Of a DNA stretch of 64,000 nt, positions 1 to 64,000 are shown one piece after another; the stretch's first letter is position 1, and each line of letters starts with the position of its first letter. The notes below the pieces were generated by a model that searched no databases, was not told the DNA's origin, and saw nothing but the letters and a program-made list of their open reading frames with translations. The DNA is from Bacteroidia bacterium (lineage in GTDB: Bacteria > Bacteroidota > Bacteroidia > Cytophagales > Cyclobacteriaceae): the NCBI GenBank assembly GCA_030432655.1, contig JAUILA010000009.1, positions 62,001 to 126,000 of the forward strand, written 5' to 3'. Both the position numbers and the translations under genes were made by a program.

Positions 1-577
1 TGCAGGCGCATTTGTTATTTCAGATATCCTGTATTCACGCCTTGATAATCCAAAGGAAGACCTGCTGAAATTCGTGCGGATCATTGCCGGAGAAGAGGAT
101 ATTCATCCGAATGCGGCGGTTATTGCTTCGGAAAAATCAACGGGTTACCGCAACGCTTCACTGGCAAATTTTATCAAGTCATTCGGACGGATTGAAAATG
201 ATATCAATGATCTGCTGGATTTTTATTATTTCCAGTGTTCCATAGAAATGACCTGCAGGCAGCTGGCCCATGCCTTCCAGATATTTGCCAACCATGGCAA
301 ATTACCCGGAGATAATGTGCAGTTCCTGACGTCAAGTCAGATCAAGCGAATGAATGCCCTTATGCAGACCTGCGGATTTTATGATGAGTCGGGTGATTAT
401 ACGTTTAAAGTGGGCATCCCTGGTAAAAGTGGTGTCGGGGGCGGAATTGCCGCCCTGTTTCCACAGGAATACAGCGTGGCGGTCTGGAGTCCGAGACTGA
501 ATACCAAAGGAAATTCCGTGATGGGCATCAAAGCGCTTGAGTTGCTCACAACTAAAACGGGCCTTTCCATATTCTGA
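1..577 (+). CDS. glsA: Glutaminase, 5'-truncated by window edge
   Basis: Hydrolyses L-glutamine to glutamate and ammonia in the cytoplasm. The reading frame is open from base 2, so the gene starts left of the window and only about the last 190 residues are present. Visible family blocks are the AGA of the NAGA-type motif at the very start, the ExxTGxRN block, YFQCSIE, the CGFYDESG block with its active-site tyrosine, and KSGVGGGI followed by SPRLNTKGNSV near the C-terminus. The catalytic Ser-x-x-Lys lies in the missing part. The frame closes with TGA at 575-577. The fragment is intact to the end. The call is firm; the symbol follows family usage. Confidence 0.93.
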   Translation, partial: AGAFVISDILYSRLDNPKEDLLKFVRIIAGEEDIHPNAAVIASEKSTGYRNASLANFIKSFGRIENDINDLLDFYYFQCSIEMTCRQLAHAFQIFANHGKLPGDNVQFLTSSQIKRMNALMQTCGFYDESGDYTFKVGIPGKSGVGGGIAALFPQEYSVAVWSPRLNTKGNSVMGIKALELLTTKTGLSIF

Positions 578-685
578 CATAACGCCACATGACACTGCAG
601 GAAGCTGAGGGAGGGGTTGAGGCGTAAACCAACCCTCAAAGCTGGGCCGATCAACCACTAAATCTGTCGCATTTGCCACTTTTAT

Positions 686-717
686 AAAAAGCCGACTACT
701 TTGAAATGGCTGTTTTT
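686..717 (+). terminator. Weak terminator-like hairpin after glsA
   Basis: AAAAAGCC at 686-693 can pair with GGC-T-(G)-TTTTT at 708-717 across a 14-nt loop, with one bulged G. It lies 110 nt after the glutaminase stop and 18 nt before the MATE start. The U-run forms part of the stem, so it is a weak candidate. The rest of 578-734 shows nothing I can assign. Confidence 0.3.
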
Positions 718-734
718 ATTCTCAAAATTGTTAA

Positions 735-2159
735 ATGGATAGCAGCCAGGATATAACGGTACCAAAAACGCCCAGGAAAAACATCTGGAGAGCGTTGCGT
801 GATGCGATCCGCGGAACCGAAGCCGATTACACAAAGATCGACCTCAAAAAGGCGATCTTTCTGCTGGCGGTTCCGATGATCCTTGAACTCGTAATGGAGT
901 CAACCTTTGCCGTGGCTGATATTTATTTCGTAGGTCAGCTGGGTGCACCGGCCGTGGCCACTGTCGGACTCACTGAAACGTATCTGTTCCTGCTTTACTC
1001 CATTGGTATGGGGTTTGCCATGGCAGTAACAGCTATCATAGCCCGTCGCGTGGGAGAGCAAAAGAAAGAAGAAGCCGCGATCAGTGCGATCCAGGCAATA
1101 TTCATGGCCATACTGATTTCACTGCCCTTTTCCATCGCCGGCATATTTTATTCGCAGGACCTGCTCCGGATCATGGGGGCAGAGCCCTGGGTCATTGAAA
1201 ACGGTTATGGGTATACGCAATGGATGCTTGGCGCCAACATGGTAATCATGCTGCTTTTTATTATCAACGCGATTTTCCGTGGTGCAGGTGATGCGTCAAT
1301 AGCGATGTGGGTTTTATTAATTGCCAACAGCCTGAATATCGTTCTTGACCCGCTTCTGATTTTTGGTTGGGGACCGGTGCCGGCTTTTGGCGTGGAAGGT
1401 GCTGCTATTGCCACCACCACCGGTCGGGGTATTGCGGTAATTGTTCAGCTATGGCTCCTTTTTAAAGGTGGTAAGCATATTCGGGTTACCCTTCCCCAGA
1501 TCCGATGGAATTCAGCTGTTGTTCGTAACCTGGTAAAAACTTCCCTCGGGGGGATTGGCCAGATGATCATTGCCATGTCCTGCTGGATCTTTCTGATGCG
1601 GATTCTGGCAGATATCGGTAGCGAAGCAGTAGCCGGATCGGTAATCGCCATGCGCATCATGCTATTTACCCTGATGCCCGCCTGGGGATTGTCCAACGCA
1701 GCAGCTACCCTGGTAGGCCAGAATCTTGGTGCAAATAACCCTGACCGGGCTGAGGCGGCCGTATGGAAAATTGGCTGGTATACCATGGGATTCCTGGTAG
1801 CAGTGGCAGTGGTTTATTTCCTTCAGCATGACTACCTGATGAGCTTGTTTTCCAGTGATCCGGAAGTAATTGCTATTGGTGGAGAATGGCTCAAAATTGT
1901 ATCCTACTCGTATTTTGTATATGGCTGGTGGATGGTATCCGTTCAGGCGTTTAATGGCGCAGGCGATACCCGTACCCCCACCCTTATTAACCTGGTATTC
2001 TTCTGGCTGATACAGATTCCACTGGCCTATTTCCTGGCCATCCAACTTGACTGGGAGCAATCGGGTGTTTTCTGGGCTATTTTCCTATCTGAAACCCTGG
2101 TCGGATTGTTCACCCTGTGGCTATTTACCAGAGGGAAGTGGAAAACCTTCCAGGTCTAA
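735..2159 (+). CDS. MATE family multidrug/Na+ antiporter
   Basis: A 474-residue inner-membrane protein of MATE (NorM/DinF-like) length. About 40 hydrophilic N-terminal residues precede roughly 12 hydrophobic segments arranged as two six-helix halves. Recognisable MATE signatures are the first-helix LAVPMILELVMES region with VADIYFVGQLG, the NAIFRGAGDA block after helix 5-6, and the second-half equivalent VQAFNGAGDTRTPT. Family members export cationic drugs or metabolites in exchange for Na+ or H+; the substrate cannot be read from sequence. The ATG at 735 is the only good start. A Crp/Fnr gene follows 61 nt later in the same direction and could be co-transcribed. Confidence 0.93.
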   Translation: MDSSQDITVPKTPRKNIWRALRDAIRGTEADYTKIDLKKAIFLLAVPMILELVMESTFAVADIYFVGQLGAPAVATVGLTETYLFLLYSIGMGFAMAVTAIIARRVGEQKKEEAAISAIQAIFMAILISLPFSIAGIFYSQDLLRIMGAEPWVIENGYGYTQWMLGANMVIMLLFIINAIFRGAGDASIAMWVLLIANSLNIVLDPLLIFGWGPVPAFGVEGAAIATTTGRGIAVIVQLWLLFKGGKHIRVTLPQIRWNSAVVRNLVKTSLGGIGQMIIAMSCWIFLMRILADIGSEAVAGSVIAMRIMLFTLMPAWGLSNAAATLVGQNLGANNPDRAEAAVWKIGWYTMGFLVAVAVVYFLQHDYLMSLFSSDPEVIAIGGEWLKIVSYSYFVYGWWMVSVQAFNGAGDTRTPTLINLVFFWLIQIPLAYFLAIQLDWEQSGVFWAIFLSETLVGLFTLWLFTRGKWKTFQV

Positions 2160-2220
2160 AGCCCGAACGACTTTCAGAAATCCTGCTTCGTTTGTATATT
2201 CATTTATACCCCATGCTGTC

Positions 2221-2856
2221 ATGATTGATTCTCCAGACCTTTTTAAAAAGCTGACCTTGTTTCCGGAACCTGAACTCAGAGAGCAAATAGTGATGCAAGG
2301 AAGGATAATCAGCGCAGGTCAGGGAGATATCATAATCAGGGAAGGTCAGTTCCTGGACTTCATGCCGATCGTTCTGGATGGTTTGATCAGGGTGTACCAG
2401 GAAAAAGAAGACCGTGAAATTTTGCTTTACTATGTCGGACCTCAGGAAACCTGCATGATGTCACTGACATCTGCCTATTTCGATAAAGAAAGCACCGCCA
2501 ATGGTATGGCCATGGAAAATTCCGAAATTCTTGTTCTGCCGGCACGCTTTATTTCGGAATGGCAATTAAAATTCAAATCATGGAACGAGTTTATGATCCG
2601 GACATTCAGTAACCGGTATAACGAATTACTCGGGTCGTTTACGGATGTTGCCTTTAAATCCGTGCAGGTTCGGCTGATGGATTACCTGCACGAGCGATCT
2701 GAAAGGGATAACACAGAACGTATCCGGATATCTCATCAGACATTGGCCAATGAACTTGGCACTACCCGTGTTGTTGTTTCCCGTATCCTGAAGCAGCTGG
2801 AATATGAGAATGAGGTTCGACTGTACCGCGGAGCCATTCAACTCATCACAAAATAA
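2221..2856 (+). CDS. Crp/Fnr family transcriptional regulator
   Basis: A 211-residue regulator with an N-terminal cyclic-nucleotide-binding-fold effector domain (about residues 10-125) and a C-terminal winged helix. The recognition region SHQTLANELGTTRVVVSRILKQ spans about 171-192. I chose the ATG at 2221; the frame stays open upstream into the MATE gene, but that extension is a read-through of another gene's frame. The effector domain contains a single cysteine (about 78, in ETCMMSL) and lacks the FNR [4Fe-4S] cysteine set, so oxygen sensing by a cluster is unlikely. This sub-type is common in Bacteroidota; its ligand is unknown to me. A perfect palindrome lies 13-26 nt after the stop, before the DUF1059 gene, and is a candidate operator. 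Confidence 0.9.
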   Translation: MIDSPDLFKKLTLFPEPELREQIVMQGRIISAGQGDIIIREGQFLDFMPIVLDGLIRVYQEKEDREILLYYVGPQETCMMSLTSAYFDKESTANGMAMENSEILVLPARFISEWQLKFKSWNEFMIRTFSNRYNELLGSFTDVAFKSVQVRLMDYLHERSERDNTERIRISHQTLANELGTTRVVVSRILKQLEYENEVRLYRGAIQLITK

Positions 2857-2868
2857 ATACGGGCTTGT

Positions 2869-2882
2869 GTATCATTTGATAC
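2869..2882. promoter_or_regulatory. Perfect palindrome GTATCA-TT-TGATAC
   Basis: Two 6-bp arms are exactly inverted around a TT centre in the 77-nt gap between the Crp/Fnr gene and the DUF1059 gene. It has no GC-rich stem or T-run, so it does not look like a terminator. A regulator binding site for the adjacent Crp/Fnr protein is an inference; the arrangement differs from the classic FNR site (TTGAT-N4-ATCAA). Confidence 0.45.
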
Positions 2883-2933
2883 CGTCAGAATCGATGTTGT
2901 TTCTGTACCTTCTGAACAGAACCAATTTAAAAC

Positions 2934-3116
2934 ATGATGGAAAAGATAATCAAATGCAGAGATGTGGGATATGATTGCGATGGCGTGATCCGCGCAAAAA
3001 CGGAAGAGGAGGCTTTGAATATGGCCGCTGCACACGCCAAACAGGTACACGGACTGAATGAAGTCACACCTGAAGTGGTGGAAAAAATCAAATCGGTCAT
3101 GACCGAAGAACAGTAA
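2934..3116 (+). CDS. DUF1059 domain small protein
   Basis: A 60-residue soluble protein covering one whole DUF1059 domain: the initial IIKCRDVGYDCDGVIRAKTEEE block with two cysteines seven apart is characteristic. No signal peptide or membrane segment. Function unknown; the paired cysteines could bind a metal, but that is speculation. ATG codons at 2934 and 2937 are both possible starts. It lies 77 nt downstream of a Crp/Fnr regulator on the same strand with a palindrome between them, suggesting it may be that regulator's target. Confidence 0.85.
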   Translation: MMEKIIKCRDVGYDCDGVIRAKTEEEALNMAAAHAKQVHGLNEVTPEVVEKIKSVMTEEQ

Positions 3117-3220
3117 GTGAAAATCCTCAAACTGTCCTTGTAAAATTATTTGATCCGAAGCCCGGTTTTTTGCAACCAGGGAAGGGATAAAACCGTCTAA
3201 TCTGTACTTATTTCAAATTA

Positions 3221-3919
3221 ATGAAAACTGTACACATTATCTGGTTTTTATTGCTAATGGCTGCCGGCGGACTGGCGGCTCAGCAACTCAGGCAACCTCT
3301 CGAGGATGTCCCTATGTCCAATAAAGGACTTGTTCTCCTTACTTCCGGGGAAGAATTTGAAGGGAGAATTGTTAACACTTCTTCCAATCAGCACGGACTC
3401 ACACAGGTCGTACTTGAAGTGCAAGGCGAAAAAAGAAAATTCAAAGCAAACGAGGTCAGTGAATTTCTGATTGCCATGAATGATGCCGTACGCTTTCAAT
3501 ACACCAATGAACGCGGCTCATCAGTGAAAAAACTGTTAAACAAAAACCAGCCATCGGCCGTACCCGAGGATTTCATCATTTACCGTTCCGTTCATGCGGA
3601 CAACGGCCCGAATGTACTTCTACAATTGCTGAATCCTGGTTTTGATGAAGCATTTGAGGTATTCTACGATCCACAGGCAAGAAAATCAACGGAATTTGGT
3701 GGTGAACATATCACCTGGACCGGAGATCAGCATCGGGTATTTCTGGTATCCAAATACGGAGGCGAATTGATCCGGGTTAAAAAAGGATCCTATAAAAAGG
3801 ATTTTAATTTGCTTTTCGGGGATTGTGAGGTAATGAAACAAATAGATAAGCCAGATTTTAAAGACCTGGAAAAACACCTTCTGGAGTACAGTCAGCATTG
3901 CGAAGCAGGAATTCAATAA
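3221..3919 (+). CDS. Exported protein of unknown function, 232 aa
   Basis: Starts with a clear Sec signal peptide (MKTVHIIWFLLLMAAGGLAAQ; cleavage likely after AA near residue 20). The mature part is about 210 residues with no membrane helices, polar, with a probable beta-rich first half (SGEEFEGRIV, then a GEKRKFKANEVSEF segment) and a single cysteine pair spaced far apart in the last 40 residues (GDCEVM and QHCEAG). I do not recognise the family. The ATG at 3221 fits the signal peptide. It is monocistronic by position: 104 nt after DUF1059, and followed by the ArsR operator. Confidence 0.75.
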   Translation: MKTVHIIWFLLLMAAGGLAAQQLRQPLEDVPMSNKGLVLLTSGEEFEGRIVNTSSNQHGLTQVVLEVQGEKRKFKANEVSEFLIAMNDAVRFQYTNERGSSVKKLLNKNQPSAVPEDFIIYRSVHADNGPNVLLQLLNPGFDEAFEVFYDPQARKSTEFGGEHITWTGDQHRVFLVSKYGGELIRVKKGSYKKDFNLLFGDCEVMKQIDKPDFKDLEKHLLEYSQHCEAGIQ

Positions 3920-3933
3920 AAAAAATTCCGAAT

Positions 3934-3988
3934 TAATGTAACTGTTTGGTTTCTTTTTTATATATTGCGTAACCAAACAGTTACATTA
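3934..3988 (+). promoter_or_regulatory. Double palindromic operator upstream of arsR
   Basis: An 18-bp arm at 3934-3951 is repeated exactly in inverted orientation at 3971-3988, ending on the A of the ArsR start codon, with a 19-nt AT-rich spacer. Each arm carries its own dyad: GTAAC-N6-GTTAC at 3969-3984 is perfect and GTAAC-N6-GTTTC at 3938-3953 has one mismatch. Their centres are 31 bp apart, about three helical turns. This is best read as two binding sites for the ArsR-type protein encoded immediately downstream (inference: autoregulation). Confidence 0.75.
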
Positions 3989-4320
3989 TGATTGAACGAA
4001 GAGATCCATTCCAGGCCATCGCGGACCCGACCAGACGGGAGATAATCGGCCTGTTGTCCCACGAAGCGCTACCGGTAAACCAGGTAGCCAATCACTTTGA
4101 CATGAGCCGGCCTGCCGTATCCAAGCATTTGCGAATCCTTGAGGAATGCGGACTTATCTCCTATTTAAAAGTAGGTCGTGAGCGGTACTGCCAGGCAGAG
4201 CTGAGTAAACTGCAGGTAGTTGCAGAATGGGTTATCCAATACCAGAATTTCTGGAACCAGCATTTAAACAAGCTGGATTCTCTCCTTAAAAAAGAATCTA
4301 AAAACCAACGTGATGAATGA
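3988..4320 (+). CDS. ArsR/SmtB-type winged-helix repressor
   Basis: A 110-residue protein filling one ArsR-type winged-helix domain. It opens with DPFQAIADPTRREIIGLL and has the recognition helix MSRPAVSKHLRILEECGLI, then the wing with GRERYCQA. The metal-binding CxC box of arsenic/zinc sensors is absent, as in the ArsR subgroup paired with SRPBCC/AHSA1 proteins. It overlaps the next gene by 8 nt. The start codon touches the right operator arm, so its mRNA leader must be extremely short or absent. Confidence 0.92.
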   Translation: MIERRDPFQAIADPTRREIIGLLSHEALPVNQVANHFDMSRPAVSKHLRILEECGLISYLKVGRERYCQAELSKLQVVAEWVIQYQNFWNQHLNKLDSLLKKESKNQRDE

Positions 4321-4864
4321 TTATGGCAAATTAATCGCTGCAGACACGCTATACTTTGAGCGTGTCTTACAAGGCACTCCCGACAGAGTCTGGGAATACC
4401 TTACTGATTCTGAACTACGTGGAAAATGGCTCGCCTCCGGAGAAATGGAACCAAAGGTTGGCGGGAAGGTAGAATTACACTTTCATCATCCCAATCTTTC
4501 CGATGAACCTGATCCGGCGCCCGAAAAATACAGTGATATCGCCGAGGGTTCAAAATCAAACGGTGTGGTAACCGAATTTGATCCACCACGACGCCTTAGT
4601 TTCCTGTGGGGAAATGAAGGCGAGGTGACCTTTGAACTTGAACCCCTCGATGGAGAAGTTCTCCTTAAACTCACCCACAGGAAGCTGTCAACAGACAAGG
4701 AAACCAGAATGGGCACCCTGGCCGGCTGGCACACCCATTTAAATATTCTCAGAGACCATCTGCTGGGGCGGGCCACGAAAGGATTCTGGAAAGTACATAT
4801 GCCCCTGGAAGAAGTTTACAGCGAGAAATTAGATAAAAAGGAAACGGGTCAGGCTCAGGGTTGA
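4313..4864 (+). CDS. SRPBCC (AHSA1/START-like) domain protein
   Basis: About 183 residues of a single SRPBCC fold: FERVLQGTPDRVWEYLTDSELRGKWLASG near the N-terminus, the VTEFDPPRRLSFLWG strand, and the typical LAGWHTHLNILRDHLLG C-terminal helix. Such cavities bind small hydrophobic ligands. Pairing with an overlapping ArsR gene is widespread, and the protein is presumed to help respond to the ligand the repressor senses; the ligand is unknown. I start at ATG 4313; a GTG one codon earlier is possible. A weak imperfect hairpin (4911-4935) follows the gene. Confidence 0.88.
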   Translation: MNDYGKLIAADTLYFERVLQGTPDRVWEYLTDSELRGKWLASGEMEPKVGGKVELHFHHPNLSDEPDPAPEKYSDIAEGSKSNGVVTEFDPPRRLSFLWGNEGEVTFELEPLDGEVLLKLTHRKLSTDKETRMGTLAGWHTHLNILRDHLLGRATKGFWKVHMPLEEVYSEKLDKKETGQAQG

Positions 4865-4976
4865 AGTATTCTGCATTACTTTTAAAGCTGAACTGCACTT
4901 ACATATCGTCAGCCGGATATCCGGGATATTTGGCTAAACCACTGAATTTTCGCAACTTATAAATAAAGTTGTGGTC

Positions 4977-7745
4977 ATGATTGGCGCCCGGAAAGTCGTC
5001 TGCCTTGAAATTATGTTCGCGCTGATCTTGTTGTCATCAGCCTGCGAAACATCAGTGCAGGAATCTTCCCAGCCCGATGCCAAAAATCAATTTCTCCCTC
5101 ATAACACTTCTCCCGGGGACGGGGGTAATCAGCATACCCCGGAAAGTATCCTATCCGATCCTGGTTGCCAATATCAGCCCTCACATGCATTAATTCTCCT
5201 TGAAAAAAATTCCGTGAAAAGCACTAAGTTGCCTGGCAACGATACATGTATCTGGAGCCTGGTAAAATTTAGCAATCCGACGTCATACAACCAGGTTCAT
5301 TATGTCTCCTTCCCGAAGGCATGGCATTCCCTGAACACTTTTCTTCAGGAAAGGGACGGGACATTAAGACAACAGTCAATCGGACTGGAACACGACCGTG
5401 AAATTCTGGCGGTTTCTGTACCTCCCGGAGATACGCTGTCCCTGCTGATCCAATATCCGTCCGGTTCCAAGGCATATTTGCCGACATTCGGCATAGGTGA
5501 AATAACGGAGTCACACTACTTATCCCTAAGTAACCGAACAAGCCTGAAATACCTGCTGGTAGGTTTCCTTGTGTTTCCCGCCTTCTTTTTTACTATCGTT
5601 TATTTCCTGGAAAGGGACCGTATTATCCTTGCCTACCTGTTGTTCCTTACCGGATCAGCGATGAATATGATCAGTATCCTTGATACGACACCATTTTTTG
5701 ACTTCACTCCTAAATTTGTAAACTCTGCCGTACTGATCCGCTGCTTGTTCGTCCTGGGTGGGTTTCTCAGCCTGTCTTCTCTGGCGAAATACATTCATTA
5801 CCTGCTTGAAACCCGCTCCCGATCGCCCCGCCTTTATCAGGCAGGCAACTGGCTTATCGGAACCTACCTCCTTGTCGCCCTGGTGCCGTTTATATTTACT
5901 AATCTGTTTTCAAATGAGCTGTATGAAGAATACCTCCAGTATTACCGTATCGCCGCATTCCTTACCATCCTGTACATTCTCACTATATGCATCAGCGGAT
6001 ACTTCAGAAGAGTGGAATTCAGCAGAATTCTCCTGATCGCCTTCTCTCCTTTTCTCTTTTGTACGCTCTATTACGCTATTCGATTCATTATTATCAGGGA
6101 ATACAGTGCTAACAGTACCGCCAGCCTGATCCTGATTGGCGGATTTTACCTGACTATTCTTCTCTTTGGGATCATATTGGGTGTACGGAACAACCTGGTC
6201 AAAGAGGATAGGGTCAGACTGGAACAGGAAACTTTTCACTTGAAGGAGCTGGACAATTTCAAAAGCCGGTTCTATACGCATTTCACCCATGAATTCAGAA
6301 CGCCACTTACAGTTATTACCGGAGTAGCCGAACAGCTTTCAGGTTACGATCGGGAAAAAGCAATGATCAAACGGAACGCGGAAAACCTCCTGCGCACCGT
6401 AAATGACTTACTGGATTTATCTAAACTGGAATCTGATAAGCTAAGTATAAACTGGCAGTGCGGAGACGTGGTTCCCTACCTGAATTACCTGACAGAATCA
6501 TGCACTTCTCTCGCCCAGGAAAAAAATATCAACCTGGCATTCTTTTCACCTGAAAAGGAGATCGTAATGGATTATGATGAAAATATGTTGCAGCAAATTC
6601 AGATCAACCTGATGACCAATGCCATCAAATTCACCCCGGAATATGGGCGGGTCAGCGTAGTGGCAGAATGTGAAGGCAGAGAAATGGAAAATTTAAAATT
6701 GTCGGTTAAGGACACCGGCGATGGTATTCCGAAGGAAGAACAGGAAAAAATTTTCGAACGATTCTACCAGTCAGATCTTACACAACATGCAGGCGGAACA
6801 GGGATTGGCCTGGCGCTGGTTCGCGAGTTATCTATCCTGTTGGGCGGAAGCATCAACGTATCAAGTCAACCGGGAAAAGGGAGTACTTTCATTGTTACTC
6901 TGCCCATTCACCGCGATGCGCCCATGACAAATGGCAATTCAACCGTAAAAGATAGACCGTCGGTCAGGGCTGAGATGGTTCAACATAACGATGTTCCGGA
7001 GAATAAACCTCTGGTATTGCTGGTGGAAGATAATAATGACGTAGCCGAATATATTGATTCCTGCATCAGTTCAACCTATCAGACCCGCCACGAAAGAAAC
7101 GGGAAAGCCGGACTTCATGCTGCTTTTGATATTATTCCGGACGTAATCATAAGTGATGTAATGATGCCCGAGATGGATGGTTTTGAAATGTGCCGCCGGT
7201 TGAAATCTGATGTCCGTACCAGTCATATTCCGGTTATAATACTGACCGCCCGGGCTACGCAGGAAGATAAGCTCAGTGGACTAGGGCAAGGGGCGGATGC
7301 GTATCTGACTAAACCATTCAATAAAGAGGAATTATTACTGCGGCTGGCTAACATGGCTGAATGGAGCAGTAAACTGCGGATCGGATTACGCGACAACAAA
7401 AGCTTCGATTCTATCATTGCCCGGAAAGAGTCTGAATTCCTGAAGGAGGTAAAGGGGCATATTGATAAATTCATGGAAGATCAGTCGTTCAATACAGATC
7501 AGCTCTGCAGGGAAACAGCGATGAGCCGGACACAACTTCACCGTAAACTTAAAGCGCTCACTGGCTTATCAACGGCAGCTTTTATTCGATCACAAAAAAT
7601 GGCGCATGCCAGACACTTGTTGCTTACTACAGATAAGCAAGTGGGTGAAATCTCTGTCCGTACAGGTTTCAGTGATTTTTCGCACTTCAGCAGAACGTTC
7701 GTAAAGGAATACGGCAGAACGCCCACTGAACTCAGGAATGAATAG
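4977..7745 (+). CDS. Hybrid two-component sensor/AraC response regulator
   Basis: A 922-residue one-protein signalling system. Order: lipoprotein-like signal (LSSAC, Cys 23), a periplasmic 7TMR-DISM-type extracellular domain (about 65-180), a seven-helix 7TM-DISM membrane region (about 190-405), HisKA with phospho-His 438 (FTHEFRTPL), HATPase_c (N-box NLMTNAIKFTP, DTGDGIP, GGTGIGLAL), a receiver with phospho-Asp about 727 (SDVMMPEMDG), and a C-terminal AraC HTH pair (about 820-922). Typical Bacteroidota hybrid systems sense sugars through beta-propellers; this one has a DISM sensor instead. GTG 4971 is an alternative start. The neighbouring lipoprotein gene is a possible target. The N-terminal cysteine may be lipidated, or the segment may simply be a signal anchor. 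Confidence 0.92.
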   Translation: MIGARKVVCLEIMFALILLSSACETSVQESSQPDAKNQFLPHNTSPGDGGNQHTPESILSDPGCQYQPSHALILLEKNSVKSTKLPGNDTCIWSLVKFSNPTSYNQVHYVSFPKAWHSLNTFLQERDGTLRQQSIGLEHDREILAVSVPPGDTLSLLIQYPSGSKAYLPTFGIGEITESHYLSLSNRTSLKYLLVGFLVFPAFFFTIVYFLERDRIILAYLLFLTGSAMNMISILDTTPFFDFTPKFVNSAVLIRCLFVLGGFLSLSSLAKYIHYLLETRSRSPRLYQAGNWLIGTYLLVALVPFIFTNLFSNELYEEYLQYYRIAAFLTILYILTICISGYFRRVEFSRILLIAFSPFLFCTLYYAIRFIIIREYSANSTASLILIGGFYLTILLFGIILGVRNNLVKEDRVRLEQETFHLKELDNFKSRFYTHFTHEFRTPLTVITGVAEQLSGYDREKAMIKRNAENLLRTVNDLLDLSKLESDKLSINWQCGDVVPYLNYLTESCTSLAQEKNINLAFFSPEKEIVMDYDENMLQQIQINLMTNAIKFTPEYGRVSVVAECEGREMENLKLSVKDTGDGIPKEEQEKIFERFYQSDLTQHAGGTGIGLALVRELSILLGGSINVSSQPGKGSTFIVTLPIHRDAPMTNGNSTVKDRPSVRAEMVQHNDVPENKPLVLLVEDNNDVAEYIDSCISSTYQTRHERNGKAGLHAAFDIIPDVIISDVMMPEMDGFEMCRRLKSDVRTSHIPVIILTARATQEDKLSGLGQGADAYLTKPFNKEELLLRLANMAEWSSKLRIGLRDNKSFDSIIARKESEFLKEVKGHIDKFMEDQSFNTDQLCRETAMSRTQLHRKLKALTGLSTAAFIRSQKMAHARHLLLTTDKQVGEISVRTGFSDFSHFSRTFVKEYGRTPTELRNE

Positions 7746-7766
7746 GTAATTAAATGGTTACCCTAT

Positions 7767-7784
7767 CCATTTGCGGATAAATGG
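7767..7784. promoter_or_regulatory. Inverted repeat CCATTT-N6-AAATGG
   Basis: Two exact 6-bp arms lie between the hybrid regulator and the lipoprotein gene, overlapping a second dyad (ATTTGC at 7769-7774 with GCAAAT at 7784-7789). An operator for the lipoprotein gene is possible. It has no T-run and is not GC-rich, so a terminator is unlikely. Confidence 0.3.
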
Positions 7785-7879
7785 CAAATTTGGAACAATC
7801 AGGCTAAAATCCGGAACATATATACAAACAACCGGAATACCAAACGACCTACATTGTGGTTCATCAAAAACGCAATATT

Positions 7880-8398
7880 ATGAAACTCACAATGAACCTT
7901 GTTTTAGCTTGTGTAATGATCCTGACCCTTGGATCATGTGAATTGTTTGAAGATTCGTTCAAGCATAAGAAAGAAAAGAAGAAAAAATTCTATGCTGAGT
8001 TCTTCACTGAACTTACCCCTACCGACGATGTTCGGGCCTGCGAAGCTCCATTTGATATTTATGTTAACCAGGAAGGTGAAGGCATCGGCAAAGGCCTCGG
8101 CAGCTTTACAACCCGGGTTGACTTTTGCGTAAATTTCTCTACCCTGGAATACAGGAATGGACAAGGCTCCTTTGTCTTTAATAATGGTGATAAGATCTAT
8201 TACACCGTTGCTGGTCAGATCATGCCAAGTGATAAAGCTGACTATGATTTGATGTTCATGGACCCCTTCATCATTACAGGTGGGACCGGAAGGTTTGAGG
8301 GTGTATCCGGTGGCGGAATGACTGATAGTTATGTTAAACAATTTGAAGGCGGGGACAAAACAGATCACATCTGGGAAGGGGAAATAATTTATCCTTAG
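7880..8398 (+). CDS. Small lipoprotein, barrel-like, unknown function
   Basis: A 172-residue protein with a lipoprotein signal (ILTLGSC, Cys about 20) followed by an acidic then lysine-rich stretch (CELFEDSFKHKKEKKKK). The mature domain ends in GTGRFEGVSGGG, a turn pattern seen in allene-oxide-cyclase/dirigent-like beta-barrels, but similarity is too slight to name a family. ATG 7880 gives the cleanest signal peptide; a GTG at 7856 extends it by eight residues. It follows the hybrid regulator in the same direction after 134 nt and ends at a strong terminator. Confidence 0.72.
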   Translation: MKLTMNLVLACVMILTLGSCELFEDSFKHKKEKKKKFYAEFFTELTPTDDVRACEAPFDIYVNQEGEGIGKGLGSFTTRVDFCVNFSTLEYRNGQGSFVFNNGDKIYYTVAGQIMPSDKADYDLMFMDPFIITGGTGRFEGVSGGGMTDSYVKQFEGGDKTDHIWEGEIIYP

Positions 8399-8403
8399 TG
8401 AAA

Positions 8404-8436
8404 AGTGGGAGCCAGCTCTGGCTCCCACTTTTTTTT
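8404..8436 (+). terminator. Strong bidirectional intrinsic terminator
   Basis: A perfect 12-bp stem (8404-8415 with 8418-8429, 2-nt centre) is followed by eight Ts and preceded by an A-run. It sits between convergent genes (lipoprotein ending 8398, serine hydrolase ending 8444) and can serve both, better on the plus strand. Confidence 0.92.
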
Positions 8437-8443
8437 ATTCGCT

Positions 8444-9985
8444 TTAAGGCGTTAAAGGGATTTCCCTTCCCTCATTTCCTTCGGTCCAAAGCGAAACGCT
8501 TTCACTCCAGGTGACCTGTGGCTCTTCGCTTTCATATCCCGTGATGCTGAATTGATCATGATGGGCGGTTTCAATAAACTGCCGCTGAATTACCAGCTGG
8601 TTATCCCCATTCCATCCTGCCCTGATGGCCATTCGGGAATCCACATCGGCACCCAGTGGAATCGAAGTTCTTGTATCATTCACAACCCAGCTACTCCATC
8701 CGAAATTCATTGAGATGGTATCCAAGCCGTAAATGATAAATTTTTGAGCAGCAGGATCTACCTCGATCACATTTATCCCAAGGTCATTCTCCGCAAGTGC
8801 TATAGTCCTTGACGGGGCTTCCGATGCATTGCGCAATGATTCCGAATGAACAGACAGATTTTCTACCTTCTCCTGAAGGGCTGCCAAAGCCTCCGGATTC
8901 CCCGGCAGGCTGCCTTCCTCCACCCCAGGCAACAGGTTGTCCCAAAGAAGGTCCATGGATTTCTGCATGTCTTTGCTTTCACTGGTTATTGCTATTACCA
9001 TGTCCTGGTCCGGCAGCACAATGCAATACTGTCCGAATGCCCCGTCTCCCCGGTAAGCATTCTCCGGCTTACATCGCCAGAATTGATATCCATATCCCTG
9101 TGCCCAGTCACTGTCACCGTCATAGGACGAAATCCTGGCTCCTGTAGCTTCCTCCACCCAGCTTTCTGACAGCAATTGCTCACCGTTGAATTTACCCTTG
9201 TGGAGATACAGCAATCCCAGCTTTGCGATATCTTCTGTCCTGACCCGCAATCCATAGCCTCCGGTATTGATTCCCTGCGGGTTTTCTTCCCAATCCATCC
9301 CTTCTATGCCAAGTGGTTCAAACAAACGGGGGGTGAGGTATTCCAATACGGTTTCCCCGGTTATTTTCTGGAGAATGGCTGACAGCATAAAGGTGGCGCC
9401 GGTGTTGTAGAAAAAGTGTTCCCCGGGCTCATACGTGAGTGGCTGGGATAAAAACCCCTTCACCCAGTCGCCGTCTTCCCGTGCTGCCATCCCGGGCATG
9501 GTGCCTGATTCATGTCCGGATGACATGGTGAGCAAATCCCGGATTTCCATATCCGCGAGTTGTTCATCCACCGAATCAGGTAAATCCTCCGGAAAGAATG
9601 ATACCACCTTGTCCTCAACCGTTAGCAAGCCCTCCTGCACGGCAAAGCCAACAGCGGTGGAAGTAAAACTCTTGCTCAGCGAATACAACGTATGAATGTC
9701 ACCCTTCTGGTATGGCTCCCACCAACCTTCGGCAATCACCGTGTCATGACGCAGGATCATTATACTGTGAAACTCAATCTCACTCGCCTCGATGGAATCC
9801 AGCAGGGTCAGAATTGTTTCTGAAGAAATCCCCTGTTTTTCCGGGGCACTTCGGGGAAGGACAATCTCTTTGGTGGCTTCTTCCGCAGTAACCGTCGCCT
9901 TTTCCGTCTCTGTCCCGCAGGAAAATGAAAAGAGAAAAAGGAGGACAACCATCAATCTGTGCCCCGGGAAAATGTATTTCTTCAT
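8444..9985 (-). CDS. Serine hydrolase, beta-lactamase/class C fold, lipoprotein
   Basis: A 513-residue exported protein with a lipoprotein signal (LFSFSC, Cys 23). The penicillin-binding-like domain shows the nucleophile motif SLSK (Ser 102, Lys 105), the tyrosine motif FFYNTGATFML (Tyr 193) and the late GAFGQY block that replaces the KTG box. About 130 C-terminal residues form an extra beta-rich domain. Family members are esterases, D-aminopeptidases or peptidases rather than true beta-lactamases; substrate unknown. It is the third gene of a minus-strand operon (18 nt after the Fes-like esterase) of exported hydrolases. Confidence 0.9.
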   Translation of the reverse strand: MKKYIFPGHRLMVVLLFLFSFSCGTETEKATVTAEEATKEIVLPRSAPEKQGISSETILTLLDSIEASEIEFHSIMILRHDTVIAEGWWEPYQKGDIHTLYSLSKSFTSTAVGFAVQEGLLTVEDKVVSFFPEDLPDSVDEQLADMEIRDLLTMSSGHESGTMPGMAAREDGDWVKGFLSQPLTYEPGEHFFYNTGATFMLSAILQKITGETVLEYLTPRLFEPLGIEGMDWEENPQGINTGGYGLRVRTEDIAKLGLLYLHKGKFNGEQLLSESWVEEATGARISSYDGDSDWAQGYGYQFWRCKPENAYRGDGAFGQYCIVLPDQDMVIAITSESKDMQKSMDLLWDNLLPGVEEGSLPGNPEALAALQEKVENLSVHSESLRNASEAPSRTIALAENDLGINVIEVDPAAQKFIIYGLDTISMNFGWSSWVVNDTRTSIPLGADVDSRMAIRAGWNGDNQLVIQRQFIETAHHDQFSITGYESEEPQVTWSESVSLWTEGNEGREIPLTP

Positions 9986-10003
9986 ATGAGTTTAGTTATT
10001 TGC

Positions 10004-11185
10004 TTACCTGAAAAGCATGGGAGCAAATTCGGAGAGATATATCCGCCAGTTTGTCCATGTATGTCCGCCTGTGCTTTCCCGGTAAGTATAGTTAAAATCG
10101 TATTTGTCCAGTTCATCCCGCATGGTGACCACACTTTCATAAAGGAAATCGTCCTTGCCGATTGCAACCCAGTATAATTCAGGTTCAGACGCCTTCAGCT
10201 TTTCGATTTGCCTTCCGCGCTCACTGTTGCCAACAGTGATCCCAAAATTACTCAGGTCCGGGAAACCCATGCTCATTACGCCAATATAATCAAATTTTTC
10301 AGGGTACTTAAAAGTGGTGTTCAGCGTTTGCAGTCCACCCATGCTCAAACCGGTAAGTGCACGGTTTTCACGACCCGTCTTCACCCGGTAATGTGATTCT
10401 ATGTAGGGTATCACATCATTTACCAGGCTTTCTTCAAACTTCATATTGGCCATTCCGCGTCCTCCTTCTGAAGGCTTGTCCATAACAGGAGAATCGGGGT
10501 AGGCAGCGGCCTGATCCGGGTTGCCATTGGTCATTACGACAATCATGGGTTCGGCCTTTCCGGAATTAATCAGGTTATCCATAATGGTGGGCGCCACTCC
10601 AAGGTCAGTCCAGGCTTCCTCATCGCCTCCGCCGCCATGCAGCAGGTAAAGTACCGGGTAGCTTTCTTCGCTTTCCTGATATCCGGGAGGTGTATATACG
10701 GTCATGCGACGGGTCAGGTCAAGTGTGGGAGATTCATACCATACCATGCTGACCGTACCTTTAGGTCCGTGTTTGGGGATGTACAGATCGGATCCTTCAC
10801 CGGGTACCTTCAGCACGCTTTCTGTCCGGAAAGTACCGTCGCGCTTGATCTCCTTGTTGGCCGGATCCATTATATTCACCCCGTCAATGACAAAGCTGTA
10901 CCCGTACAATTCCGGTTCAAGGGGTCCGACAGTTACCGACCATAGCCCCGAATCACTTGGATTGAGCAATACGCTTTCACCAAAACCCATCCAGTTACCG
11001 GCCAATCGTACCGTATCTGACTCCGGTGCCATTACACGAAACGTAACCGTTCTGTCCGGATGAACTTCCGGTGATATGATCTGCTGCCTGGGAGGGCCCT
11101 GGGCAAATCCTGTCCCAAAAAAGGCACTCAGCACGAACACCGCCATGATGCGGTGAGCATGCCTGTAAAATTTATCTGAATTCAT
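10004..11185 (-). CDS. Exported esterase, enterochelin-esterase-like (CE1-type fold)
   Basis: A 393-residue protein with a signal peptide ending near GTGFAQ (about residue 29). An N-terminal immunoglobulin-like/E-set domain (about 35-125, HPDRTVTFRVMAPESDTVRLAGNW) precedes an esterase-D-type alpha/beta hydrolase domain. The nucleophile elbow is GLSMGG and the catalytic His is in GGHTWTNW near the end. This architecture is shared by siderophore esterases and feruloyl/acetyl-xylan esterases (family CE1). The secreted location and the esterase neighbours suggest extracellular ester substrates rather than cytoplasmic enterochelin. The stop lies 18 nt before the start of the downstream serine hydrolase. 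Confidence 0.9.
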   Translation of the reverse strand: MNSDKFYRHAHRIMAVFVLSAFFGTGFAQGPPRQQIISPEVHPDRTVTFRVMAPESDTVRLAGNWMGFGESVLLNPSDSGLWSVTVGPLEPELYGYSFVIDGVNIMDPANKEIKRDGTFRTESVLKVPGEGSDLYIPKHGPKGTVSMVWYESPTLDLTRRMTVYTPPGYQESEESYPVLYLLHGGGGDEEAWTDLGVAPTIMDNLINSGKAEPMIVVMTNGNPDQAAAYPDSPVMDKPSEGGRGMANMKFEESLVNDVIPYIESHYRVKTGRENRALTGLSMGGLQTLNTTFKYPEKFDYIGVMSMGFPDLSNFGITVGNSERGRQIEKLKASEPELYWVAIGKDDFLYESVVTMRDELDKYDFNYTYRESTGGHTWTNWRIYLSEFAPMLFR

Positions 11186-11219
11186 TGTATTGTAGATTTA
11201 AAGTGTTTCAAATTGATAG

Positions 11220-12794
11220 TTACTCCTCCTGATCCCGGGTCAGAAATTGTTCCCAGAACATGAGTTTCTGCCTGGTTGGCAGCGTTACTGATTGTATCTC
11301 TGTGTCAATTACCTGAACAAACTCCTGATCCGGCTTGTATGGACGCCATTCAGGCAGTCCGCCGCCGTTCGGATCACCGCTGGACGCAAAATTTGCCCAG
11401 TATCCCGACATGATCCGGGCAATCTCACGGTCAGCCTCTTCCCAGGGACGATCCAGCGTCTCCAGGTTATCATATGCATAGACGATTTCGCCGGAATGAA
11501 AGGCACCGAATTGTGTTTCAGATGTATGAGCCGGCAATTCACGATTAAAATTATACATGTACACCGGAGCTTCCCCGGTCTTGCTTTGTAAAGTTCCCCA
11601 TGCGCGGACCTGCACCCCAAAGGATTCATCCCGGTTCATTTCGAACTGGATTTTATCAATTTCTTCCGGTGAATCGGCGGGATAGGCCTGGTTGAATGTC
11701 TCCGTTAAATCACCAAACCGCAGGCTGACCGACTTACGGAATGCCTTTTCTTCCATTGGTGGCCCCATCAGTATGTCATTCTCATTCCACCCGATTAAAA
11801 GGGGTACGTCATTCTGATTACCCGCCTGGTAAATGTCATGTATGCTGTTCGGCAACACATACCCGTCGGTATATGGCCAGGTCAGTCCGCCCGGCATCGC
11901 CAGAATACTGTCAGCCGGCATCTCCCGAAGCGCCGCCAGTGAGGGGGCTCCCGCCGACGCTGCAAACTCCACCCCAAGATTCTCCGCTTCTTCCGGCGTT
12001 ACAGCCGGACGTCGCGGATTGCTGTAAAAACTTGCCCCGCTTTCCCCGATCGCCCTGTGGAATAAACCTTTGGCGACGGGTGACGCCGCCAGGTAATTAA
12101 CAGCAAAGGAACCGGCCGACTGTCCGGCAATAGTGACATTGCCGGCATTACCACCAAAAGAGTGAATATTATTCTGTACCCATTGCAGGGCTGCAATCAT
12201 GTCCAGAATTCCGTAATTACCTGATGTTCCGGAAGGTGATTCATCAGATAATTCAGGATGAGCAAAAAAGCCAAACTTACCAACCCGGTAATTAATACTG
12301 ACAAACACGAGATTTTTCCCTGCCATGGAACTCCCGTCATAGATAGGACAGGCACTGCCACCACTCTGGAATCCTCCCCCGTAAATGTATACCAGCACAG
12401 GAAGCTTTTCGGATTCCTCTTTGGCCGGTGTCCACACATTCAGGTACAGGCAATCCTCACTTATCGGTTCTTCAGGTATCAGAAATTCGGAAGACCAGAA
12501 CATGAATGGCCTGGGTGCCGGTTGCATCGGACTCGGACCAAAGGCCTTGCACTCCCTGGCCCCCTCCCAGGGAACCACCGGCTGAGGTTCCTTCCAGCGC
12601 AGGTCACCTACCGGAGGTGCTGCAAACGGTATCCCACGGAAAATGAACAAATCCGACTCATCCGCATATTCTCCTACAATTTCACCTCCGGATACCTGCC
12701 GGTGTACGCCAATCTTATCCGGTTCTTCCTCAGAATGAACGGCACAGGCGGCCATACCAAACAAGACAGACAAGAATATCAGAAGCTTGGGCAT
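11220..12794 (-). CDS. Type B carboxylesterase, lipoprotein
   Basis: A 524-residue carboxylesterase of full family length with a lipoprotein signal (FGMAAC, Cys 17). The oxyanion block VLVYIYGGGFQSGG, nucleophile elbow GQSAGS and catalytic-His region GAFHSGEIVYAY are all present; EDCLYLNVW is the family signature. It hydrolyses carboxylic esters at the cell envelope; the substrate cannot be told. It is first in the operon 12794-8444, with the Fes-like esterase 34 nt downstream, and is divergent from a NUDIX-type regulator across a 91-nt gap. Confidence 0.93.
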   Translation of the reverse strand: MPKLLIFLSVLFGMAACAVHSEEEPDKIGVHRQVSGGEIVGEYADESDLFIFRGIPFAAPPVGDLRWKEPQPVVPWEGARECKAFGPSPMQPAPRPFMFWSSEFLIPEEPISEDCLYLNVWTPAKEESEKLPVLVYIYGGGFQSGGSACPIYDGSSMAGKNLVFVSINYRVGKFGFFAHPELSDESPSGTSGNYGILDMIAALQWVQNNIHSFGGNAGNVTIAGQSAGSFAVNYLAASPVAKGLFHRAIGESGASFYSNPRRPAVTPEEAENLGVEFAASAGAPSLAALREMPADSILAMPGGLTWPYTDGYVLPNSIHDIYQAGNQNDVPLLIGWNENDILMGPPMEEKAFRKSVSLRFGDLTETFNQAYPADSPEEIDKIQFEMNRDESFGVQVRAWGTLQSKTGEAPVYMYNFNRELPAHTSETQFGAFHSGEIVYAYDNLETLDRPWEEADREIARIMSGYWANFASSGDPNGGGLPEWRPYKPDQEFVQVIDTEIQSVTLPTRQKLMFWEQFLTRDQEE

Positions 12795-12799
12795 ATGTT

Positions 12800-12822
12800 T
12801 ATTGTCTCAATTTGTAACAATA
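12800..12822. promoter_or_regulatory. Dyad TATTGT-N11-ACAATA in divergent promoter region
   Basis: Six-bp arms are exact and 11 bp apart, just upstream of the carboxylesterase start (12794) and 63 nt before the NUDIX regulator start. A nearby imperfect AT palindrome spans 12819-12834. The position and the 23-bp length suit a binding site for the adjacent NUDIX/winged-helix regulator. AT-rich dyads arise easily, so confidence is low. Confidence 0.35.
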
Positions 12823-12885
12823 GTAATTATTATTTCAGAAAAAGTCTATCTTTCCGCTGAAATTGACACTGAACCTGTCCGGAAT

Positions 12886-13599
12886 ATGTCTAAACGGCTC
12901 CCATCATCCTCCGAATTCCTCTCGCATATTGCCTATGACCTGGTCATATTCGGATTTGACGGCCATGATCTGAAGATTCTGATTCTTGAATACCACAATA
13001 CCGGTTTTTTTGCCTTGCCGGGTGGTTTTGTCCGGCGGGATGAGAATCTGGAGAATGCGGTACAGCGTGGCCTGACTGAGCGCACCGGGATTGATTCCAT
13101 TTACCTTGAACAGTTCTATACTTTTGGCTCAGTTCAGCGGTACAAACCTGAAGTAATGGAAGCAATTGTGAAAGCCAACGACTTTGAATTGCCCCCACAG
13201 CACTGGATGCTCGACCGGTTTATATCAGTGGCTCATTTTGCACTTATTAATTACAATAACGTCAGTCCGACCCCGGATGAGCTGTCCGATTCAATCGAAT
13301 GGTATAATGTGAACGAACTCCCTGACCTTATTCTCGACCACAAAAAAATTGTGAAGAAAGCACATGAGCACCTGATCAGTAATCTATACAGCCGTCCAGT
13401 TGGTAAGAACCTGTTACCTGAACGTTTTACCATGAAAGAACTTCAAAAAGTGCACGAAGCCATTTTAGGGAATCCACTCCGGCGAACTTCCTTTCAGCGT
13501 AAGATGCTGAGTCTGGACATGCTGGATCGTCACGAAAAATTATTCTCAGGGAAAGCGCATAAGGCCCCGTACCTGTATAGCTTCAGGGAAGAGGAGTAG
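12886..13599 (+). CDS. NUDIX-fold transcriptional regulator (NrtR/AraR-like), catalytically degenerate
   Basis: A 237-residue protein: NUDIX domain (about 15-150) plus a C-terminal winged helix (about 165-237, MKELQKVHEAILGNPLRRTSFQRKML). The NUDIX box reads G-N5-E-N7-RGLTERTGI instead of REUxEExGU, so two of the metal-binding glutamates are replaced (E to G and E to R) and hydrolysis is unlikely. The domain probably survives as a ligand sensor, as in NrtR/AraR-type regulators, which control NAD or sugar genes. The ATG at 12886 is chosen; the upstream frame overlaps the divergent promoter. It likely controls the divergent hydrolase operon and possibly itself. Confidence 0.88.
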   Translation: MSKRLPSSSEFLSHIAYDLVIFGFDGHDLKILILEYHNTGFFALPGGFVRRDENLENAVQRGLTERTGIDSIYLEQFYTFGSVQRYKPEVMEAIVKANDFELPPQHWMLDRFISVAHFALINYNNVSPTPDELSDSIEWYNVNELPDLILDHKKIVKKAHEHLISNLYSRPVGKNLLPERFTMKELQKVHEAILGNPLRRTSFQRKMLSLDMLDRHEKLFSGKAHKAPYLYSFREEE

Positions 13600-13600
13600 A

Positions 13601-14851
13601 TTATTTTATGATACGACCATCCTTCATTACCAGTCTCACATCCCTGAGCATGCTGATATCTTCCTGAGGATTACCGTTCACCACGATGATATCTGCCAGC
13701 AAACCAACCTCCAGCCTTCCCCGGTCTTCCAGGCCAAAAACCGACGCATTGACACTGGTCACAGATCTCAACACCGCCATGTTTTCCATTCCCCAGTCTG
13801 CCATAAGCTCAAGTTCCAGCACATTCTCCCCATGGTCAAAGACTCCGACATCACCACCCGCCACAATCACGACCCCCGAAGCCAGCGCACGCTGAAAAAA
13901 CTCCCTTTTATCAACTATTGCCTTCGGTTCAGGAGCATGCCCGTCCCACCCGCGGTATTGTGTAATGGACCAGGTAGCAGCCAGGGTCGGACAAAGCGCC
14001 ACACCATGTTCTTTCATCAATTGAAAAACCTCAGTGGTAGCCTGGTCGCCATGTTCGATTGTCTTTACACCGGCCAGTATCGCCCTTCTCATTCCTTCTT
14101 CTGTCGCTGCGTGGGCCACCACTTGTGCTCCGCTGCTTTCTGCCGTTTCCACAATTAACTTCAGCTCTTCCAGGGAAAAAGTTGGCCTGGCCTTGCCTTC
14201 CGGTCCCCAGCGGTAATCGGCATATACCTTAATAAAGTCTGCGCCATGACCAAGCTGTTCGCGTGTCACCCGGATAACGTCATTTCCATCAGCCTCCTGG
14301 GCACCCAGCGGCACCTCCATATCAGGCCGGAAACCTTTCGGTCCGTAGCTTCCGGTAACCACCATAGCAGGACCGGCCACCAGCAGGCGCGGACCTGTAA
14401 TGATTCCCGTTTCAATACTTTTCTTTACCGCCACATCGGCATATCCCGCTCCTTCCGAACCCAGGTCACGAACGGTTGTAAATCCGGCCCTGAGCTGCCG
14501 TCCGGCCATTTCGCCGCCACGAATCGCACGCAGTTCAGCGGCCTCCTTCAGCACCTGGTCATTCCAGTTCGTTTCATCATAGGGGTACAGCAGAATGTGA
14601 GAATGGCCCTCTATCATCCCGGGCATTATTGTAGCATTGCTAAAATGGATCAATGTATCCGCCGGAAGTAATTCGTCCATTGGCCCGGTGGCGATGATCC
14701 GGTTTTGCTCCACTTTCACTCCCCAGTCCGCATGCATTTCGGTGCCGTCAAAAAGATGCTCAGCCGTAAGCACCATAGTCTGGGCACCCGCCGGAGTGAA
14801 AAGACAACTCAGTAAAATAAGTATCAGAAGGCTCAGTTCAGTAATCCGCAT
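13601..14851 (-). CDS. Exported metal-dependent amidohydrolase
   Basis: A 416-residue protein of the imidazolonepropionase/prolidase-like amidohydrolase group with a Sec signal peptide ending at PAGAQ (about residue 24). Metal-ligand blocks are visible: GMIEGHSH (HxH), the FIKVYADY lysine region, VVAHA, IEHGD and AGGDVGVF (late Asp). The C-terminal LLADIIVVNGNP closes the small beta domain. Related enzymes hydrolyse dipeptides, organophosphates or cyclic amides in the periplasm. It converges with the NUDIX regulator, the two stops separated by one base, with no terminator between. Confidence 0.9.
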   Translation of the reverse strand: MRITELSLLILILLSCLFTPAGAQTMVLTAEHLFDGTEMHADWGVKVEQNRIIATGPMDELLPADTLIHFSNATIMPGMIEGHSHILLYPYDETNWNDQVLKEAAELRAIRGGEMAGRQLRAGFTTVRDLGSEGAGYADVAVKKSIETGIITGPRLLVAGPAMVVTGSYGPKGFRPDMEVPLGAQEADGNDVIRVTREQLGHGADFIKVYADYRWGPEGKARPTFSLEELKLIVETAESSGAQVVAHAATEEGMRRAILAGVKTIEHGDQATTEVFQLMKEHGVALCPTLAATWSITQYRGWDGHAPEPKAIVDKREFFQRALASGVVIVAGGDVGVFDHGENVLELELMADWGMENMAVLRSVTSVNASVFGLEDRGRLEVGLLADIIVVNGNPQEDISMLRDVRLVMKDGRIIK

Positions 14852-15044
14852 GGTTCAATATACATATCCCGAGGGTAATTCTCCCGATTATTCCTGCTGC
14901 TGCATCCGAATTTTTGTCCGGGCGAAATTTGCAGTCAGTTTGGAGTGGCCTGAGAATCAATAAAAAGTATGGCAAACGCATTTTTTAATGTATTTTTAAC
15001 GACTGCATCTTAAAACTCTACTAAAAATCAACTAACAGAATACT

Positions 15045-16190
15045 ATGGATAAGATCAACGTAGGGGTCGTTGGTACTGGATTTATCGGCCCCGCTCATAT
15101 CGAAGCGCTCCGGCGATTGCCCAATGTTTACGTGAAAGCACTTTGCGAAGTGACCCAGCCCATTGCCCGGGAAAAGGCGGACTTACTGGGTATTGAAATT
15201 GCCGTAACCTTCGAGGAACTCCTGAACATTGATGACATTCAGGTTATTCACATCTGTACTCCAAATTTTCTTCATTATTCGCAGGCCAAAGCTGCTTTGA
15301 AGGCCGGGAAACACGTGGTTTGTGAAAAGCCGCTGGCCACAACGCTTGAGGAGGCAAAGGAACTGGTTGACCTGGCTGCTGAAACCGGTCTTATCAATGC
15401 CGTTCATTTCAATCTTCGTTACTATCCGCTGATCAGGCAGATGAAAACCATGCGGGAAAAAAGCGATATCGGAGATATTTACGCCGTGATCGGATCGTAC
15501 CTCCAGGACTGGCTTTTTTATAATACCGACTATAACTGGAGGCTGGAACCGGACAAATCAGGTGATTCCCGTGCAATTGCCGACATTGGTTCGCACCTGA
15601 TGGATTGCCTTGAATATATCACCGGACTGAAAACCGTGGCGGTGATGGCCGACTTCAATACGATCCACAAAACCAGGAAAAAGCCGCTTAAGGAAATTGA
15701 AACCTATTCCGGCAAAACCCTCAAGCCGGAAGATTACGAGGATGTTCCCATTAATACGGAAGATCATGCCAATGTGCTGCTGAAATTTGCCAACGGAAAT
15801 ACTGGCGTAATCACGGTATCCCAGGTGACCGCGGGACGTAAGAATCAGATGAAGCTGGAGATTGCCGGGTCGAAAAAGTCGCTTTCCTGGAACTCGGAAG
15901 CCCCGAACAAACTCTGGATCGGAAACCGGGACGGGGCCAACGAAGAACTGGTTCGCGATCCGGCTTCAGCTTACCCGGAAGCCGGCGCCCTGATGTCTTT
16001 TCCGGGCGGACATAACGAAGGGTTCCCGGATACATCCAAACAACTATTCAAAGAGGTGTACCAGGCAGTAGCTGATGGCAAGCAGCCGGACAAGCCTTCT
16101 TATCCAACCTTTGCAGACGGGTATCGTGAATTACTCATTTGTGAAAAAATGCTTGAATCGAACCGGAAGCAAGCCTGGGTTGAGGTCTGA
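15045..16190 (+). CDS. Gfo/Idh/MocA family NAD(P)-dependent oxidoreductase
   Basis: A 381-residue cytoplasmic dehydrogenase with an N-terminal Rossmann domain (GTGFIGPAHIEAL) and the EKPLA motif whose lysine contacts the substrate, then the alpha/beta C-terminal domain with the IADIGSHLMDCLEYI helix (Asp/His pair). Members oxidise or epimerise sugars and inositols. I see no signal peptide (some Bacteroidota relatives are Tat-exported). It stands alone between a divergent amidohydrolase and the glycosyltransferase pair. Confidence 0.93.
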   Translation: MDKINVGVVGTGFIGPAHIEALRRLPNVYVKALCEVTQPIAREKADLLGIEIAVTFEELLNIDDIQVIHICTPNFLHYSQAKAALKAGKHVVCEKPLATTLEEAKELVDLAAETGLINAVHFNLRYYPLIRQMKTMREKSDIGDIYAVIGSYLQDWLFYNTDYNWRLEPDKSGDSRAIADIGSHLMDCLEYITGLKTVAVMADFNTIHKTRKKPLKEIETYSGKTLKPEDYEDVPINTEDHANVLLKFANGNTGVITVSQVTAGRKNQMKLEIAGSKKSLSWNSEAPNKLWIGNRDGANEELVRDPASAYPEAGALMSFPGGHNEGFPDTSKQLFKEVYQAVADGKQPDKPSYPTFADGYRELLICEKMLESNRKQAWVEV

Positions 16191-16302
16191 TTAACACCGC
16201 ACAGTGGTGGAAATGGCTAGTGTTAGCTATTGAATCTCAGGGAATTAATAGTTACATTGAGTGGGTCATACTTCGGGTATGGCCCATTCAACCTGTCAAC
16301 TT

Positions 16303-18375
16303 ATGTCCCATTCACCGTTTCAATCCCCCTGGCAATGGGGAAAGTACGCCATTCTCATTGCCATCCTGCTCTTCGCTGTCTTCCGTTCCTGGCTGGGGAC
16401 GCGACTAGATTCGTTTGCCAACGATGAGCCATTCCACATCATTTCAGGAGCCTATTATGTGTCCGAAGGCGATTACAGATTAAATCCTGAGCATCCCCCG
16501 CTTTCTAAAAACTGGGTAGGCCTGTTCAACCAGCACCTGGACCTGCGTCCCATGGAGGTACTTAATGATAAGCGGGATGAGCGACGCTGGCTGCAGGAAA
16601 TCATGTATTTTGAGAATGAAGCACAGGTATCGCAACAACGTTCCAGACTCGCCATGTTCAGCTTTCACTTCATTCTCGGGCTGGCCATCGGATTGCTTGT
16701 CTGGCGTATTCTGGGATTTGGCTGGGCCGTGGTGAGCCTGCTGTGGCTCGCAATTGATCCGTCAATCAGCGCGCACCAGCCGGTTGTTCTGACCGACCTG
16801 CCATTATCAATGACCCTGATCCTCTCAGCGCTTACCGGCGGAATGTTTTGTTATACCTGGAAATGGAAGTGGGGACTGGCTTTTGGCATTTCGCTCGGAA
16901 TGGCCCTTGCGGTCAAACACTCTGCCTTGCCCGGTGTCGGTGTATTGATCCTGGGAAGCCTGGTCATGATGCTGTTTCCCCTGGTGAAGAAACAGACCAG
17001 CGAAACCGGTAAACGGGCCATTAGATGGGGAGCAGCCATGATTTTCGCGCTTCTGACCCTGTGGGCTTCCTATGGATTCCAGCGATACAGTTCGGAAGGA
17101 GAAGATATGTTTAACCGGAGCCTGGAGAATAAGATAGCAGATCTGAACCTTCCTAAGTGGAAGACCCTGCTGCAAATCATGGATTCATCCGGACTTTTCC
17201 CAAATGCCTACCTATGGGGGCTGGCCGACACCATTCGCGCCGGAATAGAAGGGCGCGGGGACGACGAACATTTGTTCTTTGGTGAACTTATTGAGGGTCG
17301 TGCTCCCTACCTTTATTTTCCGGGGACCATTTTAGTCAAGATCCCGCTTGCCCTTATGCTTATGGTTGTAATTGCACTCGGACTGATTGTCGCCGCATTC
17401 ATTCGCCAGTACCGTCAAGGGCAACAACAGCTTTCAGGTGAACAATGGTTTGCGATCATTGCTATCCTGCTGGTAATCGCTGGTCATCTGGGTGCCCTGG
17501 CCACCGGAAGGACCTCCTACGGCGGGATCCGCCACGCATTGCCCGTCGTGGCCTGTCTTGGAATACTTGCGGGCGGAATTACACTTTTCAAAGTACGGCA
17601 GAAGCCGGTCTTGTCAGTCGCCCTGCCCGCTGTACTCCTGGCCATTGCGGCGGTAATGACTTTTCCCGAACCTCGTGTCTGGGAATATTACAATGAAATT
17701 GCCGGGGGTTCCGAAAACAGTCATAAATGCTTTTGTGACGAAGGGGGCTATCTCGGACAGCGGTTCTACGAACTTGAGAATTTCTTTGCCGGGCGTACCG
17801 ATGATGAAAAGGACGGAATCCACGTCTGGACTTGGCTTATGGAAGAAGAAAAGGATGCCTCCGGGTTAAATTTTACTGAAACCGTGGTGGCTATTGATAA
17901 AAGTGAACCGCTGGATCCTATTACGGGATATTTTGTGATCGAAGACTGCAATTTCAACCCTACCCCGACCTGGGATCCTTCCATACTTGATCAGCTCGAA
18001 CCGGTCACACGCATTGGTAAACTGCATATCCGGAAAGGCCAGCTTATAAATGGGAGAGTATGGGCATTCTCGATGAATATGGAGGTGCTTGAATACCTGA
18101 TGAAGGAAAAAGAGATAGACTGGGAGCTGGTGGCAAAACGACTTGAGCAATCCACGGAATACATGGATTACGCCTCATTTCCCTATTTGTTGCTCGGAAA
18201 TGCGTATATTATGTTGGGAGATCGTGATAAATCAATTAACGCTTATCAGCGATCATTGGAGAATATGACGGAGGATGACCCCCACCGGATCAACCTTTCC
18301 GAGCAGATTGCCCGGGTTGAACAGGCCGACAGCCTCCAGTCAGTAACACTTCTCCGGCCATTCAATATTGAGTAA
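16303..18375 (+). CDS. GT39-like membrane glycosyltransferase (GT-C) with TPR-like tail
   Basis: About 690 residues. A first transmembrane helix is followed by a large loop with the catalytic acidic pair (NDEPFH, Asp 41-Glu 42) and HPPL motif (about 64-67), typical of ArnT/PMT-type GT-C enzymes using polyprenyl-phosphate sugar donors. Eight to ten further hydrophobic helices follow, then a soluble C-terminal part (about 475-690) ending in a TPR-like segment (YLLLGNAYIMLGDRDKSINAYQRSL). ATG 16303 is chosen; ATG 16279 or GTG 16261 would add residues. The GT2 gene starts directly after its stop, which suggests the pair makes and uses one lipid-linked sugar. Confidence 0.85.
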   Translation: MSHSPFQSPWQWGKYAILIAILLFAVFRSWLGTRLDSFANDEPFHIISGAYYVSEGDYRLNPEHPPLSKNWVGLFNQHLDLRPMEVLNDKRDERRWLQEIMYFENEAQVSQQRSRLAMFSFHFILGLAIGLLVWRILGFGWAVVSLLWLAIDPSISAHQPVVLTDLPLSMTLILSALTGGMFCYTWKWKWGLAFGISLGMALAVKHSALPGVGVLILGSLVMMLFPLVKKQTSETGKRAIRWGAAMIFALLTLWASYGFQRYSSEGEDMFNRSLENKIADLNLPKWKTLLQIMDSSGLFPNAYLWGLADTIRAGIEGRGDDEHLFFGELIEGRAPYLYFPGTILVKIPLALMLMVVIALGLIVAAFIRQYRQGQQQLSGEQWFAIIAILLVIAGHLGALATGRTSYGGIRHALPVVACLGILAGGITLFKVRQKPVLSVALPAVLLAIAAVMTFPEPRVWEYYNEIAGGSENSHKCFCDEGGYLGQRFYELENFFAGRTDDEKDGIHVWTWLMEEEKDASGLNFTETVVAIDKSEPLDPITGYFVIEDCNFNPTPTWDPSILDQLEPVTRIGKLHIRKGQLINGRVWAFSMNMEVLEYLMKEKEIDWELVAKRLEQSTEYMDYASFPYLLLGNAYIMLGDRDKSINAYQRSLENMTEDDPHRINLSEQIARVEQADSLQSVTLLRPFNIE

Positions 18376-19230
18376 ATGCCGGATACGGTAAAACATATTG
18401 ACCATTCCCTGAAACTCCGTATATCGGGCAGGCCGCGCCATGATCCTGCCGGCTTATGCATTGTAATTCCATGCTACAATGAAAGCAAAAAGCTGAATGT
18501 TGAGGAATACAGTAAATTCCTGCGCTCGCACCCTAATGTGACCATCTGTTTTGTAAATGACGGTTCAACGGATCAAACACTGGAAATTCTTCAGGATATC
18601 AGGAGTGTCTCTCCGGAAAAAGTAGCTGTGATCTCACTGGAGAAAAATAAAGGTAAAGCCACAGCTGTGCGTACGGGAATCCTTCACTGCCTGAAGAATA
18701 CGGATTGTCCCATTACCGGATATCTCGATGCTGACCTGGCCGTTTCACTCGATGAATATACCAGCCTGGCAAGTTATTTACAGAATGGAATTTGTTTCTG
18801 CTTCGGATCCAGGATACTGAAGATCGGTTCGGAAATCAACCGAAAACGCTCCCGTTTTCTGATTGGAAGGGTGATGGCCACCATCATTTCGCTAACACTC
18901 GATCTGAAAGTATACGACACCCAGTGTGGATGCAAACTTTTTACCCGTAAGGCAGCGGGTAAACTCTTTGCAGCCCCGTTCATTTCACGCTGGCTTTTTG
19001 ATGTGGAAATTTTCTTCCGCGTACTGCATTTATACGGAAAGGAAAAAGCACTTTGTAAAATGATGGAAATCCCCGTAGTCAAATGGGTTGACAAGGGGGA
19101 TTCCAAAGTGAAAGCTTCGCATCTTTTCCGGATCATGACGGACCTGGTACTGATCAGAAAACGTTATCGAACGCCGGATTTATCATCTGCACAAATTGAG
19201 AAGGTGGAATACACAGTTATACAACCGTAA
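18376..19230 (+). CDS. GT2 glycosyltransferase, polyprenyl-phosphate sugar synthase-like
   Basis: A 284-residue GT-A protein resembling dolichyl-/undecaprenyl-phosphate hexose synthases. It carries CIVIPCYNESKKL, FVNDGSTDQT, the DADLA metal-binding motif, GSRILK and the late FISRWLFDVE block. There is no C-terminal membrane-helix pair of the GtrB type. It probably transfers a sugar from a nucleotide donor to a polyprenyl phosphate at the inner membrane. The start codon abuts the stop of the GT39-like gene with zero spacing, so translation is coupled. It converges with the first permease (1-nt gap). Confidence 0.9.
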   Translation: MPDTVKHIDHSLKLRISGRPRHDPAGLCIVIPCYNESKKLNVEEYSKFLRSHPNVTICFVNDGSTDQTLEILQDIRSVSPEKVAVISLEKNKGKATAVRTGILHCLKNTDCPITGYLDADLAVSLDEYTSLASYLQNGICFCFGSRILKIGSEINRKRSRFLIGRVMATIISLTLDLKVYDTQCGCKLFTRKAAGKLFAAPFISRWLFDVEIFFRVLHLYGKEKALCKMMEIPVVKWVDKGDSKVKASHLFRIMTDLVLIRKRYRTPDLSSAQIEKVEYTVIQP

Positions 19231-19231
19231 C

Positions 19232-21823
19232 CTATTCGTTACGGATTGATTCAACCGGATTCATTTGTGCCGTGACCATTGATTTGATACCGGTTGTCAG
19301 GGCACCCACCAATAACAGAAGCAGGCTCGCAACAACGAATACGTTTAGCCCCAACCCGACGTGAAACGCAAAATTATCAAGCCATCCTTCGGCCAGAAAC
19401 CAGGCCAGCGGACTTGCCAGTATTATCGCTATTGCCAGCAAAATGAGGTATTCCCTGGACAACAGGAAAACCAGTCCGGATGCACTTGCGCCCATTACTT
19501 TACGAATCCCGATTTCCTGACGCCGCTGCTCATTTGTATAGGAAATCAAACCAAACAGACCCAGACAGGCGATCAATATGGATAAGCCGGCAAAGATTTT
19601 CATCAGTTTGCCCACACTTTGTTCGTTCTGATAATCGGAAGCAAAATCCTGGTCAAGGAATCTATAATTAAAGGGTATATCCGGGGCTACTTTGCGGTTA
19701 AGTTCCCTTAATTGCGCCAGTCCCTCACCAGAATCAGGAACATGTGCAATAGCCATGAACGTATTTTCCAGATCATAGCGGATTATGAGCGGTTCGATCG
19801 GTGAATACAAGTTAGACATATGAAAATCACGCACAACACCGACAATTTTCCCATCCGTACCCCACATACTCAGATTTCTCCCCACAGCGTTATCATAACC
19901 CATCAGGTCAGCCGCCACTTCATTGATAATAAAGGAGGCTGAATCTACCAGGGCATTCCCTGAAAAACCTTCTCCCTGGACCAGCTCCACACCCAGCGTG
20001 TGGATAAAATGCTCATCGACAGCCATAACATTTATTTCTGCCACAAAATCCGGATCCTTGCCGTCCCATTCTGCTCCTCCGGTTGACCATCCCGTTGATA
20101 ACGGATTCGAACTTGTCAATGTAACGGAGGATATTTCAGGATCGGACATGGCCATATTCCGGAATACCTCTTTTTGTTCAGGAGAATAATTCTCCAGTGA
20201 AATGGCTATACGGTTTTCCTTTTCCACTCCCAGGTTTTTAGTCAGAATAAAATCAAGCTGGTTCGATACGACAAGCATGCCACTGATCAGCAACATGGAC
20301 AAAGCAAACTGAAATACCACCAATGCCCTTCTGAAGCCGGATTTCCCGGCGCCCGGCATTATTACATTCTTCAGCGAGGAGATGATCTTAAAGGTGGGCA
20401 TGACCAGTGCCGGGTAAAAACCGGCAATCAGGGTTAGGATTACCACGAGTGACCCGAGGGCACCCCAGGTCAATGGATCACCCCAATGAATAAACAGCGT
20501 TTTTCCAGCCAGCTGACTAAAATACGGAAGCAGCAGCACTACAAGACCCATGGCAATCAGAACAGAAATGAGAATGATCAGGAAGGACTCCAGGTAAAAC
20601 TGAACGCCAATAGACCCCGTGCGGGCTCCGAACATTTTCCTGAGCCCCACCTCCCTGGCCCGGCGGCTGCTCCGGGCAGTGGTCAGATTCGTATAATTGA
20701 TACCGGCGATAAGAAGCAGGAAAATCGCGGTGACGCCCAATATCCTGACATATTGCATTCTCCCGCTCACCGGCAATCCATTCTCAAACGTGCCGTATAG
20801 ATACGTATCCGTGAAGGGCTGAAGATAAATACGTTCATCGGCTGCATTGTCGGTATGGACATTTATCTGATCTTCTACTTTCGTTTGAAGCTCTGCGAGA
20901 TCTGATGGATCGTGTAGCGTCATGTAAATCCTGAATCCACCGTTATACCAGCTTTCCACCCAGTCATTTTCGGCGATATACGCGGCGGCAGGGATGAGAA
21001 TGTCGAACTGGAAAGAAGAATCCGTACCTGTATCTCCAATAACACCTGTCACTTTATATTCCTGGCGAACATTAAGTGTTAACGTCTGACCGATAGCCGC
21101 GGAGACATTTTCCGGCCCGAATATAGCGGCAGCGGTTGATTCTGTAATTACCACCGAGGAGGGGTCATCAAAAACCGAACTGACATCACCGAATAGCATG
21201 GGATATGAAAAGATGGAGAAAAATTCCGGTGATACGTAGTACCCCGCATAGTATGAATCGTGCTCTTCATAACGAAGCGGGAACTCCATTTCCCACGACA
21301 TAATTGCGACTTCATCCACCTCCGGATATTCCTCCGTAAGCAGTGTAGCCATAGGTTGCGGAGTGGATGGAACCGTATTTATCACACCTGATCCCAGGTG
21401 CATATTGCGCCATACCATGACCAGCCTGTCAGATTTGTCATGGAATTTGTCCACCGACAATTCGGCCTGAACCCACAATAAAAGTAAAATAGCGGAAGTA
21501 ATGCCGATAATCAGTCCGAACAGATTGAGCATTGTATGCGCCTTGTACCGCAAGGCATGACGCCATGCTGTTGTTAAATAATGACCTATCATTGTTGTTT
21601 GAGTTTTTGATACTGGAATAATTGACCGGATTATACCCGGGCGAAAAAGTAATAGTATTTGTGATATAAACCACCAGCGAGGAAACCTGACCCCGGTTTC
21701 CAGTTTCTCCTGATAAAGCTCAAGGAGATCACCCTGGACATCCTCAAGCAATTCCGGATCACAAAACCAGGAGAGAAATCTCATGGCCCATGGCGGCGGA
21801 TTATTTCTGACCTGCTGTCCCAT
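19232..21823 (-). CDS. FtsX/MacB-type ABC permease with N-terminal prefix domain (module 1)
   Basis: An 863-residue inner-membrane protein. Residues about 10-75 are a cytoplasmic prefix (PPPWAMRFLSWFC, DVQGDLLELYQEKL). Two MacB-like periplasmic domains and two FtsX cores follow, in the arrangement TM-PCD-TM3-TM-PCD-TM3. Core signatures are ARSSRRAREVGLRKMFGA in the first half and the paired EIGIRKVMGAS in the second. I start at ATG 21823, which overlaps the padR stop by 23 nt; ATG 21859 would overlap by 59. No ATPase lies nearby, so it must share one in trans or act as a mechanotransducer. The substrate is unknown. Confidence 0.9.
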   Translation of the reverse strand: MGQQVRNNPPPWAMRFLSWFCDPELLEDVQGDLLELYQEKLETGVRFPRWWFISQILLLFRPGIIRSIIPVSKTQTTMIGHYLTTAWRHALRYKAHTMLNLFGLIIGITSAILLLLWVQAELSVDKFHDKSDRLVMVWRNMHLGSGVINTVPSTPQPMATLLTEEYPEVDEVAIMSWEMEFPLRYEEHDSYYAGYYVSPEFFSIFSYPMLFGDVSSVFDDPSSVVITESTAAAIFGPENVSAAIGQTLTLNVRQEYKVTGVIGDTGTDSSFQFDILIPAAAYIAENDWVESWYNGGFRIYMTLHDPSDLAELQTKVEDQINVHTDNAADERIYLQPFTDTYLYGTFENGLPVSGRMQYVRILGVTAIFLLLIAGINYTNLTTARSSRRAREVGLRKMFGARTGSIGVQFYLESFLIILISVLIAMGLVVLLLPYFSQLAGKTLFIHWGDPLTWGALGSLVVILTLIAGFYPALVMPTFKIISSLKNVIMPGAGKSGFRRALVVFQFALSMLLISGMLVVSNQLDFILTKNLGVEKENRIAISLENYSPEQKEVFRNMAMSDPEISSVTLTSSNPLSTGWSTGGAEWDGKDPDFVAEINVMAVDEHFIHTLGVELVQGEGFSGNALVDSASFIINEVAADLMGYDNAVGRNLSMWGTDGKIVGVVRDFHMSNLYSPIEPLIIRYDLENTFMAIAHVPDSGEGLAQLRELNRKVAPDIPFNYRFLDQDFASDYQNEQSVGKLMKIFAGLSILIACLGLFGLISYTNEQRRQEIGIRKVMGASASGLVFLLSREYLILLAIAIILASPLAWFLAEGWLDNFAFHVGLGLNVFVVASLLLLLVGALTTGIKSMVTAQMNPVESIRNE

Positions 21824-22160
21824 TACAGGTGAAATCGAATGAAACGGAAGGTATGGCATCCCATAATGATTTACGGGTGTCCATTACATGATCCAGGGCT
21901 TTCTTGCCGTAGGGAGTGACCCGGAAATACCGCTTGCGCTTGCCGCCACGGACCGCCGTGGCCTCACCGAATTGTGATGAAAGAAATCCCTTTTTCTCCA
22001 ATCGCTTGAGTGCGGTGCGCATGGCGCCAACACTTACATTACGATCGGTGCGTGCTTCGATTTCTTCCTTGATCCGGACTCCATAGGCTTCTTCGTAGAG
22101 AATGGCCACCGTCAGCATGACCACCTCCTCGAATTCACCCATACTAAAATTCTTTTCCAT
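21801..22160 (-). CDS. PadR family repressor (module 1)
   Basis: A 119-residue winged-helix protein: FEEVVMLTVAILYEEAYGVRIKEEIEART, recognition helix VSVGAMRTALKRLEKKGFL, and wing with RGGKRKRYFRVTPYGKKAL. The short C-terminal helix makes it a minimal PadR. Its stop region overlaps the permease start by 23 nt, so the two are translationally coupled. Two 19-bp direct repeats upstream are candidate autoregulatory sites. Confidence 0.93.
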   Translation of the reverse strand: MEKNFSMGEFEEVVMLTVAILYEEAYGVRIKEEIEARTDRNVSVGAMRTALKRLEKKGFLSSQFGEATAVRGGKRKRYFRVTPYGKKALDHVMDTRKSLWDAIPSVSFDFTCNGTAGQK

Positions 22161-22167
22161 AGAATAC

Positions 22168-22241
22168 TATTAAAGTCCTAAATGTAGCTTTAAAAAATGA
22201 AAGGAAACAGAATTTGTTTAAATATTTAAATCCTAAATGTA
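22168..22241 (-). promoter_or_regulatory. Two 19-bp direct repeats upstream of padR (module 1)
   Basis: Repeats at 22168-22186 and 22223-22241 match at 17 of 19 positions and share the exact core TACATTTAGGA (minus strand). They are 55 bp apart and lie 8 and 63 nt upstream of the padR start. The proximal copy would cover the promoter/leader. Binding by PadR is an inference. Confidence 0.5.
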
Positions 22242-22363
22242 TTTTTTATAACAACATCCTCTTTTTTAATACGCATGAAGTGCCTGGAAAATCATGTCCT
22301 TAGCCGTAGGCGCAATGTCAAATGACCTGGAGTTATAGGAAAAAGAACAAGGCGCGATACTGA

Positions 22364-22377
22364 TTTAGATGTCTAAA
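22364..22377. promoter_or_regulatory. Perfect palindrome TTTAGA-TG-TCTAAA
   Basis: Exact 6-bp arms around TG lie 106 nt upstream of the first di-haem cytochrome gene and about 50 nt upstream of its candidate promoter. A regulator site for the cytochrome operon is likely; the regulator is unknown. The core TAGA/TCTA differs from the padR direct repeats. Confidence 0.45.
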
Positions 22378-22426
22378 CTTATATAAGCATAAGTAATTCA
22401 ATGAATTGTATCACGGTTTGTAGGTA

Positions 22427-22456
22427 TTGACTTGGGAAAGTTTAAAGGGTATATTG
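22427..22456 (+). promoter_or_regulatory. Candidate promoter of the cytochrome operon
   Basis: TTG at 22427-22429, a 20-nt spacer, then TATATTG at 22450-22456. This approximates the Bacteroidota sigma pattern (TTTG then TAnnTTTG), with one T short in the -7 box. It lies 26 nt before the start codon. Confidence 0.35.
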
Positions 22457-22482
22457 TAACAAATCACCTATTCCCAATGTAA

Positions 22483-23982
22483 ATGCCTGTACATAAGCTT
22501 GCTGCGTCTGTTCTGCTTCTTTCAGTTCTGTTCATTGCCGCGGCAAATTACTTACCTGACATACCTAAAACCTGGGACATGAAAGAAATCAAGCGTTTTC
22601 ATGTGCCTCCTTATGACCGCAAAGTAGCTGTAACCTATGTACCGGAAGAAATTTACTATGCCCTTCCGGAATACAAATTATACAAAACCTACCCGGTTTA
22701 TATCTATGATAAAATGCCGGAGGGCTACCTGGATTCCCTGAAAAGCCTGCCTCCGGAAATCGCTGTTGATTTCAGCAAGCTTACAACCGACGAGGACTGG
22801 ATAGAAGCCGGGCGACTCGTTTTTGAAATGCCACCCAACCGTTCACCTTACAACGCGTTAACCTTTGAATCCGCCTGGGTAGACAGCGTTGGTTATGAAA
22901 CTACGAAGGATGGTATACTTCCCTACCTGAGTTATATTCAGACACCGGAGGGATTAAAGCTCGGATCCACCTCGTGCGCCAACTGTCATACCAAGATCCT
23001 GGACAATGGCCAGGTGGTCGTGGGCGGACAGGGAGATTATCCGTTTGACCGGGAATTTGCCTTCATTATTAAAAAATTTGATTTCCCGGTCACTGCTTCT
23101 ATGTCCACTCCGCTAGTGTATGCGCCCTGGTCCGATCCGTCAGTAAAGGAGGCATGGGCCAAGGAGGACTTTGTGCAGACACTTATGAGTACACCTCCCG
23201 GGGTAATGACCCGCCAGGGAACAGGCACTGAGAGCCCGGTTGCCGTCCCGAGCCTCTTCGGCATCAGGGACATCAAGTATTTCGACCGCACCGGGTTGAT
23301 GAAAAATGAGAATATTGGCGATCTGATGCGCTACGCGGCATTTAACCAGGGCATGGATATGTTTACCCAGTATGGAGCATATATACCTATGAACGGAATC
23401 TCCAGTCATTCTCAGATTACAACGGAGCAATGGGATCACCCTTTCGGGTACGATGCAGGAAGGTATTCCGACGAACAACTCTACGCACTGGCGATGTATC
23501 TGTACTCACTGGAAGCCCCGGAAAACCCGGAAAAGTCCCCGGCAGAGGTCCTGGCCCGAGGGGAGGTGATCTTCGCAGAACAAGGTTGTGTTACCTGTCA
23601 TACGCCACCCGCGTTCACCAATAATATGCTGTTGCCTGCGACTGCTGATTTTGAGATTCCCGATGAGGACAAGGAAACCCTGGACATTTTCAATGTGTCC
23701 GTGGAAACAGATCCGTACCTGAGCACAAAGACCCGGCGCGGCACCGGCTATTACAAAGTGCCCTCTCTGCGCGGGCTTTGGATGCGGGAGGCATTTTTCC
23801 ATGACGGAAGCCTGACAAGTATTGAAGAGGTGCTGGATCCGGCACGGCTGGAACCGGATTATATTCCTACTGGACACGTACCGGTTAACAAGGTTTTCCA
23901 GGGTGTGCCCGGGCATCCTTTTGGTATGGAGTTATCGCCGGATGATAAAGATGCCCTGATTGCTTACTTAAAATCATTGTAA
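22483..23982 (+). CDS. Di-haem c-type cytochrome, peroxidase/MauG superfamily (copy 1)
   Basis: A 499-residue periplasmic protein with a signal peptide or anchor (residues 5-22). Two covalent haem sites are present, CANCH at 165-169 and CVTCH at 369-373. The C-terminal KVPSLRGLWMREAFFHDGSLTSIEEVLDP block is the hallmark of bacterial di-haem peroxidase, MauG and RoxA-type proteins. It is longer than typical CcpA (about 330), with a 150-residue N-terminal extension shared with copy 2, closer in size to RoxA-like oxygenases. Whether it is a peroxidase, oxygenase or electron carrier is not decidable here. It is first in an operon with copy 2 and YceI. Confidence 0.85.
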   Translation: MPVHKLAASVLLLSVLFIAAANYLPDIPKTWDMKEIKRFHVPPYDRKVAVTYVPEEIYYALPEYKLYKTYPVYIYDKMPEGYLDSLKSLPPEIAVDFSKLTTDEDWIEAGRLVFEMPPNRSPYNALTFESAWVDSVGYETTKDGILPYLSYIQTPEGLKLGSTSCANCHTKILDNGQVVVGGQGDYPFDREFAFIIKKFDFPVTASMSTPLVYAPWSDPSVKEAWAKEDFVQTLMSTPPGVMTRQGTGTESPVAVPSLFGIRDIKYFDRTGLMKNENIGDLMRYAAFNQGMDMFTQYGAYIPMNGISSHSQITTEQWDHPFGYDAGRYSDEQLYALAMYLYSLEAPENPEKSPAEVLARGEVIFAEQGCVTCHTPPAFTNNMLLPATADFEIPDEDKETLDIFNVSVETDPYLSTKTRRGTGYYKVPSLRGLWMREAFFHDGSLTSIEEVLDPARLEPDYIPTGHVPVNKVFQGVPGHPFGMELSPDDKDALIAYLKSL

Positions 23983-23985
23983 AAT

Positions 23986-25506
23986 TTGAAAAAGATCAAA
24001 TACGCACTGGCTATCCTTCTCCCGGGTGCAGCCCTCTTAATTCTGCTGGCAATTACTTCTTCAAAAAAAATTGACATTCCCAAAACCTGGGACATGGAGG
24101 AGATAAAAAGATTTCACCTTCATCCGCCGAACAGGAATGTTAAAGTAAAATATGTCCCTGAGGATATATATTACAATCTTAAAGAGTTTGTCCTTTACAA
24201 GAATTACCCGTTATACGTAAAGGAATATGAACCGGAGAATTACCAGGACTCACTGGCCTCCCTGGCCCCGGAAATAGCTGTTGATTTCAGCAAGCTGGTA
24301 ACGGAAGAAGACTGGATCAAGGCAGGGAAACTCGTATTTAACATGCCGGCATCGCTAACTCCTGCCAACACACCCCTGTTCCTGGACTCAGCCTTTATTA
24401 ACCTGACCGGATTGGAAATGCTTCCCGACGGTGAATATCCGTATGGACGCTATGTTCAGACACCAGAGGGCCTCATGCGCGGAATCCTGTCCTGTGCCAG
24501 CTGTCACACGAAGGTCACGGAAGATGGAGAGTTGATAGAAGGCGGCCAGGGAGATTTCATTTTTGACCGGCAATTCGGGTTTATCGTGGAAAGGTTTAGC
24601 ATTCCGATTCCTCCCGACCCTGATGGTTCGGTTGTATTCGCCCCATGGGTTGATTATGACGAGCGGTTTAAAAAATGGACGAGCAAAGATCAGAAGCTGG
24701 CATTAAAAGCCATTCCACCGGGCGTGATGGTCAGGCAGGGCGGAGGTGTGATCAGTCCGATCGCTATTCCAAGTTTATTTGGAATAAAGGATATAAAATA
24801 CATGGACCGTACCGGATTGATGAAGCATGAGAATATCGGGGACCTGATGCGGTATGCTGCTTTTAACCAGGGACTCGACATGTTTAATAAATATGATGAC
24901 TATATTCCCATGAGTGGGTTTGAAAGTCATGAGCAGATTACCCCGGAAGAAGAATGGAGCCACCCGTTCGGGTATGCCAACCGTCGCTACAGTGATGAGC
25001 AGCTATATGCTCTGGCGAAATATGTGTATTCCCTGGAGCCACCTGAAAATCCAAATAAATTTTCCGCTGAGCTCCTTGAGCGTGGCGAGGTGATATTTGC
25101 TGAGCAGGGATGTGTAACCTGTCATCCACCTCCTTTGTTTACGAACAACAAATTACTGCCTGCCACCAGCGATTTCGAGATTCCGGAAGAAGATAAACAG
25201 GAGCTGGACATCTTTAACATATCCGTTGAAACCGATCCTTTTCTGGCTATGAAAACAAGACGCGGGACCGGATATTATAAGGTACCGAGTCTTCGCGGTG
25301 CCTGGATGCGCGAGGCCTTCTTTCATAATGGCAACCTGGCTTCCGTTGAAGATGTTCTTGACCCGGCAAGACTTGAAGAAAGTTATGTGCCCACCGGGTT
25401 CAAACCACATGACCTTGAAACGATGGCAGTCAAAGGCCATCCGTTCGGACTGGAATTGAACAAGGAAGACAAGTCCGCATTAGTCGCTTATATAAAATCA
25501 CTCTAA
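23986..25506 (+). CDS. Di-haem c-type cytochrome, peroxidase/MauG superfamily (copy 2)
   Basis: A 506-residue tandem paralogue of the preceding gene, similar along its whole length. It shares the IPKTWDM-EIKRFH start block, PEIAVDFSKL, the haem motifs CASCH and CVTCH, and the C-terminal VPSLRGAWMREAFFHNG block. The start is a TTG three bases after the upstream stop (MKKIKYALAILL); no ATG would keep the signal peptide, so TTG is well supported. Insertions in the central loop (about residues 205-230) and before the second haem distinguish it from copy 1, suggesting a specialised pair rather than a recent duplication. YceI follows after one base. Confidence 0.87.
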   Translation: MKKIKYALAILLPGAALLILLAITSSKKIDIPKTWDMEEIKRFHLHPPNRNVKVKYVPEDIYYNLKEFVLYKNYPLYVKEYEPENYQDSLASLAPEIAVDFSKLVTEEDWIKAGKLVFNMPASLTPANTPLFLDSAFINLTGLEMLPDGEYPYGRYVQTPEGLMRGILSCASCHTKVTEDGELIEGGQGDFIFDRQFGFIVERFSIPIPPDPDGSVVFAPWVDYDERFKKWTSKDQKLALKAIPPGVMVRQGGGVISPIAIPSLFGIKDIKYMDRTGLMKHENIGDLMRYAAFNQGLDMFNKYDDYIPMSGFESHEQITPEEEWSHPFGYANRRYSDEQLYALAKYVYSLEPPENPNKFSAELLERGEVIFAEQGCVTCHPPPLFTNNKLLPATSDFEIPEEDKQELDIFNISVETDPFLAMKTRRGTGYYKVPSLRGAWMREAFFHNGNLASVEDVLDPARLEESYVPTGFKPHDLETMAVKGHPFGLELNKEDKSALVAYIKSL

Positions 25507-25507
25507 T

Positions 25508-26047
25508 ATGCCCAAATCAGTATTTACACTAATTCTCATCCTCTTTACTTTCGCGGTCAGCGCCCAGGAAAAGGACCAGGTAAACCTGGTATCTTCAGAA
25601 GTTTCGTTTGTGATTAAAAATGCCGGGATAAATGTAGACGGATCCATGGAGGGGCTTACGGCAAACATATTATTCAACCCCAAAAAACCTCAAAAAGGAT
25701 CCATATCAGGAACGCTTGATCCTGCCACAATCAAAACAGGCATTGGAATGAGGGATAAACACCTGAAAAATGAGGACTATTTTGATGTGGAGAATTACCC
25801 GCAGATAAAAATGCAATCCAATTCGCTCCGCAAGCTGCAAGGCAACCAGTACGAAGGGTTGTTTACCCTTACCATTAAAGATATTACCAGGGAGATCAGC
25901 CTGCCGTTTACGGTCACTGAAGAAAATGATCAGTTCATTTTTGATACAAGCTTCGAGATAAACCGGCAGGATTTCGGTCTTGGAGATGACAGCATCATCC
26001 TTTCCGATATGGTTAAGATTAACATACGCCTGACCGGTACGCCCTGA
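25508..26047 (+). CDS. YceI family lipocalin-like periplasmic protein
   Basis: A 179-residue protein with a Sec signal peptide (cleavage after VSAQ, about residue 20) and a complete YceI beta-barrel: VSFVIKNAGINVDGSMEG, TIKTGIGMRDKHLKNEDYFDVENYPQIKM, and the terminal VKINIRLTG strand. Structural work on this family found bound polyisoprenoids or quinone-like lipids. It is separated by one base from the second di-haem cytochrome, so the three form one operon; a lipid/quinone carrier role beside the haem proteins is an inference. Its stop codon directly abuts the stop of the convergent permease gene. Confidence 0.94.
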   Translation: MPKSVFTLILILFTFAVSAQEKDQVNLVSSEVSFVIKNAGINVDGSMEGLTANILFNPKKPQKGSISGTLDPATIKTGIGMRDKHLKNEDYFDVENYPQIKMQSNSLRKLQGNQYEGLFTLTIKDITREISLPFTVTEENDQFIFDTSFEINRQDFGLGDDSIILSDMVKINIRLTGTP

Positions 26048-28675
26048 TCATTCTTCACGAATCGTATCAACCGGATTTGTCTGGGCAGCAATATACGACT
26101 GGATGCCGGTGGTCAGAAGTGCCACGGCCATGGAAATGACCCCGGCCAGAACGAACAACCACCATGGCATCTCCACCTTATAGGTAAAATCTTCCAGCCA
26201 TCCGTTCATAAGTTTCCATGCCACAGGCCAGGCAATGACATTGGCGATTACCACCAACAGCAGGAAATTACGGCTAAGTAACCCGACAATACTGGGGGCC
26301 GAAGCACCCATCACTTTCCGGATCCCAATCTCCCGGATCCGGGTATTCGTCGTGTAGGTCACCAGTCCGACCAATCCGAGAAACGCAATAAAAATCGCCA
26401 GCATGGAGAAATAAGCAATCATGGTCCCGGCTTTTTCTTCCGACTGATATAGCTGATCTAACCGGGAATCAAGGAAAAAGGGTACAAAAGGCTTATCCGG
26501 CTCGAATTGCCGCCAGGTATTCTCCATCGACTCCATGGCAGACGTGAGGTCGCTGCTGCTGATCCTGACCGCCACATAGGCCAGGAACCCGTCGGCAAAT
26601 CCAATAAACAATGGCCGGATCTCATTCCGGAGACTCATGAAGTTAAAATCCTGCACAAGGCCGATAATGGGTTTTGGTCCCCTGTTCCATCCCACCTGGC
26701 GTCCCTCCCAGTCATTTCCCTGGAGAATTTCCAGCATACTTTCATTGACCAGGAAACTCTGACGGTCGGCTTCATTCTCCTTATTAAAATCCCTGCCTTC
26801 CAGTACAGACAGGTCGAATGTCCGGACAAAGTCATGATCGGTGAATATGCCAGGGATATTCTGCGCTTCATCATATCCTTCCAGGCCAAAGGGTCTCACC
26901 GGGACGTCTTCACCGATGATATCCGAAACCGCAGATGCTGAAAGGATTCCGGGACCGGTGGCCAGTTGCTCCTTGAATGCCTCCGGATTATCCTTGATTG
27001 AGGTGCCGCGAATGGGGATCATGACAATCTCTTCGGTTTGCATGCCCAGTGATCTGGACGACAAATATTCATGCTGATGAAATACCACAAAGGCTGAAAT
27101 CAGCAGTATTATCGAAATGGCGAACTGGAAAACAACCAGGGATCTCCGGAAAAAACTTCCTCCGGAGGCAGAAGATGCCCTTCCCGATTTAAGTATGGAG
27201 GCAGGCTGGAAACCAGATAGCAGAATGGCCGGGTAAAACCCTGCGAATAAGCCAAAAAGAATGGTCATGCCAATGGCAATTAATATAAACTGTGGGGTGA
27301 TCAAGGCATCTACGTTCAGTTCATTGCCGATAAGCCCTTCAAACCATCCCAGGGATAAGGCGACCAGACCGGAGGCAAGGATAAGGCTGATCATACACAG
27401 GAGAATGGATTCTCCGAAAAACTGCATGACCAGGTTTTTGCGTGAAGACCCCATGACCTTCCGGAGAGCCACTTCCTTGGAACGCTGGACTGCCATTGCC
27501 GTAGACAGGTTGATGAAATTGATACCTGCGATCAGAAGAATAAAGAGGGCGATGCAGCCTGCAATATAAACAGAAGATCGGCTGCGATGTGGTTCCAGTT
27601 CCTGGTAGAGGTCTGTGGAAAAATGAATATCTGCCAGCGGCTGGATATTAAACAGGATCATGTCCCGCAGCTGGTCCGGCAGGTGCTCCTGTCCGAAATC
27701 CGTAAGCATGCCGCGGAATTGATCCGCCTCATATCTCTCCGGAAGCCGGATATAGGTATGTACCGGGTTCCAGTACCAGCCCTCCCAGTTCCAGTTATTC
27801 CCGGTAGCCTGGAATATGTCGCCGATATTCAGCAGGGGAACCAGGAAATCATAATGGAAATGACTGTTGGCCGGCGCATCCTCAGCAATGCCTGTGACCG
27901 TTAAAGGCAGTTTATTCTCCAGCCAGATCACTTTTCCGTACGGATCCTCCTCGCCGAAATATCTTTTCGCGGCTGACCTGGAAAGGACGACTGATTGCGG
28001 ATTGACCAGTGCCGTTTCAGGATCTCCCGTCAGCAGGTTAAAGCTGAAAAGGTCGAAGAAGGTGGTGTCTACGAAGAACAATCCTTTTTCATAAAAGCGC
28101 TTTTCCTCCTCCCGTAGCACCATTAATGGCTCTTTCTGCCACGCCTGGTACATACGGGTGACCTTGGCGTCTGGGAATTCCGAGGCCAGGGTAGGTCCGA
28201 CTGACCAGGACACCGCAGCTGAATTCTCCACGATATTCCCTTCCTTGTCCACCACCTTCTCCGTTACGCGATAAATCTGCTCGTGACCGTCGTGGAATGT
28301 ATCATAGCTGAATTCATTCAGGACAAACAAAAGGATCAGGAGCGAACACGCCATGCCGACCGTCAGTCCAAGGATATTGACGCCGCTGTAGAGCTTTTTC
28401 TTTCTGAGATTTCTGAGAGCGATGGTGAAATAATTCCGAATCATAATGGTTTGGTTGTTGGATGGATAGCTGTTGCGCTCGCCGGTAATGACGTAGAGCT
28501 TAATGGATTTGATGACCTCTGTAATGAATAACAGCCTGGCTTTCCAGGCTGGCATTTGCCTTCGCCGGTGAAAATAGGCCTCCTGGAGATCCCCGAGGAT
28601 CTCGTCCAGGTAATCCTCATGACAGAATAATGTCAGGAAGGATATCGCCCATTTCGGCGGACCGGCTGAATGCAT
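26048..28675 (-). CDS. FtsX/MacB-type ABC permease with N-terminal prefix domain (module 2)
   Basis: An 875-residue permease with the same plan as module 1: a cytoplasmic prefix (PPKWAISFLTLFCHEDYLDEILGDLQEAYFHRR), a conserved hinge (ALRNLRKKKLYSGVNILGL), then two PCD/FtsX repeats (SKEVALRKVMGSS; EIGIRKVMGAS). ATG 28675 begins one base after the padR stop; the longer frame (to 28720) would overlap padR and is less likely. No ATPase gene is nearby. It ends back to back with yceI (TGA|TCA). Confidence 0.9.
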   Translation of the reverse strand: MHSAGPPKWAISFLTLFCHEDYLDEILGDLQEAYFHRRRQMPAWKARLLFITEVIKSIKLYVITGERNSYPSNNQTIMIRNYFTIALRNLRKKKLYSGVNILGLTVGMACSLLILLFVLNEFSYDTFHDGHEQIYRVTEKVVDKEGNIVENSAAVSWSVGPTLASEFPDAKVTRMYQAWQKEPLMVLREEEKRFYEKGLFFVDTTFFDLFSFNLLTGDPETALVNPQSVVLSRSAAKRYFGEEDPYGKVIWLENKLPLTVTGIAEDAPANSHFHYDFLVPLLNIGDIFQATGNNWNWEGWYWNPVHTYIRLPERYEADQFRGMLTDFGQEHLPDQLRDMILFNIQPLADIHFSTDLYQELEPHRSRSSVYIAGCIALFILLIAGINFINLSTAMAVQRSKEVALRKVMGSSRKNLVMQFFGESILLCMISLILASGLVALSLGWFEGLIGNELNVDALITPQFILIAIGMTILFGLFAGFYPAILLSGFQPASILKSGRASSASGGSFFRRSLVVFQFAISIILLISAFVVFHQHEYLSSRSLGMQTEEIVMIPIRGTSIKDNPEAFKEQLATGPGILSASAVSDIIGEDVPVRPFGLEGYDEAQNIPGIFTDHDFVRTFDLSVLEGRDFNKENEADRQSFLVNESMLEILQGNDWEGRQVGWNRGPKPIIGLVQDFNFMSLRNEIRPLFIGFADGFLAYVAVRISSSDLTSAMESMENTWRQFEPDKPFVPFFLDSRLDQLYQSEEKAGTMIAYFSMLAIFIAFLGLVGLVTYTTNTRIREIGIRKVMGASAPSIVGLLSRNFLLLVVIANVIAWPVAWKLMNGWLEDFTYKVEMPWWLFVLAGVISMAVALLTTGIQSYIAAQTNPVDTIREE

Positions 28676-28676
28676 C

Positions 28677-29003
28677 TTATTGTAAATTAAGGTTTGGTGC
28701 CTGTGACCAGAGATTCTCACGCTGCTCCTGGATCTGTTTCAGGACTTCGTACCCGCCAGGGGTGATAGAATACAAACGCTTCTTCTTTCCGCCGCGGACG
28801 CTGGTAGCGGCGCCAAGGCTGGAATTGACCAGTTTCTTCGCCTCGAGCCGTTTTAAAACGGTATGGATTGCCGGAATGGATATGGATTTACCGGTAGACT
28901 TCTCGTACTGCTCGGCAACAGAGACCCCATAGGCTTCTTCCTCCTGCATGACCAGCACCAACAACAGAACGATCTCCTCCAGGTTTCCCAGTTGAACGGA
29001 CAT
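28677..29003 (-). CDS. PadR family repressor (module 2)
   Basis: A 108-residue minimal PadR: LGNLEEIVLLLVLVMQEEEAYGVSVAEQYEKSTG, SIPAIHTVLKRLEAKKLV and the wing RGGKKKRLYSITPGGYEVL. I start at MSVQLGN (29003); the frame extends to 29087 but those residues overlap the upstream dyad and resemble no PadR N-terminus. One base separates its stop from the permease ATG. Confidence 0.92.
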   Translation of the reverse strand: MSVQLGNLEEIVLLLVLVMQEEEAYGVSVAEQYEKSTGKSISIPAIHTVLKRLEAKKLVNSSLGAATSVRGGKKKRLYSITPGGYEVLKQIQEQRENLWSQAPNLNLQ

Positions 29004-29010
29004 AATACAG

Positions 29011-29033
29011 ACAATTATTAAATTAACTTTTGT
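29011..29033 (-). promoter_or_regulatory. 23-bp dyad upstream of padR (module 2)
   Basis: The pattern ACAA-N3-TTAA-T-TTAA-N3-TTGT is a fully symmetric interrupted palindrome starting 8 nt before the padR start codon (minus strand). It is a plausible PadR autoregulatory operator. It differs from the elements of the other two modules, implying separate specificities. It is AT-rich, so chance is not excluded. Confidence 0.42.
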
Positions 29034-29172
29034 ATAAAAAACGAAAGGATTGGAGAAAGGTTGTCTTAAATGGCCTGAATTTTTCATTCGGTCTTTTAAC
29101 CGCTTAACCTAATTCGATTACTTCAAAAAGCAATTTGAATTATATTCCTGATTACTTCTAATTGAGACTACC

Positions 29173-29364
29173 ATGGGATTATTCTGGAACCTAATTCAGC
29201 AGGGCCAGCTGGGCCGCCACGAAACCAAAGTCACCACCCTTGAAGGAAGGGTAGCCTACCTGGAAAGGGAATTGCAAAGAACTCAGGATTTACTGGTCAA
29301 AACCCTCAAAGTGCTGGAAGAAGTCAGCGGAAAGGATTACGACGGGGATGGTAAGATCGGCTGA
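29173..29364 (+). CDS. 63-aa coiled-coil protein with C-terminal Ca-loop-like tail
   Basis: A short soluble protein. Residues about 15-52 have heptad spacing of hydrophobics (VTTLEGRVAYLERELQRTQDLLVKTL), predicting a coiled coil. It ends in KDYDGDGKIG, which matches the first part of an EF-hand/dockerin calcium loop (DxDGDG). I do not recognise the family. The coding case rests on a good ATG, a coherent heptad pattern and a clean stop. It stands alone between padR module 2 (divergent) and padR module 3. Confidence 0.65.
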   Translation: MGLFWNLIQQGQLGRHETKVTTLEGRVAYLERELQRTQDLLVKTLKVLEEVSGKDYDGDGKIG

Positions 29365-29448
29365 TCAGCACGTAATCCGCTGATTTCAGGATAAATATCC
29401 GCCGCTCACCCCGATTGGGGGAAATTCCCGCGCATCATCCGCAACTTT

Positions 29449-29484
29449 TTGGAAACTGCTTCGTATTTTTACCTAAGTTTCCAA
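29449..29484 (+). promoter_or_regulatory. Inverted repeat TTGGAAACT-N18-AGTTTCCAA upstream of padR (module 3)
   Basis: Two exact 9-bp arms (29449-29457, 29476-29484) flank an AT-rich spacer and end 14 nt before the PadR start codon. This is the position expected of an autoregulatory operator overlapping the promoter. Nine perfect pairs make chance less likely than for the AT-rich dyads. Confidence 0.55.
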
Positions 29485-29498
29485 TGTATTAAAGAATT

Positions 29499-29837
29499 AT
29501 GCATAGTCCTGAGCTGGTCAAGGGTACACTCCAGACCATTATTTTAAAACTTCTGGCAGACAACGGCCGGATGTACGGATATGAAATCACCCAAAAGGTC
29601 CGTGATTTATCCGATGGCAAACTGGTCGTTACGGAAGGAGCCCTGTATCCCACACTGCACAGGCTGGAAGCGGAAAACCTGTTAATTACTGAAAAGGAAC
29701 ACATTGGCAAGCGGGTAAGAAAGTATTATCGCCTTACAGAAACGGGTAAATCATCCGTCACAGAGAGGATCGGTGAATTTGAGAATTTCGTCAAAACCAT
29801 GTTTACCATCCTGAACCTGAATCCAGGAATGATTTGA
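29499..29837 (+). CDS. PadR family repressor (module 3)
   Basis: A 112-residue PadR: LVKGTLQTIILKLLADNGRMYGYEITQKV, VTEGALYPTLHRLEAENLL and wing GKRVRKYYRLTETGK. It is more like canonical PadR-s1 proteins than the other two (has EGALYPTLHRLE). Its TGA overlaps the TTG start of the permease gene in a TTGA quartet, so translation is coupled. Confidence 0.94.
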   Translation: MHSPELVKGTLQTIILKLLADNGRMYGYEITQKVRDLSDGKLVVTEGALYPTLHRLEAENLLITEKEHIGKRVRKYYRLTETGKSSVTERIGEFENFVKTMFTILNLNPGMI

Positions 29838-32521
29838 AGCTTGACAGCGATCATATTGCCTATATCGAACGCGACATAGCTTACCGGGGCATTGTGGATG
29901 ATGACCTGGGCGAAGAACTGGTCGACCATATTTGCGAGATGGTGGATCAGAAGATGCTGCGCGGCATGCGGTTTATCGAAGCGTATGACGAAGCAATCGC
30001 TGATTTCGGGAACACCCACATGTTGCAGCATCTGCAAATCGAAAAAGTCAAAACAAGATACAACAACACAAAAATCATGGTCAAAAATTATTTCAAAATC
30101 GCGATGCGGAACCTGGCCAAGCACCGGTTCTATTCATTTATTAACATAGCCGGATTAAGTATTGGGGTGGCCTGCAGTATTATGATCATCCTGTACGTCA
30201 TCAATGAAAAGAGCTATGATTCGTTTCATGAAGATGGCGATCGGATGTACCGCCTCACCCAGCAGGGACAGTTCGGAGAAAATGAATTTAATTTCCCGGT
30301 CAGCCCCGCGCCTATGGGCCCCACCATGATCATTGATATTCCGGAAGTGGAAGATGCCGTGCGCATGCGCGGACAGGGTACTTATATTGTCCGTAATGCC
30401 GATAAGGATGAGTCGTTCAAGGAAAGCGGACTGATCTATGCTGACCCCAATTTCTTTGAATTCTTCACTTTTCCATTGGTCGAGGGCGATAAGAAAACAG
30501 CACTTGAAAGCGCCAGTGATATTGCCATCAGTGAAACAGTCGCGCAACGGTACTTTAACAACGAGTCCCCCATCGGAAAACGCCTTATCCTTGACGGGGA
30601 TGAAGAATACCTGGTGAAAGCGGTATTTGAAGATATGCCATCCCATTCTCACATACAGCTGGATTTCATCATGTCCATGGAAGGTCTCGGTGAAGCAGAT
30701 AATGTCATGTGGGTCAGTAATAATTTTTATACCTACGTCAAGCTCCGCCCCGATGCCAACCTGGAAGAGGTAAAACAGAAGGTACAAGACATGAAAGTGG
30801 GGTATATGAAGCCTCAGATTGAGCAATTTACCGGAACATCCTACGATGACTTTCTGCAGCAGGGAAATTTCATTACTACCAACTGGCAACCAATGGATGA
30901 GATTTATCTCACTTCTGCATTCACCTTTGACCTGAGCGTCATGGGAAATGAAGAATATGTTAACCTGTTCATGGTGATTGCCCTTTTCATTATTGTACTT
31001 GCCTGTATCAATTTCATGAATCTCTCTACGGCACGCTCCACCACCAGGGCCAAGGAAGTAGGAGTTCGGAAAGTACTCGGATCGCTTCGCGCACACCTGA
31101 TCCGCCAATTCCTGATGGAATCCATCCTGATGAGCGTAGTGGCCTTCATGCTGGGTATTGTTATTGTTACCCTCACCCTGCCATTGTTCAATGATCTGGC
31201 CGGTAAAAGCCTTGAGATTCCCTGGGGACCCGCATTTGCCGGAATAATGTTGCTCGCCGCTATGATCATAGGTATCCTGGCCGGACTTTACCCGGCGCTC
31301 TTCCTGAGCTCCTTCCGCCCGGTGAATATCCTGAAAGGAAGGCTGGGTATTTCAGGTCACGGCGGAGTTCGGAATGCCCTGGTGGTCTTTCAGTTCTTTA
31401 TCAGTATTATCCTGATAACCGGAACGATTGCGATTAACCGGCAGCTCAATTTTATTCAGAACAAAAAGATAGGATTCGAAAAAGACCAGGTGATCCTTGT
31501 ACAGGATACCTACATGCTGGGTGATCAGCGGGAGTCATTCAAAAAGGAAGTCGAACAAATGTCCACGGTGGAATCGGCCTCCTACAGCGGGTTTATTCCT
31601 GTTTCAGGCTATAATCGGTCGGACAATACATTCTGGCGGGAAGGGCTGCAGCCCACGGAGGACAACCTGGTTAGCATGCAGCGATGGGTAGTGGATGAGG
31701 ATTATATTTCAGCACTCAAACTGAACCTGATTTACGGCAGAAATTTCGAAGAGGACCGTGCCTCCGACAGCAGCGCCGTAATCCTAAATGAAACTGCATA
31801 CAGACGTTATGGATTTACCGAAGGGGAGGAAAACTGGATAGCCACCTATGCTTATGATCCGAACAGCGGCTCCACATTGCCGGATGTGATTGAAAAGCGT
31901 AAAGTAATCGGGGTTATTGAAGATTTCCATTTTGAATTCATGAAGGAGAATATTACTCCTCTTGGCCTGTTGCTTGGAAATTCTTCAGGTACGATGGCCG
32001 TCAGGGTTTCCACTGATGACTTTGAGAATAATGTTGATCTGATCAGACAAACCTGGGAGAATGTAGCCAATGGTCTTCCTTTTAATTATTCATTTTTGGA
32101 TGAAGCCTTTGGAAATATGTACAGGGCCGAGAATCAACTAGCCGAAATTCTTACCCTTTTTGCTGCGCTGGCAATCTTTATCGGATGTCTTGGACTGTTT
32201 GGCCTGGCTTCATACATGGCAGAGAGACGCACCAAGGAAATTGGTATCCGGAAAGTCATGGGAGCCTCTGTAAACAGTATTGTCATGCTGCTTTCCCAGC
32301 ATTTCTCAAAGCTGTTACTTATTTCCTTCCTGCTGGCCACACCGCTGGCCTGGTGGGCGATATCCAAATGGCTGGAAGGGTATAACTACCATATCGACCT
32401 GGGAATTGGCATCTTCCTGATCGCCGGCCTGGTGGCATTCCTGATCGCAGGTGCTACCGTCGCCTATCAATCGATCAGAGCGGCTATTTCCAACCCGGTG
32501 AAATCACTGAGGAATGAGTAA
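29834..32521 (+). CDS. FtsX/MacB-type ABC permease with HAAS-like prefix (module 3)
   Basis: An 895-residue permease starting at TTG 29834 inside the padR stop (TTGA). The first about 75 residues (EELVDHICEMVDQKM, EAYDEAIADFGN, LQHLQIEK) resemble the HAAS/DUF1700-type helical domain found in many PadR-linked membrane proteins, unlike the prefix of modules 1 and 2. Then follow the shared hinge (AMRNLAKHRFYSFINIAGL), first PCD, FtsX core (AKEVGVRKVLGS), second PCD and second core (EIGIRKVMGAS). ATG 30077 (MVKNYFK) would delete the prefix and is less likely, because the upstream frame is conserved in style and coupled. There is no ATPase gene. Confidence 0.9.
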   Translation: MKLDSDHIAYIERDIAYRGIVDDDLGEELVDHICEMVDQKMLRGMRFIEAYDEAIADFGNTHMLQHLQIEKVKTRYNNTKIMVKNYFKIAMRNLAKHRFYSFINIAGLSIGVACSIMIILYVINEKSYDSFHEDGDRMYRLTQQGQFGENEFNFPVSPAPMGPTMIIDIPEVEDAVRMRGQGTYIVRNADKDESFKESGLIYADPNFFEFFTFPLVEGDKKTALESASDIAISETVAQRYFNNESPIGKRLILDGDEEYLVKAVFEDMPSHSHIQLDFIMSMEGLGEADNVMWVSNNFYTYVKLRPDANLEEVKQKVQDMKVGYMKPQIEQFTGTSYDDFLQQGNFITTNWQPMDEIYLTSAFTFDLSVMGNEEYVNLFMVIALFIIVLACINFMNLSTARSTTRAKEVGVRKVLGSLRAHLIRQFLMESILMSVVAFMLGIVIVTLTLPLFNDLAGKSLEIPWGPAFAGIMLLAAMIIGILAGLYPALFLSSFRPVNILKGRLGISGHGGVRNALVVFQFFISIILITGTIAINRQLNFIQNKKIGFEKDQVILVQDTYMLGDQRESFKKEVEQMSTVESASYSGFIPVSGYNRSDNTFWREGLQPTEDNLVSMQRWVVDEDYISALKLNLIYGRNFEEDRASDSSAVILNETAYRRYGFTEGEENWIATYAYDPNSGSTLPDVIEKRKVIGVIEDFHFEFMKENITPLGLLLGNSSGTMAVRVSTDDFENNVDLIRQTWENVANGLPFNYSFLDEAFGNMYRAENQLAEILTLFAALAIFIGCLGLFGLASYMAERRTKEIGIRKVMGASVNSIVMLLSQHFSKLLLISFLLATPLAWWAISKWLEGYNYHIDLGIGIFLIAGLVAFLIAGATVAYQSIRAAISNPVKSLRNE

Positions 32522-32582
32522 GTAACGTGATAATCCGGCTACTTCCGAATCACAAGGTATTATGCCATTAGAATACGGGATA

Positions 32583-32618
32583 CTGAATCGGGACCGGCTC
32601 AAAGCCGGTCCTGTTCAG
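32583..32618. repeat. GC-rich hairpin, REP-like
   Basis: GGACCGGCT (32591-32599) and AGCCGGTCC (32603-32611) pair perfectly round CAA, and the outer CTGAA/TTCAG arms (32583-32587, 32614-32618) extend the stem. There is no T-run on either side, so it is not a standard intrinsic terminator. It lies between convergent genes. A dispersed palindromic (REP-type) element is the favoured reading. Confidence 0.55.
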
Positions 32619-32631
32619 GATGACGAGTCCC

Positions 32632-34197
32632 TTACAACTTAATTTTTTCAGGCCATTCAACCCGCGGACTGCGGTAATAATCAATATCCAGGTCATCCCA
32701 GATCTTTCCATGTTCAGACAACCGCTGCTTATAATCCTCCCAGCTGCGCTTTTCCGCCGGCGTCCAGGAAATCTCAGCGTAACCAGGAAGTCTTGGAAAC
32801 AACAGGTATTCTGCCTCGTCCAGATCTGAAATTGTTTCAGACCACAAAGGTGCTTCAATACCCAGGATATTCTCCCGCCTGATTTCCGGCGCCAGTTTAT
32901 CCGCAGACCATATGTACGCAGAATCTACAGGAATATAAGCTGCCCAGTGCAAACCAAATTGAGAAGCAGTGTCATACTGCATATCAAGGTAGGCCTTGTA
33001 GGCCGGTGACATGAGCAACCTGGCACCCTGCTCAATCGCTTTACCGGCATTCTCCTGGTCTGCCCAGAATTGCGCAATATTTCCTTCCAGCAAAGTTCCG
33101 TTGGCAATCTCGTCCCAGCCTATGGAGATTTTACCATGGTCACGAACAATTTCCTGAACCCGATTAACAAACGGAATGTAGTCCTCCATCGGTGTTACAT
33201 GCGACTCATCGCCACCGATATGAAAATACGGACCGGGGGTCATCTCCACGATCTCACCCACCACATCATCGATGAATTCATATGTAATCTCCTTATCGGT
33301 ACACAGGGTGCTGAAACCTACCTCTGTTCCCGTGTACAATTCGCGCGCTTTGCCGTCACAATTCAACTCAGGATAAGAGGCAAGCGCCGCATTCGTATGT
33401 CCGGGCATATCAATTTCCGGCACAATCGTCACATATCGTTCGCTCGCATACGCCACGAGATCCTTGTATTCCTCCTGGGTGTAAAATCCGCCCGGGCCGC
33501 CACCAACTTCCGTACTGCCTCCTATCTCCGTTAGCTTGGGCCAGCTCTTAATTTCAATCCGCCATCCCTGGTCATCAGCCAGATGCAGGTGAAGGTAATT
33601 GTATTTATAGAAGGACATGTAATCAATAAGCTTTTTGACTTCTTCCGTTGTAAAGAAATGACGGGCCACATCCAGCATACTTCCCCGGTATTCATATTCC
33701 GGATTGTCCCGGATCTCTCCGGTAGGGACGTAGGTATATTTTTCATCTGCAATGATCAGTTGGCGCAGGGTTTGTACAGCGTAAAACAATCCGGCCGGAT
33801 TCCCTGCAGAAATTAGCAGCTGATCTTCGGAGATTTTCATGGTATATCCCTCGGCACCCTCGTTTTCAGTTCCGGTCAGCTCGAGTACTATCCCCATTTC
33901 CTCACTATTGGTTGTCAGCACAATTTCCGGTTCAGCATTCACATGCCCGCTCAATGCCTGCTGAAGTGTTTGAGCAATTGCCTGAACTTCCTCATCATCA
34001 TGGATCGTATATATCCGGGTTTCGCTATCCAGAAAAAATCCGCCACCGGTTGCCGTCATCGTCGCTGGTAATGGAATAACAGCCATTGTTGATAAATCAG
34101 ATGGTTCGTCCAGCTGAGGTTTAGGCTCACCACACCCAGCCAGGAATAAAGCGGTCAGAAGTATAAAAATACCTGTCCGGTTATTTGTTGTTTGCAT
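32632..34197 (-). CDS. Beta-N-acetylhexosaminidase, GH20, lipoprotein
   Basis: A 521-residue exported enzyme with lipoprotein signal LFLAGC (Cys 22). A GH20b domain (about 40-160) precedes the catalytic TIM barrel, which carries RGSMLDVARHF, LHLHLADDQGWR, PEIDMPGH and the catalytic pair HIGGDE (Asp 330, Glu 331). It removes terminal GlcNAc/GalNAc from chitin fragments or glycans by substrate-assisted catalysis. Length and motifs are complete. It is monocistronic and converges with permease module 3. Confidence 0.96.
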   Translation of the reverse strand: MQTTNNRTGIFILLTALFLAGCGEPKPQLDEPSDLSTMAVIPLPATMTATGGGFFLDSETRIYTIHDDEEVQAIAQTLQQALSGHVNAEPEIVLTTNSEEMGIVLELTGTENEGAEGYTMKISEDQLLISAGNPAGLFYAVQTLRQLIIADEKYTYVPTGEIRDNPEYEYRGSMLDVARHFFTTEEVKKLIDYMSFYKYNYLHLHLADDQGWRIEIKSWPKLTEIGGSTEVGGGPGGFYTQEEYKDLVAYASERYVTIVPEIDMPGHTNAALASYPELNCDGKARELYTGTEVGFSTLCTDKEITYEFIDDVVGEIVEMTPGPYFHIGGDESHVTPMEDYIPFVNRVQEIVRDHGKISIGWDEIANGTLLEGNIAQFWADQENAGKAIEQGARLLMSPAYKAYLDMQYDTASQFGLHWAAYIPVDSAYIWSADKLAPEIRRENILGIEAPLWSETISDLDEAEYLLFPRLPGYAEISWTPAEKRSWEDYKQRLSEHGKIWDDLDIDYYRSPRVEWPEKIKL

Positions 34198-34395
34198 AGA
34201 ATTTAAAGGTTATTGTTCTGCACTCAAGTTATAAAAAATGCGGGTGGATTCCATTATATCCTGTACAGACGGCTAAATGTTCATAGTAATTGGCACGGCA
34301 GGTTTTCTGCGGTCTATGGGGCATTAACCAACAGAATTATATTATTTTGAGGCAGTTTCAGGCAATTATTTCCAAAAACATTCAATTAGCGTGTT

Positions 34396-35784
34396 ATGAG
34401 CAGCCGTGGCGGGTTTTCAAGTCGGATAGGTTTTATTGCAGCAGCGGCTGGTTCTGCGGTCGGTTTAGGTAATATCTGGGGATTTCCCTATGAAGTCGGG
34501 GAAGGAGGTGGCGCAATTTTCGTACTTATCTACCTGTTCTTCTGTTTTGCGCTTTGTCTTCCCGTCATGATCTCGGAAATCGCCATTGGCCGAAGTGCCA
34601 AGAAGAATGCGGTCGGGGCATTTAACAAGCTTGGACACCGGAACTGGAATTTCATCGGTAAACTCGGAATCCTGAGCGGGGTGCTTATCCTGTCTTTTTA
34701 TAATGTAATTGCAGGCTGGGCCTTTGGATACGTTATTGAAATAGGTTCCGGTAATTTTAAAGTGGCTGATGATTTCGGCGGGTTTACGGCGGATGCCTTC
34801 CGGATGGGCGTGTATGGATTCTTCTTCATGCTGGCTACGGCTTACATCGTATCCCAGGGAATTTCTTCCGGTATTGAGAAGGCCGCAAAGATCCTTCTCC
34901 CGTTGCTGATCTTTATGATGATCAGCATGGTGATCTATTCGCTGACCTTGCCTGATTCAATGGCGGGACTGGAATTCTACCTGATCCCGGACTTCAGTGA
35001 TGTCAACGGGAAAGTGGTATTTAATGCCATGGGGCAAGCATTTTTTTCACTTTCCCTGGGAATGGGTGCCCTGATCACCTACGGAAGCTATCTGGGCAAA
35101 TCAGAAAATATCATCTCCTCCGCCGTACTCATAACGCTGGCCGATGTGGGAATAGCCTTCCTTGCCGGCCTTATGATCTTTCCCCTGATTGGTTACATTA
35201 CCGGGGGTACCATGGAGAATGCAGGACGCGGGCCTGCCCTTATTTTTGTTACCCTGCCGCATATTTTCGGGGATATCGGAGGTATGACAGGCATTGTGGT
35301 AGGTACGGGCTTTTTCCTGCTACTCTGTTTCGCTGCCCTGACCTCTACGGTGTCATTGCTTGAGGTGCCTGTCGCCTACCTGGTAGACGAACTGCGGTTT
35401 GATCGCAAAAAAGCGGTGTGGCTGATGGCAGGAATAATTTACCTCCTGGGACTTCCTTCTCTCGTCGGTAACGGGTACTCTGAATTCTTCACAAGCTTCA
35501 TCACCTACGGCGGAAGTGACCAGCCGGTGGATTTCCTGAGCTTTATTGTCAATGTGGCAAACGATTCATTCCTTCCACTGGGGGGTTGCCTGATCGTATT
35601 TTTTGCCTCGCATATATGGAAAAAGAGAAACCTTGATGCAGAGCTGGCCGAGGGCAATCCGGGCTATGAAGGATCGCTGCTGCAGAAATACCTGAAATTT
35701 GCTCTGCCATACCTGATTCCCCTGGCTCTTGCTGTGATTTTCGTGATGACCGTATTAAGTACGTTTTTCGGAATAGGTATCTGA
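34396..35784 (+). CDS. Sodium:neurotransmitter symporter (NSS/SNF) family transporter
   Basis: A 462-residue, about 11-helix inner-membrane transporter of the LeuT fold. TM1 reads GFIAAAAGSAVGLGNIWGFPYEVGEGGGA: the GLGN and FPY elements are kept, but the arginine that normally follows W (LeuT Arg30, extracellular gate) is Gly 29. The substrate is probably an amino acid or amine, co-transported with Na+; it cannot be specified. ATG 34396 starts just before TM1 as is usual. It is monocistronic. Confidence 0.92.
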   Translation: MSSRGGFSSRIGFIAAAAGSAVGLGNIWGFPYEVGEGGGAIFVLIYLFFCFALCLPVMISEIAIGRSAKKNAVGAFNKLGHRNWNFIGKLGILSGVLILSFYNVIAGWAFGYVIEIGSGNFKVADDFGGFTADAFRMGVYGFFFMLATAYIVSQGISSGIEKAAKILLPLLIFMMISMVIYSLTLPDSMAGLEFYLIPDFSDVNGKVVFNAMGQAFFSLSLGMGALITYGSYLGKSENIISSAVLITLADVGIAFLAGLMIFPLIGYITGGTMENAGRGPALIFVTLPHIFGDIGGMTGIVVGTGFFLLLCFAALTSTVSLLEVPVAYLVDELRFDRKKAVWLMAGIIYLLGLPSLVGNGYSEFFTSFITYGGSDQPVDFLSFIVNVANDSFLPLGGCLIVFFASHIWKKRNLDAELAEGNPGYEGSLLQKYLKFALPYLIPLALAVIFVMTVLSTFFGIGI

Positions 35785-35927
35785 TTGAATTCTTTTTTAA
35801 TTGCCTCGCACCTTCTGAATCACTTTCTGTTTCCAGTCCCACGAGCCTGTAATTCAGGCATTAAACCATGGACAGGCAGATTTTTTGAGAAATTTTCCGT
35901 TCGGCACCCTTTTACAAGCGATGTTTA

Positions 35928-36197
35928 ATGCGTATGTTAGGAACCATGATATGGAAGCAATTTATAGAATTGCCCTTCAAGGATAAGATCCGTGAGCTTT
36001 ATGAGGAAGGCAGCTTCATCATGTCCATCCGCTACTACGGCTATAAAATCAATCTCTACCTGTATAAAGGGCAGTATGTCGAAGTGTTTTATAATCATAA
36101 GCTGGACCTGATTGAACGAATTGAGCCATTGGTGGGCAATCCAACCCGTATGAAATTCTATTCCGACCAGATCAAATTACCCAAAGACCTCGCCTGA
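35928..36197 (+). CDS. Conserved-looking small protein, 89 aa, unknown function
   Basis: A soluble basic protein with many aromatic residues (MSIRYYGYKINLYLYKGQYVEVFYNHKLDLIERIEPL). It has a plausible alpha-beta pattern and no signal peptide. I do not recognise the family. Starts at 35928, 35934 or 35946 are possible. Its 3' end overlaps the convergent membrane-protein gene by 21 nt. Confidence 0.65.
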   Translation: MRMLGTMIWKQFIELPFKDKIRELYEEGSFIMSIRYYGYKINLYLYKGQYVEVFYNHKLDLIERIEPLVGNPTRMKFYSDQIKLPKDLA

Positions 36198-36677
36198 ACT
36201 CACCTTATCACCTGTCTCCATCTGCTGATCAAGCTGGAGACATTCCCGTTCGTTCAGCAGGCTGAACGGAAGATACATCTTCGTATATTTCGCTATCTCA
36301 AGGATGTAGTAGGTTCTGCGTTTCATGATTTTCCTGAGCGAGCTAATCCGTATCTCTGCTTCGGAGGCATCCTCAACCAGCCGGATAATATCATCCCTTA
36401 CCTCCACATTGATTTGCAGTGTTTTGAAATTCTCATCCCGCACCAGGATCCAAAACCATGGTTTAAGGGTGTAATACAGTCCGTAAAAAATGCAGGCGCC
36501 TGCATAGGCTATCCCGGCTCGTGATACGGGCATCAGCCACAGCCCGGCACCAGCAAGCAATAAGATCGGTCCGCCGGCCAGGCGGATACCATTAATAAGT
36601 CTCCCGTTCCCGAAATAATACTCGTCCAGGAACATACGGATGCGGCGAGACCGCTCCAGCGTTTTTAAATAAGCCAT
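36177..36677 (-). CDS. Two-helix membrane protein, YcxB-like
   Basis: A 166-residue protein: an N-terminal cytoplasmic segment (about 1-30), two close transmembrane helices (about 33-52 and 56-75), then a soluble C-terminal domain. Its TYYILEIAKYTKMYLPFSLLNEREC strand-helix pattern resembles the YcxB domain. Function unknown. It is the last of three minus-strand genes, 33 nt after the exported 156-aa protein. Confidence 0.68.
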   Translation of the reverse strand: MAYLKTLERSRRIRMFLDEYYFGNGRLINGIRLAGGPILLLAGAGLWLMPVSRAGIAYAGACIFYGLYYTLKPWFWILVRDENFKTLQINVEVRDDIIRLVEDASEAEIRISSLRKIMKRRTYYILEIAKYTKMYLPFSLLNERECLQLDQQMETGDKVSSGEVFG

Positions 36678-36710
36678 AACAAAAAAATAGACAATAGTGG
36701 AGCCGGGTGA

Positions 36711-37181
36711 TTATCCCCAGGCTTTTCTTAATGCTTTATACATAGTTCCCTTTTTTTCCTGTTTAATAAGTTTTTCAATAAACCGGTCCCGATTAAGACC
36801 TTCTCTGTTGTCTTTATAAAAGCGCACAACGGCCTCCATGCCTTTGATATGTCCTTCTACTGATGGATATTCCCTCTGGCTGCTCAAAGCAAATTCAGCC
36901 CATCCTGCTATATAAATCGCCAGCAAATCCGGATTCCGCTGAGCCAGGTCTACAATATCCACATGGAGTTCTACCTGTACTTCCGGGCTACGGCTTACCC
37001 ATTGCAGCAGGTAAGCGTTGGCAGTCTTCCGGGCTTCATAGGATTCATCAATCCCCGTTTCCTGAAGCCAGTCAATACAGGCCAAGATCTCATCATAGGT
37101 TGCCTGCGCATCGCCTGAAACCGACTGGGCAAAGGAAGCCCAGGCAATGAACATAAATGCCATTGTAAATAAGGATTTCAT
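36711..37181 (-). CDS. Exported helical protein of unknown function, 156 aa
   Basis: Signal peptide MKSLFTMAFMFIAWASFAQ, cleaved near residue 19, followed by about 135 predominantly helical residues with no cysteine motif beyond one (ACIDWL). The ATG at 37181 is preferred over an in-frame TTG at 37196 that would sit against a terminator T-run. I do not recognise the family. Confidence 0.72.
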   Translation of the reverse strand: MKSLFTMAFMFIAWASFAQSVSGDAQATYDEILACIDWLQETGIDESYEARKTANAYLLQWVSRSPEVQVELHVDIVDLAQRNPDLLAIYIAGWAEFALSSQREYPSVEGHIKGMEAVVRFYKDNREGLNRDRFIEKLIKQEKKGTMYKALRKAWG

Positions 37182-37194
37182 ATTTATCCGGGGC

Positions 37195-37222
37195 AAAAAA
37201 AAGCCCCTGACGGGGCCTTTTT
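37195..37222 (-). terminator. Intrinsic terminator after the zinc-ribbon membrane protein gene
   Basis: On the minus strand, GCCCC/GGGGC arms (37203-37207 with 37212-37216) round a 4-nt loop are followed by an eight-T run (the A-run at 37195-37202 on the plus strand). It sits 20 nt after the stop of the 254-aa gene and 14 nt before the start of the next one, so the 156-aa gene needs its own promoter or read-through. Confidence 0.8.
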
Positions 37223-37241
37223 AAGAATGAATGATATATTC

Positions 37242-38006
37242 TCAGGCAGTAGGCGCTGTAGTTGCCTCCCCTTCCCCGTAAACCGGGCTGTTCAGGGTAG
37301 CAATGTTGTAGTTCTTCCGCGCCTTATAACCGCAGTAACGGCACTCAAAATGTTTTGTAAGCTGACCTTCCTGCGAAACAGTCGGCTGCTTTACAATTTC
37401 TTCACGGTTTACTTTAAATGTCTGGTAGTTACACTCAGGGCACTGCAGTGCGTGCAGGTGACCCGAATACTTTTCGATTTTTGTAAATCCGGTCTCTTCA
37501 TCCACCCATACATCGTAGTCAACCGAATAAATCTCCTCTTCCGCCTGCATACCTTCATCAAGGTAGACATCTTCTTCCTCCTCACTGAGAAGTTTCATAG
37601 ATTTTCCGGTCTTGGGGCTGATCCTCGGTTTGTAACGAAGAATCTTCAGCCTTTTCTCGATATAGAAAGGATAATAAAATTTAAGCAGGTTCTGTATGAT
37701 GACATACATGATGAGTCCCATCATGATGCTGACAAATACCCGTGTAAATAATGTAAGAATTGTCAATTCCTGAATTGACGAATTCAAATAGAACGCTGCA
37801 CCAATGATCAGGAAAATGCCGGCAGTCAGGAGAATATTGATTTCGCTACGATTGATATAATCGTACTTAGACTTTGCATCTTTCATCGATGAAAGTTTCA
37901 ATATATGTCCAAAAAACACCAACCCCGCCAAAGCTGCCAGTCCAAAAGCAATAGTCTGTGACCAGTTATTCCAGGTCTCAAATGATTCTACTGAGAGTTC
38001 TTCCAT
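37242..38006 (-). CDS. Membrane protein with C-terminal zinc-ribbon
   Basis: A 254-residue protein: three hydrophobic segments (about 18-38, 58-78, 83-106), then a long acidic cytoplasmic part with LSEEEEDVYLDEGMQAEEE, and a C-terminal four-cysteine knuckle, CPEC (about 190) with CRYC (about 225), expected to bind one zinc. The tail is low-complexity (GEGEATTAPTA). Function unknown; a membrane-tethered nucleic-acid- or protein-binding ribbon is possible. It is downstream of infB, separated by a 214-nt gap and infB's terminator. Confidence 0.8.
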   Translation of the reverse strand: MEELSVESFETWNNWSQTIAFGLAALAGLVFFGHILKLSSMKDAKSKYDYINRSEINILLTAGIFLIIGAAFYLNSSIQELTILTLFTRVFVSIMMGLIMYVIIQNLLKFYYPFYIEKRLKILRYKPRISPKTGKSMKLLSEEEEDVYLDEGMQAEEEIYSVDYDVWVDEETGFTKIEKYSGHLHALQCPECNYQTFKVNREEIVKQPTVSQEGQLTKHFECRYCGYKARKNYNIATLNSPVYGEGEATTAPTA

Positions 38007-38164
38007 GGCCTGTAGATTTAGAAGTAATTATATAGTTAGATTAAAAAAATGTTCCCTTCTCGATATTACAAGGTAAAAATAGTTCTCCAATTTTAATATT
38101 TTTTTATACAAAAAGAAGAAACAATTCCGCTTATAACATACATGTGATATGTATACCTCTAAAT

Positions 38165-38198
38165 GAAAAAAGGAAACCACCCGGGTCTCCTTTTTTTT
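38165..38198 (-). terminator. Intrinsic terminator of the rimP-nusA-infB operon
   Basis: GGAGACC/GGTTTCC arms (38184-38190 with 38172-38178, one G-U pair) enclose a 5-nt loop. A-runs and T-runs of six to eight bases flank both sides, so it can work in either direction. It lies 23 nt after the infB stop. The rest of 38007-38164 is AT-rich and holds the upstream region of the zinc-ribbon gene. Confidence 0.88.
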
Positions 38199-38220
38199 AA
38201 AAAAATTTTTATGGCTCTCG

Positions 38221-40965
38221 TCAGAGGGTTCGTTTGGTCTCCCTCTCTTCGTACGATTCTATGACGTCTCCTTCTTTGATATCGTTGAAATTCTTGATGC
38301 TGATACCACATTCATAGCCATTTTTGACTTCCTGAACATCATCCTTGAATCTTTTCAACTGACCCATTTCTCCGGAGTATACCACAATTCCATCCCGGAT
38401 AAGCCTGATCGGATTATTTTTCTTGATATATCCGTCAGTAACCATACATCCGGCCACTGTACCCACTTTAGAAATTTTGAATACATCACGTACTTCCACG
38501 TTCCCGACAATGACTTCTTCCACCTCCGGATCAAGCATTCCTTCCATGGCATCCTTCACATCATTGATGGCATCATAGATGACAGAATACAGTCGGATCT
38601 CGATTTCCTCATTCTCGGCAATCCGCTTGGCACTGGTCGACGGACGTACCTGGAAACCAACAATGACCGCATCGGAAGCAGACGCCAGCAAGACATCTGA
38701 TTCGGAAATCTGTCCCACACCTTTGTGGATGATGTTTACCTGAATCTCTTCCGTACTTAGTTTGAGCAGTGAATCTGACAACGCTTCCACGGAACCATCC
38801 ACATCACCTTTTACGATGACATTAAGCTCTTTGAACGAGCCGATCGCAAGACGACGACCGATCTCATCCAGGGTAATATGTTTCTTGGTACGTATGCTTT
38901 GTTCACGAATGATCTGTTCACGTTTGGAAGCAATTTCTCTTGCCTCCCGGTCAGATTCCATGACATTAAACTTATCCCCTGCCTGCGGGGCACCATCCAG
39001 ACCGAGCATCAGCACAGGTGTCGATGGTCCGGCCTCCTTCATCTGGTTACCTTTGTGATCAAACATGGCTTTTACACGACCATGAAAAGCGCCTGCCAGT
39101 ACTACATCACCTACCTTGAGGGTTCCATTTTGTACGAGCAGGGTAGCCACATATCCGCGTCCTTTATCCAGACTTGCCTCGATCACCGTACCATTGGCAC
39201 GTTTCTCCGCATTTGACTTAAGTTCCAGCAGCTCCGCTTCAAGCAATACCTTTTCCAGCAAATCATCCACACCCTGTCCGGTCTTCGCCGAAATCTCTGC
39301 ACACTGGTATTTACCTCCCCAGTCCTCAACCAGGATATTGATATTCGCCAGCGATTCTTTCACTTTGTCCGGATTCGCATTAGGCTTATCGATCTTGTTA
39401 ATCGCAATAATGATCGGAACTCCTGCCACCTGGGCGTGATTGATAGCCTCTTTTGTTTGAGGCATCACATCATCGTCGGCTGCAACCACGATAATTACAA
39501 TATCCGTTACTTTGGCGCCACGTGCACGCATCGCAGTAAACGCTTCGTGACCTGGTGTATCAAGGAATGCAATCTTTTCACCTTTTTCCGTCCTTACATC
39601 ATAAGCCCCGATGTGCTGGGTAATTCCACCTGCCTCACCGGCTGTTACTTTCGCTTCCCGGATATAATCCAGTAAGGATGTTTTACCGTGATCGACGTGA
39701 CCCATGATAGTAACAATAGGCGCTCTGTCGCTCAGATCTTCTTCGCTGTCCTGCTCAACTTCTATCTCAATCTCATCATCGGCGGAAGTGAATTCCACAT
39801 CGTATCCAAATTCGTCTGCAATGATCGTGATGGATTCAGCATCCAGGCGCTGGTTAATGGAAACGAACATACCCAGACCCATACAAGTCGAGATCACATC
39901 ATTAACAGAAACATTCATCAATGAGGCAAGGTCGTTGGCAGAAATAAATTCCGTCACTTTCAGTGTTTTGGATTCCTGCTGTTCCTGGAGCATTTGCTCT
40001 TCCTTGGCTTCAGCTGCTGCCGACCTCTTTTCCCTTCTGTATTTTGAACCGGAAGATTTCTTGTTACCACCGCTCAGTTTGGCGAGGGTTGCTTTAATCT
40101 GATCCTGGATTTCCTTATCTGATGGTTCTTCCTTATCCGGACGACCTCTTCTTCGGCTATCACGGTCCGCCTTGGAAATTCTTTTTCTGGGACGCTTTTT
40201 CTTCTTACGTTCTTTCTGGTCATCCGAAGATGCAACAGGCTTGGATTTCTTATCCCTTTTATCCGGAAGTTCAATCTTACCAACTACTTTCAGGCCCTTC
40301 AATTTATCTGCCCGGGCTGATATCACTTCCTTGTCTTCTGCAGGCGCTGCCTTCTCCTCTTTTGGTTCTTCTTTCTCTTCTTTCTTTTCCGCTTTTACCT
40401 CTTCTGCCGGCTTTTCTTCTTTCTTCTCTGCTTTCGGCTCTTCCTTTTTCTCTTCTTTTTCTTCCTTCTTCGGCGTTTCTTCTTTCTTTTCCTGCTTCTT
40501 ACCCTTGTCGAGATCGATCTTGCCTAATACCTTTAGGCCAACTTTTGTGGTATCGGCTTTTTCAGGTTTTTCTTCTTTTTTCTCCTCTTCTTTCTTTTCC
40601 TCCGCTTTGGGAGCCTCCTCTTTTTTGGGCTCTTCTTTCTTCGGTTCGCTTTGGCTCTTGGCAGAAAGATTCTTGATCAGCACACTTTCTTCATCTTCCT
40701 TATTATCAGATGTATCCGTCTCACTGTCAATTACCACATGTTCTGAGTGCTTGGTCCCGATGGTCAGACCAGAGGCTTCTTCTTTTTCAGAAGCTGAAGC
40801 TGCAAACTCTTTGGAAAGCATAGCATATTGCTCTCCGGTAATCTTGGAGTTTGGGCTCGAGTCGACATCAAAGCCTTTGTCCGTAAGGAAATCCAGAATG
40901 GTATTCCTCCCGACATTCAGCTTTCTCGCGACCTGACTAAGCCTCATGGTTTTTTCATCTGCCAT
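38221..40965 (-). CDS. infB: Translation initiation factor IF-2
   Basis: A 914-residue GTPase that brings initiator tRNA to the 30S subunit. Order: IF2_N-like domain (about 5-50), a long Lys/Glu linker (about 85-230) containing two GLKV-GKI repeats, a basic segment (250-315), a second N-terminal domain (330-395), and the GTPase with G1 GHVDHGKT (422-429), DTPGH (469-473) and NKID (523-526). Domains II-IV to the end follow. ATG 40965 is chosen over an in-frame TTG two codons earlier. The order rimP-nusA-infB is conserved in bacteria. Confidence 0.98.
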
Positions 40966-41007
40966 ACTCAAATATCCCTTTTTTATTAATTAGTAAAAAA
41001 TAAAATT

Positions 41008-42249
41008 CTATTCGAACTCCTGCTTGAGGATCTTCATAACGTCATCAATCGTCTCTTCTTCCAGGTCTGTCCGCCGCTCAAGATCTTCCTTGGTCAACTG
41101 AAGAACACTCTTTGCGGTATCCAATCCGATACGCTTAAGCTCATCAATTACCCAATCTTCAATTTCATCTCCGAACTCGTCCAGATCGACGTCCTCCTCT
41201 TCAAATTCACCCAATTCACGGAACACATCAATCTCAAGACCCACCAGCTTACTGGCCAGCTTAATGTTCTGTCCGCCTTTCCCGATAGCCAGGGAAACCT
41301 GGTCAGGTTTAAGGAATACAGAAACCCTGCCTTCGTCCTCCAGGATCTTAATACTGCTGATCTTCGCCGGGCTGAGCGCGCGGGTAATATAGAGATCCAT
41401 ATTCTCCGTATAATTGATCACATCAATATTTTCATTCTGAAGTTCACGAACGATACTGTGAATCCTCGATCCTTTCATACCCACACAGGCACCAACCGGA
41501 TCGATCCGGTCATCATACGATTCAACCGCCACTTTGGCTCGCTCTCCCGGCTCCCGTACCACTCGCTTGATAGTAATAAGTCCGTCATACACCTCCGGAA
41601 CTTCGCTCTCAAACAAACGCTCAAGAAATACAGGGCTCGTACGCGAGAGAATGATCTTCGGATTTCCATTAATCATTTCTACCCGGTCAACAATCGCCCG
41701 AACCTGATCTCCTTTGCGGAAGCGGTCTTTAGGGATCTGCTCATTTCGCGGTATTGAAATTTCATTTCCTTCAGCATCGATCAGCAACACTTCCCGGCTC
41801 AGGATCTGGTAAACTTCACCACTGATGATCTCTCCCACCAGGTCTTTGTATTTCTGGAATAAAATGTCCTTCTCGAGGTCCTTCACCTTCTGTATAAGCG
41901 TCTGACGGGCAGTCATAACAGCCCGCCGGCCAAAATCTTCCAGTGTGATCTCTTCTGCTACTTCTTCACCTATTTCGAAATCAGGCTCAATCTTCCGCGC
42001 TTCGGTCAGACTAATTTTGTCATGATCCCAAATATCCTCAGAGTTATCGTCCACAATCTCTCTGAACCGCCATATCTCAAGGTCACCCTTGTCAGCGTTA
42101 ATGATAATATCAAAATTATCATCGGTCTCGAACTTCTTACGAATCATGGTTCGGAATACATCTTCCAGTATCCTGATCATCGTAGGACGGTCGATATTCT
42201 TTTGCTTCGCAAAATCCGCAAACGACTCAATTAAAACTGAAGCATCCAT
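41008..42249 (-). CDS. nusA: Transcription termination/antitermination factor NusA
   Basis: A 413-residue RNA-polymerase-binding protein. It has the N-terminal domain (MDASVLIESFADFAKQKNIDRPTM), an S1 domain (about 130-205) and KH1/KH2 RNA-binding domains (DPVGACVGMKGSRIHSIVREL; VSLAIGKGGQNIKLASKLVG). The C-terminal acidic region contains one helix-hairpin domain. ATG 42249 is chosen over GTG 42252. It lies 8 nt after rimP and 42 nt before infB. NusA promotes pausing at hairpins, and this operon has a terminator in its own leader, suggesting feedback. Confidence 0.97.
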   Translation of the reverse strand: MDASVLIESFADFAKQKNIDRPTMIRILEDVFRTMIRKKFETDDNFDIIINADKGDLEIWRFREIVDDNSEDIWDHDKISLTEARKIEPDFEIGEEVAEEITLEDFGRRAVMTARQTLIQKVKDLEKDILFQKYKDLVGEIISGEVYQILSREVLLIDAEGNEISIPRNEQIPKDRFRKGDQVRAIVDRVEMINGNPKIILSRTSPVFLERLFESEVPEVYDGLITIKRVVREPGERAKVAVESYDDRIDPVGACVGMKGSRIHSIVRELQNENIDVINYTENMDLYITRALSPAKISSIKILEDEGRVSVFLKPDQVSLAIGKGGQNIKLASKLVGLEIDVFRELGEFEEEDVDLDEFGDEIEDWVIDELKRIGLDTAKSVLQLTKEDLERRTDLEEETIDDVMKILKQEFE

Positions 42250-42257
42250 CACACTGT

Positions 42258-42725
42258 TTATTTAAATGAAACCTGTACTATTGATTTATTAATTTGGGAT
42301 AGTGGAATTTCCACTTCCTCTTCATTCGCTTTCTTTCCTTTTCCAACTTTAGCCATCAGCACGATCCTGTCTTCATCGGCTTCTTTCAATACCCCCTTCA
42401 CATCTTTCCCTTCTGTCAGGTTAACCCGCAGTGTTCTTCCGATATTCTTCCTGTACTGCCGCACTGTCTCCAGCGGATGACTGATACCCGGTGTGGATAC
42501 CTCCAGGGTATATGCCCCGTCAAACAAATCAAGCTCCTCAATCTGCTCTCCCAATGCCCGGCTCAGCGCTGCGCAATCATCAATGCTCACACCTTCGTCC
42601 CCATCCAGGAGAACCAGCACTTTCTGGCCACTGCGGCCTGCACTTACCTTCACATCTACCAAAAAATGCGCGTCACTTTCCAGTAAGGATTCCGCTATTT
42701 CGCGTATTTTTTGTTGATCTGCCAT
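42258..42725 (-). CDS. rimP: Ribosome maturation factor RimP
   Basis: A 155-residue protein for 30S subunit maturation, with the usual two domains: N-terminal alpha/beta part with VLLDGDEGVSIDDCAALSRALGEQIEE, LEVSTPGISHPL, and a C-terminal SH3-like barrel. It is the first gene of the rimP-nusA-infB operon. The leader between promoter and start is about 75 nt and contains a terminator-type hairpin. Confidence 0.96.
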   Translation of the reverse strand: MADQQKIREIAESLLESDAHFLVDVKVSAGRSGQKVLVLLDGDEGVSIDDCAALSRALGEQIEELDLFDGAYTLEVSTPGISHPLETVRQYRKNIGRTLRVNLTEGKDVKGVLKEADEDRIVLMAKVGKGKKANEEEVEIPLSQINKSIVQVSFK

Positions 42726-42750
42726 CTCGCTACCTTTGAAAAAGAAATAT

Positions 42751-42776
42751 AAAAAGAGGGGACTGGTAGTCCCCTC
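42751..42776 (-). terminator. Terminator hairpin inside the rimP leader (attenuator)
   Basis: On the minus strand a perfect 9-bp stem (42768-42776 with 42756-42764) closes a 3-nt loop and is followed by five Ts and an AT-rich run. It lies between the rimP promoter (42800-42831) and the rimP ATG at 42725, about 25 nt upstream of that ATG. The gene on the other side is divergent, so this cannot end an upstream minus-strand gene. It is a premature terminator of the operon itself. Confidence 0.75.
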
Positions 42777-42799
42777 AAACTATTTTACTATTTTCGATG

Positions 42800-42831
42800 C
42801 AAATCTACGTCAATTTTGTTTGCTTTACAAA
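42800..42831 (-). promoter_or_regulatory. Bacteroidota-type promoter of rimP-nusA-infB
   Basis: On the minus strand: TTTG (42828-42831), 20-nt spacer, TAGATTTG (42800-42807). Both boxes match the Bacteroidota consensus exactly. The start site should fall near 42795, giving a leader of about 70 nt. Confidence 0.82.
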
Positions 42832-42908
42832 CACGAACGTATAATTAACACCTCCAAACTATTTTTGATAAGTCTTCGTTTGAGCGTGTAATAACCTTTT
42901 TTCCGAAC

Positions 42909-43931
42909 ATGTATAAAACATATCATTCCTTCCGGTGGTTCCCCTTTTTCCTGATCCTTCTGTTCGCGATTTCGTGCAACACCGGAACTGAAAAGGAGAC
43001 CCCGGTTAAAGAACCGTCTGAAAGTGTAACAGAATTTGTCAAGGCCCCTCCTTTCAGTGGTGATTCGGCCTATTTCTTCGTGGAAAAACAGGTAAACATG
43101 GGACCCCGTGTTCCTAATACAGCCGCTCACAGGGAGGCCGGCGATTACTTCATCAGCAAACTAAAGGAGTACGGCGCACGTGTTACAGCCCAGGAGTTCC
43201 AGGCCCAATCCTTTGACGGAAAAACGCTACAACTCAGAAATATAATTGCTTCCTTCTACCCGGATCAGCAAAAACGGGTTCTTCTGGCGGCCCATTATGA
43301 TTCAAGGCCGTTCGCAGATAAAGACGACGAGCGCCGTGATGAGCCCATTGACGGTGCCAATGATGGTGCAAGTGGTGTGGGTGTTTTACTGGAAATCGCG
43401 CGGATTCTCAATAGCAATGATACCCCACCGCCGGTCGGTGTCGATATTATTCTGTTTGACGGGGAAGACTGGGGCAATGATTCCAACAATTATGTCCCGC
43501 TGCCTGAGAACCTGGATACCTGGTGGTGCCTTGGATCACAGTACTGGGGACAGAACAAGCACAATCCTCAATATTCCGCCTACTATGGTATTCTGCTGGA
43601 TATGGTGGGAGGTACAGACGCCAAATTCTATCGGGAAGGTTATTCAATGGAGTTTGCCCCCAAGATTGTAAATAAGGTTTGGCAAACGGCCGCACGTCTC
43701 GGGCATAATGAGTATTTCATCCCTGCGAATGGCGGCACAATCACAGACGATCACGTATATGTAAATAAATACACCAACATTCCAATGATCGATATCATAC
43801 CCACCGATCCGGTCGAAGGATCATTCGGTGACTTTCACCATACCCATGACGACAACCTCTCTATTATTAGCCGGGAAACTCTCCAGGCTGTGGGAGAAAC
43901 GGTGCTTCATGTATTGTACAACGAACGATGA
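42909..43931 (+). CDS. M28 peptidase, glutaminyl-cyclase-like lipoprotein
   Basis: A 340-residue exported zinc protein with lipoprotein signal FAISC (Cys 23). The M28 fold ligands are visible: AAHYDSRP (His 129), GANDGASG (Asp 152), FDGEDWG (acidic residue near 186), LLDMVGG, and FHHTHDD near the end. FDGEDWG and the overall pattern match the glutaminyl-peptide cyclotransferase branch rather than aminopeptidases, suggesting N-terminal pyroglutamate formation on exported proteins, a known activity in Bacteroidota. The exact reaction is an inference. It is divergent from rimP. Confidence 0.88.
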   Translation: MYKTYHSFRWFPFFLILLFAISCNTGTEKETPVKEPSESVTEFVKAPPFSGDSAYFFVEKQVNMGPRVPNTAAHREAGDYFISKLKEYGARVTAQEFQAQSFDGKTLQLRNIIASFYPDQQKRVLLAAHYDSRPFADKDDERRDEPIDGANDGASGVGVLLEIARILNSNDTPPPVGVDIILFDGEDWGNDSNNYVPLPENLDTWWCLGSQYWGQNKHNPQYSAYYGILLDMVGGTDAKFYREGYSMEFAPKIVNKVWQTAARLGHNEYFIPANGGTITDDHVYVNKYTNIPMIDIIPTDPVEGSFGDFHHTHDDNLSIISRETLQAVGETVLHVLYNER

Positions 43932-43942
43932 TTAACCCCTGA

Positions 43943-46843
43943 TCAGGCTTCAACAGCCTCTTCTGAATCCTTGTAATCCTCCAGCGGCAGGCAGCTGCAC
44001 ATTAGGTTCCTGTCGCCATACGCACTGTCTATTCGTCCTACACTAGGCCAGAATTTATTCTCCCGTACATATCCAAGCGGATAAACCGCTTTTTCGCGTG
44101 AGTAGGGCTTTTCCCAATCCGCCACAGTCGCGACCATTGCCGTATGGGGAGCATTTTTGAGCACATTGTCTTCCGCGGTAAAAATACCATTCTCCACTTC
44201 CCGGATCTCTTCACGAATACTGATCAACGCATCACAAAAACGGTCCAGTTCCTCCCTGGTCTCACTTTCCGTCGGCTCGATCATCATGGTGCCGGCCACG
44301 GGAAACGAAACTGTCGGGGCGTGGAACCCGTAATCCATCAGCCGTTTTGCAATATCCTCCACTTCAATGCCCGATTTTTTAAACTCACGGCAGTCAATGA
44401 TCATTTCGTGGGCCGCCCGGCCATTCTTACCGGTGTACAGCACATCGTAATGCCCGGTGAGCCGCTCTTTAATGTAATTGGCATTGAGAATAGCCAGCTG
44501 GGTAGCTTTTGTAAGCCCCATTTTTCCCATCATCGCAATGTAGGCGTAGGATATTGTGAGAATGCTGGCACTACCCCAGGGCGCTGCGGAAATCGCAGGG
44601 ATCGCCTGATCACCTCCGGTCTTTACCAGCGGGTTACCCGGCAGAAACGGAACCAGTTGTTCCGCTACCCCGATCGGACCCATGCCCGGTCCGCCTCCCC
44701 CGTGGGGAATGCAGAAGGTCTTGTGAAGATTCAGGTGGCAAACATCGGCGCCAATCGCGGCCGGTGAGGTCAGCCCCACCTGCGCGTTCATATTCGCGCC
44801 GTCCATGTAGACCTGTCCGCCATATTCATGAATGATCTCACAAATTTCCATGATGCTTTCCTCAAACACACCGTGCGTGGAAGGATAAGTGACCATCAGC
44901 GCGGACAATTCGTCCTTGTTGGCCATTGCTTTCTCCTTCAGGTCTTCCAGGTCAATATTTCCTTTATCGTCACACTTAACAATTACCACCTTCATCCCTG
45001 CCATCACTGCACTGGCAGGATTGGTACCGTGCGCCGATGACGGGATAAGTGTCACGTTCCGGTGTGATTCGCCCCTGCTCTCATGATAGGCGCGAATAAC
45101 CATTAGTCCGGCATATTCCCCCTGTGCACCACTGTTGGGCTGCAGCGAGATTCCGGCAAAACCGGTGATCTCCTTAAGCCAGCTGACCAGCTCATTAAAC
45201 ATTTCATGGTACCCCACCGCCTGATCTTCCGGCGCGAATGGGTGAATATTTCCAAATTCCGGCCATGTTACCGGGATCATTTCAGTGGTTGCATTCAGCT
45301 TCATGGTACATGATCCCAATGAAATCATGCTGTGTACCAGCGACAGGTCCTTATTCTCCAGGCGCTTGATGTAGCGCAGCATTTCATGTTCGCTCCGGAA
45401 CATATTGAAAACCGGATGCGCCAGGTATTCCGTCCTGCGGATCAGCTTCTCCGGCCATTCCAGCGAAACAGACCCGGCCTGCTCACTCAGGTCAATATTC
45501 TTCACCTTTCCTGCAGCCACCGAAAAAACGCCGGTAAGCTCCTCGACATCCGTAAGGGTGGTAGTCTCACTAAGCGTAATACCAACGGTATCATCTCCGA
45601 AATAACGCAGGTTTATTTTTCCGGCCAGCGCCGCCTTCCGTAATCCTTCCACATTCTGACAGCGTACTTTAAGCGTATCAAAATAGTTTTCATTCAGCTG
45701 CTCAAAGCCCAGATTTTTCAATAGATTCTCCAGCAGACGCGTAAGTCCGTGAATCCTGCCGGCGATATTCCTGATTCCCTCCGGTCCGTGGTACACGGCA
45801 TACATACCCGCCATGACTGCCAGAAGCACCTGCGCCGTACAAATATTGGAGGTTGCCTTTTCACGCCTGATGTGCTGTTCCCTGGTTTGCAGTGCCATCC
45901 GATACCCGGGATTTCCCTGTGCATCCACAGAGGCACCAATAATACGCCCGGGCAATTGACGCTTAAACGATTCTTTGGTGGCAAAGAAAGCGGCATGCGG
46001 ACCGCCGTATCCCATCGGTACGCCGAATCGCTGACTCGAGCCAAAAACAACATCCGCCCCCTGCTCGCCCGGTGAAGTCAACAGGGCGAGGCTCATCAGG
46101 TCGGCAGCCACCGCCACCATTAAGCCCTGCTCTTTTGCCGCTGCCACCAGCTCACTTCGATCCTTGATCGCCCCGTTATTATCGGGATACTGATACATGA
46201 TACCATAAACATCAGGATCTGTCAGGTCCATCGCAGATAAATCCCCGATGACCAGTTCTATACCCGAGGGAACGGATCTCGTCCGCAGGATGTCCAGGGT
46301 CTGCGGAAACATCTCCTCATCCACATAAAATTTGGATGCTTTCTTTTTTGCACCGGATCGTGCCCCTGCCAGCATTGCCATGGCTTCGGCAGCCGCTGTG
46401 CCTTCGTCCAGCAGCGACGCATTGGCAATTTCCATGCCGGTGAGATCTGCAATCATTGTCTGGAAATTGATCAGTGCTTCCAGTCTTCCCTGTGCAATTT
46501 CTGCCTGGTAGGGGGTGTAGGCGGTATACCAGCCCGGATTCTCAAGGATATTCCGGAGAATGACCGACGGGGTTATGGTGGGATAATACCCGGTACCGAT
46601 ATAGTTCTTGAACTGCTTGTTCTTAGAGGCAAGGGTTTTGAAATCCTGTAGAAACACATTTTCCGGTTTGGCTTCCGGAAGATTTATGGTCTTCTTCAAC
46701 CTGATCGACGCCGGAATGGTCTGATCAATAAGTTCATCCAGGGAATTCAGTCCGATCTTTTCCAGCATCTCACTGATCTGTTGATCGTCCGGTCCGTTGT
46801 GCCGTGTGTCAAATCGCTCAAAATTATTGACGTCTAATTTCAT
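43943..46843 (-). CDS. gcvP: Glycine dehydrogenase (decarboxylating), P-protein
   Basis: A 966-residue PLP enzyme of the glycine cleavage system, the fused two-half form. It decarboxylates glycine and passes the aminomethyl group to the lipoylated H protein. The N-terminal half starts [17 protein letters not shown]; the C-terminal half holds the PLP lysine in [19 protein letters not shown] and [11 protein letters not shown]. Length is normal. It is monocistronic, converging with the M28 gene (11-nt gap). lipA, which makes the lipoyl cofactor needed by this system, lies 2 kb away. Confidence 0.98.
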
Positions 46844-46903
46844 GGTTCGCAGTCTGATCTGAATTTAACAATTATCCCATTCAGGGCTTCCGGAATGGCA
46901 GTG

Positions 46904-46911
46904 CAAATTTA
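46904..46911 (-). promoter_or_regulatory. Candidate -7 box for gcvP
   Basis: TAAATTTG on the minus strand fits TAnnTTTG and lies 60 nt upstream of the gcvP start. No good TTTG lies at the right distance, so support is partial. Confidence 0.35.
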
Positions 46912-47027
46912 GTAGAATATTCTGTAAAAGAAGTCCTCCTTTAATAGTATTCATGGCAGGTTATTCGCACTTATATAATCATATTACCTTTCACTTAGTA
47001 TAAGTATTCTGCCTTCTGTGTTTTTAA

Positions 47028-47035
47028 TAGATTTG
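47028..47035 (+). promoter_or_regulatory. Candidate -7 box for the second M28 gene
   Basis: TAGATTTG matches TAnnTTTG exactly, 29 nt before the start codon at 47065. The -33 region is weak. Confidence 0.4.
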
Positions 47036-47064
47036 CAGCGATAATTGTTTGAACAAACTTGTTT

Positions 47065-48576
47065 ATGAAAAAATTAATTCCAATCCTGAGCCTGATCATG
47101 CTGTGGTGTATTGCCCCGGCATCCGGTCAGCAAGATGCTGATCCGACAGCATATGCCTCCACCATTGAGGAGGAAGATTTTAAGGACCTGCTTGGCATCA
47201 TCGCCTCTGATGCCATGGAGGGCCGGGAAACCGGTGAGAGAGGACAGAAAATGGCCGCGGCTTTTATTCGTGCAGAATTTGAGCGCCTGGGACTGACACC
47301 GCCGGTGGATGATAACGGACAAAAAAGTTATTATCAGAAAATTACACTATACGCAGCTGTTCCCGCAGAGACCTACCTGACGGTGGACGGGGAGAAGATC
47401 AGCAACTTTGAAGGCATGGTACATGTCGGCGGGGCCGGAACCCGGGAGGTAAATGACCTGGAAGTGGTTTTCGGCGGCAACGGCTCGGAAGAGGCGTTAA
47501 GCGGCCTGGATGCAGAAGGCAAAGCACTCCTTGTCTGGGTTAACGGCCGTCGCGAACAGCAGGCGGTCATTGAGCGGTCAGGAGAATTGAAACCTGCTGT
47601 GATGCTTATGGTGCCTGCAGCAAACGATGAGGAATTCAACCAACTCGCCAGCCGTTATAAATCATACCTGATGAACGGGCGTCTGAGGGCAGAAAAGCCG
47701 GAAGCAAATGCAGACGGAAATGATTCCTTCCTTATTCCTCCTTCACTGGCCGCAAAAATTCTCGGCAAGGACCTGGATAAGGTTACTCAGGCAGTGGAAG
47801 ACGGCAAACTGAAAGGATTCAAACCGGAGGAGATCAGCTTTAAGACTTCATCAGCTATCCGCGAAGTGGAAACCGAAAATGTACTCGGGTACATGGAAGG
47901 TACTGACAAGAAAGAAGAACTGGTGATTTTAACAGCACACTACGATCATATCGGCCGGAATGGTGACGAGATCAACAACGGAGCTGACGATGACGGATCC
48001 GGAACTACGAGCATCATTGAGATTGCCGAAGCATTCTCCAAAGCAAAGGAAGAAGGTAACGGACCCCGCCGCAGTATCCTGTTTATGACAGTGACCGGTG
48101 AGGAAAAAGGTCTTCTCGGCTCAGGTTATTACGCGTCGAACCCTGTTTTTCCCCTGGAGAATACAATAGTTGATTTGAATATTGATATGATCGGGCGCAT
48201 TGATCCGGCCCACGAGGAAGATGGTAAATATGTGTACCTGGTCGGATCAAACCGTTTATCCACCGAACTGCATGAAATCAGTGAGGCAACGAACGAGAAA
48301 TACACCAAACTGAGCCTGGATTACACGTATAATGATGAGAATCATCCGGATCGCATCTATTATCGTTCTGATCACTGGAATTTCGCGAAGAACAATATTC
48401 CTATCATTTTTTACTTCACAGGTATTCATGAAGATTACCACCGTCCGACAGATACGGCTGACAAGATCAATTATGATTTGCTTACCATCCGCGCCCGCCT
48501 GGTATTCTATACTGCCTGGGAGCTGGCAAACAGAAACGAACGAATCGTGGTGGATGTAAAAGCTGAAGGAGAATAA
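47065..48576 (+). CDS. M28 family exported aminopeptidase
   Basis: About 503 residues with a Sec signal peptide ending at PASGQ. A protease-associated-like insert (about 95-250) interrupts the M28 domain, whose zinc ligands are visible: LTAHYDHIG, NGADDDGSGT, VTGEEKGLLGS (catalytic Glu pair), NIDMIG and DYHRPTDT. Such proteins are periplasmic or secreted aminopeptidases that trim peptides. ATG 47065 fits the signal peptide. It ends at a strong terminator. Confidence 0.92.
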   Translation: MKKLIPILSLIMLWCIAPASGQQDADPTAYASTIEEEDFKDLLGIIASDAMEGRETGERGQKMAAAFIRAEFERLGLTPPVDDNGQKSYYQKITLYAAVPAETYLTVDGEKISNFEGMVHVGGAGTREVNDLEVVFGGNGSEEALSGLDAEGKALLVWVNGRREQQAVIERSGELKPAVMLMVPAANDEEFNQLASRYKSYLMNGRLRAEKPEANADGNDSFLIPPSLAAKILGKDLDKVTQAVEDGKLKGFKPEEISFKTSSAIREVETENVLGYMEGTDKKEELVILTAHYDHIGRNGDEINNGADDDGSGTTSIIEIAEAFSKAKEEGNGPRRSILFMTVTGEEKGLLGSGYYASNPVFPLENTIVDLNIDMIGRIDPAHEEDGKYVYLVGSNRLSTELHEISEATNEKYTKLSLDYTYNDENHPDRIYYRSDHWNFAKNNIPIIFYFTGIHEDYHRPTDTADKINYDLLTIRARLVFYTAWELANRNERIVVDVKAEGE

Positions 48577-48600
48577 TCCAGATCTTTGTTTTAGGTTATA

Positions 48601-48631
48601 AAAAAGCCGGGAGATTTTCCCGGCTTTTTTT
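48601..48631 (+). terminator. Intrinsic terminator after the M28 gene
   Basis: GCCGGGA pairs with TCCCGGC round a short loop, preceded by five As and followed by seven Ts. It lies 25 nt after the stop of the M28 gene and is symmetrical enough to act both ways. Confidence 0.9.
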
Positions 48632-48655
48632 GTTTATTAATCCTGGTCTTCCGAT

Positions 48656-48816
48656 GGTCTGAGCGTCCACGCTCAGACCGGAAAATGCCAACGATGTAGG
48701 GTGGATTCTAAGACCCTTGCCAGGAGCCGGCACCTATGGAAACCAATCTTCGTAGTAACGGGATCTCCGGTTCCTGCGGCCCGGAGATGACATTTGAGAG
48801 TGGGATCCCCACTCTC
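48656..48816. repeat. Cluster of three GC-rich hairpins
   Basis: Three perfect stems without T-runs follow one another in the gap between convergent genes: GGTCTGAGCGT/ACGCTCAGACC (48656-48666, 48669-48679), ATCTCCGG/CCGGAGAT (48763-48770, 48781-48788) and GAGAGTGGG/CCCACTCTC (48796-48804, 48808-48816). Their sequences differ from one another. They look like dispersed palindromic elements. Confidence 0.55.
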
Positions 48817-48820
48817 TCCC

Positions 48821-48844
48821 TTCTCCTTCTCCTTCTCCTTCTCC
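48821..48844. repeat. Hexanucleotide tandem repeat (TTCTCC)4
   Basis: Four exact TTCTCC units, followed by degenerate copies to about 48857, end 9 nt before the lipA stop codon (48866). On the lipA strand they read GGAGAA, a purine-only run. Repeat number may vary by slippage. Confidence 0.8.
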
Positions 48845-48865
48845 TTTTCTTTCTCCCTCTGAATT

Positions 48866-49753
48866 TTAAATCGCAACATCCACATGCCGCTCAGCATGGT
48901 ACGAGGAGCGAACGAGCGGACCTGATTCCACGTATTTGAGTCCGCGGCGCAGGCCTTCTTCTTTGTACGCTTCAAACTGATCGGGATGAATCCATGATGC
49001 TACTTCCAGGTGCATCTTGGTAGGCTGGAGATATTGTCCGAGTGTCAGGATATCTAGACCGTGCGCAACCAGGTCATCCATTGCCTTATACACTTCATCT
49101 TCTGTTTCTCCTACCCCCAGCATAATTCCGGATTTTGTTCGTTTACCGGCTTCTTTGGTCAGCTTTATCTGCTCCAGGCTCCTGTTATATTTGGCCTGCG
49201 GACGTACGCGTCGGTAAAGTCTCTCCACTGTTTCCACATTATGCGAAACCACTTCCTGTCCGCCTTCAATCATCCGGTAAAGAGCATCCCAGTTTCCCTT
49301 CACATCCGGAATGAGTGTTTCGATGGTTGTGGAAGGGCTCAGTTTCTTCGTTTGCACCACTGTCTGATACCAGATCTCTGCCCCTCGGTCTTTAAGCTCA
49401 TCACGATTGACCGAAGTGATCACCGCATGCTTTACCCCCATGGTTTTGATTGCCTCAGCTACACGTTTCGGTTCATCCTCATCATATTCCGGGGGACGAC
49501 CAGTGGCAACGGCACAGAAAGTACAACTCCGGGTACATACATTCCCGAGGATCATGAAGGTGGCTGTTCCTGCTCCCCAGCATTCTCCCATGTTGGGACA
49601 ATTACCTGATTCACATATCGTATGGAGCTTATGTTCATCCACCAGCTTCCTCACCCGTGCGTACTCCTTACCAACAGGCAGCTTCACCCGAAGCCAGTCC
49701 GGCTTACGGTTACGTTTCTGTTCAGATTTATCTATAACAGGAAGTTCTATCAT
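48866..49753 (-). CDS. lipA: Lipoyl synthase
   Basis: A 295-residue radical-SAM enzyme inserting two sulfurs into octanoyl-lipoyl domains. The auxiliary cluster motif C-x4-C-x5-C (Cys 47, 52, 58) and radical-SAM C-x3-C-x2-C (Cys 73, 77, 80) are intact, and the C-terminal RSSY serine motif is present (VRSSYHAE). Lipoyl groups are needed by the glycine cleavage system (gcvP nearby) and by 2-oxoacid dehydrogenases (the E1 fusion downstream). Length is normal. Confidence 0.98.
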
Positions 49754-49772
49754 TTCAAGAGGTCTTTAAATG

Positions 49773-49780
49773 CAAACTTA
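49773..49780 (-). promoter_or_regulatory. Candidate -7 box for lipA
   Basis: TAAGTTTG (minus strand) fits TAnnTTTG and lies 19 nt upstream of the lipA start. No TTTG occurs at the usual spacing. Confidence 0.4.
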
Positions 49781-49815
49781 GGTAATTAACCAAAAGAATT
49801 CGATAGTGGTTCAGT

Positions 49816-50547
49816 TTATCTCCGTGAACCGTAGAAAAGTGTAATGAATGCCGTGGGAAAGATTGCTGAATTGTCTGCGGTAGGCATCAGAACGATCTCC
49901 TGGGTATAGGCATCCAGCAACAGCCCGATCTCAAACCCGGTAACACTCGACTTGATCGTTCCCAGTTCAAAACTCAGACCTGCCTTCAGGTTTGCTCCAA
50001 TGCGAATTTTTGATTCTGTGACCCCCTGGAAAAGCCTACCGGTTCCCAGGATCTGGTCATAACTGTGATTCGGGTTATTCGGATCGTATTGCTCAGTCCG
50101 GCTTATGATGGTGTTCCGGTCCGTGGTATAATCAATATAATAAGGGGCAAGCAAACCAAGTGACGGACCGATGGCCGCGATCGCCTTAATCTCTACTCCC
50201 TGGCTGGGTGCCTTGCGGAAAAGGATCAGCTCCCGGCCGTACTGGAAGCGAAACGAATAGAGGTAATTACTCTTGCCGTAAATATAAAAATTTCCTGTCC
50301 GTGAGTTTCTCCTGGTTTCCTGGGAATGCTTGACATTAACCACTTCAAGCCCATAACTTTCAAACATCTTGTCACTGATCCTGCGTGATTTCCGCAACAT
50401 AAACCCACCGATCAGTCCGCCGGCAGTATTCTTGTTTATCCCCCATACAAATTCAGACTCATACATATCAGCCTCTATCTGCTGAGCGCCGGCAGCGAGA
50501 GGAAAGATGAGGAAAATGAGGAGTACTAAGTAAAGAGGACGAGGCAT
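49816..50547 (-). CDS. Outer-membrane beta-barrel candidate, 243 aa
   Basis: A signal peptide (MPRPLYLVLLIFLIFPLAAGAQQ) precedes about 220 residues of alternating amphipathic strands rich in Gly/Tyr/Phe, for example NTAGGLIGGFML, FYIYGKSNYLYSFRFQYGREL and IGANLKAGLSFELG. It ends in the aromatic strand ITLFYGSRR. This is typical of a small outer-membrane barrel, but I do not recognise a named family. ATG 50547 is chosen. Just upstream is a nested palindrome. lipA follows 62 nt downstream on the same strand. Confidence 0.72.
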   Translation of the reverse strand: MPRPLYLVLLIFLIFPLAAGAQQIEADMYESEFVWGINKNTAGGLIGGFMLRKSRRISDKMFESYGLEVVNVKHSQETRRNSRTGNFYIYGKSNYLYSFRFQYGRELILFRKAPSQGVEIKAIAAIGPSLGLLAPYYIDYTTDRNTIISRTEQYDPNNPNHSYDQILGTGRLFQGVTESKIRIGANLKAGLSFELGTIKSSVTGFEIGLLLDAYTQEIVLMPTADNSAIFPTAFITLFYGSRR

Positions 50548-50552
50548 ATGCA

Positions 50553-50598
50553 ACGTATTACAGTTAACTAATTTAGTTAAAGTTTAACATTAATACGT
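50553..50598 (-). promoter_or_regulatory. Nested AT-rich palindrome upstream of the barrel gene
   Basis: Outer arms ACGTATTA / TAATACGT (50553-50560, 50591-50598) and inner arms TTAACTA / TAGTTAA (50564-50570, 50574-50580) are both perfect. The outer left arm ends 6 nt before the start codon. An operator or an mRNA leader stem are both possible. Confidence 0.45.
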
Positions 50599-50653
50599 GT
50601 TTTTTGGTTTAGTATTTTTATTCCCATCAAAATTTTTATAAGCGGTGAGTTGC

Positions 50654-50986
50654 TCAGGAAGCAACCCTGGCTACGATTTCATGGTAGTCAATACTCATAT
50701 GAGACGCATCATAGATGCATTCTCCACCGGAAATCAGCAGTACCTGCGGACTTTCATGAGGAATCTGGAATTCGGAAGCAATCGCCTGACTGACCTCACG
50801 GTATCTTACCAGGTCCAGTATATAAGGTTCCACTGTACCGGAATCATCCCAGTTTCTTTCCAGACGGTTCTTGGCCATGGAGCTCAGACTGCAGCGTGTG
50901 CTGTGTTTAAAAATTAAAATAGGTTTCTCGCGGGACTGTTCTTTGATTTGGTTCAGTTCTTCGCGCTCAGATAGTTCCTTCCACAT
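50654..50986 (-). CDS. ytxJ: Bacillithiol system redox protein YtxJ (monothiol bacilliredoxin-like)
   Basis: A 110-residue thioredoxin-fold protein. PILIFKHSTRCSLSSMA places a single active cysteine (Cys 32) in a CxxS motif, with the conserved ESPQVLLISGGE cis-Pro region. Members are linked to bacillithiol and reduce protein-bacillithiol mixed disulfides. There is no signal peptide. It starts 3 nt after the stop of the exported basic repeat protein, so the two form an operon, an unexpected pairing of a cytoplasmic redox factor with an exported cationic protein. Confidence 0.92.
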   Translation of the reverse strand: MWKELSEREELNQIKEQSREKPILIFKHSTRCSLSSMAKNRLERNWDDSGTVEPYILDLVRYREVSQAIASEFQIPHESPQVLLISGGECIYDASHMSIDYHEIVARVAS

Positions 50987-50989
50987 AAT

Positions 50990-53017
50990 TTAGTCATTCC
51001 ACAAGCCCTTTTCTCCCTTGTCAAAACGTGGCTTCCGTTCCTTTTCTTTAAGGTTTACGGGCTGGTTTTCCTGTTTCCTGAATAATTTAGACCACCATAC
51101 TTTCAGGCTGAAATTCTTTCGTTCATTCCTTGCCGTACGTGACTGATCCTCAAATTTATGTGATGGATGGCGATTCTTATATCTTTTTTTAGACATTTTA
51201 ATATTTCCCTGGTACTGACTGGCCTGCACCATTGCCCGGGATGGTCCGATTCCTTTTAGTGCTCCTTCGGCAGAATTCGGGTTTTTCGTGTACCGGAATC
51301 TTCTTTTCATACTGCCCTGGTAGGACATTGCCTGGGTAGTGCCCTTTCCTACAGGCTTCACACGAAGGGATTCGTCAGCCGCACTAGGATTCTTCACATA
51401 CCTGAAGCTCCGCTTCTGTGTACCCTGGAAACTGGTTGCCACCCGGGTGTCTTTTCCAGGCACCAGCTGCTGTAGTGGTTCGCCGTCATTATTCCAGGGG
51501 AGCACGGACACAGAACCGCCCGCACCTTTGGGTGACTTCCTGGGCCCTTTCGAATTCCCTTTGAACGCTGCGATATTAATGTCCTGGTGTGATGCATCCC
51601 TGCTGCGAATAGCTTTACCATCATTGTTCCACCTGGCCCGGCTTAGTGAATTCCCTTTATTTTTTGGCGGGCGCCCTCCGAAGCGCAAATTACCCTGGTA
51701 CCGCGCAATCTGATTGTCCTGCCTTCCCGGTCCGAATCCGCGTACAGGCTTGCCATCGTTATTTCTCCGCATTTTGGCGCTGATACTGCCGCCGCCTTCA
51801 AGACCCCTGGTTGTCCGAATGTTCCCGCTGTGTTTTGCCACACGGATATCCTGAGACCGGACGCCCCGGTTCTGCAAAGACCTGCCACGGTTATTGTGCC
51901 TTCCGCCACCGCCACCATACATCGGTGAAGTCGATCGGGGAACTATTCTTTTCCTGTGCGGAGTCTCTGTTGGTTTCGAAGCTGATTGCCATGGTTTGAA
52001 TTTATACGCTTTCTTTCCGGTGAAGGTGGTCTGCACGGATCCCGCTTTATAAACGCTTCTCCTGCCAGCCTTTTCACCGCCTTTAGTTACCGAAATATCT
52101 TTTCTGGGAAATGCCCGTCCTGAGTAAGCCTTTTCTCCGCGTCGGGTGGCAGATAACTGTGACCCGTATTTCCCGGCTCGTCTGCCGGCGCGCTCCGGCG
52201 GACGGGTTGCAGACATATTTCCTCTTGGCTTTGCCCTTCCCGAGTACGGCTGATCACCACGACGGGTGGTTCTCCTGTTCTTAAATGATGGTGGCCCCTG
52301 TATCGACGGGCGATCCGTGGTCCTTTTTAAGCGGAATTTTCTGCCGGCGATATTTCCTTTATGGGCACTCTCCCACTCAGACCGTTCCCTCCAGGCATAC
52401 GGATTTTTCTTTTTATTTCTGATATAGGCCCCGGAAGCGGATCTGGGGACAATTCGTTTTGTTTTTTTAACGCGTTCTGTTGGCCGTGAAGCCGACTGTG
52501 CGGGCTGAAATTTGTAGGCATTTTTACCGGCAAATGTTGTTCTTAAAGACCCGGCACTGTATATACTGCCCTTTCCTGCACGTTCTCTTCTGCGCTGCGA
52601 ATAACGTGGACTCGACCTGAAAAACTTGACCCGGCGGGTCTCCGACATTTTTCTTCCGGCATATGGATTGGGCCTGGGATAAACCACCCGTGACCGTCCG
52701 GAACTTTTAGGTATTAGCCTTCTGCCGGCAATATCACCACGGTGGGCCTTATCTCCCTGCTTGGTACGGGCTTTGAACCTGAACATCCGCCTCTCCCTGC
52801 GATTTGATTTCGCGTCTTCCTTTTTTCGTTTGAGCCGGCGGTTTTTGCGGTTTTTGCGTTCATTACGCTTTTCGTATTCCGTCTTGCCTTTCTGCTGGGC
52901 GTGTGATTCAGGGGCCTGAACAAGGCATAACACTCCTGTGAGCAGGAGAATAAGCCATAAATAGCTCCACCTGCCGGATCGTCTCACCGGAATTGTATGT
53001 TTTCGCGCGTTATGCAA
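50990..53017 (-). CDS. Exported, highly basic repetitive protein, 675 aa
   Basis: A Sec signal peptide (about residues 18-42, ending SHAQQ) is followed by about 630 residues rich in Arg, Lys, Gly and Asn. Repeats are visible: two copies of an AYKF-QSAS-PTE-KRIVPRS block (about 160-195 and 330-365), several GNI/YQGN and NNDGKP-type units (about 400-510), and two SFRYVKNPSA/RFRYTKNPNS units near the end. There are very few acidic residues except at the C-terminus, and I found no known domain. The start is TTG at 53017; GTG at 52987 would also give a signal peptide. It shares an operon with ytxJ. Possible roles include binding polyanions or forming a surface matrix (speculative). Confidence 0.75.
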   Translation of the reverse strand: MHNARKHTIPVRRSGRWSYLWLILLLTGVLCLVQAPESHAQQKGKTEYEKRNERKNRKNRRLKRKKEDAKSNRRERRMFRFKARTKQGDKAHRGDIAGRRLIPKSSGRSRVVYPRPNPYAGRKMSETRRVKFFRSSPRYSQRRRERAGKGSIYSAGSLRTTFAGKNAYKFQPAQSASRPTERVKKTKRIVPRSASGAYIRNKKKNPYAWRERSEWESAHKGNIAGRKFRLKRTTDRPSIQGPPSFKNRRTTRRGDQPYSGRAKPRGNMSATRPPERAGRRAGKYGSQLSATRRGEKAYSGRAFPRKDISVTKGGEKAGRRSVYKAGSVQTTFTGKKAYKFKPWQSASKPTETPHRKRIVPRSTSPMYGGGGGRHNNRGRSLQNRGVRSQDIRVAKHSGNIRTTRGLEGGGSISAKMRRNNDGKPVRGFGPGRQDNQIARYQGNLRFGGRPPKNKGNSLSRARWNNDGKAIRSRDASHQDINIAAFKGNSKGPRKSPKGAGGSVSVLPWNNDGEPLQQLVPGKDTRVATSFQGTQKRSFRYVKNPSAADESLRVKPVGKGTTQAMSYQGSMKRRFRYTKNPNSAEGALKGIGPSRAMVQASQYQGNIKMSKKRYKNRHPSHKFEDQSRTARNERKNFSLKVWWSKLFRKQENQPVNLKEKERKPRFDKGEKGLWND

Positions 53018-53124
53018 AAAAAATAGTCTCTCTTAAAAAATAGCTACCCGCTGAGGATAGATACATGAAATAGCAAATAGGAAACTGAAAATCACGCATG
53101 ATGTAAGGAAAAACTCCATAATCC

Positions 53125-53139
53125 ACGTGATATTCACGT
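53125..53139. promoter_or_regulatory. Perfect palindrome ACGTGA-TAT-TCACGT
   Basis: Six-bp arms round TAT lie in the 160-nt gap between the E1 dehydrogenase stop and the basic repeat protein start. It could be an operator for the repeat-protein/ytxJ operon. No T-run follows, so it is not a clear terminator. Confidence 0.38.
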
Positions 53140-53177
53140 TCCTGGTACAAAACCAATTCTATAACGCCGGAAGATAA

Positions 53178-55154
53178 TTAAAATTCCAGCAACTGGTTAA
53201 TTTTTTCCTTCAGCCGGCCAACCGGCAGGAAGCTTTCTTCAAGTGCTGCGGCAAAGGGCACCGGGGTATCCAGGCTGCCCACGCGCATAACCGGCGCATC
53301 GAGATGTACAAAACATTCTTCTCCGATCCATGCCGCAATTTCGGCACCGATGCCGCCGGTCAGGGTATCCTCATGCAACACCAGTACCTTGCCGGTCCGA
53401 CTGACAGATGCCCTCACCGCCTCTTTATCCCACGGCAAAAGCGTTCTCAGGTCAACAATATCCATGGAAACCTCCCCAAGGCTTTCCTGCAGTTCAATGG
53501 CCCAGTGCACGCCCATCCCGTAGGTAATAACAGAAACATCCGAACCTTCGCTCACCTGCCGGGCTTCTCCGATAGGTACGGTAAAATAATCCTCCGCCAC
53601 TTCCTCTGTTAAAGAGCGGTATAAAAATTTATGTTCAAAGAAAAGAACCGGATTTGGATCCTCAATCGCGGCACACAGCAGTCCTTTGGCATCGGCCGGA
53701 GTGGAAGGATAAACGATCTTCAGGCCCGGCACATGGAAAAACCAGGCCTCATTCGACTGGCTGTGATAGGGCCCGGCACCAACGCCTGCTCCCGTAGGAA
53801 GGCGCACCACCACATCACTGGGCTGCCCCCAGCGGTAATGGGACTTGGCAAGATTATTCACAATCTGGTTGAACCCGCAGCTGACAAAATCGGCAAATTG
53901 CATCTCTACCATGGATTTCATCCCACGGACAGCCAGGCCCAGGCTGATCCCCAGAATGGCGGATTCACAAAGCGGGGTATTCCTCACCCGCTCCTTTCCG
54001 AATTGAGCCAGAAATCCGTCGGTTACCTTAAAGACACCCCCGTATTCTGCAATATCCTGCCCCATGAGCACCAGGTTTTCGAACTTTTCCATTGACTGGC
54101 GCAATCCGGCCGAAATAGCGTCTACAAACCGCATCTCACTTACCGCGCCGGAAGGTTCCGATTCCTCCGCCACATAAGGTGCATAAATGTCCTTAAGTTC
54201 CTGCACATCATTGGCAGGCGAAGGGGCCACCCCGTATGCCTTCTCCAGCTGCTCATCGATACGTTTTTTGATCCTGGTACGGGTTTTTTCAATGTATTTC
54301 TCATCAATCACTTTTCTGCGCAGCAAGTAAGCCTCAAAATTGTCCACCGGGTCCTTCGCCGCCCAGTGGTCCATTAATTCCTTTGGCACGTACTTGGTGC
54401 CTGAGGCCTCCTCATGCCCGCGCATCCGGAAGGTCATCGCCTCCACAAGCACCGGGCGGGGATTCTCCCTTATATCTTTTGCGAGTGCCTCAATAGTCGA
54501 ATGAACCTCAAGAATATTGTTCCCATCGACCTGGACCGCCTCAATACCATAACCAGGACCTTTCAGAGTAAATGATTCAAACCTGAATTGCTCACGACTT
54601 GGAGTAGACAATCCGTAGCCGTTATTCTCCACCACAAAGATGACCGGCAGTTCCCACACAGCCGCCACATTAAGCGCCTCGTGAAATTCACCCTCACTGG
54701 CACCTCCGTCCCCGGTAAAGACCAGCGTAGCCTTTTTCTCCCCCTGGAGTATCCCAGACAGCGCGATTCCGTCTGCCACGGACAACTGAGGACCCAGGTG
54801 GGAGATCATCCCGACAATCCGGTATTCATTCGTGCCAAAATGAAAGGAGCGGTCACGGCCCCTGGTAAATCCGCCGGCCTTTCCCTGGAACTGTTCGAAC
54901 AGCCGGTGATAGGGAATTTCCCGTGTGGTAAACACCCCAAGATTCCTGTGCATAGGGAGAATATATTCCTCCTTGTCCAGCGACATGGCAGCCCCTACCG
55001 AAATGGCTTCCTGCCCGATGCCGGAAAACCATTTGCTGATCCTCCCCTGCCGGAGGAGTATGATCATCTTTTCTTCAATCAGCCGCGGTTGCAGCAAATT
55101 CTCATAAAACGTCCTGAGCTGGTCATCGGAATAATCCTTTCGGTGAAATCGCAT
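53178..55154 (-). CDS. 2-oxoacid dehydrogenase E1, fused alpha and beta subunits
   Basis: A 658-residue thiamine-diphosphate enzyme. Residues 1-330 are the alpha part with the ThDP motif GDG-N26-N (Gly 148 to Asn 177, GDGGASEGEFHEA). About 340-658 are the beta part (MRFVDAISAGLRQSM, GQDIAEYGGVFKVT, VEMQFADF, TGGIGAEIAAW). Separate subunits are usual; the fusion is known in Bacteroidota, where it is annotated as branched-chain or pyruvate E1. Which 2-oxoacid it uses cannot be fixed. E2/E3 are not in the window. A good promoter lies immediately upstream. Confidence 0.95.
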   Translation of the reverse strand: MRFHRKDYSDDQLRTFYENLLQPRLIEEKMIILLRQGRISKWFSGIGQEAISVGAAMSLDKEEYILPMHRNLGVFTTREIPYHRLFEQFQGKAGGFTRGRDRSFHFGTNEYRIVGMISHLGPQLSVADGIALSGILQGEKKATLVFTGDGGASEGEFHEALNVAAVWELPVIFVVENNGYGLSTPSREQFRFESFTLKGPGYGIEAVQVDGNNILEVHSTIEALAKDIRENPRPVLVEAMTFRMRGHEEASGTKYVPKELMDHWAAKDPVDNFEAYLLRRKVIDEKYIEKTRTRIKKRIDEQLEKAYGVAPSPANDVQELKDIYAPYVAEESEPSGAVSEMRFVDAISAGLRQSMEKFENLVLMGQDIAEYGGVFKVTDGFLAQFGKERVRNTPLCESAILGISLGLAVRGMKSMVEMQFADFVSCGFNQIVNNLAKSHYRWGQPSDVVVRLPTGAGVGAGPYHSQSNEAWFFHVPGLKIVYPSTPADAKGLLCAAIEDPNPVLFFEHKFLYRSLTEEVAEDYFTVPIGEARQVSEGSDVSVITYGMGVHWAIELQESLGEVSMDIVDLRTLLPWDKEAVRASVSRTGKVLVLHEDTLTGGIGAEIAAWIGEECFVHLDAPVMRVGSLDTPVPFAAALEESFLPVGRLKEKINQLLEF

Positions 55155-55171
55155 AGTGAAGATTTTGCAAA

Positions 55172-55201
55172 CAAAATTAAAGGTTAGCCCTTTTCTGCAA
55201 A
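55172..55201 (-). promoter_or_regulatory. Bacteroidota-type promoter of the E1 gene
   Basis: On the minus strand TTTG (55198-55201), 18-nt spacer, TAATTTTG (55172-55179). Both boxes fit the consensus. The ATG is 17 nt beyond the -7 box, so the leader is very short. Confidence 0.72.
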
Positions 55202-55234
55202 GTGATGTGTTCTTTTTATTTTTACCACCAGCTT

Positions 55235-56482
55235 ATGATTGAATACACCTCATTTACCCTTGAAAATGGCCTGAAGGTCATTGTGCACGAAGATACGAAT
55301 GTTGAGATTGCGGTACTGAATATCCTCTATGATGTAGGTTCCCGCGACGAACGTCCGGATAAAACCGGATTTGCCCACCTGTTTGAGCATCTGATGTTTG
55401 GCGGATCTGTCAATATACCGGATTATGACGGGGAACTGCAGAAAGTCGGCGGGGAGAATAACGCATTTACCAGTCCGGATGTCACCAATTATTACGTAAC
55501 GGTTCCTGCGCAAAGTCTTGAGACGGCCTTCTGGCTGGAATCTGACCGCATGCTCGGCCTGTCGTTTGATCCGCGTGTCCTGGAGGTACAAAGGAAGGTG
55601 GTCATTGAAGAATTCAAACAACGCTACCTGAACCAGCCCTATGGCGATGTCTGGCTCAAGTTGCGGCCGCTTGCCTACTCCAGTCACCCCTACCAATGGG
55701 CCACCATCGGCAAGGAGATCTCACATATTGCCGATGCGACCATGGAGGATGTTCGCGCCTTTTTTTACAAACATTACCGGCCGGATCAGGCCGTGCTCGT
55801 GGTTGCAGGAAATGTAACGGAAGCACAGGTTCGGGAGCTTTCGGAAAAATGGTTCGGTCCAATTCCGAAAGGAGATGGGTACAAGAGACAATTGTCTGTG
55901 GAACCTCCGCAACAGGAATACCGTCATATCGATCTTTACGACGAGGTGCCGTCCCACGCATTATACATGACCTTTCATGTACCGGGCAGATATGAAGCAG
56001 ATTATTATCCGGCTGACCTCCTGAGTGACATCATGGGCCGGGGCAAGTCATCGCGCTTGTACCTGCAACTCGTCAGGAAGCAAAAACTATTTACCCAGAT
56101 TGGGGCGCACATGAACGGTTCATTTGATCCGGGACTGTTGATTGTCCACGGACAATTAGCTCCCGGGATCAGCCATGAGCAGGCAGAGGCCGCTGTTTTT
56201 GAGGTAATTTCCTCGTTGGGTGATCTGACGGAAGAAGAGCTGGAAAAGGTGAAGAACCAGGCGGAAGCCACCGTGGAATTCGGGGAGGTCGAAGTGCTCC
56301 AGCGTGCCATGAACCTTGCTTTCTGCACCGTTCAGGGAGATACCGAAGAAGTGAACCGGGAGACAGACAGAATCAGGGCCGTTTCAGTAAGCGACGTACT
56401 GAAGGCCAGGCAAAAATTTCTGACCCGGGAGAATTGTTCATCCTTGTTTTACCACGCAAAACCGGAATTACATGAAAATTAG
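55235..56482 (+). CDS. M16 zinc peptidase (pitrilysin family)
   Basis: A 415-residue protein with the inverted zinc motif HLFEH (His 48, Glu 51, His 52) and the downstream glutamate in VIEEFKQRY, followed by a second M16 domain (YDEVPSHALYMTFHVPGR). I start at MIEYTSF (55235); earlier ATG/GTG codons (55202-55205) give an unlikely N-terminus. There is no signal peptide, so it is probably cytoplasmic, unlike many exported M16 proteins. It is single-length (not the 900-aa fused form), so it may act as a homodimer. It overlaps ispF by 11 nt. Confidence 0.93.
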   Translation: MIEYTSFTLENGLKVIVHEDTNVEIAVLNILYDVGSRDERPDKTGFAHLFEHLMFGGSVNIPDYDGELQKVGGENNAFTSPDVTNYYVTVPAQSLETAFWLESDRMLGLSFDPRVLEVQRKVVIEEFKQRYLNQPYGDVWLKLRPLAYSSHPYQWATIGKEISHIADATMEDVRAFFYKHYRPDQAVLVVAGNVTEAQVRELSEKWFGPIPKGDGYKRQLSVEPPQQEYRHIDLYDEVPSHALYMTFHVPGRYEADYYPADLLSDIMGRGKSSRLYLQLVRKQKLFTQIGAHMNGSFDPGLLIVHGQLAPGISHEQAEAAVFEVISSLGDLTEEELEKVKNQAEATVEFGEVEVLQRAMNLAFCTVQGDTEEVNRETDRIRAVSVSDVLKARQKFLTRENCSSLFYHAKPELHEN

Positions 56483-56951
56483 AACAGGGATAGGATATGA
56501 TGTACATAAACTGGCCACCGGGTATGAATTGTGGCTGGGAGGGATCAAAATCCCGCACTCGCACGGATCGGTCGGGCATTCTGACGCAGATGTACTGATC
56601 CATGTTATTTGTGATGCCTTGCTTGGGGCAATGGACAAGCGCGATATCGGTTTCCACTTTCCTGACACCGATCCGAAATTCAAGGGGATTGACAGCAAGG
56701 AATTACTGCGCCAGGTGATCGAAATGGTAAACAAAGAAGGCTGGGAAATCGGTAATATAGATACGGTCGTGATCCTGGAGGCACCGAAGGTCAATCCGCA
56801 TATACCTGAAATGAAGCGTGTGCTGGCGGGCGTCACAGGGTTGTCGGAGGGGCAGATCAGTATCAAGGCTACCACCTCCGAGCACCTTGGATTTGTCGGC
56901 CGGAAAGAAGGGATTGCAGCCCTGGCTACTACCATTATTTACGGAAAATGA
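56472..56951 (+). CDS. ispF: 2-C-methyl-D-erythritol 2,4-cyclodiphosphate synthase
   Basis: A 159-residue MEP-pathway enzyme forming the cyclic diphosphate from CDP-methylerythritol 2-phosphate. The metal ligands Asp 10/His 12 (GIGYDVHKL) and His 44 (DVLIHVICDALLGA) are present, as is the C-terminal HLGFVGRKEGI block. The gene overlaps the M16 gene by 11 nt and mnmD by 4 nt, so all three are translationally coupled. Confidence 0.98.
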   Translation: MKIRTGIGYDVHKLATGYELWLGGIKIPHSHGSVGHSDADVLIHVICDALLGAMDKRDIGFHFPDTDPKFKGIDSKELLRQVIEMVNKEGWEIGNIDTVVILEAPKVNPHIPEMKRVLAGVTGLSEGQISIKATTSEHLGFVGRKEGIAALATTIIYGK

Positions 56952-57631
56952 GTGCTGTTCCCAGACTAATCATGACGGAGGACGGGAGCCACAGCCTGTA
57001 TCTGCCTGACATGAAAGAAACCTATCACAGCACACATGGTGCATTGCAGGAATCTGAGCATGTGTTCATTCGCCACGGTCTGGATTCAGCAGCAGGTCGT
57101 ATAGCTGACCTGATCAATGTATTCGAAGTAGGACTGGGAACAGGGCTGAATGTATTACTGACCGCCCTTTGGTCTGCGAAAGCAGAAAGACCGGTCCATA
57201 TGACTTCAATCGAGGCCTTCCCGGTGACCCGGGAAATATGGGAGGCGCTGAATTATGCGGGGCTTATCGGGGATCCGCGTGCTGCTGAATGGTGGCAATC
57301 GATCCATGCCAGCATCTGGGGTGAAGAAATACAAATTCACAAGCACTTTAAATTAACTAAAATTCATGACAGGCTGGAGAATCACAAATTGAAGGAAAAT
57401 AATTTCGATGTCGTATATTACGATGCGTTTGCCCCCGGCAAGCAGGCGTCCATGTGGGAGGCAGAGATGCTCCGTAAAACCGCTGGCGGATTGCGGCCCG
57501 GGGGGTGCCTGGTGACCTATTGTGCCCAGGGGAAGTTTAAACGTGATTTGTCGGAACTTGGTCTGGTGGTTGAGCCGCTTGCCGGGCCTCCCGGGAAGAA
57601 GGAAATGACCAGAGCCTGCAAACCAAAATAG
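56948..57631 (+). CDS. mnmD: tRNA mnm5s2U34 methyltransferase, MnmD domain alone
   Basis: A 227-residue SAM-dependent methyltransferase corresponding to the N-terminal half of enterobacterial MnmC. It methylates nm5s2U at the wobble position of tRNA. It carries NVFEVGLGTGLNVLL (SAM loop), SIEAFPVT, YYDAFAPGKQASMWEAEML and YCAQGKFKRDL. The FAD-dependent MnmC1 oxidase half is missing, as is usual outside Proteobacteria. It overlaps the ispF stop by 4 nt (ATGA). Confidence 0.94.
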   Translation: MSAVPRLIMTEDGSHSLYLPDMKETYHSTHGALQESEHVFIRHGLDSAAGRIADLINVFEVGLGTGLNVLLTALWSAKAERPVHMTSIEAFPVTREIWEALNYAGLIGDPRAAEWWQSIHASIWGEEIQIHKHFKLTKIHDRLENHKLKENNFDVVYYDAFAPGKQASMWEAEMLRKTAGGLRPGGCLVTYCAQGKFKRDLSELGLVVEPLAGPPGKKEMTRACKPK

Positions 57632-57668
57632 CTGAATCATTTTAGCATTGTTTATTGTTAATGAAAAT

Positions 57669-58088
57669 ATGCACAGGATAACCAAGTTTGGAATCGCCCT
57701 TCTGATCGTATTCACGGTCTCCTGCAGAAAAAATCCTGCTTCTTCCCGGGAAGAGGACCGTCCGGTCCGGCAAACGCTGGAAAACCAGATCCCGGCCGAT
57801 GCAGTTAAAACTCCTGATCAACCTATTACCTCCGGTGCCATCCGTCTCGAGGTCCGGTGGCTGGAATCCATGCCTGAAATAAACAGTTCGCTGGTAATAG
57901 TCGGATCACGGATCGCTCCCGGCCCTTCCTATTCCGGCTACATGCCAGAAGATGGTGAATCCCTGATCATCCGCGGACTGGAAGAAGTTGTTTTTGAAGA
58001 CAGGGAGACGCTGTATATTGAAGTAAGACCGCCCCTCCGCGAACCGGACGGTATCCCGGAGATGACATTGTTGAAAATAATTGAGTGA
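57669..58088 (+). CDS. Small lipoprotein of unknown function, 139 aa
   Basis: Lipoprotein signal (LLIVFTVSC, Cys about 19). The mature part is about 120 residues ending in beta-rich segments (SGAIRLEVRWLESMPEINSSLVIVGSRIA, GLEEVVFEDRETLYIEVRPP). I do not recognise it. ATG 57669 is chosen over an in-frame TTG at 57648. One base separates its stop from the start of the large T9SS lipoprotein, so it may assist or accompany that protein. Confidence 0.7.
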   Translation: MHRITKFGIALLIVFTVSCRKNPASSREEDRPVRQTLENQIPADAVKTPDQPITSGAIRLEVRWLESMPEINSSLVIVGSRIAPGPSYSGYMPEDGESLIIRGLEEVVFEDRETLYIEVRPPLREPDGIPEMTLLKIIE

Positions 58089-58089
58089 A

Positions 58090-61000
58090 ATGAGGAACAA
58101 GTACTTTATTATTCTGTGTACTGCATTGCTGTTAGGGGCGGGCTGTACTGATCAAGACGATAAAACCGATAACGATCGAATCGCCCTGAAGACACGCACA
58201 TTCCCGTCCGCAGACCTGCCTGATATCGATCGTGAAATGGAACTGCAGGAAGAAGGAGGAGAAGATAATCCGGGAGCCAGGCAGGCATTCGACGTCCTCC
58301 GGTTCCGTGACCCTGCCACCGGAAAAATTCCTGCCGGCATCCGGGGAGCAGAGATTGCTTTTGCCAATAAACTGCCGGTCAGCGATGGATTCTCCTATAA
58401 AAACTCACAGGGAAGAAACATCACGGCCGAACTCAACTTTTCCGCGGCCGGCCCGGTCAACGTGGGCGGCAGGACCCGGGCACTCGCCATTGATGTAACC
58501 AATACCAACAGGATTTTCGCCGGGGGTGTCAGTGGTGGTCTCTGGAGATCAAACGATAAAGGCAATTCATGGACTCGTGTTTCTCCCGTTACCTCTCTGC
58601 CGAATATCCGGTCAATCGTTCAGGATGTACGTGCGGGCCATGAATCCACGTGGTTTTACGGAACAGGCGAGATCGAACCCGGCAGTTCAGCCTCGTTTCC
58701 CGGAGCACCCTATCGCGGAAACGGTATTTACCGGTCGACCGACAATGGAAATACCTGGACAGCTGTTCAGACCACCGGGAATGTCAGCGCGCTTACCTCC
58801 GCATTTAATTACGTTCACAACCTGGCGCTGGATCCTTCCAATTCATCCCAGGCAGAGCTTTACGCCGCCTGTCTTGGAGGCATTTACAAAACAACCAACG
58901 GTTTTAACAGTGTTTCCCTCGTGCTGGGAACGGATAATTTTCAGAGTAATTCCACCTGGACAGAAGTCGCGGTATCATCCACCGGGGTCGTTTATGCCAC
59001 CCTTTCCTCTGAAAGCAACAATAATAACGGCGTGAGTGGCATATATCGTTCAGAAACCGGTGAAGCCGGAAGCTGGGAAGACATTACCCCGGCTACCGGG
59101 TATGGTACTTCTTTCCGCCGGATTGTAATAGGGATCAGCCCTTCTGATGAAGATGTTGTCTATTTCCTGGGGAATAAACGTGATACAAACGTACTGCACA
59201 GGTACGATGCCTCTGCCCCGGCGGGACAACAATGGACAGACCTGACGGACAATATCCCCATGCTGGGCGAGCCACAGGGAAATTTTAATGCCCAGTCTTC
59301 CTACAACATGGTGGTGGCTGTTCATCCGAATGATGAAAACATCGTCTTTCTTGGCGGTACCAACCTGTACCGCTCGACAAATGGATTCAGTGATGAAACC
59401 GAGACGGACTGGATTGGTGGATATACACTGAATAATAACAGCAACCAGTATTTCAACCATCATGCCGACCAGCATTCGGTAGCATTTTTTCCGGATAATC
59501 CGAATGAAATGTTAAGCTCCCATGACGGGGGCATCAGTCATACCACTAATAACCTGAAAACAAGCCTTACCGAGGTAACGGACGGCAGTGGGAATGTGAT
59601 TCAGGAGGTAAGGGTAGTCTGGGAATCGCTGAATAATGCATACATCACTTCCCAGTTTTATTCGGTGGGTATAGACGAGGAAAATGTCGGCGACCCCACG
59701 CTGCTGGGCGGGATGCAGGATAATTCTACCTACATTATCCAGAGTGACAACAGATCCTCCAACTGGACCGACATTGGCGCCGGGGACGGGGGGTATTGCT
59801 ACTACGATCTGACCTCTGTGATAGTCAGTGCGCAATACTCAAACATTTTCCGGTATGGCCTGGTGAATGATGAGTTTCAGGCTTTTAATATCAGTCCGCC
59901 CAATGCCGGGGATGATGAACTTAACCTGTTTGTGAATCCGATCCTGCTGGATCCCGTAGCGCCAAACAAAGCCTTTGTCGGGGCTCAGGGACGGGTCTAC
60001 TATACACTCAATATTCGTCAGAATCCGTCAGAAGATGATTGGCTCACTTTCGGAAACGGCACACTCCCCAATAATCAGCGGGTGAGTGCCATGGGTGCCT
60101 CCATCGAACCACAGGGGGTGCTTTACATGGGCACGGAAGGCGGACGGCTTTACCGGGTAAATAATTCAACCCGGCTTGATGATATCGAAGACGTTACCGG
60201 AAGTCTGCCCTCAGGATATATTTCCTGTGTAATGGTCGATCCTACCAACGCAAATCGCGTATTGGTCTCCTATTCGAACTATAACATGCAGAGTATTTAC
60301 TATACCACGAACGGAGGTGATACCTGGTCAACCGTAGCCGGGAATCTTGAGAACGGAGGGGTGACATCAGTTGGAGCACCCTCTGTACGCTGGCTCGCCT
60401 ATGTTCCGAATGGGGCTACCCCTCTTTACCTGGCCGGCACAAGCGCAGGACTTTTCAGTACCTCCAATCTGAATGGAAATTCGACAGTCTGGGCAAGGGA
60501 AGGAGCCGGTACCATTGGCGTTTCGCCAGTTGATATGATTCGGGTAAGGCCGATTGACGGAACGGTCGTGGTGGCGACCCATGGCTCCGGGATTTTTGAA
60601 GCCCGGGCAGATGTGGCCTTTACAGCGCGGCTCCAGGTCATGGACCTGCTTTGTGAGGAAGGGGAAGTTACCCTGCAAACAAACATTCAGCTCCAGGGAG
60701 TGGAAGATGAATATGACCTCACCTATGAATGGTTTGCCGATGGCCAACCGGTTAGTAATGTTACCGGACCAGGGATCATAACCACCTCGGAGGCCATCTT
60801 TACCGTACGTGTTACCAATGCCGTTACCGGCGAATCAGATATGTCTAACCCCGTTGAGGTTCGTTTCGGGGAAAACAGTATTGCCTGGTGTAACGAGGGG
60901 GTAACCTCGGCGGAGGATGACCTGGCAGACCAGGGGATCGCGGTATATCCAAACCCGACTTCCGGGCCACTTACAATTAAGACCGAACCAGGTAAGTTTA

Positions 61001-61167
61001 ATTTCATGACCATTACCGACCTGAAAGGAGCAGTAATTATGGAACGGAGCATCAGCACTGAAGAGACCATTTCATTGGAAGATCAGCCGGATGGAGTGTA
61101 CATAATTGAGTTTTCCGGGGAGCGTGATAAAATCAGTCGCAGGATAATAAAAATTTCTGAGGGCTGA
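58090..61167 (+). CDS. Large beta-propeller lipoprotein with T9SS sorting domain
   Basis: A 1025-residue surface or secreted protein. A lipoprotein-type signal (LLLGAGC, Cys 19) is followed by acidic residues (TDQDDK), similar to the surface-export signal of Bacteroidota lipoproteins. The body (about 120-850) has repeated Asp-box/BNR motifs (RSNDKGNSWT, RSTDNGNTWT, YTTNGGDTWS), indicating a sialidase/VPS10-type propeller. An Ig/PKD-like domain (about 860-935) and a type A T9SS C-terminal domain (VYPNPTSG to the end) follow. The catalytic residues of true sialidases are not evident. It is probably an adhesin or scaffold. ATG 58090. Confidence 0.88.
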   Translation: MRNKYFIILCTALLLGAGCTDQDDKTDNDRIALKTRTFPSADLPDIDREMELQEEGGEDNPGARQAFDVLRFRDPATGKIPAGIRGAEIAFANKLPVSDGFSYKNSQGRNITAELNFSAAGPVNVGGRTRALAIDVTNTNRIFAGGVSGGLWRSNDKGNSWTRVSPVTSLPNIRSIVQDVRAGHESTWFYGTGEIEPGSSASFPGAPYRGNGIYRSTDNGNTWTAVQTTGNVSALTSAFNYVHNLALDPSNSSQAELYAACLGGIYKTTNGFNSVSLVLGTDNFQSNSTWTEVAVSSTGVVYATLSSESNNNNGVSGIYRSETGEAGSWEDITPATGYGTSFRRIVIGISPSDEDVVYFLGNKRDTNVLHRYDASAPAGQQWTDLTDNIPMLGEPQGNFNAQSSYNMVVAVHPNDENIVFLGGTNLYRSTNGFSDETETDWIGGYTLNNNSNQYFNHHADQHSVAFFPDNPNEMLSSHDGGISHTTNNLKTSLTEVTDGSGNVIQEVRVVWESLNNAYITSQFYSVGIDEENVGDPTLLGGMQDNSTYIIQSDNRSSNWTDIGAGDGGYCYYDLTSVIVSAQYSNIFRYGLVNDEFQAFNISPPNAGDDELNLFVNPILLDPVAPNKAFVGAQGRVYYTLNIRQNPSEDDWLTFGNGTLPNNQRVSAMGASIEPQGVLYMGTEGGRLYRVNNSTRLDDIEDVTGSLPSGYISCVMVDPTNANRVLVSYSNYNMQSIYYTTNGGDTWSTVAGNLENGGVTSVGAPSVRWLAYVPNGATPLYLAGTSAGLFSTSNLNGNSTVWAREGAGTIGVSPVDMIRVRPIDGTVVVATHGSGIFEARADVAFTARLQVMDLLCEEGEVTLQTNIQLQGVEDEYDLTYEWFADGQPVSNVTGPGIITTSEAIFTVRVTNAVTGESDMSNPVEVRFGENSIAWCNEGVTSAEDDLADQGIAVYPNPTSGPLTIKTEPGKFNFMTITDLKGAVIMERSISTEETISLEDQPDGVYIIEFSGERDKISRRIIKISEG

Positions 61168-61176
61168 TTTTTGAAA

Positions 61177-61220
61177 AATTGTTAATAATGCAGGCGTACT
61201 GGATGCCTGTATTAGCAATT
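61177..61220 (+). repeat. Extended hairpin after the T9SS gene
   Basis: AATGCAGGC pairs with GCCTGTATT (one G-U) and outer AATTG/CAATT arms extend the stem. It is 10 nt after the stop and could be a terminator, but no run of Ts follows. The remainder of 61221-61432 is AT-rich with a small GCCGC/GCGGC hairpin at 61386-61399 in the gltB leader; I see nothing else. Confidence 0.45.
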
Positions 61221-61432
61221 TCTTAAAAGGTATCGTTTGCGGTTTTTTATTTAAAAAAACGAATTTTTCCGGATGCCACATCCCCCGGATACCGATTCAG
61301 TATTTCATCATTTTTTTATTAAATTTAAAGGCTGCTGACATCTATACAGGCCTTCCTATTGGTGGATTTGATTACTCTCACGGAAGCCGCGTCAGCGGCA
61401 GGTAATCATACTTACAATTAATTTTTAAAGAA

Positions 61433-64000
61433 ATGGTAAACGTTCACCACGATTTGTATCGTCCGGATTTCGAGCATGATTCCTGCGGGATTGGGTGCAT
61501 AGCGAACATCGACGGCAATCGAAACCATCAGATTATTCAGGATGCGCTGGATATGCTGGAGAATATGGAACACCGGGGCGGTACCGGGGCGGATCCCCAG
61601 ACCGGGGACGGAGCCGGTATCCTGATTCAGGTACCTCATGAATTTTTGCGGATTAAATGTCTGGAACTTGAGATTGAGCTTCCTGAATTCGGACATTACG
61701 GCGTTGGAATGCTCTTTCTTCCCACCATTAAATCCATCCAGAAGCAATGCCGCGAAGTATTTGAGGAACAGGCCGAAGAAATGGGTTTCAATATCCTCGG
61801 CTACCGGGAAGTTCCGGTAAATAAGTCTATCCCGGGTTCCGGAGCCCGACGTACAGAACCACAGATCGAACAGGTTTTTCTTTCCCATAAGGACGGACTC
61901 ACCCATGAGGACCTGGAACGGAAGTTATTTGTCCTCAGAAATTACAGCACCCACTACATAGGCAATAACATTAAGGGAAATAACGGGGATTTCTACGTTC
62001 CCAGTCTCTCTTACAAGACAATCATTTATAAAGGGCAGCTTCGCACCAACCAGCTGCGCCCATTTTACTATGACCTTCAGAACAGCCAGCTTCGGTCGGC
62101 CCTGGCGGTTGTTCACTCAAGATATTCTACCAATACCTTCCCTAACTGGAAACTCGCTCAGCCTTTCCGGTACATTGCTCACAACGGGGAGATCAACACG
62201 ATCCGCGGAAATGTGACAAAAATGCAATCAAAAGAAGCAATGATGAATTCCTCCCTCTTTACGGAGGAAGAATTAAAAAAATTGCTTCCTGTGACAGATC
62301 CCAGCCATTCCGACTCGGCAAACCTCGATTCGCTGGTGGAAATGCTCGTCCTGAGCGGCCGGTCAGTACCGCATGTAATGATGATGCTGGTTCCCGAAGC
62401 CTGGGAAGACAACCGGCTGATGGGAACAGAACGCAAAGCGTTTTACAAGTACCATGCTTCGTTAATGGAACCGTGGGACGGCCCGGCAGCCCTGGTATTT
62501 ACCGATGGAAAAATCGTCGGGGCAACGCTTGACCGAAACGGACTGCGCCCGGGCAGGTATTGCATCACCCGGGACAAACGCCTGATCATTGCATCCGAGG
62601 CCGGTGCGCTCCCGGTCAATGAAGCAGACATCGTCAAAAAAGGCCGGATCCAGCCAGGTAAAATGATCGTGGCCGACCTCAAAAAGAAGAAGGTATTGTT
62701 TGACGATGAAGTTAAATCGGAAATCTACAACCGGAAACCATATGTAGACTGGATAAAACAGTACCGTGTAAAACTTAGGCTATTGCCGGATCCGCTGCAT
62801 ACGGAAAAGCCCCTGTCGCACCTGCCACTGACCAAACTGCAGCAGGCCTTTGGCTATACTTCTGAAGATCTGAAGCTGATACTCGCACCGATGGCCAGTA
62901 ATGCCACGGAGCCGGTCGGTTCCATGGGTGCCGATACGCCACTGGCAGTTTTGTCAGACCAAAGCCAGCATATCAGTAATTACTTCAAGCAATTGTTTGC
63001 CCAGGTGAGTAACCCTCCGATTGATCCTATACGGGAGCGGATGGTGATGTCCCTGTTTACACGGGTAGGTGAAAGCCGTAATATTCTTGACGAAACCCCT
63101 GAACACACCAAACAGATCCACATCTCTCAGCCGGTATTGCTGAACAAGGATATACAGAAATTCAAGAACCTTGCTGATATCGGATTTGATTACGGCGTGA
63201 TCAACTCAACGTTTGATTCGGAAGACCCTGACGGTCTGGAAGCCGGAATTGACGCGATCTGCCGGAAAGCCGAACGATTAGTCGAACAGGGCAAGAAAGT
63301 TCTGATCATTTCAGACAGGATGATCAACCGGCAGCATGCAGGAATCCCGTCGCTAATGGCGGTGGGTGCCATTCACCATTACCTCGTGAAAAAACGCCTG
63401 CGGACCAGGGCCGGACTTATTGTTGAAGCTGCTGATGTTCGGGAAACACAGCATTTCGCCACTATTATTGGATATGGTGCCAGTGCAATTAATCCTTACC
63501 TCGCGCTGGAGACACTGGAAAAGCTTAATGAAGAAGGATTCATCGAAGGGGATCTGACCAATGAGGAAGTCCTGGCGAATTATCAGAAAGCAATTGGGTA
63601 TGGCCTGCTGAAGGTAATGTCAAAAATGGGTATCAGTACCCTTCAATCCTATCAGTCCTCGCAGATTTTTGAGGCATTAGGACTAAGCACACGTGTAATT
63701 GACAAATGTTTCCACGGAACTATCTCCAGGATTGAAGGCATGGGCTTTGAAGAACTCGGTAAAGAGATCATAGCCCGCCACAGAAAAGCTTTTGAAGATG
63801 AAAGTTTCATGCGGCTGGAAACCGGTGGCGTTTACCAGTGGAAAAGACGGGGTGAAAGGCATTTATTCAACCCGGAAACCATCCACTTGCTTCAACACAG
63901 CACGCGTACCAATAATTATGATTTGTATAAAGAGTATGCCGAAAAGATCAATGATCAGACACGTCATGCCCTGACTTTACGCGGACTCCTGGAATTCAAG
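61433..64000 (+). CDS. gltB: Glutamate synthase large subunit, 3'-truncated by window edge
   Basis: An uninterrupted 856-codon frame from ATG 61433 to the window end. It makes two glutamates from glutamine and 2-oxoglutarate. The N-terminal glutamine amidotransferase domain has its nucleophile Cys 18 (HDSCGIGC) after a 17-residue propeptide, with MEHRGGTGADPQTGDGAGI, RYSTNTFPNW and AHNGEINT motifs. The linker/central domain (about 440-850) contains LDRNGLRPGRY and ISDRMINRQHAGIPSLMAVGAIHHYLV. The FMN and 3Fe-4S domains lie beyond the window. It pairs functionally with the glutaminase at the other end only in nitrogen metabolism. Confidence 0.97.
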   Translation, partial: MVNVHHDLYRPDFEHDSCGIGCIANIDGNRNHQIIQDALDMLENMEHRGGTGADPQTGDGAGILIQVPHEFLRIKCLELEIELPEFGHYGVGMLFLPTIKSIQKQCREVFEEQAEEMGFNILGYREVPVNKSIPGSGARRTEPQIEQVFLSHKDGLTHEDLERKLFVLRNYSTHYIGNNIKGNNGDFYVPSLSYKTIIYKGQLRTNQLRPFYYDLQNSQLRSALAVVHSRYSTNTFPNWKLAQPFRYIAHNGEINTIRGNVTKMQSKEAMMNSSLFTEEELKKLLPVTDPSHSDSANLDSLVEMLVLSGRSVPHVMMMLVPEAWEDNRLMGTERKAFYKYHASLMEPWDGPAALVFTDGKIVGATLDRNGLRPGRYCITRDKRLIIASEAGALPVNEADIVKKGRIQPGKMIVADLKKKKVLFDDEVKSEIYNRKPYVDWIKQYRVKLRLLPDPLHTEKPLSHLPLTKLQQAFGYTSEDLKLILAPMASNATEPVGSMGADTPLAVLSDQSQHISNYFKQLFAQVSNPPIDPIRERMVMSLFTRVGESRNILDETPEHTKQIHISQPVLLNKDIQKFKNLADIGFDYGVINSTFDSEDPDGLEAGIDAICRKAERLVEQGKKVLIISDRMINRQHAGIPSLMAVGAIHHYLVKKRLRTRAGLIVEAADVRETQHFATIIGYGASAINPYLALETLEKLNEEGFIEGDLTNEEVLANYQKAIGYGLLKVMSKMGISTLQSYQSSQIFEALGLSTRVIDKCFHGTISRIEGMGFEELGKEIIARHRKAFEDESFMRLETGGVYQWKRRGERHLFNPETIHLLQHSTRTNNYDLYKEYAEKINDQTRHALTLRGLLEFK

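Follow-up and report, generated by a model that had tools for sequence, protein, structure and literature searches.

NusA and IF-2 are pace-setters of transcription and translation, and the Bacteroidia are common in guts, soils and seas. In the stretch of Bacteroidia DNA analyzed here (64,000 nucleotides, referred to below as the window), the rimP-nusA-infB operon is preceded by a terminator-type hairpin located between its promoter and its first gene. This raises the question of what a terminator would do at the head of such an operon, and of what would set the extent of its action.

Promoter and hairpin in the rimP leader

The genes of the operon were identified on the minus strand as rimP (42258..42725; NF002531, 124.9 bits, just above the cut-off of 123), nusA (41008..42252; TIGR01953, 385.1 bits, cut-off 253.4) and infB, encoding IF-2 (38221..40971; TIGR00487, 829.1 bits, cut-off 424.4). 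Read on the same strand, the leader consists of a -33 element TTTG (42828..42831), 20 nt, the -7 box TAGATTTG (42800..42807), 23 nt, the hairpin GAGGGGACTACCAGTCCCCTC (42756..42776), the U-rich tail TTTTTATATT (42746..42755) and the rimP ATG at 42725, which lies 30 nt downstream of the stem. The arms of the hairpin, GAGGGGAC and GTCCCCTC, form nine pairs, none of them mismatched and six of them G-C, around a loop of three, and the tail that follows was identical in the three near relatives that were aligned. Folding of the leader gave -21.9 kcal/mol (z = -3.35), and the hairpin formed the core of this fold. A preliminary description of this locus had pointed out the near-perfect promoter, the perfect 9-bp stem with its T-run and the divergent orientation of the neighboring gene, and these observations were borne out: the gene upstream of the leader extends from 42909 onward on the plus strand.

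The -7 box is placed at -12 to -5 relative to the transcription start (PMC9723704). If TAGATTTG is taken as -12 to -5, the predicted start is at about 42795, which leaves about 19 nt of RNA (42777..42795) ahead of the stem and has the stem beginning at about +20.

On the minus strand, the -33 element is overlapped by GTTTG-TAAAG-CAAAC (42818-42832), an inverted repeat without mismatches. The letters at this repeat, TTTGTAAAGCAAA, were the same in the window and in the three near relatives aligned, but of 86 family leaders only 7 had a TTTG-gap-CAAA pattern. The repeat may be an operator of a close group.

Conservation of the hairpin in related leaders

Hairpins with at least 8 bp, at least six G-C pairs and at least six T in eight tail positions were found three times in the 64 kb window, and 0, 0, 0, 0, 0, 1, 0 and 0 times in eight dinucleotide shuffles of it. 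Comparison of related leaders for covarying stems, which the preliminary description had put forward as a check, was carried out in two samples. RimP was detected in 144 of the 148 family genomes, and the leaders of the best 90 of these 144 matches were compared. The hairpin was present in 89 of them, and the remaining leader was cut by a contig end (L090). All six of the further, low-ranked family leaders that were inspected (L118, L121 and L123-L126) also contained it, and a match to model R1 was located just upstream of rimP in at least 42 of the other 54 family genomes (lists compared by eye, with G008, G042, G052, G097, G099 and G124 left out). The core GGGGAC/GTCCCC was exact in at least 72 of the 89 leaders, which is a lower bound because some leaders were mis-anchored at runs of G, and all eight pairs were found in 69 of the 89. 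The T-rich tail adjoining the stem was kept in most aligned leaders. In the source genome, R1 scored 39.6 bits at the rimP leader and at most 22.1 bits elsewhere among the 150 of 1379 candidates scored.

The second sample was drawn by scanning with an alignment of NusA, from which the best 80 of 584 relatives were taken, a ranking that favors relatives of the window; the nearest named relative was Fulvivirga marina, with 93% NusA identity. Three of the 80 (L192, L219 and L221) had no rimP on the examined stretch, leaving 77 leaders, with titles that included Cytophagales, Pedobacter, Mucilaginibacter, Chitinophagaceae, Saprospiraceae, Flavobacteriales, Bacteroidales, Odoribacter and Alistipes. 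These leaders were chosen by NusA similarity and not by the hairpin, and the hairpin was found in 76 of the 77, with the core exact in 53 of the 76. Only L199 had no hairpin by the criterion used.

Under a positional criterion (at least five pairs, at least four of them G-C, at least four T of eight, 10-70 nt before the gene), hairpins were detected at 87 of the 89 rimP genes of the family and at 75 of the 77 in the named set, compared with 8 of the 128 controls overall and 1 of the 60 controls that, like rimP here, have a divergent neighbor. At the strictest setting (at least eight pairs, at least six G-C, at least five T), the counts were 82 of 89, 40 of 77, 3 of 128 and 0 of 60, respectively. 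These sequence comparisons indicate that the conservation of the leader hairpin is not due to chance. Stems of similar letters do occur at gene ends, as they would if the hairpin were the 3' terminator of another gene, but here the gene upstream points the other way and is separated from the hairpin by a promoter of fixed spacing, and the leaders are conserved; position and conservation exclude both this origin and a chance hairpin.

Spacing between promoter and hairpin

TAnnTTTG was the form of the -7 box in most leaders. When 86 family leaders were aligned on this motif, T occupied the position 23 nt ahead of the box 85 times and the position 22 nt ahead of it 84 times, so that the spacing between the -33 and -7 elements is fixed and the TT of the -33 element nearly invariant. 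Within 8-45 nt 5' of the GGG of the stem, TAnnTTTG was present in 88 of the 89 leaders of the family and in 67 of the 76 named ones, as against 3.5% of mononucleotide-shuffled sequences, with a median distance from box to GGG of 25 nt and 26 nt, respectively. The RNA ahead of the stem had a median length of about 18 nt in the 86 family leaders, and an ATG was present there in 17 of the 86. With only 18-19 nt of RNA before the stem, an aptamer, an antiterminator or a leader peptide would hardly fit, and a factor acting on the polymerase or on the hairpin would therefore be the simplest regulator.

The preliminary description had proposed attenuation in this leader and, along with it, a rival structure in which CTACC on the loop side of the hairpin would pair with GGTAG near the start codon. 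The conserved terminator-type hairpin stood, and the rival structure did not. Both 5-nt stretches exist in the window, where their complementarity alone gave p = 0.06 against shuffles, but the forced fold reached -6.4 kcal/mol versus -23.2 kcal/mol, loop sequences varied among leaders, and the pairing was missing in the three near relatives aligned. Complementarity between the loop and the downstream leader averaged 3.31 nt versus 3.28 nt in shuffles, with four of the 87 leaders having at least 5 nt, so there was no excess over shuffles and such a switch is scarcely credible. Folding and shuffling detected no competing fold for the stem in the window leader, and across 86 leaders the longest helix between a stem arm and the downstream leader had a median of 4 nt and a maximum of 8 nt, with G-U pairs allowed.

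Maintenance of base pairing

In the family alignment 99.9% of the cells in the stem were paired, compared with 44-76% in slid controls. Pairs 3, 4, 5 and 8 of the eight were invariant in 85 distinct family rows, and two-sided changes occupied only five cells of this alignment; when helices were counted leader by leader in the family set, two-sided changes were seen at pair 1 (four) and pair 7 (four). In the named leaders, two-sided changes were seen at pair 1 (15), pair 2 (1), pair 5 (1), pair 6 (3), pair 7 (8) and pair 8 (1), that is, at six of the eight pairs, those at pairs 2, 5 and 8 coming from one leader each. The swaps in this wider set included replacement of the G-C foot pair by A-U or U-A, of the seventh pair, A-U, by G-C or U-A, and of the sixth, G-C, by A-U. 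These counts are biased toward pairing, as the hairpins were found as helices; they omit leaders mis-anchored at runs of G (L017, L062, L064, L074, L085 and L253), leaders with shifted or shorter stems (L230 and L249), and pair 8 of L198 and L233, where the loop would be too short. A MAFFT alignment of the named leaders (A3), in which stretches of L186, L191, L230, L249 and L253 had been trimmed by hand, was kept out of the counts because its 5' arm had slipped. Within these limits, the aligned sequences indicate that diverged stems still pair.

Distribution in the class and the phylum

With E ≤ 0.001 as the limit, R1 matched 72 of the 119 genomes at the level of the class. Twenty-seven class loci beyond the family were examined and 23 of these were at rimP; one of the others (L130) ended at a contig edge and three (L138, L142 and L151) were elsewhere. 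Class genomes that R1 had missed provide the strongest test of whether pairing is kept; 30 of them were taken up, 28 had NusA and 25 of these had rimP. A hairpin was detected in 21 of the 25 leaders, and in 20 of the 25 it had a T-rich tail and was located 19-44 nt upstream of rimP; in L317 the hairpin was present with the T run inside an extended stem. Many of these stems differed in sequence, for example GAGGCACGC/GCGTGCCTC in L319 and L320 and GAAGGGAACG/CGTTCCCTTC in L322. Four of the 25 leaders (L327, L333, L334 and L336) fell below the hairpin criterion, and inspection by eye of L333 and L334 revealed an AAGGC/GCCTT stem with a longer loop, followed by a T run.

In the phylum sample, R1 matched 32 of 148 genomes. 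Eleven of these lie outside the class; nine of their loci were examined, and in no case was there a RimP match near the R1 match. A survey of other classes by way of NusA (30 genomes, 29 of them of other classes) yielded 27 rimP leaders outside the class. The GGGGAC core was in none of the 27; 19 of them, read by eye from the list, had a different terminator-like hairpin together with a T run. In family f65 this was a GTGGGG/CCCCAC stem 55-63 nt upstream of rimP, and L294 and L296 had GGGC-type stems, as in a published motif discussed below. From these sequences, the habit of placing a terminator in this leader is one that extends beyond the Bacteroidia stem sequence.

Several leaders had features of their own. 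The leaders L296-L306, which belong to other classes of the phylum, had a hairpin of another kind 55-101 nt before rimP, with a T run after it; the stem was GTGGGG/CCCCAC in 7 of these 11. In family f64 (L291, L292 and L293) the polarity was opposite: the 5' arm carried CGCCCC or a similar sequence, and ATTTTT came after the hairpin. The Bacteroidia leaders L199 and L327, without a hairpin by the criterion, are natural contrasts for the attenuation model.

A protein such as NusA or RimP might read the stem sequence itself, with GGGGAC/GTCCCC as its binding site, and control might then extend to translation as well as termination. The four invariant pairs in the family fit this idea, and Naville and Gautheret argued for protein recognition of their own motif (PMC2965389), but quite different stems occupy the same place in other Bacteroidia (L319, L320 and L322) and other classes have stems such as GTGGGG/CCCCAC. 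This indicates that the letters are not essential everywhere, and we regard such a stem-reading protein as distinctly unlikely.

Matches elsewhere and a possible constant role of the hairpin

A check for a wider regulon covered 14 R1 matches not at rimP (L107-L117 of the family, and L138, L142 and L151), which are part of those found. At least nine of the 14 were at or near the 3' end of a gene, like ordinary terminators. The only two that shared a gene context were L108 (about 737-773) and L109 (about 685-721), in which an R1-like terminator lies between the same two co-directional genes and is probably an ordinary intergenic terminator; no second leader target was therefore seen among the 14. 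In one genome (G036:C1:344005-344458) the rimP frame was split into two overlapping pieces and contained one TGA, due either to a frameshift or to an assembly error.

Since R1 detects terminators with similar stems at other loci as well, the sequence constraint may partly be that of a good terminator. Compared with 45 ordinary terminators, family tails had T less often at position 4 (47% versus 87%) and position 5 (34% versus 76%). The length of the initial T-run did not differ significantly (p = 0.13) and many tails outside the family start with at least five T; a weaker U tract was not supported as a general feature. The stem was no weaker than that of ordinary terminators (6.0 versus 5.4 G-C pairs).

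Such a hairpin might act as a constant throttle or stabilizer, terminating or pausing at a fixed rate or protecting the 5' end of the mRNA, with no feedback. A stem near the 5' end and the lack of a visible second structure or sensor fit this reading, but a stabilizer would not need the T-rich tail that adjoins the stem in most aligned leaders, R1 scores the rimP site far above others in the source genome, and regulation has precedent at this operon in other phyla. We consider a constant element unlikely.

Comparison with known rimP and nusA leaders

In the ranking by Naville and Gautheret (2010) of genes predicted to have attenuators, rimP came first; no antiterminator was seen in their rimP-leader, and NusA was thought the best candidate for its regulator (PMC2965389). 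The leader described here is like theirs in having a terminator-type hairpin ahead of rimP-nusA-infB, with a G-rich 5' arm containing GGG, a C-rich 3' arm containing CCC and a T stretch, at a distance from the gene (30 nt in the window) within their range of 4-130 nt and with no visible antiterminator. It differs in its core, which is GGGGAC/GTCCCC rather than GGGc/gCCC, and in that about 20 nt separate the predicted start of transcription from the window hairpin. The c/g directly inside GGG/CCC in the published motif, given there in lower case, is not matched: in the Bacteroidia stem an A-U seventh pair lies inside GGG/CCC and the C-G pair comes one step further in. This suggests a variant that works like the rimP-leader and not a plain member. 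Escherichia coli K-12 has GGGCTTTAGGCCC and seven T about 24 nt upstream of rimP. No word starting with "bacteroid" was found in the accessible main text of PMC2965389.

The Rfam family RF01770 (rimP) covers the same genomic place, but the window had no match at its gathering threshold (47 bits), and in 201 bases of the window leader no match was obtained even at E ≤ 10. The 39 weak matches in the source genome were all away from the window leader, and among 14 control genomes one had an RF01770 match above the cut-off. Near-matches to other Rfam families, such as STnc290 (27.2 bits, gathering threshold 60), were below cut-off and terminator-like, and were rejected.

In Bacillus subtilis, NusA-stimulated termination in the leader limits transcription of nusA itself (reviewed in PMC12288461, citing Mondal et al. 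2016). The resemblance is in a terminator-type hairpin between the operon promoter and the first gene; the differences are that B. subtilis belongs to another phylum and that dependence on NusA is putative here. Closer to the window, a structured element without an Rfam match has been described 5' of rimP in Flavobacterium psychrophilum and other genera of Flavobacteriaceae (PMC9723704), and it is likely the Bacteroidia leader hairpin. The accessible part of the Bacteroides thetaiotaomicron map (PMC7366714) makes no mention of the operon. The logic of attenuation was already published; the Bacteroidia consensus and anatomy are new within the literature searched.

A proposed model for attenuation of rimP-nusA-infB

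Based on the leader sequences and on analogy with other phyla, we consider it likely (a probability of roughly 0.6) that an early intrinsic terminator attenuates rimP-nusA-infB, with NusA most likely raising termination. Polymerase would start at about 42795 and make the hairpin at about +20 to +40. At the U-rich tail it would either release an RNA of about 47 nt or read on into the operon. As a product of the operon, NusA would raise termination, such that high NusA would lower transcription of rimP, nusA and infB. Both termination at the hairpin and the setting of its extent by NusA are what we infer from these features, and attenuation with NusA feedback has published precedents in other phyla.

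The reasons for naming NusA as the likely setter are its origin in the operon itself, its ability to stimulate hairpin-dependent termination and its autoregulation by leader termination in B. subtilis (PMC12288461). In published work, hairpins and U tracts that are suboptimal have been connected with NusA, and distal interruptions of the U tract with NusG (PMC8060035). Given the strong stem here and the share of NusG in termination, NusG is also a possible setter. A Bacteroidia-wide brake that involves no RNA switch, and in which NusA or RimP at the exit channel reads the letters of the stem, is unlikely; if true, it would mean class-wide feedback on transcription and translation factors inside the first 50 nt.

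If attenuation by an early terminator is true, the same operon would be similarly braked in another deep bacterial branch, with a stem sequence of its own. The leader, with less than 50 nt of RNA and no visible aptamer, would be a compact substrate for direct tests of NusA in Bacteroidota, and the Bacteroidia consensus could yield an annotation model.
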